A stretch of 64,000 nucleotides of DNA. Source: Archangium gephyra (GTDB taxonomy: Bacteria; Myxococcota; Myxococcia; Myxococcales; Myxococcaceae). Shown here one piece after another: positions 1 to 64,000 of the stretch; the stretch's first letter is position 1, and every line of letters begins with the position of its first letter. The stretch lies in contig NZ_CP011509.1 in NCBI RefSeq assembly GCF_001027285.1, positions 7,712,501 through 7,776,500 of the forward strand, in the 5' to 3' direction. A program made the position numbers and the translations under genes. The notes below the pieces were generated by a model. The model had not been told where the DNA came from. It searched no databases and worked only from the letters and a program-made list of their open reading frames with translations.

Positions 1-9
1 TTTCACAGG

Positions 10-1251
10 ATGGGCCCGCTCCGGGCGCCCAAGGGAGTCATGGTGTCTTCTCGTAACGATGGCAATGGAGCCCACCGCGGCAGCACCGGTTCCATCGAGG
101 GTGATCTCATCCTCCGGAAGCTGGAGGGCAACGCGCAGCGCCCGGCGGCCAAGGCGCCCCCCTCCCCTGGCGGCCCGGTGGCCCAGGCGGCGCGCGCGTC
201 CGGGGCCGCCCCGAGCGCGGCGCCCCAGCGCCATGAAATCAAGCTGCCCACGGTGAAGGCGCCCTCGCTGGACAACCTCCAGGTCACCGTCCCGCAGGAC
301 TCGGACATCACCCAGGAAGAGCTGCTCATGCGCTTCCACGAGCTGGTGCGCGCGCACTCGGCCACGCGGGAGCGGGCACCCGGCGAGCCGGTGCAGCTGG
401 GTGACACCGTGGTGCTGGACACGCTGGGCTACGCCCAGGGCCGGCTCATCCCCTTCAGCGCCCGGAGCGGCTTCGAGATGGAGATGGCACCGTCGGATCT
501 GCTGCCCGGCCTGCCGGAGGGGCTGGTGGGCACGCCGGTGGGTGGAGGCCAGGAGGTGCAGGTGACGCTGCCGGACACGTACCCGGTGGAGCACCTGCGC
601 GGGGTGCACGCCACCTTCCTGGTGGACGTGGTGGCGGCCCGGGAGGTGACGGTACCGGACGCCGAGAGCGACGCCTTCGTGCGCAAGCTCGGCCGCGGCA
701 TGACGCTCGAGGCGGTGATGGAGTCGCTGGCGGACGAGATCGCCAACGAGCGCGCCGACGACATGTGGCTGGAGGCGCAGGAGCGGGTGCTGGACGAATT
801 GGTGCTGCGCACCGAGGTGCCGCTCACGGTGGAGATGGTGGACGAGGAGATCCGCCAGGCGTGGAGCGCCACCGAGGCGCGCATGCTGGCGCGGAAGGAC
901 TTCGCGCCGGACGAGCTGCAGGAGTCGCTGGACGGGTGGCTGGACGATCCCACCACGCGGCTGGAGGCCGAGCGGCGCCTGCGCATCGCCTTCGCGCTGA
1001 GGGCCATCGTCGAGCGGGACAAGCTGCAGCTCACCCCGGAGAAGATGGACGAGGTGTTGGAGGAGGCGGTGGTGCCCTTCGGCCTGTCGCTGGAGGAGGC
1101 GCGCCGGGCGCTGGCCAACCCCGCCACGGCCGAGGGCGTCCGCAACGCGGCCCTGCAGGTGGTGGCGGTGCGCCACGTCATGGGCAAGGCCCAGGTGCGC
1201 TTCGAGGGCGTACCCGGCGTGTTCTCCGGCACGGGCAAGCAGCTGCGCTAG
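10..1251 (+). CDS. trigger factor-like peptidyl-prolyl isomerase/chaperone
   Basis: 413 aa. Residues about 125-213 look like the FKBP-type isomerase domain of trigger factor (GDTVVLD start, [11 protein letters not shown], then [12 protein letters not shown]). Residues about 215-400 match the helical trigger-factor C-domain. The N-terminal ~95 residues are Pro/Ala-rich, and I see no ribosome-docking signature (the GFRxGKxP type), so this is probably a paralogue acting as a free foldase rather than the nascent-chain trigger factor. An alternative ATG lies at 40 behind an AAGGGAG; the frame is also open to the left edge, so the start could lie further upstream. A hairpin follows the stop. The fold is well supported; the exact role is inference. 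Confidence 0.8.
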
Positions 1252-1264
1252 GAGCCAGGACGAG

Positions 1265-1294
1265 GGAGGGAGCGCCGCCCGGCATGCTCCCTCC
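1265..1294 (+). terminator. hairpin terminator after the trigger factor-like gene
   Basis: GGAGGGAGC at 1265-1273 pairs perfectly with GCTCCCTCC at 1286-1294 across a 12-nt loop. It lies 14 nt after the stop and is followed by TGTCTT rather than a full T-run, so its strength is uncertain. Confidence 0.5.
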
Positions 1295-1363
1295 TGTCTT
1301 CCAGCGGGCTTCGGGCCCGTCACATTCCCGGCGAGCAGCCGGACGCCGCGTTAATCTCGGGGC

Positions 1364-2023
1364 ATGTGGCGGATCCTCAACCCCAGCAAACTGAAGATGC
1401 CTTCGGCGGAGGAGGCCCTTCCGGGCCGTTCCACGCGGATGGCGGTTCCCAAGAAGCACCACGTCAACGGCGCGCCGCTCGAGGCGCCCTTCCCGGAGGG
1501 AATGGAGCAGGCCATCTTCGGCCTGGGCTGCTTCTGGGGAGCCGAGCGCAAGTTCTGGCAGACGCCCGGCGTGTACTCGACCTCGGTGGGGTATGCGGGA
1601 GGCATCACGCCCAACCCCACCTATGAGGAGGTGTGCTCCGGCCGCACGGGCCACACCGAGGTGGTGCTGGTGGTGTACGACCCGAAGAAGGTGTCCTTCG
1701 AGACGCTGCTGAAGGTCTTCTGGGAGAACCACGATCCCACGCAGGGCATGCGCCAGGGCAACGACGTGGGGACGCAATACCGCTCGGCCATCTACTGGAC
1801 GACGGAGGCGCAGCGGAAGGCCGTCGAGGCCTCGCGCGAGGCCTACCAGAAGGTGCTCACGGCGGCGGGCTACGAGCCCATCACCACGGAGCTGCGCCCG
1901 GCGCCCGAGTACTACTACGCCGAGGACTACCACCAGCAGTACCTGGCGAAGAACCCGAACGGGTACTGCGGCATCGGGGGCACGGGAGTGAGCTGCCCCG
2001 TGGGTGTGGCCGCCGCGCCGTAG
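1364..2023 (+). CDS. msrA: peptide methionine-(S)-S-oxide reductase MsrA
   Basis: 219 aa. MsrA reduces methionine-S-sulfoxide in proteins and free methionine, repairing oxidative damage. The catalytic GCFWG motif is at residues 55-59 with Cys56 as nucleophile. The GYAGG-containing segment, the GHTEVV motif and the Asp/His-rich [18 protein letters not shown] block follow in the expected order. The C-terminal region carries two more cysteines (GYCGIGG and SCPVG) that can act as resolving residues. The ~50-residue N-terminal extension before the domain is not a signal peptide; ATGs at 1391 and 1439 are possible shorter starts. The gene runs convergently into the ABC efflux operon, with a 22-nt gap. 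Confidence 0.95.
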
Positions 2024-2045
2024 CGGGCGGCCCGGGCCATGCGCC

Positions 2046-3311
2046 CTACTCCGAGCGCATCGCCTCCACGGGATCCAACCTCGCGGCGCGGGCCGCGGGG
2101 TAGATGCCGAACACCAGGCCCACGCCCGAGCTCATCACCAGCGAGAGTGCCACCGCCCACGGGGGCACCACGGTGTTGAAGCCCAGCACCCACCGCGCGA
2201 GGAAGGCCAGCCCGAAGCCGAGCGCCACGCCGATCACCCCGCCCAGCAGCGACATGATCACCGCCTCGGTGGCGAACTGCGCGAGGATGCGGAACTTGCG
2301 TGCTCCCAGCGCCTTGCGGATGCCGATCTCCTTCGTCCGCTCCGTCACCGACACCAGCATGATGTTGAGGATGCCGATGCCGCCCACCACGAGCGACAGC
2401 AGGCACACCCCGAAGCTGGCGATGGTGATGACCTGGGAGAGGCTGTTGAAGGTCTGCGTCATCGACTCGTTGGTGTGCACCTCGAAGTCGTTGGGCGCCA
2501 ACGGGGCCACGTCACGCCGGCGGCGCATGAGGTTCGTCACCTCTTCCTGCGCCTTGTTGAGCATGTCCGGCTCGCGCGCCTGCACGGCGATCTCCACCGA
2601 GTCCACCTCGCCGTAGACCATCTCATAGGCGCGGATGGGCACGATGAGGACGTTGTCCATGCTCACCATGCCCAGGAAGCTGCCCCGCCGCTGCAGCACC
2701 CCGATCACGGTGAAGGGACGTCCCTTGATGCGCAGCTGCTGGCCGAGCGGCTCCATGCCCGGGAACAACGTGTCCGCCACGTCCAGGCCCACCACCGCGA
2801 CCTGACGGCCATCCACCGCCTCCACCGGGCTGAAGAAGCGCCCCGAGGCCACGGTGATGCCACTGGTGTTGATGTACTCGGACGTGGCGCCCGTGACCTG
2901 AACCCCCGGCCGCGTCTCGATCGTCGCGCTGGAGATCTTCTGGCCCCCCGACGTGTCCGAGGAAGACACCACGCCCACCGAGGGACAGAACTCCTGGATG
3001 GCCCGCATGTCCTCCAGCGTCAGATCCTTGCGCTTGGCGTACATCCGCCAGTTCACCCGGCCGAAGCCCGAGGGCCACTTGCTCACCTCGAAGGTGTTGG
3101 CGCCCAGCTGCGACAGGTCGTTGTTCACCTTGAGGCGCAGGCCCTCGATGAGCGCCATCATGACGATGACCGTCGTCACGCCGATCACGATGCCCAGCAG
3201 CGTGAGCAGCGTGCGCAGCGGGTTGCCCATGAAGGTGCCCATGGCCAACCGCAGGTTGTCGGCCATCGCCAGCAGATTGGCCTGGAAGCGTCGGAACATG
3301 CTCGTGCTCAC
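2046..3311 (-). CDS. MacB/FtsX-family ABC transporter permease (second permease of the efflux operon)
   Basis: 421 aa. A four-helix MacB-type permease: an N-terminal membrane segment (residues about 30-55), a large periplasmic MacB_PCD domain (about 60-270), then the FtsX domain with three C-terminal helices, including the [30 protein letters not shown] signature region. There is no ATPase domain, unlike fused MacB. The start is a GTG overlapping the preceding stop as GTGA. Paired with the similar permease just upstream, it probably forms a heterodimeric inner membrane channel that works with the operon's ATPase, MacA-type adaptor and TolC-type duct. The substrate cannot be read from sequence. 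Confidence 0.9.
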
Positions 3312-4540
3312 TCGTACCGGAGGGCTTCCACCGGGTCCAGGTTCGCGGCTCGCGCCGCCGGCCAGATGCCAAACAGCAACCCCACCAGCGCGGCGAAGCC
3401 CACGCCACCCACGATGGTGAAGAGCTGCACGTCCGCCGCCAGCGGGGTGATGAGGGAGACCACCTTGGCCGTCCCCAATCCCACGACGGTGCCCAACAGG
3501 CCGCCCACCGCGGACACCGCGGACGCCTCCATGAGGAACTGCAGCACGATCGTGCGCTTGCGTGCCCCGAGCGCCCGCCGGATGCCGATCTCCCGCGTCC
3601 GCTCGCGCACCGACACCAGCATGATGTTCATGATGCCGATGCCACCCACCAGCATGGTGATGAAGCCCACGCCCAGCGCCACGCCATAGAGCGCCCCGGT
3701 GAGCTGCTCGTACGTCTGGGCGAGCTGCTCCGGGCGGTTGATGGAGAAGTCGTCCGGGACGCCCGCGGGCGTGCCGCGCACGCGCCGCACGATGCCCACG
3801 AGCTGCTCCTCCGCCTTGCGGATGTCCTGCCCCTGCTCCACCGCCATGGCGATGCTGAAGGGGCGGCCCTTGCCGAAGGTGGAGTAGAACGTCTTGAAGG
3901 GCACCATCACCGCCAGATCCTGATCCCGCTCCAGCAGCTTGCCCTTGCGCGCCAGCGTGCCCACCACCTGGAAGGGCCGGCCGTCGATGCGGATGGAGCG
4001 GCCCAGGGGATTGAGCCCCGGGAAGAGGCCCTCGGCCACGGTGGCGCCGAGCACGGCCACCGGCCGGGTCACGGCGTCATCCGCGCTCGTCAGGGGACGC
4101 CCGGACACCACCTGCCAGGAGCCGATGGCGAAGTACTCCTGCGTCACCCCGTAGACGTCCACGGTGGAGAGCTGCTGGCCATTGAAGCCCACGTCCCCGT
4201 TGCGGCCGACGATGGGCGAGATGGCGGAGATGAACGGCGCCTGCGCGCGGATCTGCTCCACCTGCGGCAGGGTGAAGTTCTTCCGGTTGCGGTACATCCA
4301 CCAGTCCCCCTTGATGACCCAGGGAAACTTGGAGACCTGCAGCGTATTGGAGCCGAGCGAGGACAGCTGCTTGTCGAAGGAGGCGTTGAGCCCCTGGATG
4401 ATGCCGATGATGGCCAGCAGCGTGGCCACGCCGATGCCGATGCCCACCGTGGTGAGCACGGTGCGCATCCGGTTGGCTCCCAGCGAGAAGAAGGCGATGC
4501 GCGCCCCCTCCATCACATCCACGCGCACGGCCTTGTTCAT
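3308..4540 (-). CDS. MacB/FtsX-family ABC transporter permease (first permease of the efflux operon)
   Basis: 410 aa. Same architecture as its downstream neighbour: a first helix at residues about 24-48, a periplasmic MacB_PCD domain, then an FtsX domain with [31 protein letters not shown] and two more helices. The two permeases are paralogues, but diverged enough to suggest a heterodimer. The ATG overlaps the ATPase stop by 4 nt (ATGA), and its own stop overlaps the next start (GTGA), so stoichiometric production by translational coupling is likely. Both end in AARAAxLDPVEA(L/M)R, typical of MacB permeases. Confidence 0.9.
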
Positions 4541-5301
4541 GCGCCCCCCACGGCCTGCGCCGGAGGCGCGTGCCCGTCACCCAGCGCCACCTGGCGGCCA
4601 GGGCCGTCCGCGACGATCTCCCCGTCACTGAGCCGGATGGCTCGCGGGCAGCGCGCCGCCAGCTTCGGCTCGTGCGTGACGAGCACCAGCGTGTTGCCCG
4701 CGCGGTGCAGCTCCTCGAAGAGCCGGACGATCTCCTCGCCCGTGGCCGAGTCCAGGTTGCCCGTGGGCTCGTCCGCCAGGAGCATGGAGGGCTCGGCCAC
4801 CAGCGCCCGGGCGATGGCCACGCGCTGACGCTGGCCACCGGACAGCTCGTTGGGCCGGTGGTGCATGCGGTGCTCCAGGTGCACCTTCGCCAGCGCCGCC
4901 CTCGCCCGCTCGCGCCGCTCCTTGGCCCTCATGCCCCGGTAGACGAGCGGCAGCTCCACGTTGGACAGCGCCGTCTCGCGCGGCAGCAGCTGGAACGTCT
5001 GGAAGATGAAGCCAATCTCCTCGTTGCGCACCACGGCGAGCTCGTCGTCCGTCATGCGCGACACGTCCTTGCTGTTGAGCATGTAGCGGCCGCTGCTGGG
5101 CGTATCCAGACAGCCCAGCACGTTCATCAACGTGCTCTTGCCCGAGCCGGACTGGCCGATAATGGCCACCCACTCGCCACGGCCGATACCGAAGGAGACG
5201 CCCCGGAGCGCGCGCACCTCCTCGCCACCCACGTGGAAGACACGGGTGACGTCCTGCACATCGATGAGCCGGGGGGACCCGGCGCCGTTGACCTGGCTCA
5301 C
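4537..5301 (-). CDS. ABC transporter ATP-binding protein, MacB/LolD type
   Basis: 254 aa. All nucleotide-binding motifs are intact: Walker [10 protein letters not shown] at residues 49-57, signature LSGGQ at 153-157, Walker [12 protein letters not shown] just after, and the switch His in LVTHE. The sequence type ([28 protein letters not shown]) is that of the MacB/LolD family that powers mechanotransmission rather than classical transport. The GTG start overlaps the adaptor stop (GTGA). The C-terminal ~25 residues are a Gly/Ala/Pro-rich tail not needed for the fold. It should energise the two separate permeases encoded next. Confidence 0.95.
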
Positions 5302-6563
5302 GACTTCTTCCCACCCGGACCACCGGGGCCGCCCGGCTGCGGCTCGCGCACCACGTCCCCGTGCTTCAGCTCCTTGGAGAGCGTGCGGTAGGGGCCTTCC
5401 ACCACCTTGTCGCCCTCGGCGAGCCCCTCGAGGATCTCCAGGTCCGTGTCGGAGGCGATGCCCGTGCGCACCCGGCGCATCTGCGCCTTGTTGTCCGCGT
5501 CCACCACGAAGACCACCTTGGCCAGCGTCTCCGCGCGGCGCGCCACCGTCAGGCCCGTGCCCTCCACCGGCGGCGTGTAGTCCGGCAGGCTCTTCTCCGG
5601 CCGCACCGTCACCGACTGGATGGGGACGAGCACCGTGTCGTCATGCTTCTCGGCGGAGATGCGCACCTCGGCGCTCATGCCCGGCAGCACCCGCGCCGGC
5701 CGCGTGCTCAGCGCCACCGTCACCGGGAACGTCGTCACCTCGGCCTCGGTGCCGGGGTTCTTGATGAGCGCCTTCTGGGCGATCTCCACCACCGAGCCCT
5801 GGTAGGACTCACCCTCCAGCGCGTCCACGGCGATCTCCGCGGGCTGGCCGGGCTTGAGGTGCACCACCTCGTGCTCGCCCACCTCGAACTTCACCTCCAT
5901 CACGTTGAGCGCGGCGATGGTCATCACCACGTCCTCGGAGAAGTCCGAGCCCCGCACGCGCTCACCCACCTCGCGCGACAGCTCGATGATGTTGCCGTCG
6001 ATGGGCGAGAGCAGCGTCGTCTTGGAGAGGTTGGTCTGCGCCTCCTCGTACACGGCGGAGGCCTGCGCCAGGCGCTGCTGCGCCGAGGCCAGCCGGGCCG
6101 CGGCCGTGTCCCGGGCGGCCCTCGACTGCTCCACCTCGGCCGCCGAGGCCATGCCCTTCTTGCCCAGCTCCTCCACGCGCGCCAACTCCGCCGTGGTGCG
6201 ATCCACCTCCACCTGCGACACCTGCGCGTCCGAGCGCGCCGCGTTCTGCGCCGCCAGGGCCTGCTTGGCCGAGGCCTCGTAGCGCTTGCGATCGATGCGG
6301 CCCAGCACCTGGCCCTTCGTCACCCGGTCCCCATCCTTCACCAGCAGCTCCGTCAGGTCGCCGGAGAGGTTGGAGGAGATCTTCACCGTGGTGGCCGCCT
6401 GCACCTTGCCAGCGCCCGTGATGGTGCGGGTGATGCTGCCCTTGCGGGCCTTGCCCACCTGCGCCTCCACCGTGGGAGGAGGCCGGTCCTTCAACCCCCC
6501 CACCGTGATGGCCGCCGCCCCGAGGAACAGACCGCCTGCGATGACCGCCTTCCACCACTTCAT
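5298..6563 (-). CDS. MacA-type periplasmic adaptor subunit (membrane fusion protein)
   Basis: 421 aa. An N-terminal membrane anchor (residues about 7-24) is followed by a biotinyl-lipoyl half ([25 protein letters not shown]), a long alpha-hairpin of Ala/Gln/Arg heptads (about 95-185), the second lipoyl half ([22 protein letters not shown]) and beta-barrel/membrane-proximal domains. This is the standard adaptor fold linking an inner membrane MacB-type pump to a TolC-type duct. The C-terminus ends in a short Gly/Pro-rich tail. The ATG overlaps the upstream stop (ATGA). The full set of partners is in the same operon. Confidence 0.93.
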
Positions 6564-7888
6564 TTCGCCTCTCCCGGGGCCAGAGTGCCCATGGCCCGCA
6601 TCAGCGTGAAGCGGGCGATTTCAACGTTGATCCTGTTCTCCAGCAGCGTCAGCTCCGCCTGCGTGAGCTTGAGCTGCGCGTCGCGCACCTCCAGCGTCGA
6701 GCTGACTCCCGCGTTGAAGCGCTCCTCGGCGAGCACCAGCGCGTCGGCGGCCGCCTTGCGGTTGGCCTCGGCCAGCTCCGCGGAGGTGATCTGCGCCGCC
6801 AGCGCCACGTGCGACTGGCGCACCGTGCCCTCCAGCTCGCGCTCGGACTGCTGCAGGTTCAGCTCGGCCACCCGGCTCTGGTACTGGGCCCGGCGCGCCT
6901 GCGCCTGCGTGGTGAAACCATTGAAGAGATCCCACGACACCGTGACCCCGCCGGACACCGAGTTCTGCAACCTCGGATTGCCGAAGACGATGTCCGCGTT
7001 GGGGCCGTTGCGCGAGTAGGAGCCCTGGAGGGAGACGCGCGGCAGGTACCCGGCGTTGGCGATGCTCTCCTGCAGCTCGGCGGCGCGCAGCCGCTTGCGC
7101 AGCGCCACCAGCAGCGGGCGGCGGGTCCTCGCCTCCTGCAGCGCCTGCTCCAGGGCGGGCGCCGGTGCGGGAGACTGGGCGAGCACGCCCGGATCCACCG
7201 CCTCCACGGCCTCCGCGCCCGGCATGGCCAGCCACGTGCTCAACCGCGCCTGGTCCGTGGCGAGCTGCGACTGCCGCGCCACCACGGCGATGCGGTCATT
7301 GCCCAGGTTCACCTGGGCGGACAGCTCCTCGGCCTTGCCCACGCGGCCCGCCTGGAAGAGCGCCCGGGCGCGCTCGAGCTGCTGCTCGCTGCGCCGCACG
7401 TTGGCCTCCAGCACCTGGATGGTCGCCTGGGTCCGGAAGAGCGAATAGAAGCGGTTGATGCCCTCCAGCTCCGAGGTGTCCTGCTGCTCGAGCGCCTCGC
7501 CCTGCTGGGCCTCCAGCTGCGCCCCGCTCTGCTCCAGCCGCGCCCAGACGGCCCGGTCATAGATGAGCTGCTGCACGCCGAGGGAGAGGCCGAAGTTGGG
7601 GAGCAGCGACTCCTCCAGATCGACCACCTGCCGCACGAAGGCGCCGCTCGCATCGCGCTCGACGGAGATGAAGCGCTGAGGGCCGTTGTAGTCCACGGAC
7701 GCCCCCAACTGGAACCGCAGCTGGGGCAGCAGCGACGAGCGGGCGATGCGCACGTCCTGCTCGGCGCTGGAGGCCTGCAACGCGGCGGTGAGGGCCTGGA
7801 CGTTCTCCCGGCTCCTCGCGCGGGCGTCCTCCAGGTTGACAGGGGTTGCCTGGGTGGCGAGCGCCACCGCGAGCATGAGCACGTTCAT
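6560..7888 (-). CDS. TolC-family outer membrane efflux protein
   Basis: 442 aa from the ATG at 7888, which has a strong GGGAGGTGG ribosome site and a short signal-like start (MNVLMLAVALATQATP). The reading frame is open further upstream, but that part is the antisense shadow of the YIP1 gene. Two outer-membrane-efflux repeats are visible, each with the long amphipathic helices of TolC (Ala/Gln/Glu-rich) and the conserved AELQESIANAGYLPRVSLQGSY and VSWDLFNGFTTQAQARRA blocks. It would form the outer membrane duct of the tripartite pump. It overlaps both neighbours by 4 nt. Confidence 0.92.
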   Translation of the reverse strand: MNVLMLAVALATQATPVNLEDARARSRENVQALTAALQASSAEQDVRIARSSLLPQLRFQLGASVDYNGPQRFISVERDASGAFVRQVVDLEESLLPNFGLSLGVQQLIYDRAVWARLEQSGAQLEAQQGEALEQQDTSELEGINRFYSLFRTQATIQVLEANVRRSEQQLERARALFQAGRVGKAEELSAQVNLGNDRIAVVARQSQLATDQARLSTWLAMPGAEAVEAVDPGVLAQSPAPAPALEQALQEARTRRPLLVALRKRLRAAELQESIANAGYLPRVSLQGSYSRNGPNADIVFGNPRLQNSVSGGVTVSWDLFNGFTTQAQARRAQYQSRVAELNLQQSERELEGTVRQSHVALAAQITSAELAEANRKAAADALVLAEERFNAGVSSTLEVRDAQLKLTQAELTLLENRINVEIARFTLMRAMGTLAPGEAK

Positions 7889-8628
7889 CGTCCACCTCCC
7901 GGACCACCCGCGCCACGCGGACCGCCGGGACCTCCGGCCATCATCGCGGGCACACCAATGAAGAACACCCCAACGAACAGGATGTAGAGCACCACGCACA
8001 GCACCACCGCCCGGCCCTTGCTCATCCCCGTGGCCGAGGAGAAACCCAGCCCCAGCAGCGCCACGCTCCACAGGTTGAAGAAGTCCACGCCCCGCAGCAC
8101 CTTGGCCACCTTGGGCGACAGCCCGTCCAGGGCGGCCAGGCTCGAGGGCACCAGGTCCATCACCCGCGCCTCGGAGAGCGAGTGCTGCGCCAGCGCGCAC
8201 AGGGCGAAGATGAGGTGGTAGAGCGCGATGGGCAGCATGGCCAGCGCCGCCGCCGACATGAGCTGGCCAAAGGGCGCGCTCTTGTCGAGCAGCCACGCCA
8301 CCACCCACAGCGCCGCCGCCAGCACCAGCGTCAACAGCGGCATCACGAAGACGCCCTTGGCGATCCCCGCCACCAGCGCCTTGCGCGAGGCCGTCTGGAT
8401 CTCCTCGGAGATCTCCGTCTCCGTCGCCCGCCCGAGCTGGCCGGACATCTGCATCTGCTGCACCACCGCGGGACCGGCGTCCCAGCGGAGGGAAAAGGCC
8501 GTCCCGGAAGCGGACACGCACACGGCGAGGATCAGGAGGGGCCACACCCAGCGGCGGGCCTCGATGGCGGCTCCGGTCGCGTCGAGCGGGTCAAGGAGCA
8601 CACGGGTGGGTTGTACGATTGAGCTCAT
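7885..8628 (-). CDS. YIP1-family integral membrane protein, first gene of the efflux operon
   Basis: 247 aa with about five membrane helices (residues about 28-46, 92-115, 124-145, 188-206, 211-231), matching the YIP1-domain layout seen in many bacterial transporter clusters. The C-terminal ~20 residues are nearly all Gly/Pro/Arg (GGPGGPRGAGGPGGGR), echoing the Gly/Pro tail of the adaptor. The ATG at 8628 has a CT-rich leader without a Shine-Dalgarno. Its stop forms an ATGA overlap with the TolC-type gene. As the promoter-proximal gene of the pump operon it may be an accessory or assembly factor; that is inference. Confidence 0.75.
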   Translation of the reverse strand: MSSIVQPTRVLLDPLDATGAAIEARRWVWPLLILAVCVSASGTAFSLRWDAGPAVVQQMQMSGQLGRATETEISEEIQTASRKALVAGIAKGVFVMPLLTLVLAAALWVVAWLLDKSAPFGQLMSAAALAMLPIALYHLIFALCALAQHSLSEARVMDLVPSSLAALDGLSPKVAKVLRGVDFFNLWSVALLGLGFSSATGMSKGRAVVLCVVLYILFVGVFFIGVPAMMAGGPGGPRGAGGPGGGR

Positions 8629-8833
8629 AAGGAGAGGTGGCGGGGCGACGGGATGTACGCCCAGGAGCGCCCCCTATTGCAAGCCGGATGACAATGGCCC
8701 CCCAACAGGCTAGCAGCCGGACCATTCCCCGGTCCCCTCACGACGGGTGGGGGGCGTAGCAACCTGTAGCGGAAATTTTGCCGAGTGGATCCGGAGGGTG
8801 TATGTGCTCGCCTGCCCGCCTGCCGGAACTCGA

Positions 8834-11395
8834 ATGGTCGACAGCACCGATCTTGCCCAGGTACTCCACGAAGCCCATGACATCGCCCAGAGCGTGGCAC
8901 AGAAGCCTACCTCGGCCCACGTACTGTTGGCACTGTTCACGGTGGAGAACCGGGCGCAGCTGCTCCTGAAGGAGAAAGGCGTCGACGAAGACAGCCTCCT
9001 GGAGAGCATGACGTCGCAGCCCTCCGAGCAGGACGGGCTCGTGCGGGAGCTGTGCATGCGGGCGAGGGAGATCGCCCAGAGCAGCGGCGCGCGCGAGACG
9101 GACTGCATGCACCTGCTGGTGGCCTTCACCCGGGTGCGCTGCGCCGCCAGCGAGCTGATGGCCAAGGCGGGCCTGCACCTCATCAACCTGGGCAACACCG
9201 CCCTCTCCTATTGTCTGAGCGGGAGCATGCCCCGGAGGCTCCAGCCGGGCCGTAACTCCATGGCGATGGGCATGCCCCGTCCCGGCCGGCCCCTGGGTGC
9301 CCCGCCCTCGGCGCCGCCCGCCTCCGCCCTCGCCATTTCTCCCCGCCCCGCTCCGGCGCCGCCCCGCGCGCCGTCCCGTCCCGCGCTCTCCCCGCGCGAT
9401 CTCATCGACGAGGTGAACGAGGACGTGCCCGGTGCCGCCGAGCCCACGCCGGTGCCCCCGCTGCCCACGCGCACCCCGCCGCCGGCTCCCGCCGTGCTGG
9501 CCCCGTCCCCGTCCGTGGCGGCTCCGGCCGCTCCGGCCCCCCTGCCCGTCTCCACGCCCCGTCCGGCGCCCGCCCCGGCCCGTGCCCCCGCGCCCTCGCT
9601 GGTGCTCGACGAGAAGCGCTTCCCCCTGCTCACCTCGCTGGGCCGCAACCTGAGCCGGCTCGCCCAGGAGGGGAAGCTGGATCCGGTGGTGGGCCGCGCC
9701 AAGGAGATCGAGGAGGTCATCGACATCCTGGGCAAGCGGCGCACCAACAACCCGTGCCTGCTGGGCGAGGCGGGCGTGGGCAAGACGGCCGTGGTGGAGG
9801 GCGTGGCCCAGCGGCTGCTGGAGCTGCGCGGCACCCTGGCCGAGAAGATCCTCCTCGAGCTGGACATGGCCACGCTGGTGGCGGGCACGCAGCTGCGCGG
9901 CTCGTTCTCCGAGAAGCTCAACGCCCTCAAGGAAGAGGTGCGGCGCGCCGACGGCCGCGTGGTGGTGTTCATCGATGAGATCCACACGCTGGTGGGCGCG
10001 GGCTCCACCGGCGAGGGCCCGCAGGACGCCGCCAACGAGCTGAAGACGGCCATGGCGCGCGGCGAGTTCCCCTGCATCGGCGCCACCACGCACGACGAGT
10101 ACCGCAAGTTCATCTCGCAGGATCCGGCGTTGGAGCGGCGCTTCACCCCGGTGGTGGTGCACGAGCCGTCGGTGCCGGAGACGGTGGAGATCCTCCAGGG
10201 CATCATCGGCCGCTACGAGGATCACCACGGCCTGCGTTACACGCCCGAGGCCCTGGAGGCGGCCGCGTCGCTGGCGTCGCGCTACGTGACGGAGCGCTTC
10301 ATGCCGGACAAGGCCATCTCCGTGGTGGACCTGGCCGGCTCGCGCAGCCGCCGCGAGGGCAAGGAGCTGGTGGAGGCCTCGGACGTGGCCCGGGTGGTGG
10401 CGAAGATCGCCGGCATCCCCGAGGAGCGCCTGCTGATGACGGACTCGGCGCGGCTGCTGAGGCTGGAGGCGGACCTGGGCGAGCGCGTCATCGGCCACGA
10501 GGAGGCCATCTCCCGCATCTCCCGCGTCATCCGCCGCAACTACGCGGGCTTCGCCTCGCGCCGGCCCATGGGCTCCTTCCTCTTCCTGGGCCCCACGGGC
10601 GTGGGCAAGACGGAGATGGCGCGCGGGTTGGCCGAGGTCCTCTTCGGCAGCAAGGAGTCGCTGGTCCGCCTGGACATGAGCGAGATGGCCGAGAGTCACG
10701 GCGTCTCGCGCCTCATCGGCTCGCCCGCGGGCTACGTGGGTTATGGCGAGGGCGGCCAGCTCACCGAGCCCGTGCGCCGCCGGCCCTCGTGCGTGGTGGT
10801 GCTGGACGAGATCGAGAAGGCCCACCGCGAGGTGCAGCTGCTCCTGCTCCAGGTGCTGGAGGAGGGCCGCCTGACGGATGGGAAGGGCCGGCACATCGAC
10901 TTCTCGAACACGGTCGTCATCCTCACGACGAACCTGGGCGCGGACGCCTTCCACAAGACGAGCCGCGCGTTGGGCTTCGGCTCGGCGGCGGCGGAGGCCA
11001 GCAAGGGCCAGAACGACATGGACGCCGCGAGCGCCACCGCGCGTCAGGCCCTGCCTCCCGAGCTGTGGAACCGCATCGACGAGCGCCTCCCCTTCCGTCC
11101 GCTGACGGAGGAGCAGGTGGCCCGTATCGCCACCCTGCTGCTGGAGGAGAGCAGCCGGCGGCTGGTCACGGAGAAGGGCATCGCCTACGTGGCCGGGGCG
11201 GAGGTGGTGGAGCTGCTGATGAAGTCGGGCGGCTTCGACCCGAAGCTGGGCGCCCGGCCCATGCGCCAGGTGGTGCAGCGGCTGGTGGAGGCGCCCCTGG
11301 CCGAGCGGATCCTCGCCGGCGAGTTCATGGCGGGCGATCGGGTGCAGGTCTCCGTACAGTCCGGGGAGTTGCAGTTCCTGCGCGAGAGCCGCTGA
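8834..11395 (+). CDS. Clp-family double AAA+ ATPase (ClpA/ClpC-like)
   Basis: 853 aa from the ATG at 8834, the position expected for a Clp N-domain. A GTG at 8804 behind GGAGGG (5-nt spacing) is a serious alternative start. A double Clp N-domain fills residues 1-140, followed by a Pro/Ala-rich linker of over 100 residues, which is unusual. AAA1 has Walker A GEAGVGKT at 311-318 and VVVFIDEIHTLVGAG. AAA2 has GPTGVGKT at 586-593 and CVVVLDEIEKAH. The ClpB coiled-coil M-domain is absent. An LGF tripeptide at 713-715 sits where ClpA/ClpC carry the ClpP-docking loop, so it may feed ClpP, or it may be an independent unfoldase. It diverges from the efflux operon. Confidence 0.88.
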   Translation: MVDSTDLAQVLHEAHDIAQSVAQKPTSAHVLLALFTVENRAQLLLKEKGVDEDSLLESMTSQPSEQDGLVRELCMRAREIAQSSGARETDCMHLLVAFTRVRCAASELMAKAGLHLINLGNTALSYCLSGSMPRRLQPGRNSMAMGMPRPGRPLGAPPSAPPASALAISPRPAPAPPRAPSRPALSPRDLIDEVNEDVPGAAEPTPVPPLPTRTPPPAPAVLAPSPSVAAPAAPAPLPVSTPRPAPAPARAPAPSLVLDEKRFPLLTSLGRNLSRLAQEGKLDPVVGRAKEIEEVIDILGKRRTNNPCLLGEAGVGKTAVVEGVAQRLLELRGTLAEKILLELDMATLVAGTQLRGSFSEKLNALKEEVRRADGRVVVFIDEIHTLVGAGSTGEGPQDAANELKTAMARGEFPCIGATTHDEYRKFISQDPALERRFTPVVVHEPSVPETVEILQGIIGRYEDHHGLRYTPEALEAAASLASRYVTERFMPDKAISVVDLAGSRSRREGKELVEASDVARVVAKIAGIPEERLLMTDSARLLRLEADLGERVIGHEEAISRISRVIRRNYAGFASRRPMGSFLFLGPTGVGKTEMARGLAEVLFGSKESLVRLDMSEMAESHGVSRLIGSPAGYVGYGEGGQLTEPVRRRPSCVVVLDEIEKAHREVQLLLLQVLEEGRLTDGKGRHIDFSNTVVILTTNLGADAFHKTSRALGFGSAAAEASKGQNDMDAASATARQALPPELWNRIDERLPFRPLTEEQVARIATLLLEESSRRLVTEKGIAYVAGAEVVELLMKSGGFDPKLGARPMRQVVQRLVEAPLAERILAGEFMAGDRVQVSVQSGELQFLRESR

Positions 11396-11399
11396 GCCC

Positions 11400-12269
11400 G
11401 TGAGCCCCCCACGTCCCAGCCGTCCGAGGGTGGTGGTGGTGGGCGCGGGCCGGCTGGGCGGTGCACTGGCCCTCGCGCTCGCCGCGAAGCGCTGGCCCGT
11501 GCGCGTGCTGGCGCGCTCCGAGGAGAGCCACCGCCGCGTGCTCGGGCTGGGGCTGAAGCCCGCCTCCGAGCGCGACGTGGACCAGGCCCGGGTGTGTCTG
11601 TTGTGCGTGCCGGACAAGGCCGTGCCCGGGGTGGCCGAGGCGCTGAAACCCCGGCTGGCGCGAGGGGCGGCCCTGGTGCACTGCGCGGGCGCGCTGTCGC
11701 TGGAGGCGCTGGGGGCTCCGCGCGGCAAGGTGCTCGGGTCCTTCCATCCGTTGGTCGCGGTGTCGGATCCGCGCGACTCGCTGGCGGGGAACACGGTGGC
11801 GCTCAGTACGCGCTCGAGCTGGCTGCGCGAGGTGCTGGAGCGGATGGCGAAGGACGTGGGCCTGCGCGCCCTGCGTGTGCCGGAGAAGCAGCGCGCCGCC
11901 TACCATGCCGGGGCCGTGCTGAGCGCGGGAGGCGTGGTGGCGGCCCTCTCCGCGGCCGTGGAGGCCTTCCGCGCCGCGGGCATCTCCGAGGAGGACGCCC
12001 TCGCCGCGCTACTGCCCCTGACACGCTCGGCGCTGCGGGGTGTGGAGGCTCGGGGACTGTCGGCCGGGTACACCGGGCCCATCGCACGGGGGGACGCGGG
12101 GGTGGTGACGGCGCACCTGAAGGCACTTCCGCCCGAGGTGGCCGATGTCTACCGTCCGCTGTCCCGGCGTGGGCTGCGGCTCGTGGGGCACCGGCTGTCG
12201 CCCGAGGCCCGCTCCGCACTGGAGCAACTGCTCGCCTCTGAAGGTCCCCCTCCCGCTTCCCGGCCGTGA
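11400..12269 (+). CDS. Rossmann-fold DUF2520-type oxidoreductase-like protein
   Basis: 289 aa, GTG start 4 nt after the Clp stop, so the two are probably cotranscribed. An N-terminal NAD(P)-binding Rossmann domain has GAGRLG at residues 15-20 after a VVVV beta-strand. A CVPDKAV strand follows, then the GSFHPLVAVSDP segment and an all-helical C-terminal domain with HAGAVLSAGGVVAALSAAVEAF. This arrangement resembles the Rossmann-like/DUF2520 family related to ketopantoate and 6-phosphogluconate dehydrogenases. The substrate is unknown. The C-terminus is a short Pro/Ser tail. Confidence 0.8.
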   Translation: MSPPRPSRPRVVVVGAGRLGGALALALAAKRWPVRVLARSEESHRRVLGLGLKPASERDVDQARVCLLCVPDKAVPGVAEALKPRLARGAALVHCAGALSLEALGAPRGKVLGSFHPLVAVSDPRDSLAGNTVALSTRSSWLREVLERMAKDVGLRALRVPEKQRAAYHAGAVLSAGGVVAALSAAVEAFRAAGISEEDALAALLPLTRSALRGVEARGLSAGYTGPIARGDAGVVTAHLKALPPEVADVYRPLSRRGLRLVGHRLSPEARSALEQLLASEGPPPASRP

Positions 12270-12323
12270 TACAGGGCCCCCTGGCGAGCATCAACGACAC
12301 GAAGTCCGAGGTGGAGAGGCATC

Positions 12324-12719
12324 ATGATTCGCGTGAAGACCTACATCTCCCATTCGAGCATCCACGGCATTGGTCTGTTCGCGGGCGAGCCCATCCCCAA
12401 GGGCTCCGTCATCTGGGGCTTCGACGAGCCCCTCGATCAGCGCTTCACGCCCGCCGACGTGGCCAAGATGACGCCGAAGATGAAGGAGTTCCTCTCGCGC
12501 TACGCCTACTGCGAGCGCGGCACCCTCGTCCTGTGCGGCGACCACGCGCGCTTCATGAACCACTCGCCCACCCCCACCTGCGGCAACGATCCCACCCGGC
12601 GCTTCACGCTCGCGCTGCGCGACATCGCCAAGGACGAGGAGCTCACCGACAACTACTCCACCATGGAGGACAGCTGGGAGCCCTTCGCCGGCATCATCGA
12701 GCCCGAGCGCATGGAGTAG
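12324..12719 (+). CDS. small SET-domain protein
   Basis: 131 aa, GGAGAGG ribosome site. It consists almost entirely of a SET domain: the opening HGIGLFAGEPIPKG loop (residues 14-27), the FMNHSPTPTC pseudoknot motif and the DEELTDNYS segment closing the AdoMet/Lys channel. SET proteins are S-adenosylmethionine-dependent lysine methyltransferases. Here the pre- and post-SET Cys clusters are missing, as usual for minimal bacterial copies. The target is unknown. It is followed by a strong hairpin and lies 54 nt downstream of the DUF2520 gene. Confidence 0.82.
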   Translation: MIRVKTYISHSSIHGIGLFAGEPIPKGSVIWGFDEPLDQRFTPADVAKMTPKMKEFLSRYAYCERGTLVLCGDHARFMNHSPTPTCGNDPTRRFTLALRDIAKDEELTDNYSTMEDSWEPFAGIIEPERME

Positions 12720-12729
12720 GTTGAAACGA

Positions 12730-12766
12730 CAAGGGGCCCACGGGTCGTGTCCCGTGTGGCCCCTTG
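12730..12766. terminator. strong bidirectional hairpin between convergent genes
   Basis: CAAGGGGCC at 12730-12738 pairs with GGCCCCTTG at 12758-12766. The stem continues inward as CACGGG/CCCGTG with one bulged T, leaving a 6-nt loop. The 15-bp stem lies 11 nt after the SET gene stop and 70 nt from the convergent gene's stop, so it can serve both. Confidence 0.7.
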
Positions 12767-12789
12767 GTTCCGAAATACCCTCACCCCGG

Positions 12790-12810
12790 CCCTCTCCCGA
12801 GGGGAGAGGG
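12790..12810. repeat. short perfect intergenic palindrome
   Basis: CCCTCTCCC (12790-12798), a GAG loop, and GGGAGAGGG (12802-12810). It is embedded in a CTCACCCCGGCC context, the form of a palindromic intergenic repeat that recurs in many GC-rich genomes. Only one copy is visible here. Confidence 0.5.
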
Positions 12811-12836
12811 AGAGGAGGGACTGAGCGGAAAGGCGC

Positions 12837-14120
12837 TCAGGCCAGGATGATGCGCGGCGCGTTGAGCGCCTGACGCACCACCGCCACCACCTGCTCGGAC
12901 ATGGCGTCCGCCTCGGTGATCTGACGCAGGCACAGCTCGCCCTTCGTCTCCGTCACCGCCCGCTTGAGATCCGTCAGCAGCACCGTGGCCGCCTTCAGCA
13001 TCTCCTCGTTCTGCGGGTTGGGCGGCGCTCCCTTGCCCGCCTTCTCCTCCATGTACTTCGTGAAGCGGCGCACCGCGTCCACCATCTGGTTCGCGTCGAA
13101 CTGCTCCAGCAGCGGCTTGAGCCGGTCCGTCTTCAGCTTCAGGAAGCGCTGCACCCCCGCGCGCTCGAAGGACGGGTGCACCAGCCCCACCTCCGACCGA
13201 TCAAAGGCGCCCAGCAGCCCGTCCTCCGGCGCCTGCACCGCGTGCGGCACCACGTCCACGAAGAGCTCCAGCGCCGGCACGCCCTGGTTGAACGCCCCCA
13301 CCTCCTCCTCGTCCACCGGCGGGAAGCTCTGCGGCGCGCCGATGAAGAGCAGCGGAAGGATGAGCTGGCCCCAGAACTCGTTCTGCGCCGCCCCCGTGTT
13401 CCCCTGCGAGGCGTACAGGTGGATCATCAGCTCCGCGATGCGCGGCGCCACTTCCACCTGCTGCGCCAGCGTCTTCGTCGCATCCATCTGCTGGAGCACC
13501 GCGACCACCTGGCCCTCGAACTGCTGGCGCACCTCGGCCGGCAGCTGGTTGGCCCGGCCCAGCGCCTCGCGGATGTCCCGCGCCAGCGCGTCCGGCTTCG
13601 TGTCCAGCGCCTTCTGCGCCTTGGCCGGATCCACCACCAGGAACTGCATGAAGCCCGGATCCACCATCCGCTGATACTCCGCGGGGCCCAGCTTCGGCCG
13701 GTTGCCGGCGGCGCCAAAGCGCGCCTCGCCCAGCGTACGGCGGATGCCCGCGGCCACCTCGTCCAGCCGCGCCAGCTTGCCCGACACCAGCGCGTTCATC
13801 ACCTCGCCGAACGGCGAGAGCACGATGGGCACCTCGGGGAAGCCCAGCGACGCGCCCTCCGGCGAGTCCCGGTTCACGAACCAGAACGCGTTGTGCTCCT
13901 TGCCCAGGCGCTCCGCGAGCGCTCCGGCCAGACCGAGGGCCAGGCCCTGGTGGTTCGGATCGTTCGGATTGAAGGCGCCGCCAAGCAGCTTGGGGATGGA
14001 CGTCTCCACTTCCGTCCAGGGGACCGTGAGGAGATCCACCGGCTTGCCCTCGACCTGCTGGAGGGCCGCGGCGACCTGGGCCTGGGCGGATTGGACATGG
14101 GGAGGAGCGGGGAAGGCCAT
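12837..14120 (-). CDS. conserved-looking protein of unknown function
   Basis: 427 aa, not recognised. It has no signal peptide, no membrane helix and no known catalytic motif, so it is probably cytoplasmic. The composition is balanced and codon use matches its neighbours. The protein opens with PAPPHVQSAQAQVAAALQQV and contains a hydrophobic ILPLLFIGAPQSFPPVDEEEVGAF segment near residue 255, followed by long amphipathic helices to the end. It starts 106 nt from the divergent lipoprotein peptidase gene, with a long inverted repeat between them. Confidence 0.6.
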   Translation of the reverse strand: MAFPAPPHVQSAQAQVAAALQQVEGKPVDLLTVPWTEVETSIPKLLGGAFNPNDPNHQGLALGLAGALAERLGKEHNAFWFVNRDSPEGASLGFPEVPIVLSPFGEVMNALVSGKLARLDEVAAGIRRTLGEARFGAAGNRPKLGPAEYQRMVDPGFMQFLVVDPAKAQKALDTKPDALARDIREALGRANQLPAEVRQQFEGQVVAVLQQMDATKTLAQQVEVAPRIAELMIHLYASQGNTGAAQNEFWGQLILPLLFIGAPQSFPPVDEEEVGAFNQGVPALELFVDVVPHAVQAPEDGLLGAFDRSEVGLVHPSFERAGVQRFLKLKTDRLKPLLEQFDANQMVDAVRRFTKYMEEKAGKGAPPNPQNEEMLKAATVLLTDLKRAVTETKGELCLRQITEADAMSEQVVAVVRQALNAPRIILA

Positions 14121-14132
14121 GGACGATTCCTG

Positions 14133-14178
14133 TTCAGGGTACGCGGGCGTGACGAACGGTCGACCCCCTTACCCTGAA
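14133..14178. promoter_or_regulatory. perfect 9-bp inverted repeat in a divergent promoter region
   Basis: TTCAGGGTA at 14133-14141 and its exact complement TACCCTGAA at 14170-14178 are separated by 28 bp. They occupy most of the 106-bp gap between two divergent genes. The half-site spacing suits a regulator binding as two dimers or looping. No matching regulator gene is adjacent, so function is inference. Confidence 0.4.
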
Positions 14179-14226
14179 AACCAAGTTCATCGCCACGATT
14201 TGTGACCGCACCTAGGATGGGGGCGC

Positions 14227-17138
14227 ATGCCTCGCCGCCTACCCCCCCTCCTGCTGCTCCTGCTCTCCCTCGCCGGGTGTGCTTTCGTCACACCCCGCTT
14301 CCCCCAGAACGTCCAGGTGGATTTCGCCCGGGACGACATGCGCAAGCTCACCACGCGCACCCTGGAGCTCTACTACCCGGCCCGGTTGCGCCCCTCGGCC
14401 CTGCGCATCGCCGCCCGCCTGGAGGACTGCGTCGAGCGCCTGCGCAGCCTCCCTCGCAAGCCCGGCTCCCAGGAGCGGGTGGTCGTCTACCTGACGGGCG
14501 CGGACTTCAACAACGCGTACGTCAACCCGGACTACTCCAGCATCCCCCAGCAGATGGTGCTGCCAGCCCACATGTCGCTGGAGCTCTTCAACCTGCTGGG
14601 CTTCGGCCCCTCCGAGCTCGGTGAGGTGGGCTGCCACGAGTCCGCCCACTACGTGCAGCTCGAGCAGACCCACGGCGTCTGGTGGCTGGTCAACACCATC
14701 ACCGGCGGCCTCTTCCAGCCCAACAGCCTCACCGAGTCCTGGTTCCTCGAGGGGCTCGCCACCTACTACGAGGGTCGCCTGGGCAAGTCCCACGGCCGCC
14801 CCCACAGCCCCCTGTGGCGCGGCTTCTTCGAGGCCGGCTCCCAGTCGCTCGGCGGCAACTTCCACCCCGGCTACCTTTCCCCCGAGCACCGGCGGATGGA
14901 TCCGCTCGGCGGCAACTACCTCACCGGCAGCTACTTCATCCAATGGCTCGTGGAGCGCTACGGCGAGGAGCGGCTGTGGAAGCTGGTGGAGGTGCAGGGC
15001 GGGACGCTCATCCCCCCTTCGCGCTGACGCTGCGCTTCGACAACGTGTACGGCCGGACCCTCGGCTCGCTCTTCGAGGAGTTCACCGCGTCGCTCATGCG
15101 AACCCAGGAGCAGCGGGTGCGCCCCGCCACCCAGCAGGTGCTCGCCCCCAACGTGGGCTACTTCGCCCGGCTCGCCGCCTCGCCGGATGGCGCCCTCGCC
15201 ACCGTGGACGCGGGCCGTGACCAGGTCACCCACCTCACCGTGCGCGAGTCCGATGGCTCCGTCCGCTTCAGCCACTCCCTCACCCAGTTCCTCCCGGGGC
15301 GCCGGTGGATCGCCACCTTCCCCACCGTCATGAGCGGCCTGTCCTTCACGGCCGACGGCTCCTTCCTGTTCCTCGTGGCCGCGGATGTCGACTCGCTGGA
15401 GAACTACCTGTCGCGGGTGTGGCAGGTGGACGCGCGCACCGGAGAGGTCGTGAAGACCTGGGAGGGCATCGAGGGCATGGGCGGCAGCGTCACCCCCGAT
15501 GGTCAGGCCTATGTCTTCGTCCAGGTCGAGGGCGACACCGCCAACCTCCACCGGCTGGAGCTCGCCACCGGAGCGCGCGTGCCGCTCACCCGCTTCGAGG
15601 GACACTCCTCCCTGGGCCCCCCCTCGGTGGCGGCGGACGGGCGCATCGTCTTCCCCCAGATGACGGAGCAGGGCTGGAACCTCGCGCTGCTCGAGACCGA
15701 TGGCACCGTGCGCGCGCTCACCCAGGACGCGCACTTCAACTACTCGCCCCGCTGGGTGGACGCGAACCGCATCGTCTTCCAGCGCGAGCACGAGGGCCGG
15801 TGGCAGGCCCATGTCCTCGACGTGGCCGGCGGTGAGCCGGTGCGCATCACCGACGCCCCGCACCTGGTCATGGACGTGGCCCCGGCCGGCAACGCGGAGG
15901 TGGTCTTCCTCAACCGCGACCGCTTCGACTTCTCGCTGGATCGCGCCCCCATCACCCCGGTGGCGCCCGCCGAGGCCGTTGCCCAGGCGCCCGCTCCCAC
16001 GCCCGCCCCGTCGAAGGCCTCGGCCCCGTACCAGGGGCACACGCTGGACATCCTCACCGACGAGCCCTACTCGCCGCTGGAGCGCTTCTTCCTGCCGGAG
16101 CTGCGCGCCCCCTACTTCTACGCGCTCCCCGATCCGGACAACGGCAACAGGCCCGTCTACTACGGCGGCCTGGCCCTCGCGGGACAGGACAGGCTCGGCT
16201 TCCACCAGTACGCGCTGCTGGCCGAGGCCGACTCGCGGCTGAGGGATGTCAGCACCCTCTCCTTCAGCTACGCCACCGCCCTCACCGCGCCCTGGTACAC
16301 GGGACTGTCCGTGGCGCGCTTCGTCCAGGCCGGCCAGAGGGACCTGCAGGCCTCGCTGTCCACGTCCCGCACCTTCTGGACCACGCCCGTGAGCTTCAAC
16401 CTGCTGGCGCTGCGCCGCGACTACTACGCCACCGCCACGAGCCCCGGGCTTCGCACCACGCTCCTCGGGCCCGAGGCCGCCATCTCCTACTTCGCCGGAG
16501 AGAGCACCTCCTATGGTGGCACCCAGCGGGGCGTGGGCCTGTCGCTGGGCGCGGGCGTGTACCCGCTCGCCTTCGACGACGCCAGGCCCTTCGCGGACCT
16601 GCGCGCCGAGGCCACCGCCTTCGTGCCGGGACTGCCCCTGCTGCTGCGCGACAACCTCCAGCTCACCGCCATCGCCCGCTTCCTGCCCAACGCGCCCGAG
16701 GGGCTCCTCCAGGTGGGCGGCATCCAGGCCGGCACCGCCCTCTCCATCCGCGAGGGCCCCAAAAGCCCGCGCGACCTGCCGGAGCTCCTCCAGCCGGGCA
16801 CCTCCTTCTCCGAGTACCTGCGCGGCTACGAGGACTACGCCCTCAGCGCGCGCAGCGTCCTGATCGCCCAGGCGCGTTACCGCTACCGTGTCATCATCGA
16901 CTACGGCTGGACTTCCTTCTTCTGGGTGCTGCCCTCCTTCTTCATCAGCCAGGTGGAGCTGGAGGCCTTCGGCTCCTGGGCGCGCACGGACCTGAGGGAC
17001 AACCACCGGGCCGCGGGCGGTGCGCTCTACCTGCGCACCACCTTCGGGCAGGCCCTTCCCCTCTCCCTCTTCTACCAGTACGCCCGGCGCTTCGATGACG
17101 GGCTCGGGGACCTGCACCTGGTGGGCGTCGCCCTGTAG
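14227..17138 (+). CDS. lipoprotein gluzincin peptidase / TolB-like propeller / beta-barrel protein, frameshifted in a C-tract
   Basis: Two reading frames form one gene. The first (14227-15027) has a lipobox (LSLAGC), then a peptidase-MA-like gluzincin motif HESAH at residues 137-141 with a likely third zinc ligand Glu175 in WFLEGLATYYEG. The second frame, used from 15012 to 17138, continues without loss as a PD40/TolB-like beta-propeller, a Pro/Ala hinge and a C-terminal segment of alternating amphipathic strands like a surface-antigen beta-barrel. Adding one C to the six-C run at 15012-15017 restores a continuous 970-residue protein, so the break is either a base-call error or a recent mutation. 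The restored product would be an outer membrane metalloprotease-like protein. Start supported by AGGATGGGGG upstream. Confidence 0.75.
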
Positions 17139-17160
17139 GACCTGCCCTCGGGGGCAGTCC
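17138..17160 (+). terminator. hairpin at the end of the peptidase/beta-barrel gene
   Basis: GGACCTGCCC (17138-17147) pairs with GGGCAGTCC (17152-17160) with one bulged C and a TCGG tetraloop. It begins at the last base of the stop codon. No T-run follows. Confidence 0.45.
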
Positions 17161-17240
17161 GGTGTCCATCCCTCAACGCTTCCGGCATTTCCACGAATGC
17201 CATGAAGGCCTGATTGAGCCTGCTCCCTTGCGCCCCAGGC

Positions 17241-17264
17241 GGTGCGACCTCAGTTTGTCGCACC
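17241..17264. promoter_or_regulatory. perfect 8-bp inverted repeat upstream of the receiver-kinase gene
   Basis: GGTGCGAC (17241-17248) and GTCGCACC (17257-17264) flank an 8-nt spacer, 36 nt before the kinase ATG. A second, shorter repeat GGCATT/AATGCC lies at 17184-17201. The position fits an operator or a leader hairpin. Confidence 0.4.
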
Positions 17265-17300
17265 CTCTGAAAAAGTGCTCAGGGTGGGAGACCGACACCG

Positions 17301-18524
17301 ATGAGAACCCGTGCCAATCCCGCTCCCGAGTCCGTGCTGGTCGTGGACGACGAGCCCTCGCTGCGCACCATTCTCTCCTTCATCGTCCAGCGCACGGGCG
17401 CCGTCCCGGTGCTGGCCCCGGACGCGGCCACCGCGCGCCAGCTCGCCGCGAAGCACACCTTCGCCTGCGCGCTCATCGACAAGAACCTGCCCGGGGAGAA
17501 CGGGCTGGAGTTCCTCAAGTGGCTGCGCTCGGTGCAGCCTGGGTGCAACGCGCTGATCGTCACGGCCTACGGCAACGTGGACAGCGCCGTCGAGGCCCTG
17601 CGCCTGGGCGCCTTCGACTACCTGCTCAAGCCCTTCGAGGTGGACGCGCTGGCCCACCGCCTCAAGCTGGCGCTGGAGCAGTACCGCATGCGCCAGGAGC
17701 ACGAGCGCATGCAGGCCATGCTGGTGCAGGCGGACCGGCTGGCCTCGCTGGGCCTGCTGGCGGCCGGCGTGGTGCACGAGGTGAACACCCCCCTGGCCTA
17801 CGTGCTCTCCAACCTGGACTGGCTCGAGGAGGAGATGCCGTCGCTGCGCGAGGGCATCCAGCGCCAGGCACGCGAGAGCTCGGGCGCGGAGCTGATGGCG
17901 CTGGCCGCGCGCGTGAAGGCGGTGGAGAACACCCTGCGCGACATCCGCGACGGGGCCGAGCGCGTGCGCGACATCGCGCGGGACGTGAAGGCCTTCGCCC
18001 GCAACCCGGACGACTCGAGCATGCTGGTGGACTTGCGCGAGGTGCTCGAGGCGGCCCTGAAGATGGCGCTGGTGCACATCCGCTTCCGCGCCCGCGTGGT
18101 GCGCGACTACCAGGACGTGCCGCTGGTGCGGGCCAACGAGGCCCGTCTGGCCCAGGTCTTCCTCAACCTCGTGGTCAACGCGGCCCAGGCCATCCCCGAG
18201 GACGGGTGCGAGCACGAGATTCGCGTCCGGCTGTGGACGGGCCCCAATGGCGAGGCCTGCGCCGAGGTGGGCGACACCGGCATGGGCATCCCCGCCGAGA
18301 ACATGGCGCACCTCTTCGAGCCCTTCTTCACCACCAAGCCCTCGGGCGAGGGCACGGGGCTGGGCCTCTTCATCTGCAAGTCCATCGTCGAGGCGTTCGA
18401 GGGCACCATCACCGTGGACAGCCGCCTGGGCGAGGGCACCACGTTCCGCCTCTCCCTGCCCCCGCACGTGCAGACCGCCCGCGCCACGATGCCGCTGGAG
18501 CCGGTGAGCGCCGCCGCGCAGTGA
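17301..18524 (+). CDS. receiver-histidine kinase (REC-HisKA-HATPase)
   Basis: 407 aa, cytoplasmic. An N-terminal receiver has Asp16/Asp17, phosphoacceptor Asp60 (in ALIDKNLPG) and Lys110. A coiled linker leads to the H-box ASLGLLAAGVVHEVNTPL with His159, an N-box (FLNLVVNAAQAI), DTGMGIP and GTGLGLFICKSI. With the receiver in front of the kinase core and no membrane or PAS sensor, it probably takes phosphate from another kinase and passes it on, or uses the receiver to gate its own kinase. No cognate regulator is adjacent. Tail-to-tail with the lipoprotein gene, 6 nt apart. Confidence 0.92.
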   Translation: MRTRANPAPESVLVVDDEPSLRTILSFIVQRTGAVPVLAPDAATARQLAAKHTFACALIDKNLPGENGLEFLKWLRSVQPGCNALIVTAYGNVDSAVEALRLGAFDYLLKPFEVDALAHRLKLALEQYRMRQEHERMQAMLVQADRLASLGLLAAGVVHEVNTPLAYVLSNLDWLEEEMPSLREGIQRQARESSGAELMALAARVKAVENTLRDIRDGAERVRDIARDVKAFARNPDDSSMLVDLREVLEAALKMALVHIRFRARVVRDYQDVPLVRANEARLAQVFLNLVVNAAQAIPEDGCEHEIRVRLWTGPNGEACAEVGDTGMGIPAENMAHLFEPFFTTKPSGEGTGLGLFICKSIVEAFEGTITVDSRLGEGTTFRLSLPPHVQTARATMPLEPVSAAAQ

Positions 18525-18530
18525 GGCGGC

Positions 18531-21500
18531 TCAATCCACCAACCGGTAGAGCCCCGCCGGCCCGACTCCATTGCCGGCGGTGAGGTAGATGCGCTCACCC
18601 GTGCTGGCGCCGAGCACCTTGCCATCGAAGATGCGCGTGGCCCCCGCGCCCAGTCCGTTGCCCGCCAGGCCCTCGCACGTGGAGGGGAATTGCGCGGCGG
18701 AGCACCCCTCCCTTCCCTTGAAGTCGTCCCGGCTGACGGGGGCGGCCGTGGGGGCGCGCAGCAGCACCACGCCCCGGGACGCGTTGTCGAAGCCCACGTA
18801 GAGGGCATTCGCGGTGGCCACCAGCAGCGAGAGCGAGACGTTGTCCGGATCATTGAACTGGGTGAGCAGCGTGTCCCCCGTGGAGTTGGGGGCCACGAGG
18901 GACCAGTCCCCCGGATCGCAGTCCGTGGTGGAGCCCGTCCGCTCCGGGCCGCACACGAAGAGCTGCGGTCCCCTCACTCCCGCCGGGCTCGTGGTGTTGC
19001 GCGCGAGGTAGAGCTTCCCCTGGAACACGGCCAGCTGCGGCACGGCCCGGTCCGCCGGCTCGAGGTCCGCCGTCTTGGTGGTCGTCCGGCCGAGGCGGGA
19101 GCTCCAGTCCGTGAGGGAAGGCGTGCAGGAGGCCCAATCCCCCGGGAACGAGCTGTAGGAGCGCGGCGTGGGCGTCGTCGAGCGGACGCACCCGCCGTTG
19201 TTGACCACGTAGAGGCGATCATTGAACCCGGCCAGGGTGTCGATCATCTGCACGGTCGCGGTGTTCTTGGGCGTACCGCCCCCGCCGATGCCGGGCATGT
19301 TGTCGGCCCTCAGGTTCTCCACCTCCGTGCCCGAGACGGCGTCGTAGCCGGGATCCACCGTGGGGAAGCGCTTGACCACCAGGAGGTACGGCCGGCTGCC
19401 ACCGGTGTCCGGGAAGCCCAGGTAGAGGCGATCCCGGAAGAAGAAGGCCGAGGAGAAGCCCCGCGTATTTCCCCCGAGCAGGGCCGAGAGATCCACGTGC
19501 CGCAGGTACATGGTGTTCAGATCATCGGTGTCCTGGCCGAGGTAGACGTAGTCCAGGTCCCCCCCGCTCTTGCCACCGCCAATCCCCAGCCACTCCTGCG
19601 TCCCCACGCGGCCGGAGAAGAAGAGGCCACGGCCATCCTCGTTGTCCGGACCGCACTCGGGCGTATTGACCCTGCAGCCCACCTTGCCGATGGAGGGATA
19701 GGGCGCCGCCGAGGTGTTCTGGCTGACGTTGCCGGAGGTGTCCTTGTGCAGGAAGAAGCCGAAGCTCTGGCCCGCGAGCCCCTCCAGGTCCACGCTCACC
19801 CCTCCGGTGCCACCCTTGTTGGGGCCGAGGTAGACACGGCCGTCGTAGCCGAGCACCTGGGCGAAGGGCGTGCCATCTCCCAAGGGGTTGTCGAGGAGCT
19901 TCTCCACCTCGGGCACGATGGAGACCTCGCCCGAGGAGACCGGCCCGGTGGCCACGGCCGCTCCCGTGTTCGCGTCCTGACCTCCCGCCTCCGCCCTGAA
20001 GGAGGCCTTGCCCACCCGGGTGGCGTGGTATTTCCATTGGAAGGTGGTGCTGGCTCCCCCCGCGACATCCACTCCCGAGGTGGCCGGTCCGGCGACGAGC
20101 TCCGCCACGGTGCTGCTCGACTCCGGCAGCGAGGGATTCACCCCCCGCGCCAGGGTGCTCCCGGTGTTGGTCACCGTGAGCGTCACGTCGAAGGTGTTCC
20201 CCGGTTTGATTCCGGAGGGAGCCGAGAGCGTGGCGGTGAGCGCCGCGGGCCGCCGCACGAAGAGCGTGGAGGAGTTGACGGGAGCGAGCACCACCGTGAC
20301 ACCATCCGTCTGATCCTTCCCCCGAGCCCCCGTATGGAAGACGCACGAGCCCTCGGCCTTGCCGATGAGGCGCGCGCGGAACATCGCCTTCCCCTTCCCG
20401 GGAAGCAGGTCCACACTCGCCGGCCACGGCATGGTCCCAGGCACCAGCTCCGGCGCGCAGGTTCCCGAGGCCCCCTCTCCATCGAGCACCACGTCGCGCA
20501 ACGCCGAGTCGCCCTTGTTCGTCACCTCCACCTCGACGAGGAACTCCTGCCCCTGGTTGACGCTGGTGGGCAGCGAGGGGAAGCGCACCGCCAGCTCCGC
20601 GGGCAGTTGCACGGAGATGCCGGCCGAGCGGGCCTCGGGAGCACGCACCTCCACGGCACTGAAGGCATCACGGCCCGCCGCGTCCACCTGGAAGACCAGG
20701 GTGCCCGCCTGGCCGGCGACATACTCCCAGGCGAACTCCTGGCTCGCTCCGGGCGGGAGGTCCGCGCTCCTGGGCGCCGGCCCCGACACGGCGACCGCCA
20801 GGGGCCCCGTCACCACCGGCACTCCCGGAACCACCCCGATCGCCCCGGTCTCTCCCGTGTTCGTCACGAGCAGGGAGACCTTCACCCGCTGTCCCACGTT
20901 GACCAGCTGATGCTCCGGGGAGAGGAACGAGGCGGAGAGCACCGCGCGGTTGCGGATCCGCAACGGCCCCACCTCCACGTCAGGTGCCCGGAGCGCCGTG
21001 CCCGTCAGCTCCTCGCTGCCCTGGACCTCCAACGTGAAGAGCACGTCTCCCGCCGCGGCCGCGGCGAGCTCCCACGCGAATGACGCGCTCCCGCCCGCGG
21101 CGATGCCGGTGGGACCAGGCTCCGAGACGACCTCCACCCTCCCCTCGCCCACGGGGTGCAGCACCGGAGTGACGGCCAGCGCCGCCGAGGTGCCCTTGTT
21201 CTCCACCGTCACCACCAGACGGGTCCGCTCCTGCACCGACACCTGCCCCCGCTCCAACACGGCCCAGGCCTCCAGCCGCGCCAGGGGCGCCAGCGAGGAC
21301 AGGTAGGCCCGCGGCAGCTCCACGCGCACGCCCTGGGGCCCCACCACCGCCAGCGAGTGCCAGCCCGGCGCGAGCCCCCCGGGCACGCGGGCCCGCAGCG
21401 TGCGCGCATCCACCCACGTGACGTCCTCGAGCACCACCTCGTCGAGGAAGGCCTCGAAGTGGTCGTCCAGCGTCACCGGCGCCTCGCCGCCCAGGTGCTG

Positions 21501-21707
21501 GGTGGCGAGCGGCAGGAAGTTCTCCCCCTCGATGACCACGGCCACCGGCTCGGAGCTGATCCCCCAGGCCGGCACCATGCGCCGGGGACGCGGATCATGC
21601 GCGGAACCCGGACTCCCTTCACACGCGGCCCCCAGGACACACAGGGCGAGGAGCACGGCGAGCCGAGGGAGGCCACGTTCAGAAGAGCTCAAGGCGATAC
21701 CCCACAT
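18531..21707 (-). CDS. large lipoprotein with repeated CARDB-like Ig modules
   Basis: 1058 aa from the ATG at 21707, giving a lipoprotein signal ending LCVLGAAC; a TTG at 21692 is an alternative. An IPT/TIG-like segment (GENFLPL...) near the N-terminus is followed by at least four ~110-residue beta modules, each with the VTNTG/VENKG core and a GGSASFAWELAAAAAG-type closing strand, as in CARDB adhesion modules. The C-terminal half (about 640-1058) has no recognised fold but carries spaced cysteines and repeated RLYLGF/LYVGF/KLYLAR strands that suggest a beta-propeller. The start lies inside the preceding gene (29-nt overlap). Probably surface- or outer-membrane-attached and binding; not enzymatic by visible motifs. 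Confidence 0.75.
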   Translation of the reverse strand: MWGIALSSSERGLPRLAVLLALCVLGAACEGSPGSAHDPRPRRMVPAWGISSEPVAVVIEGENFLPLATQHLGGEAPVTLDDHFEAFLDEVVLEDVTWVDARTLRARVPGGLAPGWHSLAVVGPQGVRVELPRAYLSSLAPLARLEAWAVLERGQVSVQERTRLVVTVENKGTSAALAVTPVLHPVGEGRVEVVSEPGPTGIAAGGSASFAWELAAAAAGDVLFTLEVQGSEELTGTALRAPDVEVGPLRIRNRAVLSASFLSPEHQLVNVGQRVKVSLLVTNTGETGAIGVVPGVPVVTGPLAVAVSGPAPRSADLPPGASQEFAWEYVAGQAGTLVFQVDAAGRDAFSAVEVRAPEARSAGISVQLPAELAVRFPSLPTSVNQGQEFLVEVEVTNKGDSALRDVVLDGEGASGTCAPELVPGTMPWPASVDLLPGKGKAMFRARLIGKAEGSCVFHTGARGKDQTDGVTVVLAPVNSSTLFVRRPAALTATLSAPSGIKPGNTFDVTLTVTNTGSTLARGVNPSLPESSSTVAELVAGPATSGVDVAGGASTTFQWKYHATRVGKASFRAEAGGQDANTGAAVATGPVSSGEVSIVPEVEKLLDNPLGDGTPFAQVLGYDGRVYLGPNKGGTGGVSVDLEGLAGQSFGFFLHKDTSGNVSQNTSAAPYPSIGKVGCRVNTPECGPDNEDGRGLFFSGRVGTQEWLGIGGGKSGGDLDYVYLGQDTDDLNTMYLRHVDLSALLGGNTRGFSSAFFFRDRLYLGFPDTGGSRPYLLVVKRFPTVDPGYDAVSGTEVENLRADNMPGIGGGGTPKNTATVQMIDTLAGFNDRLYVVNNGGCVRSTTPTPRSYSSFPGDWASCTPSLTDWSSRLGRTTTKTADLEPADRAVPQLAVFQGKLYLARNTTSPAGVRGPQLFVCGPERTGSTTDCDPGDWSLVAPNSTGDTLLTQFNDPDNVSLSLLVATANALYVGFDNASRGVVLLRAPTAAPVSRDDFKGREGCSAAQFPSTCEGLAGNGLGAGATRIFDGKVLGASTGERIYLTAGNGVGPAGLYRLVD

Positions 21708-23610
21708 GGAGACCGCCGCCCCACAGCGCGCCACGCAGCACGCGAAGGGAGGGGTCATCGAACCAGCTGAACCGCGCTTCGAGGAAGGGCTGTCCCCGTC
21801 CCAGCGGAAGGCCCATCCCCACCATCGCCTGCGCGCCCATCACCCACGTGCCCTCCTCCAGCACGGGCCCCTCGCTCCACGCCACGCGGCTGCGCACCCG
21901 GGCCACCGACGGCCCCGCCGCCACCCAGCCCTGCGGTCCCCTCTCCCCCAGGGTGCGCAGGCCCACCGCCACGGTGGTGTCGAGCCACTCGTTGCGTCCC
22001 GTGAAGCCCGGCGCCACCGCGCCGCCCGTCCGTGAGAACCCCAGGTAGCCGGTGTCGAGCAGGAACCCCAGGGCCGGCCACTGGGACAACGGCCACGCCT
22101 CCAGCCGCAGCCCCGCGGACGGCGCCAGCACATCCCCCAGGTTCGTCACCAGGCCCACGCGCGGCGCCACCAGCAGCACCGGACGGCGGCGCAACAGCGG
22201 CAGCGTTCCACGCCCCCGCACCTCCCCCACCCGCACCTCCAGCTCGGAGAGGTGATCCACGCGGGCCACGGGCGGCACGTACCGCAGCTCGTACAGGCCC
22301 GGCGCCTTCGACAGCAGCGTGCTGGCCTGCTCCCGGGCGAGCGCGGCCTCGGGCCAGGGCTCGCGCACCGGGTTGCCGAAACGGTCCTCCACGGAGATGC
22401 GCCAGACAGCCTCCGACCGGCCATCCGCCATGAGCATCGGCTGCAACGGCTGCACCATCACCCGCGCGGGCGCGGCGGAGCGCAGCTTCACGGTCCGCGT
22501 CAGCACGGGCGCCGAGGCCTCCTCCGAGAACAGCCGCAGCTCCACCTGCTCCCGGGTGCCGAAGCGCGGCGCGAGGCCGACCATCCCCGTGTACTCTCCC
22601 GCCTGGCGCTCGGTGAGCGTCCCCACTCCCGCGAAGTCGGACTCGAGCCGCAGGCCGGCACGCGCCGGATTGCCCACGGCGTCCCGGGCGGACACCTCCA
22701 CCGCGAGCCGCCCCTCCTCGGAGGCCACGAGCTCCTCGGGGTCCACCCGCATCTCGAAGTGCCGGGCCGGACCGGGCACCGCCGCCAGCCGCACGCTCAC
22801 CGCCCCCTGCCTGTCCCCAGTCACCGAGCCCTTCAGCTCCAGGGTCCCGGACGGCCCCGGGGGCACCGTCCACCGCAGGAGGAACACCCCTGGCTCCAGC
22901 CCGGCCGGCGCGCTCAACGTCCCACGCGACACGGAGAAGTCACCGGGACGCGGAGACACCTTCCCGGGCTTCAACGAGTAGAGGCGGATGGGCACCGTCT
23001 CCTCGCGATCGGCCCGCACCTCGTGGCGCTCGGCGACGGCGTGCAGGAAGGGCTGCGGGGGCACCCCGAGATCGATGCGCCGCTTGCCGAAGAAGGCCTC
23101 GTGCACTCCGGGCGGCACCGCCACGGGAATGCGCGCCAGGCCCTTGTCGTCCGCTTGGACCGGCCCGAAGGACTGGCCTCCCACCTGGAGCGTGACGGGC
23201 GCTCTGGCCCGCGTGCGCACCTCGGCCTCGCCCTGGCCCCACAGCGGGAGCACCGACCAGCCATCGAGCGTCCCTCGCGGTCCCCGGGCCAGCGCCACGA
23301 GGATGACCTCCAGGGGGAGCCGCTGCCGGGGAGGCACGTAGGTGGCGCGGAAGACGCCCGGCTTCACCTGCGTCACCGGCCCCACCTCGCCACTGCTGGC
23401 GAACAGCTCGAGGCCCGTGGCCTCGGCCTCCAGCTCGATGCGCACCTCGGCCTCCCGGTCCGCGCCGAGCAGCACATGCCCGGGGACACAGTGGATGCGG
23501 ATGGCCCCTCGCGGCGGCTGGGCGGGTTGCGCCCCTACCGCGAGGCCGGGCCATCCACCCACCAGCAGCCCCACCAGGAGCAGCGGGAGTGTCCTCGGGC
23601 ACGAGAACAT
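21679..23610 (-). CDS. secreted Ig-like protein with C-terminal beta-barrel-like domain
   Basis: 643 aa. It has a Sec signal peptide (PLLLVGLLVGGWPGLAVGA). Tandem Ig/invasin-like modules fill residues about 30-480, seen from repeated EVSARDAVGNPAR and ISVEDRFGNPVREPW cores. The last ~160 residues (from LLVAPRVGLVTNLGD) are alternating amphipathic strands ending in VGYRLELF, with a terminal aromatic residue typical of outer membrane barrels. It starts 4 nt after the FecR-type gene stop and overlaps the downstream lipoprotein gene. A likely role is as an outer membrane anchor or display protein partnered with the CARDB lipoprotein; this is inference from context. Confidence 0.7.
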   Translation of the reverse strand: MFSCPRTLPLLLVGLLVGGWPGLAVGAQPAQPPRGAIRIHCVPGHVLLGADREAEVRIELEAEATGLELFASSGEVGPVTQVKPGVFRATYVPPRQRLPLEVILVALARGPRGTLDGWSVLPLWGQGEAEVRTRARAPVTLQVGGQSFGPVQADDKGLARIPVAVPPGVHEAFFGKRRIDLGVPPQPFLHAVAERHEVRADREETVPIRLYSLKPGKVSPRPGDFSVSRGTLSAPAGLEPGVFLLRWTVPPGPSGTLELKGSVTGDRQGAVSVRLAAVPGPARHFEMRVDPEELVASEEGRLAVEVSARDAVGNPARAGLRLESDFAGVGTLTERQAGEYTGMVGLAPRFGTREQVELRLFSEEASAPVLTRTVKLRSAAPARVMVQPLQPMLMADGRSEAVWRISVEDRFGNPVREPWPEAALAREQASTLLSKAPGLYELRYVPPVARVDHLSELEVRVGEVRGRGTLPLLRRRPVLLVAPRVGLVTNLGDVLAPSAGLRLEAWPLSQWPALGFLLDTGYLGFSRTGGAVAPGFTGRNEWLDTTVAVGLRTLGERGPQGWVAAGPSVARVRSRVAWSEGPVLEEGTWVMGAQAMVGMGLPLGRGQPFLEARFSWFDDPSLRVLRGALWGGGLHVGYRLELF

Positions 23611-23614
23611 GGCG

Positions 23615-24580
23615 TCAGCGCGCCTCGTCCCAGCGGAATTTCACCGACTCCGCCTGCCGGGGACCCGCGCGCGCACGGGGGGGACGGCAGGCCATCATCA
23701 TCTCCCGTATCTCCCCACCGGGCTCCCTCGCCACCACCTTCACCTGGCCGAGGCCCTCGCGACGGGGAACGTCCGCCCGGAAGGAGCCATCGCTGGCGAC
23801 CAGGGCGGGCTCGCCCTCCACGAAGACCTCCGTCCCCACCCGGACCTTCCCCGAGAGCGAGACACACAGCGCGTCCTGGGCGGAGGCCTTCGAGGCGACC
23901 TTCAGCAGCACCTCGAGCGGGATGGGCTCCGGGGCGAGCGGCTTCGCGCCCTTCATCACCAGCGACTGCTGCCCGGCACCGACCAGGACGGTGACGCCCG
24001 CGGACGACAGATTCACCGAGCCGCCCCGGGTGGCCACCGCCACCATGTCTCCGTTGCGCAACATGGTGAAGCGCGCGGCCCGCGTCTCGGCCACCGTGCC
24101 ATTCTCGCTCCGCACGCGCAGCACCCGGTCCTCGCGCCCGTGGTAGTCCACGTCGATGCGGCCGCGCTGCAGCTCGATGTTGTGGACGGCGCGTGTCACC
24201 TCGCCCACCCGCACCTCGGAGCGCTCCGGGATGGACAGGCGCGAGGCCTCGTCTCCCACCTTCAAGTCCACCTTCGCGCCAGGGCTGGTGCGCACGGAGT
24301 CATCGGGAGCGAGCTCGTGCCCTACCCGCAGCGCCTCCCACTTCCCGTCGTGCGCCCACTCCACCGCGCCCACCACCTCGATGACCGTGGCGCGCACGTC
24401 CGGCATCCCGGCCGGCCCGGGAGACGGCTCGGGGGGCGCGGGCACGGCGGCCACGGCACCCGGCGGATGGGTGGCCCCGAAGCGCTCGAAGAAGAACCAG
24501 CCCGCCGTGGCCAGCAGGGCCACCAGACACAGCCCGAGCGCCAGCGCCCGGCCGAGGGAATCTCGTGATGGATGACTCAT
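23615..24580 (-). CDS. FecR-domain membrane-anchored protein
   Basis: 321 aa from the ATG at 24580, which overlaps the sensor kinase stop (ATGA). The frame is open further upstream but there only shadows the kinase. An N-terminal signal-anchor helix (residues about 11-28) is followed by a Pro-rich stretch and a FecR-type beta domain at about 57-200 ([58 protein letters not shown]). The remaining ~120 residues resemble a further Ig-like beta module. No adjacent ECF sigma gene exists, so this is the stand-alone FecR fold rather than a TonB-sigma regulator. It probably bridges the periplasm between the kinase and the surface proteins. Confidence 0.78.
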
Positions 24581-26424
24581 GCGAGGTGCGCCTCCGCACT
24601 GGCCGCGGGAAGGATGATGGTGATGGTGGTGCCCTGCCCGGCCTCGCTCTCCACCCGGATGCGGCCATGGTGGGCCTCGACGATGCGGTGGGCCACCGAC
24701 AGCCCCAGCCCCACCCGCCCGGGCTCGTCCTTGGTGGTGAAGAAGGGATCGAAGATGCGCTCGCGCATCGTCTCGGGGATGCCCTTGCCGGTGTCCTTCA
24801 CCGACAGGCACACCGCATCCCCGTCGACCGCCGCGAGCCCCACGGAGAGCGTGCCGCCCGAGGGCATCGCGGTGAGCGCGTTCTGCAGCAGGTTCGTCAC
24901 CACCTTCTGGAGCTGATCCGCGTGCCCGAGCACCCGCGGCACCTGCTCGCCCAGCTCACAGGACAGGGTGACGCCGCGAGACTGGAGCTCCTCGCGCACC
25001 TCGTGGAGCGCGGCGCGCACCGGCTGGGCGGGATCCAACGGACGGCCGGCGCCCGCGCGCTCCTGCTCCGCCATCTGGCCCAGCTCCCGGATGATGCCGG
25101 CCATGCGCCGGGCCTGCTCGAGCGCCATCGTCAGGCTCTGGCCCACGGCCGACGTCGCGGGCACCTCATCGCGTGACAGCGACAGCAGGCCGAGAATGCC
25201 GGTGAGCGGATTGTTGAGCTCGTGGGCGATGCCAGCGCTGAGCGAGCCGAGCGCCGCCATCCGCCGGGTGCGGGCGATCTGATCCTGCGCCTCGCGCAGC
25301 TGCCGGGTGCGCTCGTCCACGCGCTGCTGAAGCTCCTCGCTCCAGCGCCGCAGCTCGGCGTCACGCCGTTGCAGCTCGCCGGCCATGTGGTTGAAGGAGC
25401 GGGCGAGCAGTCCGAGCTCATCCCGGCCCTCCTCGGGGACGCGCTCGCCGTAGCGGCCCTCGGCGAGCGCGGCCACGCCCGCGGAGAGCCGGGCGACGGG
25501 CTGGCTCACGCCCCGGGCGAGCACGAGGCCGAGCACCCCGGTGGCCGCCAGCGCCATGAGGGCCCAGAAGAACGTCGAGCGCCGCATGTGCTCGGCGGGG
25601 GCGAAGGCCACACTGGCCCTGCGGCCCACCACCGCGCCCCAGCCGAGCTCCGGCACGGGAGCGAAGGCGGCGAGGAACTCGGCACCGTCCGCGTCGCGCA
25701 CGGTGCGCACCACGGGAGAGCCCCGGGAGAGCCCCTCGGCCACGAGCGCGCGCTGCTCCTCGCTCAGCGTGCCCGGCCCGTTCGCGGTGGCCACCGGCAC
25801 GCCCTGGGCGTCCACGATGAAGGCCAGTCCGTCCTCCCCGGCGAGCTCCTCCACCTGGCGTCCCAGCTCGGAGAGCGACAACTCCGCGAGCAGGAGCCGG
25901 GAGGCGTCCTCGCCCGCGCGCACCGCGAGCGCCACGCGGCCTCCGGACATCTCGGGCATGCGGTACGGAGGTCCGATGGCGGCGCCGGTGGAGAGGGCGT
26001 CGTTCACGGGCGCCTGGCGCGAGAAGAGAGCCAGCGAGGCGTCGGTGACGGGCTGCCGGTGGCCACCCCCCTCGGAAATGAAGACGGCCGGAGCGATGGC
26101 GTGGCCCTGCGCATCCACCAGCACGAGCAGGTTGAGGGCTCCGAGCTGGCGCAGGGGAATGCTCAGCACCTCGGAGACCTCCGCGGGCTCGAGCTTCTCG
26201 AGCTGGAGGTACTCGGCGGCGAGGCGGAGGTTGTCCACCCCCGTGAGGACGAGCTGGCGGCAGGAGCGCGCGAGCTCCGTGGCCGACTGTGTCTGGAGCC
26301 CTCCCACCAGGCGGTGCAACTCATCGCGGTTGGCGCGAAAGGACAGCCCGCCGAGCAACAAGACGGGCACCACCCCCACCAGGGCCAGCACGAGCATCAA
26401 TCTCGAGACGAAGCGCACGGGCAC
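24577..26424 (-). CDS. transmembrane HAMP sensor histidine kinase
   Basis: 615 aa from a GTG at 26424 placed 7-8 nt after AGGGGA; an ATG at 26508 would add 28 residues that do not look like a signal. First helix at residues about 7-26, a periplasmic Cache-like sensor (about 30-290), second helix ([20 protein letters not shown]), a HAMP domain, then a coiled linker. The H-box [19 protein letters not shown] has His401. The N-box, DTGKGIP and GLGLSVAH complete an intact kinase core. It is the first gene of a four-gene envelope operon and has no adjacent response regulator. Confidence 0.9.
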
Positions 26425-26611
26425 GAACCATTCCCCTGTCCAGCAGACGCGGACGATTGCAGCACAGGGACTCGGCCCGGATGCGACCCAGGTGGGGTGT
26501 GACGTCACAACGTGAACGGGCTCGGGCCGTAGGCGTTGGCAGGAGGACGCTTGCGCTGGGGATCAGACGGTGGGGCGGCACCGCACATGGGACAGATGGC
26601 CTCGCACCTCA

Positions 26612-26666
26612 CCCGCGAGACACGCGGGCCGCCCGGGGCCCATCTCCGCCAGAAGGGAGACGGGCC
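26612..26666 (-). terminator. two stacked hairpins between minus-strand operons
   Basis: CCCGCG/CGCGGG (26612-26628, 5-nt loop) and GGCCCATCTCC/GGAGACGGGCC (26637-26666, one mismatch, 8-nt loop). They lie 25-79 nt past the stop of the lipoprotein gene at 26691 and would separate it from the sensor kinase operon. The rest of the 266-bp gap shows nothing else. Confidence 0.55.
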
Positions 26667-26690
26667 ACCGTGAGGCCGCGCCGCCGGGAC

Positions 26691-27677
26691 TCAGTACACG
26701 AGGAGCGGATGCGGGGCGTAGTAGCTGACGATGGTGAGCACCGGCAGCTTGGGCGCGTCCTCGTCGTCCTCCTCGCCGCTGGAGGTGACCCGCAGCCCGT
26801 CGAAGCGCGCGAGCACGACGAAGTCCTTGCCCGGAGCGAAGAACGGATCCGGCTTCTGCAGGCGGCCGAGCGCCTCGCGGCCGGTCTCGTCGGTGACGTT
26901 GTCGAAGCGCTGCAGCGTGGACGAGCTCACCTCCTGCTCGCTGGTGGAGATCTGCCCGCCCAGGTTGGACGGACCGAGCAGCCCCACGTTCCCGCCGACC
27001 GCGCCGGAGTGCACCTTCACCGAGTCCTTCCGGGTCGCGTAGCCCACCGGCTGCTCACGCGCCACCGAGCCCAGTCCCTGCTCCACGAGCCACACCGTGG
27101 GCCTGTCGTCCTCGGTGCGCACGTCCGCCACCTGGGCGCGCAGCAACAGGTAGCGCCCCTTGTACATCTCCGGCTGCGCCATGGCGGCCGACAACCCGAA
27201 GATGGGCACCTTGCGCGCATGCAGCAGGGGCAACTCCCCCTCCACGCTGCCACCGCGCTGCGCCACCACCTGGGCGATCACCTGCGCCGCGTCCGGCCTC
27301 ACCCGCAGCTCCTCGTACCACGCGTCGCTCAGCAGCGCGTTGAGCAGCGTGAAGTGGGTGCGCTCGACGCACGACTTCAGCGCCGCCCAGGCGTCGTCCC
27401 GGGACGTGGCCAGCAGCTTGCGCGCCGCCACCTCGCACTGGGCCGGGGTCGCGTAGCGGGCGCCAAACGCCTTCTCCTCTGGCCGTGAGGGCACCGGGGC
27501 CGCCTCCGCCCGGGCCGCCCGCGCTGGCCGCTCCTCCGCCCGCATCGCCTTCGACGCTTCCTCGTCCACCGTCGTGTGCGTGTGCCTCGACGAGCCACAC
27601 CCCACCACGGCCACCGCGCACAGCAGGGCCGCGCCCGAGCGCGCCGCCGCCTTCGACATCTTCTGGAAGACCGACAT
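26691..27677 (-). CDS. lipoprotein of unknown function
   Basis: 328 aa from the ATG at 27677, with GAGGAA upstream. The signal ends in a lipobox (AVAVVGC). A His/Thr/Glu/Ala/Arg-rich low-complexity spacer is followed by a helical region (residues about 65-150) with two cysteines and a beta-rich second half (GRYLLLRAQVADVRTEDDRPTVWLVEQ, then DFVVLARFDGLRV) that resembles an OB-type or membrane-lipoprotein fold. I do not recognise the family. It follows the Cys-rich secreted gene by 29 nt and is probably in one transcript with it. Confidence 0.65.
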   Translation of the reverse strand: MSVFQKMSKAAARSGAALLCAVAVVGCGSSRHTHTTVDEEASKAMRAEERPARAARAEAAPVPSRPEEKAFGARYATPAQCEVAARKLLATSRDDAWAALKSCVERTHFTLLNALLSDAWYEELRVRPDAAQVIAQVVAQRGGSVEGELPLLHARKVPIFGLSAAMAQPEMYKGRYLLLRAQVADVRTEDDRPTVWLVEQGLGSVAREQPVGYATRKDSVKVHSGAVGGNVGLLGPSNLGGQISTSEQEVSSSTLQRFDNVTDETGREALGRLQKPDPFFAPGKDFVVLARFDGLRVTSSGEEDDEDAPKLPVLTIVSYYAPHPLLVY

Positions 27678-27706
27678 GGTTCCTCGCTCCATCCCGCCGG
27701 TGGCCA

Positions 27707-28399
27707 TTACAGCGACCCCGAGACCTGCGATGAGCGCCGGGCCTGCTGCCTCACGGGCCGCAGTTCTCCGGACGTGGTCCGGGAGGCCGGCATCACCAGG
27801 GAGCACGCCTCGCCACACTGGCTGGACAGGCACGCGAGCGCGGAGGCGCCCACCTCCTGGCGGGACACGTTCTCGTAGCAGCGCTCCCCCGTCCCCGGGC
27901 AGCCGCGCTTCTCCGCGCACTGGCAGCACGCCGAGGCCACCGTCGCCATCATCGCGGTGTCCTGCAGCACCTGCGACAGCTGCCGGTAGCACGCCCGCGC
28001 GGCCGGCGCGAAGCGGCCCTTCGCGTCGATGATGGGCGTCTTCCCGTCCAGGCCACACGAGTCCTCCGCGGCGTCGGAGAACTTGCGCTCGCACTGCGTC
28101 ACGAGGTTCTTGTCCGCCGTCACTCCCGAGGGCGGCTTCGCGGCCTGCACGCACAGCGTGTGGCCGATGTCCTTGAGGGTGCGGACGTTGCCGGCGGCCT
28201 GCGCCTGCACATCCGTGGACGCACTCACATCGGCCTCGAAGATACATTCGCGGCCCGCCCGCAGCGTCTCCACGGTGCAGGCCCAGGCCGTCGGCGATTC
28301 GTCCGCCTGCGGAGGCGCGCCCAGAGCGCCAGGCGGCAGCGCCGGACTGGCGCCGTCAGGAGACGAACAGAGAAGGGCAAGAAGTACGGCGGTGATCAT
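27707..28399 (-). CDS. secreted cysteine-rich protein of unknown function
   Basis: 230 aa from the ATG at 28399 (GGGGG upstream), giving a short signal peptide MITAVLLALLCSS. About 14 cysteines are spread over residues 45-205, including a CCQCAEKRGCPG cluster and CLSSQCGEAC, so disulfide bonds are expected in the periplasm or outside the cell. It is mostly helical otherwise. Not recognised. It is cotranscribed with the downstream lipoprotein and diverges from the cytochrome-like lipoprotein gene across a 146-bp gap. Confidence 0.6.
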   Translation of the reverse strand: MITAVLLALLCSSPDGASPALPPGALGAPPQADESPTAWACTVETLRAGRECIFEADVSASTDVQAQAAGNVRTLKDIGHTLCVQAAKPPSGVTADKNLVTQCERKFSDAAEDSCGLDGKTPIIDAKGRFAPAARACYRQLSQVLQDTAMMATVASACCQCAEKRGCPGTGERCYENVSRQEVGASALACLSSQCGEACSLVMPASRTTSGELRPVRQQARRSSQVSGSL

Positions 28400-28545
28400 G
28401 ATGCCCCCAGCGTAGGACCAACGCGTCACATACTCAAACAGGCCCGTGGTGGCAGGCAACCATGAGTTTGCCTCATGCACGATGGCCATCACTGACTAGC
28501 TTTCAATCGTTGTGACGCGGCAGTGCGCCGGAGGGGGGAAAGCCC

Positions 28546-29526
28546 ATGCTGTCTTCCGTTGGCAAACGTGCGTTCACGCGGCTGCTGCTGACGTGTGTTC
28601 TCATCTGCGCATGCGGCGCGCCCGTCATCCTCAGGGGCCCCGCTGCCCTGCCCGGCGACGTCGAGGGAGCACTCCCGGTGAAGCTTTCCATCCAGGCGGT
28701 GGATCCCGCGGGCGGCGCGCTCACCTACGCCTGGCAGCAGCTGCCCGAGTCGCCCGCTGGGACCTTCAGCGATGCTTCCTCGCCTGCTCCCACCTGGCTG
28801 GCACCGGTGGTGGAACGGACGACGGTCTTCACGCTGCGGGTGACGGTGACGGACAGGAATGGAGGCACCGCGCAGGCCGAGGTCCAGGTGAAGGTCCAGC
28901 CCCCGCCGCGGCGGCACAACCGCGCGCCCGTGCTCTCCGGGGCGCCCGTGGTCTCACCCGGGCTGGCGAGGGCCGGAGACACCCTCACGCTCTCGGCGCG
29001 GGCGGAGGACGCGGACGGAGATGCCCTCACGTACCTCTGGCGCCAGCTCGCCCCCGAGCCCCAGGGCACCTTCGTCTCGGGGCCGGAGGGCGCGGACATC
29101 ACCTGGTTCTCCCCGCCGGTGGGCACCGGGACGGCCTTCACCTTCGAGGTGCTCGTCTCCGACGGCCACGGCGCTCCGGTGCGCGGGACGGTGACGGTGC
29201 CGGTGCACGTCCCCCGCTATGCCCAGGACATCCAGGTGCTGTGGAGCTCGCTGTGCACCGGGTGCCACGGCCGGAGCGGTGGGTTGGATCTGGCACCGGG
29301 CCAGAGCCATGCGGCGCTCGTCGGGGCGCCCATGCTGACCCGGGCGTGCTCGGACCTCAAACGGGTGGCGCCGGGCGACCCCGACTCCTCCGCGCTCCTG
29401 AAGAAGCTGACCGGGACGGACTGTGGAACTCGTATGCCGCGCAACGATCCGGGCCACTTCGATGCCCACCCGGGAGAGCTGGTGCGCATCCGCTCCTGGA
29501 TTCTCGGCGGTGCGGCGGACGATTGA
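28546..29526 (+). CDS. PKD-like lipoprotein with a c-type cytochrome domain
   Basis: 326 aa, strong GGAGGGGGG ribosome site. The lipoprotein signal ends LICAC. Two PKD/Ig-like modules of ~90 residues follow, each with LTYAWQQL or LTYLWRQL and a TVFTLRVTVTD or TAFTFEVLVSD closing strand. The C-terminal ~100 residues hold one haem-attachment motif CTGCH with a distal MPRNDPGHFDA Met. It probably binds one covalent haem on the outer face of a membrane. The redox partner is not evident; no oxidase or dehydrogenase is nearby. Confidence 0.8.
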   Translation: MLSSVGKRAFTRLLLTCVLICACGAPVILRGPAALPGDVEGALPVKLSIQAVDPAGGALTYAWQQLPESPAGTFSDASSPAPTWLAPVVERTTVFTLRVTVTDRNGGTAQAEVQVKVQPPPRRHNRAPVLSGAPVVSPGLARAGDTLTLSARAEDADGDALTYLWRQLAPEPQGTFVSGPEGADITWFSPPVGTGTAFTFEVLVSDGHGAPVRGTVTVPVHVPRYAQDIQVLWSSLCTGCHGRSGGLDLAPGQSHAALVGAPMLTRACSDLKRVAPGDPDSSALLKKLTGTDCGTRMPRNDPGHFDAHPGELVRIRSWILGGAADD

Positions 29527-29642
29527 GGTCCGGTGCGAAACGCCTGGCGGCCGAAGTCAAGCCCGCTCGCCTGCCCTCCAGCCACGAGAGCCGTCGCTTC
29601 GTCCTGGATGATCCGGTTTTCGACAGATAGAATGGCCTGCCC

Positions 29643-32600
29643 GTGGCAGCCCAAGAGTCACAGTCCTGGGGCCACCGACTGTGGCCCGCGGCGACGTTCC
29701 AGTTCGCCCTCATCGCTGGTGTGACGCAGCTGAAGACGGCTGCCAACGCACTCGTGTTGTCGCGCTTCGAGTCGCACATGATGCCCTACCTGTACCTGGT
29801 GGGCGCATTGCTCGTGGCGACGCTGACGCTGATGCCGCGCCGGGAGCCGGATGCCCGCACCGAGTCGCTCAGCGTGCTCACCGGGGTGGGCGGGCTCATC
29901 GTGCTGGGGCTGGCCGCGGGCGTGTCCATGGGCCAGCGCGTTCCAGCGCTGGTGCTGTACCTCTTCGTGGACGCCTTCACGACGATCATCTCCCTGCGCT
30001 TCTGGGGACGGATGGCGTCGGCCTTCGACGCGCGCGAGGCGCGGCGGGCCTTCACCGCGCTCAACGGCGTGGGCATGGCGGGAGGCATGCTGGGCGGCCT
30101 CCTGGTACAGGGACTCGCCGAGCGGCTCGGCACCGCCTCCATCATCGTGGGTGGCGCGCTGTCGCTCTACGCCGCGGGAGTGGCCTTCCACTTCCACCAC
30201 AGCGAGGGGCCACGGACCGCGCGCCCCCGGCACATGGCCCCGCCGGTGGCGGCCTGGGAGTACCTCTCCACCAGCAGCTATGCCCGGGTGCTGGCGGCGC
30301 TGGGCGTGAGCTTCGCGGTGCTGTCCTCCTTCGTGGACTACCTCTTCCGGCTGCGCGTGGAGAACACGCTCAGCGAGGACGGGCTGGCGGCGCTCTTCGG
30401 CTCGCTGCAGCTGTGGATCGGCCTGGTGTGCGTGCTCTTCCAGCTGCTGCTGGCCGAGCGGCTCCTCAAGCGGCTGGGGCTGATGAGCTACCTGGCGCTG
30501 CTGCCCGGGGCGATGGCGCCGCTGGCGGTGGCCTCACTGCTGACGAAGGAGCTGTGGCCCGTCCACCTGCTGCGGCTGCTGGAGAACGCCGTCAACTACT
30601 CGCTGCTGCCGGTGGGTGTGCAGCTGCTGTACGCGGCGGTGCCGGACGAGGAGCGCGAGGCCCTGCGGAGCGCGGTGGACGGGCTGCTGCGCAAGGGCGG
30701 AACGGTGCTGGCCGGTGTGCTGCTGATCGGCGCGGGCCGCGAGGCCAACGGCGTCACCATGGCGCTGGTGGTGGTGGGCGTGTGCGGCCTGCTCGGCGTG
30801 CTGCTGCTGCGCCTGAGGCCGGCCTATGTGGAGGCGCTGGGCGAGCAGGTGGGCGCCCACGGCGAGGACGACGAGGCGCTGGGCCGCGAGGATCGCCGGC
30901 TGCTGGTGGAGGCGCTGGGCTCGAGCGCGCCGGACCGGGTGCTGCACGCGCTGGATCTCCTGGCGGAGGAGGGACTGCCGCTGCGGCCCCACCTGCCCGT
31001 GCTGCTGCACCACACGCACGAGCGGGTGCAGGAGCGCGCGGTGGCCCTGGCGCTGGAGCTGGGCGCCACCGAGACGGCTCCGCAGCTCGAGCAGCTGGTG
31101 ACGCAGGGCTCCCGGCGGCCGAGGGACATCGCGGTGGGCGCGTTGGCGAAGCTGGCGCCGGAGCGGGCGGAGGTGCTGCTGCCGCCGCTGTTGCAGAGCC
31201 CGGACGTGGGGCTGCGCTGCGCGGCGGTGGTGGCGCTGCTGAGCACGAAGTGGCGCGCGGCGGCGCTGGTGTCGCTGGGGGCGCTGACGGCCCGGGGCGC
31301 GCAGGCGCCGGTGTCGGATCGCCGCGAGGTGGCCCGGCTGTTCGGCCGGCTGAAGGACCCGAGCTACACGCCCATGCTGACGGCCTACCTGAGCGATCCG
31401 GACAGCTCGGTGCGGCGCGTGGCGGTGCGCTCCGTGGGCGAGGGCGGCTACGTGAAGCTGGCGCCGAGGCTGCTCACCTTCCTCACCTGGCGCGAGGAGC
31501 GGCGCGAGGCGCGCGAGGCCCTGGCCTCGCTGGGTGACGAGGTGACGCCCCTGCTGGAGGCGACGCTCAACGACCTGGCCGCGCCGCTGGCCATGCGCCT
31601 GCAGGTGCCGCGCGTGCTGCGCCTGATCGGCACGCCGGGGGCGCTGCACGCCCTGCTCTTCTCCAACGTGCGCGACGATGCCCGGCTGCACTTCCGCATT
31701 GGCGCCGAGATGTCGCGCCTGCGCGATGAGCACCCCGAGCACCCGGTGGACGAGGATCGGGTGCGCGAGGCGCTGGGCCGGCGGCGTGAGGTGTACCGCG
31801 CCCTGGTGGAGCCCTTCCGGGACTTGCGCGCGGAGCTGGGAGACCACGCGCTGCTCACCCGCGTGGTGGGGGATCGGCTGGATCAGGCGCTGGAGCTGTC
31901 CTTCTTCCTGCTGGGCCTGCTGCATCCGCCCCACGTGATGCGGCGCGTGCACCAACAGGTGGCGGGCCAGGACGCGCGGCGGCGCGCGTATGCGCTGGAG
32001 CTGCTGGAGACGCTGACGAACGAGGAGGACCGGGAGCTGGTGCGCGAGCAGGTGGAGTCGCACCACCGGGATCTGCCTCCGGGCACGACGGGCCAGTTGG
32101 AGGCGCACCTGGCGTGGTTGTGCCGCAGCGAGGATGTGGTGCTGCGCGCGTGCGCGCGCTACGTGGCGGGCCGGATCGGCATGGATCTGCCGCCCACGCA
32201 AGAGGGAGACATGAGCCAGGCGACGGTGCAGAAGCTGTTCCTCCTCGAGGAGGTGCACGTCTTCTCGCAGAGCGACGTGGACGACGTGGCGGCGGTGGCG
32301 GCGATTGCCCGCGAGGCGCGCTTCCGCGCGGGCGAGCGCGTCTTCAGCCAGGGAGACCCGGGAGACGCGCTCTACGTCATCATCGAGGGCGCGGTGGACG
32401 CGCGCAGCAACGGTGAGCACGTGCTGCGGATGCGCGCCAAGGAGACCTTCGGGGACCTGAGCCTGCTGGACGGAGCCCCCCGCCCCACGGACGCCATCGC
32501 GGTGGAGGACACGCGGGTGCTCGTCATCGACCGGCGTGACTTCCTCGATCTGCTGGCGGACCGTCCGGAGCTGCTGACGGGCTTCTTCCGCGCGGTGACC

Positions 32601-32726
32601 CAGCAGCTGCGGGCCGTCATCAACGCGTCCGAGCAGACGCCGCTCAGCGGGGCCCATGTGGTGGAGCTGCCGAAGGAGGAGCAGAGCCCTCCTCCGGAGG
32701 AACAGAAGCGGCCCCTGGCGGGCTAG
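29643..32726 (+). CDS. Npt1/MFS-like transporter fused to HEAT repeats and a cyclic nucleotide-binding domain
   Basis: 1027 aa, GTG start without a clear Shine-Dalgarno. Residues about 15-400 contain ten to twelve membrane helices, arranged like an MFS or nucleotide translocase (Npt1/Npt2) module. Residues about 415-860 are helical HEAT-type repeats (for example SPDVGLRCAAVVALLSTKWRAAA and DPDSSVRRVAVRSVGEGG). Residues about 890-995 are a cyclic nucleotide-binding fold (GERVFSQGDPGDALYVIIEGAV, FGDLSLLDGAPRPTDAIA). The usual GEL of cAMP sites reads GDL, so ligand type is uncertain. The fusion suggests transport gated by a soluble second messenger or by HEAT-bound partners. Monocistronic in appearance. 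Confidence 0.8.
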   Translation: MAAQESQSWGHRLWPAATFQFALIAGVTQLKTAANALVLSRFESHMMPYLYLVGALLVATLTLMPRREPDARTESLSVLTGVGGLIVLGLAAGVSMGQRVPALVLYLFVDAFTTIISLRFWGRMASAFDAREARRAFTALNGVGMAGGMLGGLLVQGLAERLGTASIIVGGALSLYAAGVAFHFHHSEGPRTARPRHMAPPVAAWEYLSTSSYARVLAALGVSFAVLSSFVDYLFRLRVENTLSEDGLAALFGSLQLWIGLVCVLFQLLLAERLLKRLGLMSYLALLPGAMAPLAVASLLTKELWPVHLLRLLENAVNYSLLPVGVQLLYAAVPDEEREALRSAVDGLLRKGGTVLAGVLLIGAGREANGVTMALVVVGVCGLLGVLLLRLRPAYVEALGEQVGAHGEDDEALGREDRRLLVEALGSSAPDRVLHALDLLAEEGLPLRPHLPVLLHHTHERVQERAVALALELGATETAPQLEQLVTQGSRRPRDIAVGALAKLAPERAEVLLPPLLQSPDVGLRCAAVVALLSTKWRAAALVSLGALTARGAQAPVSDRREVARLFGRLKDPSYTPMLTAYLSDPDSSVRRVAVRSVGEGGYVKLAPRLLTFLTWREERREAREALASLGDEVTPLLEATLNDLAAPLAMRLQVPRVLRLIGTPGALHALLFSNVRDDARLHFRIGAEMSRLRDEHPEHPVDEDRVREALGRRREVYRALVEPFRDLRAELGDHALLTRVVGDRLDQALELSFFLLGLLHPPHVMRRVHQQVAGQDARRRAYALELLETLTNEEDRELVREQVESHHRDLPPGTTGQLEAHLAWLCRSEDVVLRACARYVAGRIGMDLPPTQEGDMSQATVQKLFLLEEVHVFSQSDVDDVAAVAAIAREARFRAGERVFSQGDPGDALYVIIEGAVDARSNGEHVLRMRAKETFGDLSLLDGAPRPTDAIAVEDTRVLVIDRRDFLDLLADRPELLTGFFRAVTQQLRAVINASEQTPLSGAHVVELPKEEQSPPPEEQKRPLAG

Positions 32727-32781
32727 CGAGCGGAGAGCCCGCGGGACTGCGTGAGCCGCGCCAGGGCCGTGGCCTCCCCGG

Positions 32782-33507
32782 TCAGATGTCGCCCGAGAAG
32801 TCGCCCTTCACCTGCAGATCCCCCTTGCCCGTGTCCGCGCAGGTCACATCCATGGAGACCGCCCAGTTCGGGACGTCCCGGACGATGGTGATGGTGCCCG
32901 TCCACGAGAAGCAGCTCCTCCCCTCCTTGTAATAGGACATGTCCACACGGGGATCCGTCATGGGGATGACCTCTCCCGCGGTGATGGGCCGCTCGATGCG
33001 GAAGTTGAAGTTCGAGCCTCCGCTCGAAGGGGAGCAGGAGTCCGACGAGCTGCTGCCGAGCGACATGTAGACGCCGAAGTCGCCACAGGACGAGGGCGCG
33101 CTGCAGCTGCCGGTGCCCGTGGACTCTCCCCCCTGGTAGGACTCGCCCGAGACCACGGGCGCCGAGAGGTTCCACCTGCAGGTGGGCTTCTGCGTGCGGC
33201 AGCACGCCGCCTCTCCGAACCCACAACGATCCTGGTGGCAGGAGACGGGGTTGTTGGTGGAGCCCGTCGGACAAGGCTCGGGCGAGATGGCATCCTTGCC
33301 CGAGCGCATGCAGAACGAGAGCCGCTCACCGTCACAGAACATGGTGTTGGGCGTGCAGGTGAAGTCACCGGTGGCGCTCGGCCCCGGAGGCCCCTGGGGA
33401 CCCTGCGGGCCCTGGGGACCCTGAGCACCCTGGGGACCCTGCGGGCCCTGGGAAGTGCAGGCGGAGAGCGCGAGGAGCGCGGTCAAGGCAACGAGTCGAA
33501 GAGACAT
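32782..33507 (-). CDS. collagen-like lipoprotein with a Cys-rich domain
   Basis: 241 aa from the ATG at 33507 (GGGGG upstream). The lipobox is ALSAC. Immediately after it come about seven Gly-X-Y triplets of the GPQ type, a short collagen-like stalk. The remaining ~190 residues contain about 14 cysteines and a Ser-rich beta-domain (MSLGSSSSDSC...). The stalk would hold the domain off the membrane. Function not recognised. The 5' leader carries three tandem ATGA units at 33521-33532. Confidence 0.72.
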   Translation of the reverse strand: MSLRLVALTALLALSACTSQGPQGPQGAQGPQGPQGPQGPPGPSATGDFTCTPNTMFCDGERLSFCMRSGKDAISPEPCPTGSTNNPVSCHQDRCGFGEAACCRTQKPTCRWNLSAPVVSGESYQGGESTGTGSCSAPSSCGDFGVYMSLGSSSSDSCSPSSGGSNFNFRIERPITAGEVIPMTDPRVDMSYYKEGRSCFSWTGTITIVRDVPNWAVSMDVTCADTGKGDLQVKGDFSGDI

Positions 33508-33610
33508 GGACGAACCCCCAATGAATGAATGAGCGCGAGAGCCGCGCACCGGCAACGAAGCCATCGTTCGTTGGGATGTCAAAAATCAGGCCCATGGGTC
33601 CGCTGTGCCG

Positions 33611-33637
33611 ATGACAGGAATGACAGGAATGACCGGC
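33611..33637 (+). repeat. tandem 9-bp direct repeats ATGACAGGA in a divergent promoter region
   Basis: ATGACAGGA occurs at 33611-33619 and 33620-33628, with a third partial copy ATGACCGGC at 33629-33637. They lie in the 212-bp gap between the collagen-like lipoprotein and the monooxygenase. Near-identical sequences occur upstream of the metalloprotease gene at 40155-40166 and, inverted, at 40261-40272. Confidence 0.45.
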
Positions 33638-33719
33638 GCTCCCGGTTCAACCCGGCTGTGCCGGCTCACCGGGACCCCGTCTGACATTGGCGGGGCCATC
33701 GCCCGCGGGATGGACGGGT

Positions 33720-34985
33720 ATGATCTCCCGCATGGCGAACATCGCAATCGTTGGCGCGGGCCAGGCGGGACTCTTCCTGGGCTTCGGCCTGCTCGAGGAT
33801 GGACACTCCGTCACCCTGTTCTCGGATCAGACTCCCGACGCGATCCTGAATGGCCGGCTCCCCTCGGGCATGGGGCTCTTCGAGGACGCGGTGAAGAAGG
33901 AAGCCGCGCTGGGGCTCACCTTGTGGGAAGACGTGATGACGCGGGGAGAAGGCGCCATCCTCGAGCTGATCAACCCGGAGGGCGGCGTCGGACTGCACAT
34001 CGCCCCTCCCGTTCCGCGGCCACATCGGGGCGTCGATCAGCGGCTCAAGAACTCGACCTGGATGCGCGAGCTGGAGCGCCGCGGCGCGTCCCTTCGCATC
34101 GTGCCCCTGGCGAATCCGGAGGAGCTGGCTGCGCACACCACCGGCTTCGACCTCGTCCTGGTCGCCACCGGCAAGGGCTCCATCTCCACCCTCTTCTCGA
34201 GGGATCCCCAGCGCAGCCCCTTCGACAGGCCCCAGCGCCACATCACCTGCTTCCTCGTGAAGAACTTCCGGCCCGAGCTCCGCAGCGGCACCATCCGGGT
34301 CCTGCCAGGCCTCGGCGAGGTCGTCATCACCCCGTTCTACAGCCGGGAGCAGCTCAAGGGGCGCATCCTCCTCATCGAGGGCATCCCCGGTGGACCGCTC
34401 GACTTCCTCTCACGCACGCTGCCGGGCCGCGAGCTGCTGGAGGAGTGCAAACAGACCCTCTCCAGGTTGCTCCCCGGACAGCTCGAGGATCTGCGGGAGG
34501 CGGAGCTCCCCTCCGAGCAGTGCTGGCTTCGCGGCACCCTCACGCCCACCGTCCGTCACCCGGTGGGCCGTCTGCCCTCGGGCCAGGCGGTGCTCGGCCT
34601 GGGTGACGCCATCATGCTGCATGATCCGCTGGCCGCTCAGGGGGGCAACAACGCGACCCACATGGCGGACTTCTACCGGACCCGCATCCGTGAGCACGCC
34701 GGGCGTCCCTTCACCGCGGAGTGGATGCAGCGGACCTTCGATGACTTCTGGCTCGATTACGGCCAGTACGCGATGGGCGTGACGGCCGGCCTGCTCCTGC
34801 CGCCCGCTCCCCACCAGCAGGTGGTCCTCGCCTCGGCGCACCACGTCCCCGCGGTGGCCGCGGCGTTGATCGACGGGCTGTACGATCCCAGGGCCCTCTT
34901 CCCCTGGTTCGTCAACCCCGCCTTCACCCGGGAGTTCCTCCACTCGAAGGGTGTCCCTCCGGAGCTGCTGGCTCGGCTCCGGTGA
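33720..34985 (+). CDS. styrene/indole monooxygenase (StyA)-type flavoprotein
   Basis: 421 aa from the ATG at 33720; ATGs at 33687 and 33732 are alternatives. A Rossmann FAD-binding GAGQAG motif is at residues 12-17. The GLGDAIMLHDPLAAQGGNNATHMA segment and the overall length fit the StyA branch of group-E two-component monooxygenases, which epoxidise styrene or indole using FADH2. The partner flavin reductase (StyB type) is not adjacent. The last 62 bp overlap the convergent coiled-coil membrane protein gene. The substrate is not predictable. Confidence 0.82.
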   Translation: MISRMANIAIVGAGQAGLFLGFGLLEDGHSVTLFSDQTPDAILNGRLPSGMGLFEDAVKKEAALGLTLWEDVMTRGEGAILELINPEGGVGLHIAPPVPRPHRGVDQRLKNSTWMRELERRGASLRIVPLANPEELAAHTTGFDLVLVATGKGSISTLFSRDPQRSPFDRPQRHITCFLVKNFRPELRSGTIRVLPGLGEVVITPFYSREQLKGRILLIEGIPGGPLDFLSRTLPGRELLEECKQTLSRLLPGQLEDLREAELPSEQCWLRGTLTPTVRHPVGRLPSGQAVLGLGDAIMLHDPLAAQGGNNATHMADFYRTRIREHAGRPFTAEWMQRTFDDFWLDYGQYAMGVTAGLLLPPAPHQQVVLASAHHVPAVAAALIDGLYDPRALFPWFVNPAFTREFLHSKGVPPELLARLR

Positions 34986-36069
34986 GCAGATGGGCCGCGG
35001 CCACGGGGATGAAGGGGCGCAGGAAGCACTTCACCAGCGGCAGCGCCGCCAGCGCCCGCACCACCGCGAGCCCCATCAGCCCCCACGGCCGCCGCTCCAC
35101 GCTGGCGGCCGGGGAGAACACCTCGCTCGTCTGCCTCGTCCACAGCGAGCCGTAGACACTCAGCACCGGAAGGCGTGAGGTGAGCATGTTCCAGCCGCGC
35201 AGGAACCAGGGCTCTCGCGGATTCTGCTCGCTCCAGGCCCGGGCGCTCTTGCCCGCGGTGAAGACCACGAACCACCAGGCGCCCCACAGCGACATCAACA
35301 CGGTGAAGAGCTCACGCCCCCAGGGCAGCGCCATCCTGGCCACCCAGAGCACGGGCACCCCGAGTCCGAACCACACCAGCGCCCGCCAGCGGCGCTTCAT
35401 CTTGCTTCGCACCCACCCCAGGTTGAGCCGGACACGCGGGGTGAGCGGCTCGTCCTCCGGTGTCACGCCGGTGCGCAGGCTCACCTCACGCTCGAGCACC
35501 GTGTGGAAGTCGCGCGACAGGGCGATGACGATCCACTGGGCGATCTGCAGCGACGACAGCAGCGCCGCCCAATACACCATCCATTGCACCTTGCGCTTCT
35601 GCATCAGGCGCTCGACACGCTCGCTCTCGGATTCCGCCGCATCCCTCGCCGCCCGCCTCCGATCCTCGGCCGCCTGGGCCTCCTTCAGGGCCTTCTCCAC
35701 CGCGGCGCGCACCGCCTCCGGATCCGCTCCCGCCATCCCGGCGAGCCTCCCCGAGCCCTCCGCGACCTTCTGGAGCTTGCGCAGCCGCTCCATCCCGGCC
35801 TCGGCCTCCTCCAGCTCGGCCCGCGCCTTCTCCAGCTCTCGCTCCACCTCCTCCCGATGCTCTTCCGACCACTCGCCGGGCGCGACCGTCTCCACCACCT
35901 GCTTGCCCGAGCCCGTGAACAGCACCGCCAGCCCCACGATGGCGGCCGCCTGGAGCACGCTCACCGTCAGGTAGCGCCGCCGCAGCGCCCGGTCCTCCCA
36001 CAGGCTCCGCAGCAGGTGGAACGGCAGGCACGCCCCATGGACGAGCTGTGCCAGCCGGTTCACTGGCAT
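34924..36069 (-). CDS. coiled-coil integral membrane protein
   Basis: 381 aa from the ATG at 36069; the frame stays open upstream only as an antisense shadow of the nucleotidase-like gene. A helix at residues about 38-55 (VLQAAAIVGLAVLFTG) is followed by a long, highly charged coiled coil (about 65-165, Glu/Arg/Ala heptads). Several more helices (about 177-195, 238-256, 262-280) and a cytosolic tail follow. No catalytic motif is visible. The stop lies inside the convergent monooxygenase gene (62-bp overlap). Not recognised. Confidence 0.6.
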   Translation of the reverse strand: MPVNRLAQLVHGACLPFHLLRSLWEDRALRRRYLTVSVLQAAAIVGLAVLFTGSGKQVVETVAPGEWSEEHREEVERELEKARAELEEAEAGMERLRKLQKVAEGSGRLAGMAGADPEAVRAAVEKALKEAQAAEDRRRAARDAAESESERVERLMQKRKVQWMVYWAALLSSLQIAQWIVIALSRDFHTVLEREVSLRTGVTPEDEPLTPRVRLNLGWVRSKMKRRWRALVWFGLGVPVLWVARMALPWGRELFTVLMSLWGAWWFVVFTAGKSARAWSEQNPREPWFLRGWNMLTSRLPVLSVYGSLWTRQTSEVFSPAASVERRPWGLMGLAVVRALAALPLVKCFLRPFIPVAAAHLLTGAEPAAPEGHPSSGGTPG

Positions 36070-36276
36070 CGAAACAGTCCGTTGGGGGAAGTATCCGGCG
36101 CCATGACGCACGTCCGCCCATACCGCCCACAGCCACCGTTCGCGGGCAGTGGCCGAGCCGGTCTCGGGGCTCCCCCCACCCCGCGCCTCCTCTGGAGGAA
36201 GCGGGGCGTCCTTCTCGCGATTCAACACACCCGGAACGCTAGCACGACCCGCCGGGGCGGCGAGGGGGTGCCCTTT

Positions 36277-36307
36277 TTGACGACCCGGGGGGGAGGTGTG
36301 GTATTCG
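36277..36307 (+). promoter_or_regulatory. possible sigma-70-type promoter of the 5'-nucleotidase-like gene
   Basis: TTGACG at 36277-36282 and TATTCG at 36302-36307 are separated by 19 bp, about 33 bp before the gene's start. The spacing is longer than ideal and the -10 is poor, so this is tentative. Confidence 0.25.
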
Positions 36308-36340
36308 CGCGGTCGTATCGCCAACGAATTCGGAGCCCTC

Positions 36341-37941
36341 ATGCATCGCGAGTCCGTGATCAAGCCGGCGACGGGTGGAGTGCACCCGTGGCGCCGTGCT
36401 TCCGGTGTGGTCGCCTTCGCCCTCCTGGGCGCGCTCACCGGCTGCGAGAAGGAAACCCCACCCGCGCCGCCGGCCGCCCCGCCGGCCAAGACGCCCGCGG
36501 CCAAGCCCGCCCCCAAGCCCACCACGGTGACGGTGCTCGTCACCGGCAGCCCCAACGGGCAGCTGCTGCCCACCCCCCCGCCGAGGGGGAGAAGCCGGCC
36601 ACCGGCGCCGCCGAGCTGCTCGGCTGGTGGGCCGCCAAGGAGAAGCACTGTCCCGGCCAGCTCAAGGACGGCCAGGCCCCGTGCAAGAACGGCTCGACGC
36701 TGGCGCTGACCATCGGCGATGCGTGGAACGGCCCCGCCATCTCCTCCTTCTTCTACGGGGAGACGACGTCGGCGGTGCTGGGCCGCATGGGCTTCGCCGC
36801 CTCCGCCCTGGGCAACCACGAGCTGGACTACGGGCGCGAGCAGTTCCAGAAGAACCTGCAGGCCGGTGGCTTCCCCTTCCTGGCGGCCAACCTGAAGGTG
36901 AAGGACGCGGCGCTGGCCAAGGACTGGGATCTGCCGGGCTTCAAGCTGTTCGAGCGCCAGGGCCTGAAGGTGGGCGTGGTGGGCCTGACGTCGCCCAAGA
37001 CGGTGTCCACGGCCATGGCCGGGCGCGCCGAGGGCCTCGAGGTCCTCTCCGACGAGCAGGCGCTGACGGACGCGGTGGGCGAGGCCCAGAAGGCCGGCGC
37101 GGACACCGTGGTGGTGCTCGCGGACGAGTGCCCCAGCGATCTGCAGCCCGTGGTGGGCAAGCACCCCGAGTGGAAGGTGTCGCTGGTGGCCGGTGGCCGC
37201 TGCGCCCAGCCGGTGAACACGAAGGAGGGCAACACCACCTACGTGTCGCTGGGCCGCGGCTTCGACAAGTACCTGCGCGCCGCCTACACCTTCGACGGCT
37301 CCAAGCCCGAGGGTGAGCAGGTGACGGGCGTGGAGGTGACGATGGTGGACGTGACCGGCGGCGAGGGCGCCCCGGCTCCGGACGCCGACACCGCGAAGAT
37401 GATCGCCGACTTCAAGGCCAAGCTGGATCAGGCCCTGGGCGAGGAGATCGGCTTCACGAAGAAGGCCTTCGAGAAGGACTCCAAGCAGCTGATCAGCTGG
37501 GTGACGACGGCCATCCGGGAGCAGGCCGGCGCGGACGCCGTGGTGCTCAACCGCAAGGGCTTCCGCGAGGGCCTGCCCGCGGGCAAGGTGACCAAGGGCA
37601 GCGTGTACTCGGTGCTGCCCTTCGAGAACTCGGTGATGGTGGTGGACGTGAAGGGCGCGGATCTGGCGCGGCAGCTGGCCAACCCGGAGGCGGTGTTCTC
37701 GGGCTTCACGTCCTCCGGCAAGGGCAAGTTCAAGGACGCCAAGGGCAAGCCGCTGGATCCGAAGAAGGAGTACAAGGTCGCGACGGTCGAGTACCTCTAC
37801 TTCGGCGGTGACGGCTTCGAGTTCGAGAAGCTGGATCCCGAGCCGGGTGAGACGGGCATGTCGTGGCAGACGCCCGTCATCGACTGGACCAAGGACAAGG
37901 CCACCACCGAGGCCAAGCCGCTGGACAAGCTGATCAAGTAG
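36341..37941 (+). CDS. 5'-nucleotidase/metallophosphatase-like lipoprotein, frameshifted in a C-tract
   Basis: The ATG at 36341 follows GGAG by 5 nt. The first frame has a lipobox (GALTGC) and a Pro/Ala/Lys spacer, and reads correctly to the seven-C run at 36573-36579. The true protein continues in the next frame from 36580 to 37941; adding one C restores a 533-residue protein. It carries the metallophosphatase GNHELDYG motif and a typical 5'-nucleotidase C-domain (VLPFENSVMVVDVKGADLARQL, YFGGDGFEF). The first metal motif, normally Asp-x-His, reads TGSPNGQL, and the GHTH-type loop reads AGGRCAQP, so the active site looks degenerate. Periplasm-facing. A strong hairpin follows. Confidence 0.78.
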
Positions 37942-37962
37942 TCCGCGCCGTCCACGGCGGTT

Positions 37963-38004
37963 CACGGGGCCCGGTATCCAAGAGGAGACCGGGCCCTCGT
38001 GTTT
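37963..38004 (+). terminator. strong hairpin terminator after the nucleotidase-like gene
   Basis: CACGGGGCCCGGT (37963-37975) pairs with ACCGGGCCCTCGTG (37988-38001) with one bulged base and a 12-nt loop, followed by TTT. It lies between convergent genes and may serve both. Confidence 0.75.
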
Positions 38005-38011
38005 CCAGGCG

Positions 38012-40009
38012 TTACTTGCGGCGGCGCCGGGCCAGCATGGACACGGCCGTCAGCAGCGCCCAGCCGGAGAGCACTCCGGGCGAGGACGCGCCGCAGCCGC
38101 AGCCGCTGTCCGCCTGGGGCTCGTAGTCGCGCCGCACCTTCACCTCGAACGCGCAGCGCGAGACGTTGCCGGACGCGTCCGAGGCGGTGACGCGCACCTG
38201 CGTGCGGCCCACCACGAAGTCACTGCCGGGCGCGGGATCATAGGTGATGGCGGGCTTGGAGACCGCGTCGGTGGCCTCCGCCGTGTAGTCCACCTTGGCG
38301 CCGTAGCGGAACTTCCTCCAGACCTCCAGGTTGCGCGGGCAGGAGAGCCGGGGCGCCGTGGTGTCGCGGACCTTCACCTGGAAGGAGCAGGTGGACTTGT
38401 TGCCGGACTCGTCGGCCGCCGTGACGAAGACCATGGTGTCGCCGATGGGGAAGTCACTGCCGGTGAGCTTGCTGTAGCTGATGTCCGGGAGCCCGGGCTT
38501 GTTGTCGTTCGCCGAGGCGAGCGCATACGAGGCGGGCGCGCCCGACGGCCCCTGCGCCTCCACGACCATGGGAGACGGACAGATGAGCTCCGGCGGGGTG
38601 CAGTCGTTCAACACCCACGGCTCGGCGCCGTCGGTGCCATCGTCGGTGACGAAGAAGACGCGCGGGCCCACCGGGGTGAGCCACGAGGGCTCCGAGGAGC
38701 CAGGGCCCGGGACGATGTCATGCAGCAGCTGCGTCCCGTCCTGGGTGCCATCCGTGGACCAGAGCTCACGGCCCTCCCCGTCCGTCTCCGCGCTGAACAG
38801 CACCTTCCCATCCACCACCGTCAGCCAGAACGGGGCCGCGCTGGCGGTTCCAGGACGGATGTCCTCGACCAGCGCCGTGCCGGTCACCGTGCCATTGCTG
38901 CGCCACAGCTCGAACCCGCTCTCGTCATCCCAGGCGGTGAAGAGCAGCTGGCCATTCAGGTTCGTCAGGAAGCGGGCTTCGCTGGACTCCTTGATGACGA
39001 ACGTCCCGCCGGAGGAGCCATCGCTCCGCCACAGGGAGCCGCGCGCCCCCGCCACGAAGAAGACCTGCCCGCCCGTGGGCGTCAGCGTCACGGGGCCGGC
39101 GGCGTAGTCCTCGGGGCCACGGCTCAGCGTGCGGACCCGGACCGTCCCCGGACCCGACCCGTCGCTCTTCCAGAGATCCCACTGCTTGGCGTAATCCGAG
39201 CCGGCGAAGAAGTAGATCGTGTCACCCGCCACCGTCAGGCCCCGGATGAGCTCCTCGCTCGGATCACTCTCGATGACCCGGACGACGGCGACGCGCTCCG
39301 TCCCCTCCGGCGAGCCATCGCTCTTCCACAGCTCGACCTCGCGAGGCCCACCATCCGCCGCGAAGTAGAGCGCGTCCCGGAATACGACCAGCGAGCCAAT
39401 CCCCGCGCTTCCGGCGCCGGGGACGAGCTCCTGGACCAGCACCGTGCCCTCCGGGGTGCCATCGCTCTTCCACAGCTCGAGGCCGTGCACGCCGTCATCG
39501 GCGATGAAGAACAGCATGTCACCCAGTGCCGTCAGTGCCGTGACGCCCGAGTCCTCGGGACCGGGACGGAGATCCTTGACGAGCACGGTGCCCTCGGCCG
39601 TCCCATCCGTCTTCCACAGCTCGCGGCCAACGCCGTCGCCCTTCGCGGTGAAGAAGAGCGAGTCGCCGGCCACGGTCAGCGAGCGCGGCTCCGAGCCCGT
39701 CGCGCCCGGGAAGACATCCGCCACGCGCTCCGTGTCGAGCTCCCCGCCGCGGCTCCTCCACAACTCCAGACCGCTCGTCCCATCATTGGCGGCGAAGTAG
39801 GCCGTCCTGCCCAGCACCATGGGCGGCTGGACGTCGTAGTCCGGGAAGGAGCTGGCACCGCCCGAGGCAATGGGCTTGACCATGGTGACGGCGCGGCAGG
39901 AAGCGGGCTCCGCCGAGGAGTCCAGTGCGGCGGCCGTGAGCGGGGCGCCTGCCGCGGCCAGGGCGCTGATGCATAGCAATGAAGACACACCGGTCCAGTA
40001 CCGACGCAT
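38012..40009 (-). CDS. ELWxxDGT-repeat and HYR-domain protein with MYXO-CTERM tail
   Basis: 665 aa from the ATG at 40009 (GGAAGGTGG upstream), with a Sec signal peptide. Eight or nine ELW(K/R)xDGTxxGT repeats (residues about 50-480) form a predicted beta-propeller. Two HYR/Ig-like modules follow, each with PxLxCPxxxxV, DNKPG or DAVSKP, and GSDFxxGxTxVxVTAxDxSGN. The C-terminus is GCGCGASSPGVLSGWALLTAVSMLARRRRK-like: a Cys-Gly pair, a hydrophobic helix and an Arg/Lys run, the MYXO-CTERM sorting signal. The protein is therefore exported and probably surface-anchored. The ligand is unknown. Confidence 0.87.
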   Translation of the reverse strand: MRRYWTGVSSLLCISALAAAGAPLTAAALDSSAEPASCRAVTMVKPIASGGASSFPDYDVQPPMVLGRTAYFAANDGTSGLELWRSRGGELDTERVADVFPGATGSEPRSLTVAGDSLFFTAKGDGVGRELWKTDGTAEGTVLVKDLRPGPEDSGVTALTALGDMLFFIADDGVHGLELWKSDGTPEGTVLVQELVPGAGSAGIGSLVVFRDALYFAADGGPREVELWKSDGSPEGTERVAVVRVIESDPSEELIRGLTVAGDTIYFFAGSDYAKQWDLWKSDGSGPGTVRVRTLSRGPEDYAAGPVTLTPTGGQVFFVAGARGSLWRSDGSSGGTFVIKESSEARFLTNLNGQLLFTAWDDESGFELWRSNGTVTGTALVEDIRPGTASAAPFWLTVVDGKVLFSAETDGEGRELWSTDGTQDGTQLLHDIVPGPGSSEPSWLTPVGPRVFFVTDDGTDGAEPWVLNDCTPPELICPSPMVVEAQGPSGAPASYALASANDNKPGLPDISYSKLTGSDFPIGDTMVFVTAADESGNKSTCSFQVKVRDTTAPRLSCPRNLEVWRKFRYGAKVDYTAEATDAVSKPAITYDPAPGSDFVVGRTQVRVTASDASGNVSRCAFEVKVRRDYEPQADSGCGCGASSPGVLSGWALLTAVSMLARRRRK

Positions 40010-40333
40010 GGTCCACCTTCCTGTCTGAGGAGCGAATGAGAGGGGGGCCGTACTCTGTGCACGCACTTCGGCTCGACAACCCGCGCTCCAGGACGAGACT
40101 GGATTTCTGTGCTGCACAGCTCACTTCCTCGGAGAGCAAGGGAGAAACAGTCACATGACAGGGATGCTTGTCATTGGCTCGCGCGGGCGCGTCCCCTCCA
40201 GGCCCTGGCTTGCACTCCGGTGCGGGACGGTGGTACGCCCCGAGGTACAACGCGTCCGTCTCATTCCTGACAGCAGCACAGGGAAACCCGGGCCCAGTCT
40301 GGTTGCCATGAAAGGCAGCGGGGAAAACACAGC
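40010..40333. other. divergent intergenic region with inverted and shared motifs
   Basis: 324 bp without a gene. It holds an inverted repeat ATGACA/TGTCAT at 40155-40160 and 40169-40174 (8-nt spacer). The left arm reads ATGACAGGGATG, one mismatch from the tandem repeats at 33611. A further copy on the other strand, TCATTCCTGACA, is at 40261-40272. No clear -10/-35 pair was seen. Confidence 0.4.
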
Positions 40334-41920
40334 ATGCACTTGTTCAGCAGCGCATTGTCACGCCGCATCGGGCGTGTCCCACCACTCGCCATGCTCCTGG
40401 TGCTGGCGGCGGGGTGCCCTGGTGGAGACCAGAAGACCCTCAGTGGCACGGTGACGTACGACTTCGTCCCGGCCACCTACTCGGCCGCGACGGATACGGG
40501 AACGCTCGCCTTCAACCAGGCCGCCAGGCGGCCCGTGCGCAACGCGGTCGTCCAGCTGCGGCATGGGTTGAGTGTCATCGCCACGACGAACACCGACGAG
40601 CAGGGCAATTACCGGCTCGTCTACACGCTCGAGGATGACTCCGGAGCGCTCTCGGTCGAGGTCCTCGCGAAGACGACCAGCCCGCAGATCCAGGTCGAGG
40701 ACAACACGGACGGCAACGCGGTCTGGGCGATTGGCACCAAGCTCGACACCGGCGACACCGGCACGACGTTGAACCTGCACGCCGGACACGGCTGGACGGG
40801 AAATGCCTATGACGCGCAGCGCCGCACGGCGGCTCCCTTCGCCGTGCTCGACTCCATGTATACCGCCGCCAAGGCGTTCATGGCGGTCCGCCCGGTCACC
40901 TTCCCCGCGCTCAAGGTGAACTGGAGCCCGGACAACGTTCCCCAGGGCGGTGACAAGTCGGGCGGATTCATCGGTACCTCGCACTTCTCTCGGCTCGAGA
41001 ATGAAATCTACATCCTCGGCAAGGCGGGCGCGGACACCGACGAGTTCGACAGCCACGTCATCGTCCACGAGTGGGGTCACTACTTCGAGAGCAACCTGTC
41101 GCGCTCGGACAGCCCCGGAGGTCCGCACGGCCGGGGTGACATCCTGGATCCGCGCATCGCCTTCGGCGAGGGCTACGGCAACGCCATCGCGGCGATCCTC
41201 CTGCCCGAGTCCCTGTATGTCGACACGGTCTGGGGCGGAGAGGGTGGAACGCTGACGGCCTTTGGCATCGATGCCGAGACCGAGCCGCTGGACACCGATG
41301 ATCCGAATCCCGGGGTGTTCTCGGAGACGAGCGTGCACCGGCTGCTCTATGACCTGTACGACTCCGGCACCCGGGAGTCGTCGTACGACAATGTGTCCAT
41401 CGGTCTCGGCACGCTCTACGACGTGCTGGTGAAGGAGCAGAAGTCCACCCCCGCGATGACGACCATCGCCTCGTTCATCACCGCGCTCAAGGCGCAGCCG
41501 GGCGTGGACGAGGACGCGGTGGACAGGCTGCTGGCCCGTTACAACATGGGCCCCATCACCTCGGCGTGGGGCGATGGAGATACGGACATGGCTGGCATGT
41601 ACGTCGGCGTGTCCAAGCTCCCGTTCAATGTCTCCGGCTCGTTGGAAGGCGGCTTGGAGTTCAACACGCGGGGCCAGAACCAGTACTTCGTGTTCGTGGG
41701 CAATGGCTCCCGGATCTCGGCCTCGGCGAACGCCTCGTACGACATCTTCATCGAGCTCTACCAGCGAGGCGAGCTCCTGGGCTCCGCGGACAACACCACC
41801 CTCGGTACCGAATCCCTCAGCATCACCACCCAGACCGGCGAGCTCTACATCCTGGTGTTGACCGGCCTCAAGGAGACCGAGGGCGAATACCCCGTCACTC
41901 TCTCCATCACGAGCCCGTGA
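40334..41920 (+). CDS. lipoprotein zinc metalloprotease-like protein
   Basis: 528 aa. The lipobox is LVLAAGC. A carboxypeptidase-regulatory/Cna-like beta module (RRPVRNAVVQLRHG, TDEQGNYRL) fills residues about 20-150. The catalytic region has HEWGH at 245-249 (His245, Glu246, His249) and a likely third ligand Glu279 in FGEGYGNA, the gluzincin-type spacing. The C-terminal ~90 residues form a PPC-like beta-domain (GRISASANASYDIFIELYQ-type strands). Expected on the outer membrane or outside the cell as an endopeptidase. Followed at 41 nt by a small lipoprotein gene, probably cotranscribed. Confidence 0.8.
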   Translation: MHLFSSALSRRIGRVPPLAMLLVLAAGCPGGDQKTLSGTVTYDFVPATYSAATDTGTLAFNQAARRPVRNAVVQLRHGLSVIATTNTDEQGNYRLVYTLEDDSGALSVEVLAKTTSPQIQVEDNTDGNAVWAIGTKLDTGDTGTTLNLHAGHGWTGNAYDAQRRTAAPFAVLDSMYTAAKAFMAVRPVTFPALKVNWSPDNVPQGGDKSGGFIGTSHFSRLENEIYILGKAGADTDEFDSHVIVHEWGHYFESNLSRSDSPGGPHGRGDILDPRIAFGEGYGNAIAAILLPESLYVDTVWGGEGGTLTAFGIDAETEPLDTDDPNPGVFSETSVHRLLYDLYDSGTRESSYDNVSIGLGTLYDVLVKEQKSTPAMTTIASFITALKAQPGVDEDAVDRLLARYNMGPITSAWGDGDTDMAGMYVGVSKLPFNVSGSLEGGLEFNTRGQNQYFVFVGNGSRISASANASYDIFIELYQRGELLGSADNTTLGTESLSITTQTGELYILVLTGLKETEGEYPVTLSITSP

Positions 41921-41961
41921 CAGGGTTCCATCCCCCCTCGCCCACGAATTCAGGAGCACAC

Positions 41962-42465
41962 ATGAATCGCAAGACCTTCGCCGTCCTCCCGGGCTTCTTC
42001 GCGCTGCTGGCCCTGGCGGCCTGTTCCTCCTCGACGAAGTCCACTCCCCCCTCCACCGCTTCGGAGCCGGCCGTGCAAGGAAAGCTGGAAGCCCCGGTGG
42101 TGGTGAACGCGCAGCTCGAGAACGCCTCCGCCCGTGTCACGGTGCGCTTCGACGCCCCGGCCACCGGGGTGCGGGTGAACGTGCATGGCCTGGATGGACT
42201 GGTGGTCACCAGCCCGCCGACGCTCGCGGAGAACGCTGACTTCCCGCAGGCCACCACCGCCAGCTACGACGTGGCCTACACGCGCGGGGCCGGCCGCTCC
42301 CACCTCGTCGTCTCCGTGTCCGGTGAGTTCAAGGGCGCCCAGCGCACGCGGGTCGCGAGCTTCGCGATCGGCACGCCCACGGACTCGCAGCGCTCCTCCA
42401 ACGCCACCAAGGCCGAGGGCGCCAACGGCGAGCGCATCAAGGTCATGCCCGCCGACACGCAGTAG
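41962..42465 (+). CDS. small lipoprotein downstream of the metalloprotease
   Basis: 167 aa from the ATG at 41962, AGGAG 5 nt upstream. The signal ends in a lipobox (LLALAAC) followed by Ser/Thr-rich residues. A single beta-sandwich-like domain (residues about 45-135, VVVNAQLENASARVTVRFDAP and later HLVVSVSGEFKG) makes up the rest. Not recognised. It may be a substrate or partner of the adjacent metalloprotease; that is inference from adjacency alone. Confidence 0.7.
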   Translation: MNRKTFAVLPGFFALLALAACSSSTKSTPPSTASEPAVQGKLEAPVVVNAQLENASARVTVRFDAPATGVRVNVHGLDGLVVTSPPTLAENADFPQATTASYDVAYTRGAGRSHLVVSVSGEFKGAQRTRVASFAIGTPTDSQRSSNATKAEGANGERIKVMPADTQ

Positions 42466-42475
42466 CGCGGACGCC

Positions 42476-44368
42476 TCACGCCCCCACCGGGGAAGGCCTC
42501 CTCCCGAGCCCTGGCCGGTCCTCTCCGGACGCGCCGGCCAGTGGCTCGCTCGCGGTGGGCAGCTCGAGGATGAAGGTGGCGCCCTGGCCCACGCCAGCGC
42601 TGGTGCAAGAGAGTGAGCCGTGCAGCTCCGCGGCCGCCAGGGCACTGAGGTGCAACCCGAAGCCGTGCCCGTCCTTCTTCGTGGTGAAGCCCGGGGAGAA
42701 GAGGCGCGGCAGGGTCTCCGGGGCAAGCCCCACCCCATTGTCGGACACCTCGATGCGCAGCCGTCCGGCCGCCGCCGGCCTCAGGCGCAGCGTGAGCTGC
42801 TTGTCCGGGCGCCCGCTCTCCAGCAGCGCGTGCCGCGCGTTGCTCACGAGATTGAACAGGATCTGCAGCAGCTTGTGCCGGTCCACCCACAGCGGTGGCA
42901 CCGGGGCGTACTCGCGCCGGAGCTGGATGCCCTCCCGCTCGAAGAAGAGGGCATGCAGGCGCAGCGCGTCGTCGAGGAGCTCCGGCACTGGCAACCGCTC
43001 CTCCATCCCGGAGGAGCGCGCGTGGCGCTGCTGCATGCGCACCACGGTATCCATGTGCCGCACGCTCTCGGACAACGTGAGCATCTCCTCCAGCGCGCGC
43101 TCGCGCTCCTCCGCGAGCGTGCGGGCCAGCTCCTTCAGGTAGGCCGGGAGCTGCCTTCCCCGGGGATCGACGGTGAGGAAGGTGACCAGCTCCGCCGCGT
43201 GCACGTCCAGCAGCTCCGCCGTCCGGCTCACTCCCGACACGTGCAGGCCGTGCAGCCGCTCCGTCACCAGGCCCGCCGAGACGGTCACGCTGTTGAGCGC
43301 ATTGCCCACGTTGTGCAGCACCTCCGTGGCCACCTCCGCCATGCCCGCCTGGCGCGAGACGTCCAACAGGTTGCGGTGCATCTCGCTCAACCGGGCCTCG
43401 GCCTCCTTGCGCGTGGTGATATCGCGCCCGAAGAGGGTCGTCCCCACCACGCGCTCCCCCTCCCCTCTCACGGGGCTGATGGTCAGCTCCACCGTGAGCG
43501 TCCGTTCCTTCAACGGCAGGCGCAGCTCCTCGCGCACGCGCTGCCCCTGGACTGCCTGGGACAAGAAGCCGAGCCACCGGGCCCGCTCCTCGAGTGGCAG
43601 GCCACTGAAGGGGGGCTCCCCCGTGTGCAGCTCCCTGCCCATCAGCCGGAGGAAGAGCTGCCTCGCCGCGTCGTTGGCGGTGACCATGCGCCCCTGCGCA
43701 TCCAGGGAGATCACCAGGTCATCCGTGCTCTCGATGAGGCTGACCAGCTTGCCCTCGCTCTCGCGCAGCGTCCGCAGCGTCCGCTCCACCCTCCCCTGCA
43801 CCTCGTCCCTCGCGGAGATGAACAGCCAGCCCACCGCCCAGGCACACAGCACGTAGAGGGCCGCGAAGATACACAGCGCCTGTCCGGGCTCCGACAGCGA
43901 GCCCCAGGCGTACAGCGGGAAGACGAGCCCCACGTTCACGCTGGCGAGCGAGGAGAAGAGCAGGCCCAGGCGCCACCCCAACAGGTAGACCGACAGCACC
44001 GGGACGAGCATCACCGAGGCGTGCGTGGCCACCTCCAGACTCCTCAATTGCAGGGTGCTGTTGATCATCCCCGCCGTCACCAGCGAGCACAGCAGCAGCG
44101 CCAGGGGCCGGGTCGAGGACGAGCGGCGCAACAGCGCCAGGGCCCCCCCAAAGCCCACCGCGCACACCACGCCCACGAGGATGACGCTCCACGGGCCCTG
44201 ACTCAGCAGCATCAAGGCCAGGATCAGCGTGTCGCAGACGAGCAGGCCCAGACATACCCCGGCCAGCAACCGGGCACGGCCGAGCTCGAGTGGAGAGGCC
44301 TGACGCAGGGACTCCGAAAGGAAGCCATCCAACCGCGCCACGAACCACGCCCATGGACCCTGGCTCAT
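42476..44368 (-). CDS. multi-spanning PAS sensor kinase of the HNVGN type
   Basis: 630 aa. Six or so membrane helices at residues about 33-190 form the input region. A coiled linker leads to one PAS domain (about 205-325, IESTDDLVISLDAQGRMVTANDAARQLF). The H-box is atypical: EVLHNVGNALNSV with His352, in place of the usual HELNNPL. The ATPase has an intact N-box (LFNLVSNARHAL), SDNGVGL and HGFGLHLSA. Such HNVGN kinases are known, often without an adjacent regulator, as here. Convergent with the small lipoprotein, 10 nt apart. Confidence 0.88.
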   Translation of the reverse strand: MSQGPWAWFVARLDGFLSESLRQASPLELGRARLLAGVCLGLLVCDTLILALMLLSQGPWSVILVGVVCAVGFGGALALLRRSSSTRPLALLLCSLVTAGMINSTLQLRSLEVATHASVMLVPVLSVYLLGWRLGLLFSSLASVNVGLVFPLYAWGSLSEPGQALCIFAALYVLCAWAVGWLFISARDEVQGRVERTLRTLRESEGKLVSLIESTDDLVISLDAQGRMVTANDAARQLFLRLMGRELHTGEPPFSGLPLEERARWLGFLSQAVQGQRVREELRLPLKERTLTVELTISPVRGEGERVVGTTLFGRDITTRKEAEARLSEMHRNLLDVSRQAGMAEVATEVLHNVGNALNSVTVSAGLVTERLHGLHVSGVSRTAELLDVHAAELVTFLTVDPRGRQLPAYLKELARTLAEERERALEEMLTLSESVRHMDTVVRMQQRHARSSGMEERLPVPELLDDALRLHALFFEREGIQLRREYAPVPPLWVDRHKLLQILFNLVSNARHALLESGRPDKQLTLRLRPAAAGRLRIEVSDNGVGLAPETLPRLFSPGFTTKKDGHGFGLHLSALAAAELHGSLSCTSAGVGQGATFILELPTASEPLAGASGEDRPGLGRRPSPVGA

Positions 44369-44570
44369 CCCCTGCTCCCTTGTCCGAGTGGGTTCCGGGG
44401 AGATTCAGCCACCCTCTCGGGACCTTCAACGCGGGGCCCAGGCATCTGCGGCAATTCGGATATTGCAGCCGAAGCGGATAGGCGGAGTGTGCCACGGCAG
44501 GCGGGAGAGCAGGCGCCCCCTGGATGGGTGGAGCCGGCGGCGGCCTCTTGCCCTAGACTGGTGGGTCTCC

Positions 44571-47500
44571 ATGAGCCGAGCCAGTCCCACCGAGGCAGGC
44601 GGGTCCATCGACGCGCAGGACACTCCCGGCACCGACAGCACCTTCACCCTGCAGCCCGGCGGCGAGCCGCAGGCGTCCGAGGCGGGAACCGGCACCACCG
44701 TCCTCACCGCCCGGCGCACGGGCGAACAGGGCGCATCCCGCGGGCCACTCCCCGTGGTGGATCCGTCCCGCTACGCCGTCGCCGGAGAGCTGGCCCGGGG
44801 CGGCATCGGCCGCATCCTGCGCGCGAGGGACGTGCAGCTGGACCGGCCCGTGGCCATCAAGGAGATGCTCGCGCCGGCCCCCGGAACCGAGCCGCGCTTC
44901 GTGGCCGAGGCGCTCGTCACCGCGCGCTTGCAGCACCCCTCCATCGTGCCCGTGTACGAGGCGGGACGCTGGCCGGGGGGTGAGCCCTTCTACGCCATGA
45001 AGCTGGTGTCGGGCCGCTCGCTGGCGAACGTCATCTCCGAGCGCAAGACACTCGAGGAGCGGCTGGCCCTGTTGCCGCACGTGCTCGCGGTGGCCGAGGC
45101 CATGGCGTACGCGCACTCCGAGCGCATCATCCACCGCGATCTCAAGCCCGCCAACGTCCTGGTGGGAGACTTCGGCGAGACGGTCGTCATCGACTGGGGC
45201 CTGGCCAAGGAGCTCTCGCGCGAGCACGGCGCCGAGCCAGGTGAGGACTCGCCGCCCGCCCCGTCCGCCGTGGACAGTGGACTCACGCGGGTGGGCACGG
45301 TGATGGGGACGCCGGCCTACATGCCGCCGGAGCAGGCCGCGGGCCACGCCGTGGACGAGCGCGCCGACGTCTACGCGCTCGGCGCCATCCTCTACCACCT
45401 GCTGGCCGGGACCCGGCCCTACGAAGGGAAGACCTCGGAGCAGGTGCTGCAACGCGTGGTGGGCGGCCCGCCGCCGCCGCTCTCGCAACGCCAGAAGCAC
45501 ATCCCGGTGGATCTGCTCGCCATCGTGACCAAGGCCATGGCGCGCGAGCCCGCCGGGCGCTACGCCACCGCGCGCGAGCTGGCGGAGGATCTGCGGCGCT
45601 TCCAGACGGGACAGATCGTCGGGGCGTACCGCTACTCGAAGACGGAGCTGCTGCGCCGTTTCATGCGGCGCTACCGGGCCGCGGTGATGGTCACTGCGGT
45701 GGCCCTGCTGCTGCTGGCCACCGTGGGCGTGGTGGGCTTCCTCCGGGTCAGGGCCGAGAGAGACCGCGCCCAGCAGGCCCGGCAGGATGCGCAGACCCAG
45801 GCCGACAAGCTCCTGCTGATGCAGGCCCGCGATGCCGTGGGGAAGGATCCCAACGAGGCCCTCACCTGGCTCCAGAAGCTCTCGCCCGGCTTCGACCGGT
45901 GGACCGCGGTGCGGACCATCGCCGCCGATGCCCGGGCCCAGGGCTTCGCTCCCGTGCTGAGAGGCCACGCGCAGAGCATCAACGACACCGCCTTCACGAG
46001 CGATGGCAGGTACTTCCTCTCCAGCAGCGACGATCGCACGGTGCGCGTCTGGGACCTGGAGACGGGCGGCAGCCGCGTCCTCACCGGGCACACCGACGAG
46101 GTCTGGCGGCTGCAACTCCTCCCGGGGGGCCGGCGCCTCATCACCAGCAGCAAGGACGGGATGCTGCGCGAGTGGAACCTGGAGACGGGCGAGGGCAAGG
46201 AATTCGCGGCCCTGTCCGGTCCGGTCTCCGCGGTGGCGCTCGGCTGTGGAGACAGGTGCCTGCTCGCCGCGAGCCGCAAGGACGACGTGCTCCACCTGTG
46301 GGACCTGGGCACGGGCACGGCGCGGACGTTCCACACGGGCGTGATGGGAATCGAGGAGATCCTCTCCTCACCGGATGGGGAGCATGTCTTCCTGCGCGGC
46401 TACCGGGCCCAGGCCTCCCGCTCGGCGCTCGGCGACCTGGCGCGAGGCATCTTCCAGCCCGTGCCGGAGGCGGGGATCGTCTGGACGTGCGCGTTCGCTC
46501 CGGATGGCAGGCTCTTCACGGGCAGCAGCTCGGGACAGCTCCACGTCTGGGAGCCGGCGAGCGGAAAGGGGCGGCTCCTCGCGGACGGGCTGGGGACCCT
46601 CACGGTGCTCGCCGTCATCCCCCGTGGCACGACCCTGGCGCTCGGCGGACAGGATGGAGCCGTGAGTCTCCTGGACGTCACCACCGGACAGCGGACGGCG
46701 TTGCAGGGCCACGAGGGACAGATCACCAGCCTGAGCGCCTCTCCGGATGGCCGCTTCCTGGCCTCCGGCAGCACCGATCGCACCGCCCGGCTCTGGGAGC
46801 TCTCCACGCGCGAGGTCCGCATCCTGCGCGGTGCCCGGGAACAGACGAACCCCATCCTGTTCTCCCCCGACAGCCGGCGCCTGGCCGTGGCCAACGCCGC
46901 GGGCACGGTGCGCCTCTTCTCCGTGGAGGCGGAGACCCATCGCCTCCTCACGAACCTCCGCACGACCCAGGTGGCCCTGCGAATCTCCCCCGATGGCCGG
47001 CGGCTGGCCACGCTGTCCGCGAGCGGGGCGCTCCGTCTGCTCGACGCGGCCTCGGGCGCGGCCCTCCTGGAGCAGCAGGACTTCCACTCGAGCGCGATGG
47101 GCTTCTCCCCGGAGGGCCGGTGGCTGGCCGCCAGCGCTCTCGATGGCCGGGTCCACCTGTGGGAGGCCACCACCGGGCGCGAGGAGCGCGTCCTCGAGGG
47201 CCACTCCCGCGCGCTCCCCACCCTGGTCTTCTCCGGCGATGGCCGGTGGCTCGCCACCGCGGACGAGGGCGGCGACGTGCGCGTGTGGGAGCCCGCCTCC
47301 GGCAAGGGACGATTGCTCGGGGGTCACGGCAAGCGGGTGGCCCAGCTCGCCTTCTCGCCGGATGGCACACGGCTCGCCTCCGCGAGCTCGGACAAGACGG
47401 TGCGCCTGTGGGACGTGGCCTCGGGAAGGTTCCAGGTCCTGGAGGGACACCAGGACGCCGTGCGCACCGTGGCCTTCTCGCCGGATGGGCGGCACCTCGT

Positions 47501-48005
47501 CAGCGGCGGCCTGGATCACACCCTGCGCTTCTGGGATTTGAGCAACGGCACGAGCCAGCGCGCGGACGCGAGCGGCGCGGGCGTCCTGGAGGTCGTCTAC
47601 TCCCCGCTGGGAGGGAGCGTGGCCAGCCGCAGCGAGAGGGATGGGCGTTTGCTGATCTGGGATCCACGGACGGGCAAGCTCCAGGGCCCGCCGCTGAACG
47701 GTCCCCATGGGGAGATCCGCGACCTCGCCTTCTCGCCCGATGGGACGCGGGTGGCCGCCGCAGGGCTCGACAAGACGGTGTGGCTGTGGGACCTGGCCAC
47801 CAGCGAGGGCCGGGCGCTGCGCGGCCACACCGGGCAGGTCGGTGCGGTGGAGTTCTTCCCGGATGGCAGGAGCCTCGTCTCCACGGGCCAGGACGGCAGC
47901 GTGCGGATCTGGCCGGATGAGCTGCCCTCGGACGCGGACGCGCTGCTCGCCTGGATGAAGACCATCACGGGCGAAGGGCCCACGTCCGGCGTCTCCTGGC
48001 ATTGA
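44571..48005 (+). CDS. Ser/Thr protein kinase fused to WD40 propellers
   Basis: 1144 aa from the ATG at 44571. The kinase domain spans residues about 65-345: Gly-rich loop ELARGGIG, Lys97 in VAIKE, catalytic HRDLKPANV with Asp190, and DWG in place of DFG. A membrane helix lies at about 370-392. Sixteen WD40 units follow from about 465 to the end (SPDGRRLATLSASGALRLLD type), enough for two propellers. The kinase is therefore cytosolic and the WD40 part faces the periplasm if the helix crosses once. The PIN-domain gene begins 2 nt after the stop, suggesting one transcript. Confidence 0.92.
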   Translation: MSRASPTEAGGSIDAQDTPGTDSTFTLQPGGEPQASEAGTGTTVLTARRTGEQGASRGPLPVVDPSRYAVAGELARGGIGRILRARDVQLDRPVAIKEMLAPAPGTEPRFVAEALVTARLQHPSIVPVYEAGRWPGGEPFYAMKLVSGRSLANVISERKTLEERLALLPHVLAVAEAMAYAHSERIIHRDLKPANVLVGDFGETVVIDWGLAKELSREHGAEPGEDSPPAPSAVDSGLTRVGTVMGTPAYMPPEQAAGHAVDERADVYALGAILYHLLAGTRPYEGKTSEQVLQRVVGGPPPPLSQRQKHIPVDLLAIVTKAMAREPAGRYATARELAEDLRRFQTGQIVGAYRYSKTELLRRFMRRYRAAVMVTAVALLLLATVGVVGFLRVRAERDRAQQARQDAQTQADKLLLMQARDAVGKDPNEALTWLQKLSPGFDRWTAVRTIAADARAQGFAPVLRGHAQSINDTAFTSDGRYFLSSSDDRTVRVWDLETGGSRVLTGHTDEVWRLQLLPGGRRLITSSKDGMLREWNLETGEGKEFAALSGPVSAVALGCGDRCLLAASRKDDVLHLWDLGTGTARTFHTGVMGIEEILSSPDGEHVFLRGYRAQASRSALGDLARGIFQPVPEAGIVWTCAFAPDGRLFTGSSSGQLHVWEPASGKGRLLADGLGTLTVLAVIPRGTTLALGGQDGAVSLLDVTTGQRTALQGHEGQITSLSASPDGRFLASGSTDRTARLWELSTREVRILRGAREQTNPILFSPDSRRLAVANAAGTVRLFSVEAETHRLLTNLRTTQVALRISPDGRRLATLSASGALRLLDAASGAALLEQQDFHSSAMGFSPEGRWLAASALDGRVHLWEATTGREERVLEGHSRALPTLVFSGDGRWLATADEGGDVRVWEPASGKGRLLGGHGKRVAQLAFSPDGTRLASASSDKTVRLWDVASGRFQVLEGHQDAVRTVAFSPDGRHLVSGGLDHTLRFWDLSNGTSQRADASGAGVLEVVYSPLGGSVASRSERDGRLLIWDPRTGKLQGPPLNGPHGEIRDLAFSPDGTRVAAAGLDKTVWLWDLATSEGRALRGHTGQVGAVEFFPDGRSLVSTGQDGSVRIWPDELPSDADALLAWMKTITGEGPTSGVSWH

Positions 48006-48007
48006 GC

Positions 48008-48469
48008 ATGTCCTCCCCTTCCGCCACCACGCCACTGCCGCTGGTCCTCGACACCAACGTGGTCCTGGATCTGCTGGTGTTCGATGATCCCCACGTGCGC
48101 CCCCTGGCCCAGGCGCTGTCGGCGGGCGAGGTCACCGCCTGGGCCGATGCGGAGACCCTGAAGGAGCTGGAGCTCGTGCTCGCCTATCCCTCCTTCGCCC
48201 TGGACGAGGCGGCCCGGCGGACGCTCCAGGAGCGCTACCAGGGCCTCGTGCGCGTGGCTCCCGCGGACCCCGGAGTGCCACCGCCTCTCCTGCCCCGGTG
48301 CCGGGATCGGGATGACCAGAAGTTCCTCGTCCTCGCCGCGCGCGTGGGCGCGTCCTGGCTGGTGAGCAAGGACAAGCGGGTGCTCGCGCTCGCCGGACAC
48401 AAGCAGGTGCCGTTCGACATCCTCACGTCCCGGCAGATGGCGGAGCGGCTGCGTCAGCGGGAGCGCTGA
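48008..48469 (+). CDS. PIN-domain protein (VapC-like family)
   Basis: 153 aa from the ATG at 48008, 2 nt after the kinase stop; a TTG at 48002 is possible. A PIN fold is visible: LVLDTNVVLDLLV (first Asp), a central Glu in DAETLKELE, DRDDQKFLVLA (later acidic residues) and VSKDKRVL. These are the four acidic positions of VapC-type RNases. No antitoxin-sized gene precedes it, so it may act outside a classical toxin-antitoxin pair. It converges on the sigma-factor operon, 12 nt apart. Confidence 0.85.
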   Translation: MSSPSATTPLPLVLDTNVVLDLLVFDDPHVRPLAQALSAGEVTAWADAETLKELELVLAYPSFALDEAARRTLQERYQGLVRVAPADPGVPPPLLPRCRDRDDQKFLVLAARVGASWLVSKDKRVLALAGHKQVPFDILTSRQMAERLRQRER

Positions 48470-48481
48470 ACGGGCACGGCC

Positions 48482-48817
48482 TCAGGTCATGCGCTCCAGG
48501 CCGCGCCGCTCCGCGTCCCGCACCGACTGCCGCAGTCCGGCGAGCTGCCGCCGCGCCCACTCCGGCCCCAGCTCCAGCTCCTCCGGGAAGAACAGGTCCT
48601 CGCCGACGTCGTCGACGCGCACCTGGATGAGCGGATCATGCGGGTACTGGAGATCCGGATCATCGAACACCAGCGCCACCACGACGCCGGCCTGGCCGAG
48701 GAACCCCCGGTTCATCGAGTCATCCGCGGAGTGGCTGACGACCTTCACCCTCTCGCCAATGCGCACGGGGGCGCCTTCCACGTCCTCGTCAACGATGAGA
48801 GTGACATCCTGGATCAT
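48482..48817 (-). CDS. small protein of unknown function, third gene of the ECF sigma operon
   Basis: 111 aa from the ATG at 48817, which overlaps the anti-sigma stop (ATGA). The frame extends upstream but only as a shadow. An N-terminal beta-rich region (VRIGERVKVVSHS, GFLGQAGVVVALVFDD) looks like an SH3/KOW-type barrel. It is followed by an acidic stretch and a charged C-terminal helix. No signal peptide. Not recognised. Coupling to the anti-sigma gene points to a role in that circuit. Confidence 0.6.
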   Translation of the reverse strand: MIQDVTLIVDEDVEGAPVRIGERVKVVSHSADDSMNRGFLGQAGVVVALVFDDPDLQYPHDPLIQVRVDDVGEDLFFPEELELGPEWARRQLAGLRQSVRDAERRGLERMT

Positions 48818-49473
48818 GGCGCGAAGGACCGGGGCTTGAGGGACATGGAGACGGCGAGCGTCGCGACGGCGACGATCGCCCAGGCGGACAGGTGGTAGCC
48901 CACGACGTGCTGCCAGCTCTGGGTGCACGCGAGCTCACCCAGGAAAGCGCCCGTGGTGCCCACGGACAGGCCCGCGAGGAGGGCACGCAAGGGACGGAAG
49001 GCGGCGCCTCGCAGGACGGCCACCGCGACGACGAGCGGGACGAGCCCCACCCCGACATGGCTGAGCGTGCAGACCCACTCCGGCAGGACCGACTCCGCCG
49101 AGGCCGGGCCCCGCGCGAAGACGAGCGCCGCCGCGCTGGCCACGGCCATCATCACGCCCCAGGGCTCGAGCTTGCGTCCACGCGGAGACACCGCCCCCCA
49201 GGTACACACCGCGCTGGTGGCCCACAGCAACGCCAGGAGCGGCGCGCGGCCCAGCAGCACGGCACCGGAGGTCCGCCCCAGCACGAGCAGCACCCCGGCC
49301 ACCGCGGCCGACAGGCCCGCCGACGCCGCGAACACCCAGGTGGCCTGCGTGCGCCAGCGCCGTACCGGACGTTGGCGCGCCAGCTCCTCGCGCGCGGCGG
49401 ACAGCGTGCGCTCGATGACCGCGCCGTCGGTGCGGAACTCCTCCGCGAGCAAGGTGTCGAGGGACGGTCGCAT
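48814..49473 (-). CDS. six-helix membrane anti-sigma-like protein (NrsF/DUF1109-like)
   Basis: 219 aa. A short cytosolic N-terminus (residues 1-40) is followed by six membrane helices, the layout of NrsF/DUF1109 inner membrane anti-sigma factors. Conserved-looking Cys and His residues occur in the last loops (CTQSWQHVVGYH). The ATG shares a base with the sigma stop (TGATG), so the two are translationally coupled, as expected for a sigma/anti-sigma pair. Family assignment rests on topology and context; sequence similarity is moderate. Confidence 0.65.
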   Translation of the reverse strand: MRPSLDTLLAEEFRTDGAVIERTLSAAREELARQRPVRRWRTQATWVFAASAGLSAAVAGVLLVLGRTSGAVLLGRAPLLALLWATSAVCTWGAVSPRGRKLEPWGVMMAVASAAALVFARGPASAESVLPEWVCTLSHVGVGLVPLVVAVAVLRGAAFRPLRALLAGLSVGTTGAFLGELACTQSWQHVVGYHLSAWAIVAVATLAVSMSLKPRSFAP

Positions 49474-50024
49474 CAGGCCTCCTCCAGTCCACCCAGCAAC
49501 TGCCGGAGCTTCTCGTATCCCCGGTGCGCCCGGACCCGGGCCGCCACCACGCTGATGCCTCGCATCGAGGCGATCTCCTCGAACGACCAGCCCTCCACCT
49601 TGCTGAGGATGACGGCCTCGCGCTGGTCCGGGTGGAGCTGCTGCAGCGCGTCCTCCAACTGCCTGCGCATCCCGGGATCGCCCACGCCGGGCTGGACCGA
49701 CGACGGCGCGGGCTCACTCTCCCGGGAATACGCCTCCACATGCTGGCGGCGGCGCAGCGCATCCCGTGCCGCGTTCGCGCCGATCGTCAGCAGCCAGGGA
49801 GCGAAGCGGGTGCCCGGCTCGTAGCGGCCCCGGGCCCGGATGACGGACAGGAACGTCGTCTGCAGCAGATCCTCCGCGAGCGGCCCATCCCGCACCATCC
49901 GCGCCAGGAAGCCCCGCACGCGTCCGGCATGCCGGGCGAAGAGCGCCTCGAAAGCCGCCTGATCACCGTCACAGAAGCGTTCCATGAGCTCTTCGTCCGT
50001 GGGACTCCGCATCTCCTGTCTCAC
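49473..50024 (-). CDS. ECF-type RNA polymerase sigma factor
   Basis: 183 aa from a GTG at 50024 behind AGGGGTGA; the ATG at 50012 has its AGGAG directly abutting, and an ATG further up at 50063 is also possible. Region 2 is at residues about 15-80 (FEALFARHAGRVRGFLARM, AEDLLQTTFLSVIRARGRYEPGTRFAPWLLTIGANAARD). Region 4 is near the C-terminus (LHPDQREAVILSKVEGWSFEEIASMRGISVVAARVRAHRGYEKLRQLL). There is no region 1 or 3, so it is an ECF (group 4) sigma. It is the first gene of a three-gene operon with its presumed anti-sigma. Confidence 0.9.
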   Translation of the reverse strand: MRQEMRSPTDEELMERFCDGDQAAFEALFARHAGRVRGFLARMVRDGPLAEDLLQTTFLSVIRARGRYEPGTRFAPWLLTIGANAARDALRRRQHVEAYSRESEPAPSSVQPGVGDPGMRRQLEDALQQLHPDQREAVILSKVEGWSFEEIASMRGISVVAARVRAHRGYEKLRQLLGGLEEA

Positions 50025-50146
50025 GTACGCTTCACCCCTGAAAACGTTTCCGGCCGCCGGCACCGGCGGGGCTGGGACGCCAAGCCCGCGAAACGATTGT
50101 GGAAATCACACCACTGGACGGTGACACACCGCGTCACCCACGTGAT

Positions 50147-52798
50147 TCAGGGCGCGGGGGCGGCCGGCAGGAAGAAGGAGAAGGTGGCGCCCTGCCCCAC
50201 CACGCCCTTGCCCCACGTGCGGCCCCCGTGGCGCGTGATGATGCGCCGCACGTGGGCCAGGCCAATGCCCGTGCCCTCGAACTCGCTGGCGCGGTGCAGC
50301 CGCTGGAAGACGCCGAACAGCTTGTCCTCGTACGCCATGTCGAAGCCCACGCCGTTGTCCTTCACGTGGATGACGACGCCGTCCTCGCCCGCCTCGGCCC
50401 TCACCTCCACCCGGCCCTCCGCCCGGGGCCGCGTGTACTTCACCGCGTTGCCGAGCAGGTTCTTGAAGACGAGCCTCAGCATGGCGGGATCTCCCCTCGC
50501 CTCCGGCATGGGCCCCACCTCCAGGACGAGCTGCCGGCCCTCGCGCTCCGGCGCGAGCTCCTCCCACACCTCCGCCACCAGCGGCTCCAGTTGGAGGCGG
50601 GACTGGCGCATCTCCACCCGGCCCATGCGGCTGAAGGCGAGCAGATCATCCACGAGCTGGCCCCCCCGCCGCGCCGACTCGGAGATGGTGCGCAGGTAGC
50701 CCTGGGCCTTGGCGTCCAGGACGCCCTGGGCATGGCGCTCGAGCAGCCCGACGAAGCCGGTGATGTGGCGCAGGGGTGCCCGGAGATCATGGCTCACCGT
50801 GTAGCTGAAGGACTCCAGCTCCCGGTTGGCCTCCTCGAGCTGCCGCGTCCGCTCACTCACGCGCAGCTCCAACTGCTGGTTGAGCAGACGCACGGCGTCC
50901 TGCACCTCGCGCTGCACGGTGATGTCACGCGCGGCGGCGTAGATGGCACCATCCGGAGTCGCGGGAGACGTCCTCCAGGCCAGCCATCGCCAGGAGCCGT
51001 CCTTGCACAGATAGCGGTTCTCGAAGTGGAGGGCATTCTCGCCCTGAGCGATGTCCGCCACCTCCTGGAGCGTCCGCTCCCGGTCCTCCGGGTGGACGAG
51101 CTCCAGGAAGCTCTGGGCGAGCAGCTCCTCCTCGCTCCACCCCAGCACGCGGGTGAAGGCCGGGTTGACGCGCCGGAAGCGGGCATCCACCCCCGCGACG
51201 CAGAACATGTCCGGCGCCAGCTGGAAGAAGCGCTCGCGCTCCTCCTCCGCGCGCTTCTGGAGGGTGATGTCCGTGGAGATGCCGCCCAGGGCGTAGAGCT
51301 GGCCCGCCGTGTCCTGCATCGGGAACTTGATCGACCGGTACACGTGCATCCCGTCCGCGTGGGGCGCCAGCTCCTCCAGCTCCACGGGGGTCTTGCGGCG
51401 CAACGCCTCCAGGTCATTGCGGCGGAACGCCTCGGCGACCTCCGGGCTGTAGAGCTGCGCGTCCGTCCTGCCGAGAAGGTCCTCGCGGGTGCGGCGCATG
51501 AAGGCCTCGTAGGCCTTGTTGACCAGCAGGTAGCGGCCCTGGAGATCCTTGACGTAGACGACGGCCGGAGAGGCGTCGAGGATGGCCCGGTAGTGCGCCT
51601 CCTCCCGGGAGCGGAGCCGCTCGAGCTCGTGGTTGCGCCGCTCCAGCTCCTCCCGGACGCGCTTGAGCTGGACGAGGTTGCGCACGCGCACGCGCACCTC
51701 CCCGGCCGAGAAGGGCTTGAGCAGGTAGTCCTGGGCCCCCTCGTGCAGCAGCTTCAGCTTGAGCGCTTCGTCGTCACGCGTGGACAGCACGACGATGGGC
51801 ACCCCCTCGAGCGCCTCCTCCTGGCGCAGCGCGGCCACGAGGGATTCGCCGCTCAGCCCGGGGAGCTGGGTGCCGGTGAGGATGATGTCCGGCCGGAGCG
51901 AGCGGGCCTTCTCGAGCCCCTCCTGGCCATCGAAGGCAGAGATGACGCGGTAGTCCTCCTGGAGCGCCTCCGTCAGGAAGCGGTGCAGCTCCGGGTGCTC
52001 CTTCACCACCAGCACGGCCGGGCGTGAGGTGTCCTCCGTCCGGGCCTCCGCTTCCACCGGGGTCCGCTCGTCCACCGGGGGCGTGAGCGCCTCCAGGGTG
52101 CTGCGCAGCGACAGGCCCGCCTCGAGCGCCCAGGCCACCTCGGGGACTCGCCGCGTCACCGGCGTGCCCTCGGGCGCCCGGCAGGGCAGCTCCACGTGGA
52201 AGAGCTCCCCGCCGCCCGGCGCCTCCGTCACGCGGACGAAGCCACCGTGCAGCTCGACGAAGTCCCTCGCCAGGGACAGGCCCAGCTCCGTGCCCGCCTG
52301 TCCGTGCGCGCCCTCCTGTCCCGAGTCCTCCACCTCCAGCCGCGCCCGCTCGCCAGGAGCCCCGCTCACCGCCACGCGGATGCGCCCGCCGTCCGGAGTG
52401 GACTTGAAGGCGTTGGACAACAGGTGGATGACCACCCGCTCCAGCTTCTCCACGTCCACCTGCACGAAGAGGGGCCCGGGCGCGTCCACCTCGAGGGAGA
52501 TGCGCCGCTGGAGCGCCAGGGGCTCGAAGTGCCGGGCCACCTCGCGCACCCGCGAGGCCAGCTCCACCTCGGTGTACGCCAGCGGCATGCGTCCCACGTC
52601 CATCCGGGCGATGTCGACGAGATCATCGACGTGCCGGAGCAGCAGCATGGCGTTGCGGCGCATGACGTCCAGGTCCTTGCGCTGGACGCCGGTGAGGTTG
52701 TGCCCGTGCGCGAGCAGCGTCTCCGCGGGCCCGAGGATGAGCGCCAGGTGGGTGCGCAGCTCGTGACTCACGTCGGAGAAGAACTGGGAGGTCTTCAT
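50147..52798 (-). CDS. double histidine kinase with pseudo-receiver and two PAS domains
   Basis: 883 aa from the ATG at 52798, overlapping the upstream stop (ATGA). Order: HisKA with His12 (FFSDVSHELRTHLALI), an ATPase domain, a receiver-like domain (about 260-375), two PAS domains (about 400-630), a second HisKA with His670 (YTVSHDLRAPLRHI) and a second ATPase (DNGVGFD, GTGIGLAHV). The receiver reads VVKEHPE where DD is expected and ILTGTQLPG with Gly309 at the phosphoacceptor site, so it cannot be phosphorylated normally. No membrane segment. Last gene of a three-gene relay. Confidence 0.9.
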   Translation of the reverse strand: MKTSQFFSDVSHELRTHLALILGPAETLLAHGHNLTGVQRKDLDVMRRNAMLLLRHVDDLVDIARMDVGRMPLAYTEVELASRVREVARHFEPLALQRRISLEVDAPGPLFVQVDVEKLERVVIHLLSNAFKSTPDGGRIRVAVSGAPGERARLEVEDSGQEGAHGQAGTELGLSLARDFVELHGGFVRVTEAPGGGELFHVELPCRAPEGTPVTRRVPEVAWALEAGLSLRSTLEALTPPVDERTPVEAEARTEDTSRPAVLVVKEHPELHRFLTEALQEDYRVISAFDGQEGLEKARSLRPDIILTGTQLPGLSGESLVAALRQEEALEGVPIVVLSTRDDEALKLKLLHEGAQDYLLKPFSAGEVRVRVRNLVQLKRVREELERRNHELERLRSREEAHYRAILDASPAVVYVKDLQGRYLLVNKAYEAFMRRTREDLLGRTDAQLYSPEVAEAFRRNDLEALRRKTPVELEELAPHADGMHVYRSIKFPMQDTAGQLYALGGISTDITLQKRAEEERERFFQLAPDMFCVAGVDARFRRVNPAFTRVLGWSEEELLAQSFLELVHPEDRERTLQEVADIAQGENALHFENRYLCKDGSWRWLAWRTSPATPDGAIYAAARDITVQREVQDAVRLLNQQLELRVSERTRQLEEANRELESFSYTVSHDLRAPLRHITGFVGLLERHAQGVLDAKAQGYLRTISESARRGGQLVDDLLAFSRMGRVEMRQSRLQLEPLVAEVWEELAPEREGRQLVLEVGPMPEARGDPAMLRLVFKNLLGNAVKYTRPRAEGRVEVRAEAGEDGVVIHVKDNGVGFDMAYEDKLFGVFQRLHRASEFEGTGIGLAHVRRIITRHGGRTWGKGVVGQGATFSFFLPAAPAP

Positions 52799-54336
52799 GA
52801 GGGAGGCATCCGTGGGAGTCGAAGCTGGAAGGTGGTGCCCTCTTGCGCCGAGGAGCGGACCCCCACCGTTCCGCCATGGGCCCGGACGAGCTGATCCACG
52901 ATGTAGAGGCCCAGCCCGATGCTGCGGCGGGAGTTGTCGGCGGCGTCCGCGCCGCGTTGCAGGGGCTGGAAGAGGCGGCCGAGCAGCCCGGTGGGGATGG
53001 GCTCGCCGGTGTTGTGGACGTGGATGGACACCGCGTCCTCCTCCCCCACCACCGACACCGAGACGGGCCCGTCCTTGGGCGAGTATTGGAGGGCGTTGCT
53101 CACCAGGTTGCCGAGCACCTGCGCCAGCCGGTCCGCGTCCCACAGGCCCCTGCCCGCGCCCTGGCAGTGCTCGCGCAGCTCGCGCCCGGGGTGGTTCAGC
53201 CCCACCTCCTGCAGGACCTGCCGCACGAGGGCGTGCAGATCCACGTTCCTGCGCTGCAGCGGGATGCCACCGCCGAGGCGCGCCCGGGTGAAGTCGAGCA
53301 GGTCTCGCACCATGCGGGTGGCACGCTCGGCGCTGGTGAGGATGAGGCGGGCATAGAAGGCGTGGCGCTCGTCCAGCTTCGCGTGCTCCACGAGCCCCGT
53401 GGCGCTCAGGGAGATGGCGCCCAGGGGATTGCGCAGATCATGGGACACGATGCCGATGAGCTGCTGGGCGAACTCGGCACGCTGGAGCGCCTCGGCCGCG
53501 GCGGCCCGGCTCGCCGTCACGTCCTGCACGGCCCCCACCATCCGGATGGCCTGGCCGTGCTCATCCCGCATGACGAAACCCCGGTCCGCCACCGTGGCAT
53601 AGCTCCCGTCCTTGCGGCGCAGGCGGTACTCGGTCTCCCACCGGCCCTGCTCGGGCGATTCGACGAGGGCCCGCAGGCCCTGCAACACACGCGGGAGGTC
53701 CTCCGGATGGACGGCCTCCAGCCACCACTGACCGGCGGGGTCCGGCTCCCGATCGCCACGGCCGTACTGCGCCCAGATCTCATCGTTCCGGGTGACCTGG
53801 CCCGTCTTCAAATCCCAGTCCCAGAGCGCGTCCCGGGTGGCCTTCACGACCAGCCGGTAGCGCTCCTCGCTCTCGCGCAGACGCTGCTCGGCCTGCTGGC
53901 GCTCGGCACTCTCGCGGGCCTCGCGCAGGGCACGCTGGACGCTCGGCACCAGCCGCTCCAGACGATCCTTGAGGACGTAGTCGGTGGCGCCCAGCTTGAG
54001 CAGCTCGATGGCGCGCTCCTCCCCGAGCGCTCCGGACACGAAGATGAAGGGCAGCTGCGGCCGGGTGCGGCGCGCCCGCTCCAACGCCGTGAGGCCATGG
54101 AAGCCCGGGATGTTGTAGTCCGAGAGGATGAGCTCGTGCTGGTCCTCGGCCAGGGCCTCGGTGAAGGCGTCGTCGGAGTCCACGCGGGTGAGCGCCACGG
54201 ACAAGCCTTCGCGCTCCAGCCGCTCCTGGATGAGCTCGGCGTCGAGCGGATCATCCTCGAGGAGCAGCACGCTCAGGAGGGACACGGTCCTGGAGCCCGG
54301 CGCGTGGGGGGCCTCGGTGTTGGGGGGGTGGCTCAT
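52795..54336 (-). CDS. REC-PAS histidine kinase of the three-gene relay
   Basis: 513 aa. The N-terminal receiver is intact: acidic Asp28/Asp29, phosphoacceptor Asp73 in LILSDYNIPG, and Lys in YVLKDRL. A coiled linker leads to a PAS domain (about 155-275, WDWDLKTGQVTRNDEIWAQYG), the H-box IGIVSHDLRNPLGAIS and an ATPase with N-box LGNLVSNALQYS and IGLGLYIVDQL. Cytosolic. The ATG overlaps the single-receiver gene upstream and the stop overlaps the double kinase downstream, both by 4 nt, so all three are made together. Confidence 0.92.
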   Translation of the reverse strand: MSHPPNTEAPHAPGSRTVSLLSVLLLEDDPLDAELIQERLEREGLSVALTRVDSDDAFTEALAEDQHELILSDYNIPGFHGLTALERARRTRPQLPFIFVSGALGEERAIELLKLGATDYVLKDRLERLVPSVQRALREARESAERQQAEQRLRESEERYRLVVKATRDALWDWDLKTGQVTRNDEIWAQYGRGDREPDPAGQWWLEAVHPEDLPRVLQGLRALVESPEQGRWETEYRLRRKDGSYATVADRGFVMRDEHGQAIRMVGAVQDVTASRAAAAEALQRAEFAQQLIGIVSHDLRNPLGAISLSATGLVEHAKLDERHAFYARLILTSAERATRMVRDLLDFTRARLGGGIPLQRRNVDLHALVRQVLQEVGLNHPGRELREHCQGAGRGLWDADRLAQVLGNLVSNALQYSPKDGPVSVSVVGEEDAVSIHVHNTGEPIPTGLLGRLFQPLQRGADAADNSRRSIGLGLYIVDQLVRAHGGTVGVRSSAQEGTTFQLRLPRMPPS

Positions 54337-54797
54337 GCGTCCCCCTTGGATTCGGGCGCACTGCCCGGGGGAGGCTCATTCACCTCGGTCCAGAAGACGC
54401 GCAACCCTTCCAGCGCGGACTCGAGCTCCTGGAAGGACACGGGCTTGATGACATAGGCGTTCGCCCCCAGGCCGTAGGAGCGCACCAGATCCACCTCCTC
54501 GCGGCTGGAGGTGAACATCACCACGGGCACCAGCTTCAGGTCCGGATCGCTCTTCATCCGGCTGAGCACCTGCAGCCCGTCCACGCGAGGCAGCTTCAGG
54601 TCCAGGAGCACCACGGACGGGTTGTCCGCTGGACGTCCAGCGTGGGGGCCTTGCCGGTACAGGTAATCGAGGGCCTCCTGACCATCATTCGCCACGATCA
54701 CCTTGTCCGCGAGGTGGGCCTCGGCGAAGGCGGCCAGGATGAGGGTGACATCGTTCTCGCTGTCTTCGACCAGCAGGATGCGTTTCAACGCCGGCAT
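54333..54797 (-). CDS. stand-alone receiver (single-domain response regulator)
   Basis: 154 aa from the ATG at 54797; a GTG at 54809 is an alternative. The sequence is a single CheY-type receiver: Glu11/Asp12, phosphoacceptor Asp66 in VVLLDLKLPRVDG, Thr in VMFTSS, and Lys in YVIKPVSF. It resembles Rcp1-type receivers that serve phytochrome-like kinases. A Pro/Glu-rich tail of ~20 residues follows. It is the first gene of the relay with no DNA-binding domain, so output is probably by phosphotransfer or protein contact. Confidence 0.92.
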   Translation of the reverse strand: MPALKRILLVEDSENDVTLILAAFAEAHLADKVIVANDGQEALDYLYRQGPHAGRPADNPSVVLLDLKLPRVDGLQVLSRMKSDPDLKLVPVVMFTSSREEVDLVRSYGLGANAYVIKPVSFQELESALEGLRVFWTEVNEPPPGSAPESKGDA

Positions 54798-54938
54798 GGG
54801 GGGAACCACACGAGGGGGGCAAGGCGGGGGGACCTTGTCGGAGCAGTAGACGGGAGGCCCACCTGGGAAGCAACCCGAGCAGGCGCCTACAACCCGATTA
54901 CTTTAAACACCAACCGATTCCAACGCTCCCTTGAGTGC

Positions 54939-57749
54939 CTACCCCACGGTGGCGCGCCGGGGCACGCGCCACCGGGCCCGGCTGCCCGTCTGCCGCTCGT
55001 GCCGGGCGTGCCGCGAGCGCAACCCCTTCTCCACGCCGATGATGGGCAGGATGGCGGCCCCCACGAGCGCGCACAGCCCCAGCTCCCCGGCCGACAGGGG
55101 CGCGGTGTCGAACACCTTCCGCATGAAGGGCAGGTAGATGAACCCGAGTTGCAGCACCACCAGCAGCCCGATGCCGGCGTAGACGAAGGGGTTGCTGAAG
55201 AGGCCGATGCGGAAGAGGGAGTCGTGCAGGGAGCGGCAGTTCAGCAGGTAGAAGATCTGGAACATGATGACCGTGGTAACGGCCATGGTCTGCGCCTCGG
55301 CGAGCGCCAGCGTGTGCGCGATGCCCCGCCCCAGCTCGGCGTTGTACTCCCAGAGGAAGAGCCCGGTGGCGCCGGCGCACATGAGCACCGCGACCAGGAG
55401 GGTGCGCATCAGGACGAAACGGCTGAGCACGGGCGCGTCCGGTTGGCGGGGGAGCCGCCGCATCACGTCCGGCTCGCGGGCCTCGAAGGCCAGGGGCAGC
55501 GCGAGCGCCACGGTGGCCACCAGGTTGATCCACAGCAGCTGGGTGGGGAGCATGGCCAGCAGCGGGACGTCCTCGCCATCGAGCCGCATGATGGGGAAGA
55601 AGGCCACGCCGACGATGAGGATGAGGGCCAGCCCCAGGTTGGTGGGCAGCACGAAGGCGAGCGACTTGATGAGGTTGTCGTAGACGCGCCGGCCCTCCTC
55701 CACCGCGGCGGCGATGGAGGCGAAGTTGTCATCCGTGAGGATGATGTCCGCGGCCTCCTTGGACACGGCGGTGCCGGTGATGCCCATGGCCACGCCGATG
55801 TTGGCCTGTTTGAGCGCGGGCGCGTCGTTGACGCCATCACCCGTCATGGCCACCACATGCCCCTCCTGCTGGAGGGCGCGCACCAGGCGCAGCTTGTGCT
55901 CGGGCGCCACGCGGGCGAACACGTTGCAGGAGGTGGCCACCTCGCGCAGCCGCGCCTCATCCATCTCCGCCAGCTGCGCGCCCGTCACCGCTCCCCTCCC
56001 CTCGAGGATGCCGAGCTGCTCGCCAATGGCCTCCGCCGTCTTCGCGTGATCGCCGGTGATCATCTTCACGGTGATGCCCGCGGTGTGGCAGGTCTCGACC
56101 GCGTGGATGGCCTCCTCGCGCGGTGGATCGATCATCCCCTGGAGCCCCAGGAGCCGGAAGCCACCTTCCACGTCCTCGAACTGGAGGCCGCCGTGCGAGA
56201 CCGGAACGGACCTGCTCGCCACGGCCAGCACGCGCATCCCGCGGGAGGCCAGACGCTCCACCTCGGCGAGCACCTCGCCGGTGGCGGGACCGTCGCTGGC
56301 GCAGCGGCGCAGCACCACCTCGGGCGCGCCCTTGAGGAGGATGAACCGGCCGCCCCGCCCGTCCTCGTTGAGGGTGGCCATGAACTGGTTCTCGGACTCG
56401 AAGGGGATGGCATCCACGCGGGCGTGGCGCTCGCGCAGCGCGTCCACCTTCAGGCCCACCTTCTCCGCGGCGACGAGCAAGGCCCCCTCGGTGGGATCGC
56501 CCGTGAGCTGCCAGGAGCCCTCCGCCAGGCGGACCGCGGCGTCATTGCACAGCGCACCGGCCACGAGCAGCTCACGGGCGTCCTCGGTGGGAGGGCCGGG
56601 AGGCTGGCCTTCGCGGCGCAGCTCCCCCTGGGGCGCGTAGCCCACGCCCGAGAGCGTCCAGGTGCTGGCGGGCGTCCAGAGCGCCTGGACGGTCATCTCG
56701 TTGCGGGTGAGCGTGCCCGTCTTGTCGGAGCAGATGACGGTGGTGCTGCCGAGCGTCTCGACCGCGGGCAGCTTGCGGATGATGGCGCGGCGAGAGGCCA
56801 TGTACTGCACGCCGATGGCCAGGGCGATGGTGACGATGGCGGGCAGCCCCTCGGGGATGGCGGCCACGGCCAGCGTGAGGGCGGCCATGAGGGACTCGGC
56901 CACCTCGTAGCCGCGCAGCAGGCCCACGCCCAGCAGGACGAGGGAGATGACGAGGATGGAGACGGTGATGTAGCGGCTGATGACGGCGAGCGCCTTGGTG
57001 AGGGGCGTCTGGAGATCCACCGCCTCGCGCAGCAGTTGGGAGATGCGGCCGAGCTCGGTGCCGCCCCCGGTGGCCACCACCACCGCGGTGCCCGTGCCGT
57101 AGGTGACGTGGGTGCCGCCGAAGGCCATGCTCGTACGGTCCCCGATGCCCGCGCTCGCGGCGACGGCCTCCACCCGCTTCTCCGAGGGGACGGACTCTCC
57201 TGTGAGAGCCGCCTCCTCCACCTGGAGGTTGCGCGCGGCGAGCAGCCGCACATCCGCGGGCACCTTGTCGCCCGAGGCGAGCAGCACCACGTCTCCGGGC
57301 ACGAGCTCGGCGGCGGGCACCGTCAGCTTCTGCCCGTCGCGCAGGACGGTGGCGTTCTCCGGCACCATCTGCGTGAGGGCCTCGATGGCCTTGCCGGCGC
57401 GGAACTCCTGCACGAAGCCGATGAGGGTGTTGAGCACCACCACGGCGAGGACGATGAGCCCGTCCGTCACCTTGCCCAGGCCGATGGCCAGGGCGGCCGA
57501 CGCGAGCAGCACCCAGATGAGCGGGTTGTTCACCTGGCGCCACAGCAGCTTGAGCGGACTCTCACCGGAGACGCGCTGCAACACATTGGGGCCATGGCGC
57601 TCGAGCCGGGCACGGACCTCGGACCCGGAGAGGCCCTCGTCGGGGCTGGACTGGAGGGTCTCGAGCACCGTCTCGGACGGTAGCGAGTGCCAGGGCTGGC
57701 CCTCGGGTCGCGGAGAATCCGTGGAAGACGCTGGCTTGCTCGGGTTCAT
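54939..57749 (-). CDS. P2-type cation-transporting P-type ATPase (SERCA/PMCA-like)
   Basis: 936 aa from the ATG at 57749, GGAG 6 nt upstream. The N-terminal cation-ATPase domain is followed by helices M1-M2 (about 80-120), the A-domain TGES loop (ALTGESVPSEK), M3-M4 with AAIPEGLPAI, phosphorylation DKTGTLT with Asp342, the KGAPE nucleotide-binding motif, MITGDHAKTA, and TGDGVNDAPALKQANIGVAMG. The C-terminal helices M5-M10 are present. PEGLP is typical of P2 pumps for Ca2+, or sometimes Mn2+ or Na+. Inner membrane export to the periplasm is expected. Ion choice is not settled by sequence. Confidence 0.95.
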   Translation of the reverse strand: MNPSKPASSTDSPRPEGQPWHSLPSETVLETLQSSPDEGLSGSEVRARLERHGPNVLQRVSGESPLKLLWRQVNNPLIWVLLASAALAIGLGKVTDGLIVLAVVVLNTLIGFVQEFRAGKAIEALTQMVPENATVLRDGQKLTVPAAELVPGDVVLLASGDKVPADVRLLAARNLQVEEAALTGESVPSEKRVEAVAASAGIGDRTSMAFGGTHVTYGTGTAVVVATGGGTELGRISQLLREAVDLQTPLTKALAVISRYITVSILVISLVLLGVGLLRGYEVAESLMAALTLAVAAIPEGLPAIVTIALAIGVQYMASRRAIIRKLPAVETLGSTTVICSDKTGTLTRNEMTVQALWTPASTWTLSGVGYAPQGELRREGQPPGPPTEDARELLVAGALCNDAAVRLAEGSWQLTGDPTEGALLVAAEKVGLKVDALRERHARVDAIPFESENQFMATLNEDGRGGRFILLKGAPEVVLRRCASDGPATGEVLAEVERLASRGMRVLAVASRSVPVSHGGLQFEDVEGGFRLLGLQGMIDPPREEAIHAVETCHTAGITVKMITGDHAKTAEAIGEQLGILEGRGAVTGAQLAEMDEARLREVATSCNVFARVAPEHKLRLVRALQQEGHVVAMTGDGVNDAPALKQANIGVAMGITGTAVSKEAADIILTDDNFASIAAAVEEGRRVYDNLIKSLAFVLPTNLGLALILIVGVAFFPIMRLDGEDVPLLAMLPTQLLWINLVATVALALPLAFEAREPDVMRRLPRQPDAPVLSRFVLMRTLLVAVLMCAGATGLFLWEYNAELGRGIAHTLALAEAQTMAVTTVIMFQIFYLLNCRSLHDSLFRIGLFSNPFVYAGIGLLVVLQLGFIYLPFMRKVFDTAPLSAGELGLCALVGAAILPIIGVEKGLRSRHARHERQTGSRARWRVPRRATVG

Positions 57750-57759
57750 GGGGCGCTCC

Positions 57760-57780
57760 TCACACGGTGACAATGTGTGA
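57760..57780. promoter_or_regulatory. inverted repeat TCACAC-N9-GTGTGA before the P-type ATPase
   Basis: TCACAC at 57760-57765 and GTGTGA at 57775-57780 flank 9 bp, just upstream of the ribosome site. A regulator binding here would block transcription or translation of the pump gene. No regulator is adjacent. Confidence 0.35.
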
Positions 57781-57819
57781 ACGCCCCCACCCCTTGGCCA
57801 AAAGCAAATCTTTCAGAGA

Positions 57820-57834
57820 GGCTTCGAGAAAGCC
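57820..57834 (-). terminator. possible terminator of the RHS gene
   Basis: On the minus strand GGCTT/AAGCC with a 5-nt loop, about 100 nt past the RHS stop, followed by a moderately T-rich stretch (GATTTGCTTTT). The stem is short. A second hairpin CCGAG/CTCGG lies at 57833-57846. Confidence 0.35.
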
Positions 57835-57934
57835 GAGGGATCTCGGGCACGGTAACGCCCGGCCTCCCGGTGTAGCCAGCTGAGGGAGCAGGCCAGCGAG
57901 AACTGGCACGAGTGCATGGGTCCAGGGAGAGCCA

Positions 57935-60900
57935 TCAGCGCGCGCCCCCCGACATCGCCGTGGAGGCGTCGTCGGAGCTGATCCCGAGGGCTCCCAGGGT
58001 GGTCAACATGGTCGCCGACACCGCCACCGTGTAGCCGGCGGGCGCGCCGATCGTCCGGGTGATGGCCTCGCAGGCCCCGTAGCTCACCGCTCCATTCACC
58101 GCCCCGAGCACCGTGCTCCGGCCGAGCTGGCTGTAGAGCGGATCTCCATTGCGGGCGTTGCTCAGCACCTGCCCCATGTCGCCGCATGCCATGCCCGACA
58201 CCGTCGAGGCCGTGAGCGAGATGCAGGCCTTGCCCAGTTTGCCGTACGCCCTGGCGCCGGGGATGGACCGGGTAAGCCCCAGCTCCATCGTCCCGGAGAG
58301 GAATCCGCCCACCATGCTGCCGAGGAAGCCCTTGCCCATGGCTCCCAGCAGGCCCTTCACCGACCAGTCATCGTTGACGACGCCCTGCACGTTGTACCGG
58401 ATGGCCGAGCGCATGGTGCCCTTGAGACCACTCTTGAGCATCTCGGACCCCAGCTTCTTCAGCGCGTTCTCGCTGGTGCTGGCGCTGGTGCTGGCGCTGG
58501 CGCTGGTCGAGACGGCCCGGGCCCCCTGCTCCGCGCCCGCCTCCGCCCCGGCCGACAGCTCGGAAGCCCCCTCCGAGCCCGCCGCCGCGGCCTCAGCGCC
58601 CCCCTCGGCCGCTGTGCCCGTGGCGTCGGCGGTGCCCTCCACCGCCAGCCCGGTCCCCGCCTCCACTCCCGCGTCCACGGCGACCTCGGCCGCATCCACC
58701 GCCACCGCCGCGCCCGCCTCCGCCGCTTCCGCCGCGACTAGGCTGGCATCGACGCTCGCCGCCACCGCGTCGGACGCCCCGAAGGTGAACACCGTCAGCG
58801 CGGCTCCCGCCACACTCACCGCCGCGATGGCCGCGGAGGTCGCTCCCAGGGCGATCGTCGCTCCAGACACCTGCCCCGTGGAGTCGACGTTGCGCAGCGG
58901 GTCTCCTCCCACGAACACGTAGGGGCTCGAGTACTGACGTGCCGGATCCGGGGCGAGGAAGCGCCGCAGGGACGGATCGTAGAGGCGCGCCACGAAGTTG
59001 TGGACGCGCAGGTCCGCGTCCCACTCCTGGCCCTGGTAGCCGAGGAAGAGCCGCCCGGTGTCGCCCTCGCTGGACACCAGCCCGCCAAAGGCCGACCAGT
59101 CCCACCGCGCCACCCGCTTGCCCGACGCGTCGAGCAGGCCGTGGACGGTGTGCTGCGAGTCGCATACCGGGAAGTAGCGGCCACTGGCATCGGCCACCAT
59201 CACCAGCCCGGTGGGGCCCCAGACCGCCACCGACACCGCGCCGCCGGTGCTCCACAGGAGCGGAACGCTCCCCGCGCCACAATGCACGAAGCGGGTGCTC
59301 CCACCGGCCACCTGGCGCAGCACGCGCTGGCCCTGTCCGCCGTAGGCCAGCCGCAGCACGGTGCCTCCCCGCGCCGCGCGCACGGGCAGGCCGAGGCTGC
59401 GCTCGGTGACGGCGCTGAAGTCACCCCAGGCGGAGACGTACCCCGCGGCCGTCGTGGTGACGCGGGAGTCGCCGCCCCCGAGCGAGACCGAGTCCAACCG
59501 GTTGCTGGCACCCGCGAGGGTGGCGCTCAGGGAGGTGCCGTCGAGCCGTGCGCCCAGGATGTTGCCGTTGGCGTCGTAGGAGGTGATCTGCTCGTCCCCC
59601 GCGCCCTGGCTGGGCTGGCAGCGCGTCAGCCGTCCGTTGCCGTCGTAGGTGCAGGTCCACTGCACCTCGCTCTCTCCCGCCCAGGTCTCCAGGAAGTCCG
59701 ACACCGAGCCGTCCGCGGCCCGCTGGAGCGCCTGGCTCCACACCGTCGCGCCGTCCACCGTGAGGCGCTGGCCCAGTGGCCAGCCTGAGCCCGTCCAGGC
59801 CAGCGTCCCCCGCAGCCGGCCCGCGCCGCGGTACTCGGTCCGCACCGCGCCGTCGGGCGTATAGGTGTAGCGCGCGATGTCATCGGCGCCCGGCGAGGTG
59901 CCGATCGTCTCCACCTGTCCCTGATCGTTGTAGCCGTAGTGGACGGCGGAGATCGGACTGCCCTCGGGGAAGCGCAGCTCCACCACCTCGCCCTGGGCGT
60001 TGTAGCCGTAGGAGATGGAGGCGCTGAAGGAGGTGTCGGCCGACACGTCCAGGTTCGCGCTCATCACGTGGCCGCCGGCGTCGTGCGTGAAGGACTCGGT
60101 GACGGTGGCGGCGCTGGAGAAGCCCTGGGGAGCGGGCAGCGTGGTGGTGACGCGGATGAGGTTGCCCAGCTCGTTCGGCCGCTGGCCATCACCATCCCAA
60201 TCCCAGCGGCGGATCACCGTATGGGCCACGCCGCTGTCGGGCCAGCTCATGTCATTGACCCGGTTGGACAGCGTCTGATCATCCACGGAGGTATCGAGGG
60301 TGCCGAGCTCCACCAGGCGGCCGCGCGCGTCGTAGCGCTGGTACACCAGTCCCTGCTCGCCCGCGTCGAGCGCGGGGGCGGCGAAGCGCACCTGTCCCTC
60401 GGCGGTGTACCAGAAGCGGGTGGTGCCGGTGTCGGGATCGCTCAGCCGCAGCTGCTGGCCGAGCGGGTTGAGGATGGACCGGCTCACGTAGGGCTCGTCC
60501 ACGGACGGCACGCCCTTGCCCCCGCCATTGGGGGTCTGCAGCAGGCGGGTGCTCACCCCTCCGTCGGACGCGCTGGCGTACGAGGTGACCTGGCTGGCCC
60601 GGCCGGTGGAGACGGAGCTCGCGTCGAAGGTCTCCGCCGCGAGCGCCGACTGGGGGCCGGACAGGGCGCGCTGGCTCTGGCGGCCCACCGGGTTGCGGGT
60701 GGTGTGCTGCCGGACGGAGCCCTCACCCACGAGGGTGCTGCCATAACGGAAGGAGGTGGTGGCACGGTCCGTCACGGAGGTGCTGTCCACCTGGGTGATG
60801 GCCAGGGCCTCGCTCGGGGCGCCCTGCTCGAGCTTGCGCTTGCGCGCGGAGGGCTCGTAGCGGGTGCCCGAGTACGGGAAGGCACCATCCTCGTCCGCGT

Positions 60901-63900
60901 AGTAGTCCACGAGCGCTCCGGTCATCGCCCAGGTGCTGTCCAGGGTGTCCAGGAAGGCGCTCTCGTCGACGAAGTCCGGCCGGAACACCATGGGGGCGAG
61001 CGCGGTGTCCGGGCGGCAGGAGCCCGGGGCCATGCGGGTGGCGGCCACGGTGCGTCCCAGCGCGTCGCGCACCACCTGGCTCACCCGCGCGTCGCTTCCC
61101 CACCGGTACTGGTTCTGGCGCTCCTGGGTGGTGCCATCCTGCCAGTCCACTCGGAGACGGGGGGCCCTCAACAGGCCGAGGTTGCGCAGCCTGGCCGTGC
61201 CGCTGCCCGTGTCGAAGCGGATCGAGGTGAGGCCGCTGGCATCGAAGGCACCGGAGAAGATCAACAACCCATCCACGACGAGCAGGAGCTGGCCGTCGGC
61301 GACCACCAGCATCCACAGCGCGCCGGGCCTGGACGGCGTGCAGAGCGCCTCCGGCCCCCCCGGCCAGGACCAGCCGTTGTCCCAGCCCAGCGACAGCGCG
61401 CCGAGGTGGAATCCCATCCAGCCGCTGCCCTCCTCCCGCGCCACCTCCACCACCACCGCGAAGCCCTCCTCCACGCTCGTGCTGGACACGGCGGCCTCGA
61501 GGGAACCCTGGAGCGTCAGCGCGCCGTCCGCCCGCGACCAGGTGCTGCCCGTCGAGGGGACCCAGCGCCCGGCCCAGTCGTCACCCTGGCGGAAGCCCTC
61601 CACCCGGCCTCCCCCGGCGGGCTGGAGGCTCCAGCTCGCATTGGGGTGGCTCGAGGTGAAGTCATCATCGGCGGTGGCCTGGCGCGACAGGCCATTCACC
61701 GTCCACTCCTGGAGCTGCTCTCCCGCTCCGCTCTGGCCCACCCGTACGCCCGCGGCGCTGTAGTGGTAGCGCGTGGTGCTCCCACCCAGGCTGCTCTGCG
61801 CGGTCACCTGGCGGGCCACCGGATCCACCGTCTGTAGTTGCAGGGCGGCCCCCTTGGGGCACACCGCCACCATGTCCACCAGGATCGCCGCCCCCGAGCC
61901 GTTGAGCAGGGTGAGCGTGAGGGTCTGCGCGCGCGAGGTGAGCGTCACGGGCACGAGCACGTGCGTCCAGTCCCCCTGGCCCGTGAGGGTCTGGGTGGGC
62001 AGCGTCACGCCGTCGGCGGTGGCGGTGAGCTGGAACGACGCGTCCCGGGCGGCGCGGATCCAACCCGACCAGACCAGGGTACCGGCGCTCGCGCCGAGCG
62101 AGACGGCGAGCGAGCCCCTCGCGGCCAGCGACAGCGAGCGCGTGCCCATCCAGCAGTCACTGGACCCGGAGCCCCCCTGGGTGGTGAAGCCCTCGCCGGG
62201 ATCGTCCGGCTCGAAGGTGTGGGCCCGCCAGTCGGAGAGCCGCGCCCCGTTGCAGCCGGCGATGGGCAGGGAGAGCTGACTGCTCCGCCGGAGGGAGCCC
62301 GGCACGTTGCCCGCGTCCACCTGCTCGGTGATGAGGCCGTAGGTGTCCCAGCCCGACACCTGGCCCAGGGACGTCCAGCCGCTCAGGTCGGAAGGATCGC
62401 TCCACGGGAAGGTGGGGTCGCAGGTGCCATTCCAGGCGTAGCTGCCGGACTGGGCCGGCACGGTCACGCCCCGGCGGTTGGGTCTCCCCACCGCGAGCGA
62501 GGCCGAGGCGGTGGTGGTCACCGCGGGCTGGTCATCGGACCGCCAGGTGGTGCGCCTGCCCGCCTGCGCCGAGAGCATGTGGAGCGCCGCGTGGAGCGGG
62601 CTCACCGTGGCGGCGCCGGTGGTGAGGCTCGTGGAGGTCTCCCGGGTGCCGGTGCTGCCAATCTGCGCCGAGGTGTTGCTCACCGCGCGCGAGGACCAGG
62701 GCGCCTGGAAGCCGTCCTGCACGTAGCCCGTGCTCCGGGTGACCCGGACCCCGTCCGTGTCGCGGGAGAGGGAGGTGCGCACCACGAAACCGCCATAGAG
62801 GTCGAGCACGTCCGCGCCCGGCGCCTGGGGGCTGGCGGCGCGCTGCCGGTAGACGTCCCACGTCATGGAGAGGGTGCTCAGTGGCGCACCGCTCGCGTCC
62901 TGGAGCTCCACCGAGGAGAGCAGTCCGTCGAGCATCACGTCCGAGCCCGCCGTCTCGCCGCCAATCCCGTTGATGTACGTGCTGCGCACGCTCCCGAAGG
63001 GGGTGCTCGCTGGAGAGCCGCTGCCCGGGAACACCGAGGTGGCGTAGTACTTCGCGACGGTGCCGGAGCTGTCACAGGCGGCCGAGCTGGCATCCGGCAC
63101 GATGCGGGTGGTGCGCTGGCTCAGCCCGTCGTCCACGGAGAACGCGCTGACGGCGTAGTGGCGGATGTTGCCGCTGAGCTGCGCGGTGGGGGTGGAGGGA
63201 TCCGCGGTGAGGCTGTCACCCGCGTAGCGCCGCAGCGTGAGCGAGGTGGCGTGGGAGAAGTCCTTCGTGCCCGCGGGGAAGGTGCACAGCGTGGCCTGGC
63301 CCGCGGCCGACTGACCCGGGCCGCCATCGCTCAGCCGATCCTTCGTGAGCTCGATGGGCGAGCCGTGGAGGATGGCGCCATTGCCCAGCGGTGCCAGCCC
63401 GAGCGTCCACGCGTTCTCCGCGGAGGCGTTCAGCGTGTCCTCCACGTTGAAGGCGAGGAACATGGGACCCTGGTTCACCAGCGTCAGGGTGTCCACCGCG
63501 TAGCGGGTGGACTGGGAATTGTTGTCGAGGGACGCGTTGACGAGCGCCTGGAGATCCTCCGGCGTCCCGGCCAGCGCGTCCGCCCAGCTCGGCGAGTTGC
63601 CACGGAAGTAGAGGTAGCAGCCCACCGTGGCCCAGTCTCCACTGCCCGCGTTGGGCCAGGACTGCACCGGGCCCGCGGGGCCCGAGGCCTTGGGCAGCGG
63701 GGTCTTGGGGGTGAGGGAATCGAGCTGCGCCCAGTCGCTCCCGTCGTAGGCCAGGGCCTTCACCACGGGGAGCGCGCCGCTGCTGGAGAGCGTCACACCC
63801 AGGGACAGGGACGCGCTGTGGCTGTAGCGAGCCATGCCCCCGCTCTGAGGCGAGTAGAGCGACGAGTTGAGCGCCCACGTGCTCCCGTCGAAGCGGAGGA

Positions 63901-64000
63901 CCCAAGGCCCGAGTGCCACCACCGTGTCCTCGACCACCACGGGCACGCCCAGGGCGGGGCTCACCCCGCTGATCGGCAGGGTCCCGGAGAGGTAGGTGGG
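57935..64000 (-). CDS. RHS-repeat polymorphic toxin-like protein, N-terminus beyond the window
   Basis: More than 2020 residues are visible, and the frame is open through the right edge, so the start is missing. The protein contains long YD/RHS-repeat stretches (for example TTRYHYSAAGVRV, RYDARGRLVELGTL, YGYNDQGQVETIG) that build a shell. It then has the RHS-associated core FLGYQGQEWDADLRVHNFVARLYDPSLRRFLAPDP near 58930-59060, where C-terminal toxin domains usually begin. The ~340 residues after the core are Ala/Gly-rich with an A/T-S dipeptide tract and hydrophobic Gly-rich helices, more like a pore-forming or membrane-active tip than a nuclease. No immunity-type gene is evident downstream, apart from a 40-residue ORF. 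Confidence 0.9.
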   Translation of the reverse strand, partial: PTYLSGTLPISGVSPALGVPVVVEDTVVALGPWVLRFDGSTWALNSSLYSPQSGGMARYSHSASLSLGVTLSSSGALPVVKALAYDGSDWAQLDSLTPKTPLPKASGPAGPVQSWPNAGSGDWATVGCYLYFRGNSPSWADALAGTPEDLQALVNASLDNNSQSTRYAVDTLTLVNQGPMFLAFNVEDTLNASAENAWTLGLAPLGNGAILHGSPIELTKDRLSDGGPGQSAAGQATLCTFPAGTKDFSHATSLTLRRYAGDSLTADPSTPTAQLSGNIRHYAVSAFSVDDGLSQRTTRIVPDASSAACDSSGTVAKYYATSVFPGSGSPASTPFGSVRSTYINGIGGETAGSDVMLDGLLSSVELQDASGAPLSTLSMTWDVYRQRAASPQAPGADVLDLYGGFVVRTSLSRDTDGVRVTRSTGYVQDGFQAPWSSRAVSNTSAQIGSTGTRETSTSLTTGAATVSPLHAALHMLSAQAGRRTTWRSDDQPAVTTTASASLAVGRPNRRGVTVPAQSGSYAWNGTCDPTFPWSDPSDLSGWTSLGQVSGWDTYGLITEQVDAGNVPGSLRRSSQLSLPIAGCNGARLSDWRAHTFEPDDPGEGFTTQGGSGSSDCWMGTRSLSLAARGSLAVSLGASAGTLVWSGWIRAARDASFQLTATADGVTLPTQTLTGQGDWTHVLVPVTLTSRAQTLTLTLLNGSGAAILVDMVAVCPKGAALQLQTVDPVARQVTAQSSLGGSTTRYHYSAAGVRVGQSGAGEQLQEWTVNGLSRQATADDDFTSSHPNASWSLQPAGGGRVEGFRQGDDWAGRWVPSTGSTWSRADGALTLQGSLEAAVSSTSVEEGFAVVVEVAREEGSGWMGFHLGALSLGWDNGWSWPGGPEALCTPSRPGALWMLVVADGQLLLVVDGLLIFSGAFDASGLTSIRFDTGSGTARLRNLGLLRAPRLRVDWQDGTTQERQNQYRWGSDARVSQVVRDALGRTVAATRMAPGSCRPDTALAPMVFRPDFVDESAFLDTLDSTWAMTGALVDYYADEDGAFPYSGTRYEPSARKRKLEQGAPSEALAITQVDSTSVTDRATTSFRYGSTLVGEGSVRQHTTRNPVGRQSQRALSGPQSALAAETFDASSVSTGRASQVTSYASASDGGVSTRLLQTPNGGGKGVPSVDEPYVSRSILNPLGQQLRLSDPDTGTTRFWYTAEGQVRFAAPALDAGEQGLVYQRYDARGRLVELGTLDTSVDDQTLSNRVNDMSWPDSGVAHTVIRRWDWDGDGQRPNELGNLIRVTTTLPAPQGFSSAATVTESFTHDAGGHVMSANLDVSADTSFSASISYGYNAQGEVVELRFPEGSPISAVHYGYNDQGQVETIGTSPGADDIARYTYTPDGAVRTEYRGAGRLRGTLAWTGSGWPLGQRLTVDGATVWSQALQRAADGSVSDFLETWAGESEVQWTCTYDGNGRLTRCQPSQGAGDEQITSYDANGNILGARLDGTSLSATLAGASNRLDSVSLGGGDSRVTTTAAGYVSAWGDFSAVTERSLGLPVRAARGGTVLRLAYGGQGQRVLRQVAGGSTRFVHCGAGSVPLLWSTGGAVSVAVWGPTGLVMVADASGRYFPVCDSQHTVHGLLDASGKRVARWDWSAFGGLVSSEGDTGRLFLGYQGQEWDADLRVHNFVARLYDPSLRRFLAPDPARQYSSPYVFVGGDPLRNVDSTGQVSGATIALGATSAAIAAVSVAGAALTVFTFGASDAVAASVDASLVAAEAAEAGAAVAVDAAEVAVDAGVEAGTGLAVEGTADATGTAAEGGAEAAAAGSEGASELSAGAEAGAEQGARAVSTSASASTSASTSENALKKLGSEMLKSGLKGTMRSAIRYNVQGVVNDDWSVKGLLGAMGKGFLGSMVGGFLSGTMELGLTRSIPGARAYGKLGKACISLTASTVSGMACGDMGQVLSNARNGDPLYSQLGRSTVLGAVNGAVSYGACEAITRTIGAPAGYTVAVSATMLTTLGALGISSDDASTAMSGGAR
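58472..58507 (-). repeat. six perfect 6-bp units encoding Thr/Ala-Ser dipeptides in the RHS tip
   Basis: GCTGG(T/C) is repeated six times on the + strand and encodes six Thr-Ser or Ala-Ser pairs on the minus strand. It lies between the RHS core and the hydrophobic C-terminal domain and is a slippage-prone linker. Confidence 0.7.

Follow-up and report, generated by a model that had tools for sequence, protein, structure and literature searches.

An NTT-HEAT-CNBD fusion protein of Archangium gephyra without the nucleotide-binding lysines of AtNTT1 and with a non-canonical phosphate-binding cassette

The gene described here (29643..32726, + strand) lies in a 64,000-nucleotide stretch of the Archangium gephyra genome, referred to below as the window, and encodes a 1027-aa protein that begins at a GTG codon and joins an NTT-type membrane domain, HEAT repeats, and a cyclic-nucleotide-binding domain (CNBD). 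The fusion is an ordinary member of a published, apparently unstudied kind, and two of its sequence features bear on mechanism: the lysines that bind ADP and ATP in Arabidopsis NTT1 (AtNTT1) are absent from the membrane domain, and the phosphate-binding cassette of the CNBD departs from the canonical form. We tentatively favor, with slightly less than even confidence, a reading in which the protein is an NTT-superfamily transporter of the cytoplasmic membrane whose C-terminal HEAT arm carries the CNBD as a regulatory head.

The host genome is a single contig of 12.5 Mb. The layout of the protein was established from the open reading frame, Pfam, an alignment of relatives, and a full-length AlphaFold2 model (mean pLDDT of 87.7 and pTM of 0.79), whose input alignment held 58 sequences with no canonical NTT among them. 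Residues 1 to 406 (29643..30860, +) form the membrane domain, of the MFS fold, with twelve long helices that end at residue 403 in the model and AtNTT1 as the nearest fold. The Pfam family of TLC ATP/ADP transporters (PF03219) matched residues 205 to 281 at 19.0 bits, slightly below its curated cutoff of 21 (E = 7e-4), and MFS_1 gave an E value of 0.07. A helical solenoid follows at residues 415 to 845 (30885..32177, +), with HEAT_2 (PF13646) matching in two stretches (45.7 bits versus a cutoff of 27.7; E = 8e-12). The CNBD, at residues 859 to 998 (32217..32636, +), is modeled as a beta barrel with flanking helices, matched PKA/CRP-type chains in the PDB, and contains the cNMP_binding domain (PF00027) at residues 893 to 973 (72.9 bits versus a cutoff of 27.5; E = 2e-20). 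The tail at residues 999 to 1027 (32637..32723, +) is predicted to be disordered (pLDDT under 50). Thus, all three traits of the fusion family (an NTT domain, HEAT repeats after it, and a C-terminal CNBD in the same polypeptide) are found in the window protein, and the initial annotation of three domains in one polypeptide is confirmed by the single ORF, Pfam, and the model. Two of its details are adjusted: HEAT repeats are present as described and extend over about 430 rather than ~450 residues, and the membrane domain, given there as Npt1/MFS-like, is indeed Npt1-like and can be refined to NTT type, a branch of the MFS fold.

Strong matches to the fusion (E<=1e-60) were retrieved from 121/193 sampled Myxococcota genomes, including the window's own, and 23/121 of the matching genomes lie outside the window's order. 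This answers the earlier suggestion to search for the same fusion elsewhere and, given the number of genomes, indicates that the fusion is no artifact. Most matches (107/121) were in one piece spanning at least residues 31 to 974; the other 14 were in pieces or partial. At the level of the order, 52 ORFs, window copies included, were reduced to 47 distinct sequences, namely, the window's own and 46 relatives at 35 to 96% identity, one of which (L030) ends at residue 974. A sequencing or frame error as the source of the fusion was rejected on the strength of these 46 relatives. The product of Archangium violaceum Cb vi76 (L017) is 95% identical to the window protein. From the 23 genomes outside the order, 20 further relatives were taken (G067, G081, and G095 were left out), giving 67 fused sequences; the membrane domain is readable in 66 of them, as L169 has none. 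In a tree, 25 fused rows of the window's order make up one side of a branch with 100/100 support, and the NTT-HEAT clade is separate from them. The canonical, NTT-only, and L109 rows sit on long branches in this tree, and L150 to L169 stand outside it; only the support for the fused clade was used. A third, divergent NTT-HEAT-CNBD fusion occurs at L109:1609-4785 and L144:1-2799; its cassette reads PRSAD, and the L109 fusion shares about 26% identity with the window protein.

The NTT fold was the top structural match of the membrane part whether or not the alignment contained canonical NTTs. With the whole-protein model, the best fold was AtNTT1 in PDB entry 9j3m (Z of 36.9; rmsd of 2.6 over 398 residues), followed by 9j3l (Z of 34.3), LacY (Z of 31.2), and NTT chains in other states (9j3j, 9j3o, and 9j3n; Z of 29.5, 28.6, and 28.2). 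When the membrane domain was modeled alone, with three canonical NTTs included in its alignment, the ranking was 9j3l (Z of 37.8; rmsd of 2.5 over 401 residues), CpNTT1 in 9j3n (35.3), 9j3m (35.1), and then LacY (30.5). The best NTT chain thus exceeded LacY by 5.7 Z units in the first model and 7.3 in the second, and a generic MFS protein or scaffold was dropped as an identity for the membrane part, although NTT chains in other conformations reached Z of only 28 to 30 with the whole-protein model, level with or under LacY. A match to a non-transporting scaffold family, which the initial annotation named as refuting its reading, did not occur, and the nearest solved fold is that of a transporter. 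A profile that included canonical NTTs matched NTT structures at E values of 5e-70 and 4e-64 (next match, 8e-6), a separation that arises partly by construction. A single-sequence phmmer search of the PDB had 144 matches, and the 60 listed included no NTT. PF03219 had no match at E<=1e-3 in the window's own genome; because it was equally silent in all 14 control genomes, this result says little. Some members of the fused clade do pass the PF03219 cutoff (G009, G022, G039, and G041).

Other NTT-related proteins came to light in Myxococcota. In the window's own genome, a 471-aa NTT-like protein with no HEAT or CNBD match is encoded at C1:1741997-1743412 (L102:1498-2913); it scored 19.7 bits for TLC and 24 bits for MFS_1, both below the cutoff. 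Canonical ATP/ADP translocases occur in Myxococcota genomes of 0.5 to 1.8 Mb (L062 to L065, from G087, G098, G084, and G110, and also G090), with over 600 bits in four. The presence of such translocases in genomes of this size suggests that these members of the phylum are host dependent.

In AtNTT1, four charged residues matter, K155, E245, E385, and K527 (PMC4256464). ADP binding is lost in K155E and even in K155R, and ATP binding is lost or weakened in K527E and K527R, K527E being the one in which it is lost (PMC3306366). The AtNTT1 numbering was fixed on the solved chain, where an offset of 84 fits K/E/E/K at all four positions and the other offset tried fails. This numbering places K155 at Tyr51 (29793..29795, +), and the lysine of the "KD" pair in TM1 was rejected as its equivalent. 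The residue is Tyr in 66/66 readable fused sequences and Lys in 4/4 canonical TLCs. At the place of K527, the window protein has Thr354 (30702..30704, +), and no Lys is found there in 66/66. Three residues earlier in the same helix lies Lys351 (30693..30695, +), which is Lys in 65 and Arg in 1 of the 66; since this helix might be out of register, the K527 equivalent is placed with less certainty than the other three. Both acidic places are retained, as Asp110 (29970..29972, +) for E245 (Glu in 38 and Asp in 28 of 66) and as Asp232 (30336..30338, +) for E385 (Asp in 66/66). The four canonical NTTs of the phylum have all four residues (4/4). The unfused NTT-HEAT relatives are also devoid of both lysines, with Tyr in 28/29 and Ser in 1 at the K155 place and no Lys in 29 at the K527 place (29 of 30 rows, one having been left out for length).

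These residues bear on the idea, put forward by Major, Embley, and Williams in 2017 and implied by the initial annotation, that the protein is a cAMP-controlled ATP/ADP (nucleotide) exchanger. Its nearest folds are those of the ATP/ADP exchangers AtNTT1 and CpNTT1, and the two acidic residues are kept in 66/66; however, Lys occurs at the K155 or K527 place in 0/66, where single substitutions already cost AtNTT1 its ADP or ATP binding (PMC3306366), and the window protein scores under the PF03219 cutoff. Because the equivalents of K155 and K527 are absent, ATP/ADP exchange by the window's clade is judged from its sequences to be unlikely, and the cAMP-controlled exchanger as a whole seems to us very improbable. 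Myxobacteria are free-living, and ATP import is not known in them. Nucleotide transport, which the initial annotation had in mind, is thus disfavored by the loss of both lysines.

The transport core is otherwise nearly constant. Among the charged residues of the fused family, Lys31 and Arg342 are present in 66/66 and Arg236 and Lys351 in 65/66. No variation is seen at Lys31, Tyr51, Asp232, and Arg342 in the 66 readable sequences, of which the window's is one; this speaks for transport having been kept, and we infer that the fused protein would be an active carrier for another anionic substrate. A transceptor, that is, an NTT without transport that senses an anionic metabolite at the membrane and signals inward via HEAT and CNBD, would account for a conserved fold that has no nucleotide-binding lysines and would give a role to the large HEAT interaction surface. 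Yet canonical transporters share the core charged residues, as well as the EA[RK]R motif where helix 5 begins and the motif following helix 10, and we regard a transceptor as distinctly unlikely.

The phosphate-binding cassette, FGDLSLLDGAPRPTD, occupies residues 936 to 950 (32448..32492, +) and in the alignments includes Asp938, Arg947, and Pro948. The canonical cAMP-binding cassette reads FGE[LIV]AL[LIMV]x[PV]R[ANQV] (PMC2246266), from which the window's FGDLSLLDGAPRP departs by Asp for Glu, Ser for Ala, and Pro after Arg. Arg947, Gly907, and Glu/Asp938 are the counterparts of Arg209, Gly169, and the ribose Glu of cAMP-binding CNBDs (PMC2246266, PMC3080414). In published structures, the phosphate is held by the arginine together with backbone amides of the P-helix and the ribose by the Glu, and the next residue beyond the arginine, which in PKG is Thr193, selects cGMP (PMC3080414).

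Within the window's order, Arg947 is present in 47/47, Gly907 in 46/47, and Glu/Asp938 in 45/47 sequences; over all fused sequences, the phosphate arginine is found in 59/67 and Gly907 in 62/67, and the window protein has both. Of the 47 sequences of the order, 29 have Glu at position 938, 16 have Asp, and 2 have Ser, so that the "GDL variant" singled out by the initial annotation is an Asp/Glu swap. We agree with that annotation in leaving the ligand of the C-terminal domain open. The more telling departure, as judged from sequence, is Pro948. In the order, the residue after the phosphate arginine is Pro in 40, Ile in 4, Leu in 2, and Val in 1 of 47; among all 67, it is Pro in 52 and never Ser/Thr. 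A proline at this position would also deprive the pocket of a backbone amide which, in PKA and CRP, touches the phosphate. The 20 fused relatives outside the order have Arg-Pro (12) or His-Ala (8) and Glu/Asp at position 938 in only 2/20. All His-for-Arg replacements (8/67) come from family f13, and these eight rows may represent one event; position 938 is Gln, Ser, Gly, or His in 20/67 fused sequences. Replacement of the arginine in a CNBD can go with a different ligand, as in CooA, which has His and binds heme (PMC2246266). Other CNBDs were located at 34 places in the window's own genome; 32 could be aligned (2 gave no match), and 18 have the arginine. The next residue in these 18 is Ser (8), Leu (4), Thr (3), Phe, Ala, or Asn and never Pro. 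Because Leu and Phe occur there, a hydrophobic residue after the arginine is not unusual by itself.

Myxococcota also have a split counterpart, in which an NTT-HEAT gene has an adjacent gene for a canonical CNBD (mostly L082 to L101, and L148). It is homologous to the window protein over residues 5 to 849 (profile E = 3e-100) and forms a clade separate from the fused rows, and its CNBD is a separate protein of about 137 to 160 aa, whereas that of the window protein is fused. A short separate CNBD ORF was found at 16/20 NTT-HEAT loci examined. In 13/16 cases, it comes after the NTT-HEAT gene in the same orientation, less than 400 bases away or with an overlap; the exceptions lie 3 to 4 kb off (L089 and L090) or on the other strand (L093). 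Because 13/16 split pairs adjoin on one strand, the NTT-HEAT and CNBD parts appear to belong together. The split cassette is PRSA[TS] or similar, with RSAT in 12, RSAS in 3, and RMAT in 1 of the 16 separate CNBDs, i.e., a canonical RSA[TS] in 15/16.

Retention of the canonical cassette in the unfused paralogue would suit a reading in which the fused CNBD is a fossil sensor, a ligand-free head for structure or dimerization on a constitutive transporter, with HEAT-CNBD serving assembly or partner binding. Also in its favor, 47/47 sequences of the order follow the arginine with Pro, Ile, Leu, or Val, 8/67 have His for Arg, and 20/67 have lost the ribose acid, with the transport-core residues barely changing. 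A fossil pocket, however, should also drift at Arg947, Gly907, and position 938, which the order keeps in 47, 46, and 45 of 47 sequences. We consider a fossil sensor possible, if somewhat doubtful. It is also conceivable, but in our estimation improbable, that the pocket of the fused clade, with Pro after the arginine and a drifting acid, was retuned to a ligand other than cAMP or cGMP, possibly the transported anion or its product; the domain would then be a built-in cytoplasmic feedback sensor, and the split sister would stay under cAMP control.

A different arrangement is seen in family f13 (L138 to L143), where two dissimilar NTT-HEAT genes are arranged as a head-to-tail pair. In L138 and L140 to L143, one member of each pair belongs to one sub-clade of the tree and its partner to another, which suggests an NTT-HEAT heterodimer. 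In the stretches examined around these tandem loci, a CNBD gene was found only near L139, about 2 kb away.

In the window, the upstream gene (28546-29526) encodes a PKD domain and is matched in six loci (L017, L018, L033, L034, L036, and L037). Downstream are a convergent gene that matches no Pfam family and then a gene with a 5'-nucleotidase C-terminal domain, a pair that keeps its order in those loci from L017 to L032 whose contigs extend far enough. The first gene of the pair is on the opposite strand; thus, the pair and the transporter gene do not share an operon. Among the nearest genes, no cyclase or substrate-metabolism gene is fused or in an evident operon. The N- and C-terminal parts of the 5'-nucleotidase-like gene (36296-37941, +) are in different frames in the window and in one ORF in L017 and L018, reflecting a genuine frameshift or a fault in the assembly.

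Under the favored reading, a transporter with a HEAT-borne regulatory head, the HEAT arm and CNBD would be cytoplasmic, with the placement of the CNBD relative to the carrier taken from the predicted model. The carrier's substrate would be an anionic metabolite, probably a phosphorylated one, and not ATP/ADP, and the HEAT arm would couple the CNBD's state to the carrier on its cytoplasmic side. Among members of the window's order, binding of a small ligand with a phosphate group via Arg947 probably persists in the CNBD, by way of a non-canonical pocket; in some outlying relatives, sensing may have been lost or changed. Pro948, the His for Arg in f13, and the replacements at position 938 suggest that sensing is not constant across the family.

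Among solved structures, AtNTT1 and CpNTT1 (PDB 9j3j/l/m and 9j3n/o) are closest in fold, with best chains at Z of 35 to 38 and rmsd of 2.5 to 3.2 over about 400 residues; they share 12% identity with the window protein, and the names of these PDB entries show no HEAT or CNBD. As a precedent for cyclic-nucleotide control that works alike, sea-urchin SLC9C1, a Na+/H+ exchanger, is a solute carrier gated by cAMP and voltage, according to a review (PMC11120249). It shares with the window protein a cytoplasmic C-terminal CNBD on a solute carrier and differs in its NHE-type domain of 13 TM helices and in the voltage sensor between carrier and CNBD. SLC9C1 appeared in the top Foldseek rows, and homology was rejected (TM of 0.12 and rmsd of about 35, a chaining effect with no full-length match). 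Direct second-messenger gating of a transporter, presented as new in the initial annotation, therefore had a precedent in SLC9C1, and the fusion itself was already in print: Major et al. described NTT-HEAT, NTT-HEAT followed by a cNBD gene, and NTT-HEAT-cNBD in 2017 and suggested that cAMP bound by the cNBD tunes ATP uptake (PMC5381601). Their study, which included 33 deltaproteobacterial NTT sequences, places these fusions in bacteria, including cyanobacteria, and in oomycetes, proposes a single origin of the NTT-HEAT fusion, and states the functions of the fusions as unknown (PMC5381601); NTT-HEAT fusions are mentioned again in PMC6995639. NTT-HEAT-CNBD fusions are thus widespread in bacteria, and, with the wordings searched, we found no functional study of them. 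The fused and split forms, mostly RP versus canonical RSA[TS], offer a natural comparison for cyclic-nucleotide control of carriers. The fusions of Major et al. have the same three domains in the same order as the window protein and the same unfused NTT-HEAT plus CNBD counterpart, and the consulted parts of that report contain no residue-level test. What is added here is NTT1 as the closest fold, the absence of the K155 and K527 equivalents from the Myxococcota fused sequences, which makes the published idea of ATP uptake unlikely for the window's clade, and the departure of the pocket, mostly through Pro after the arginine, in the fused form versus the canonical split form.
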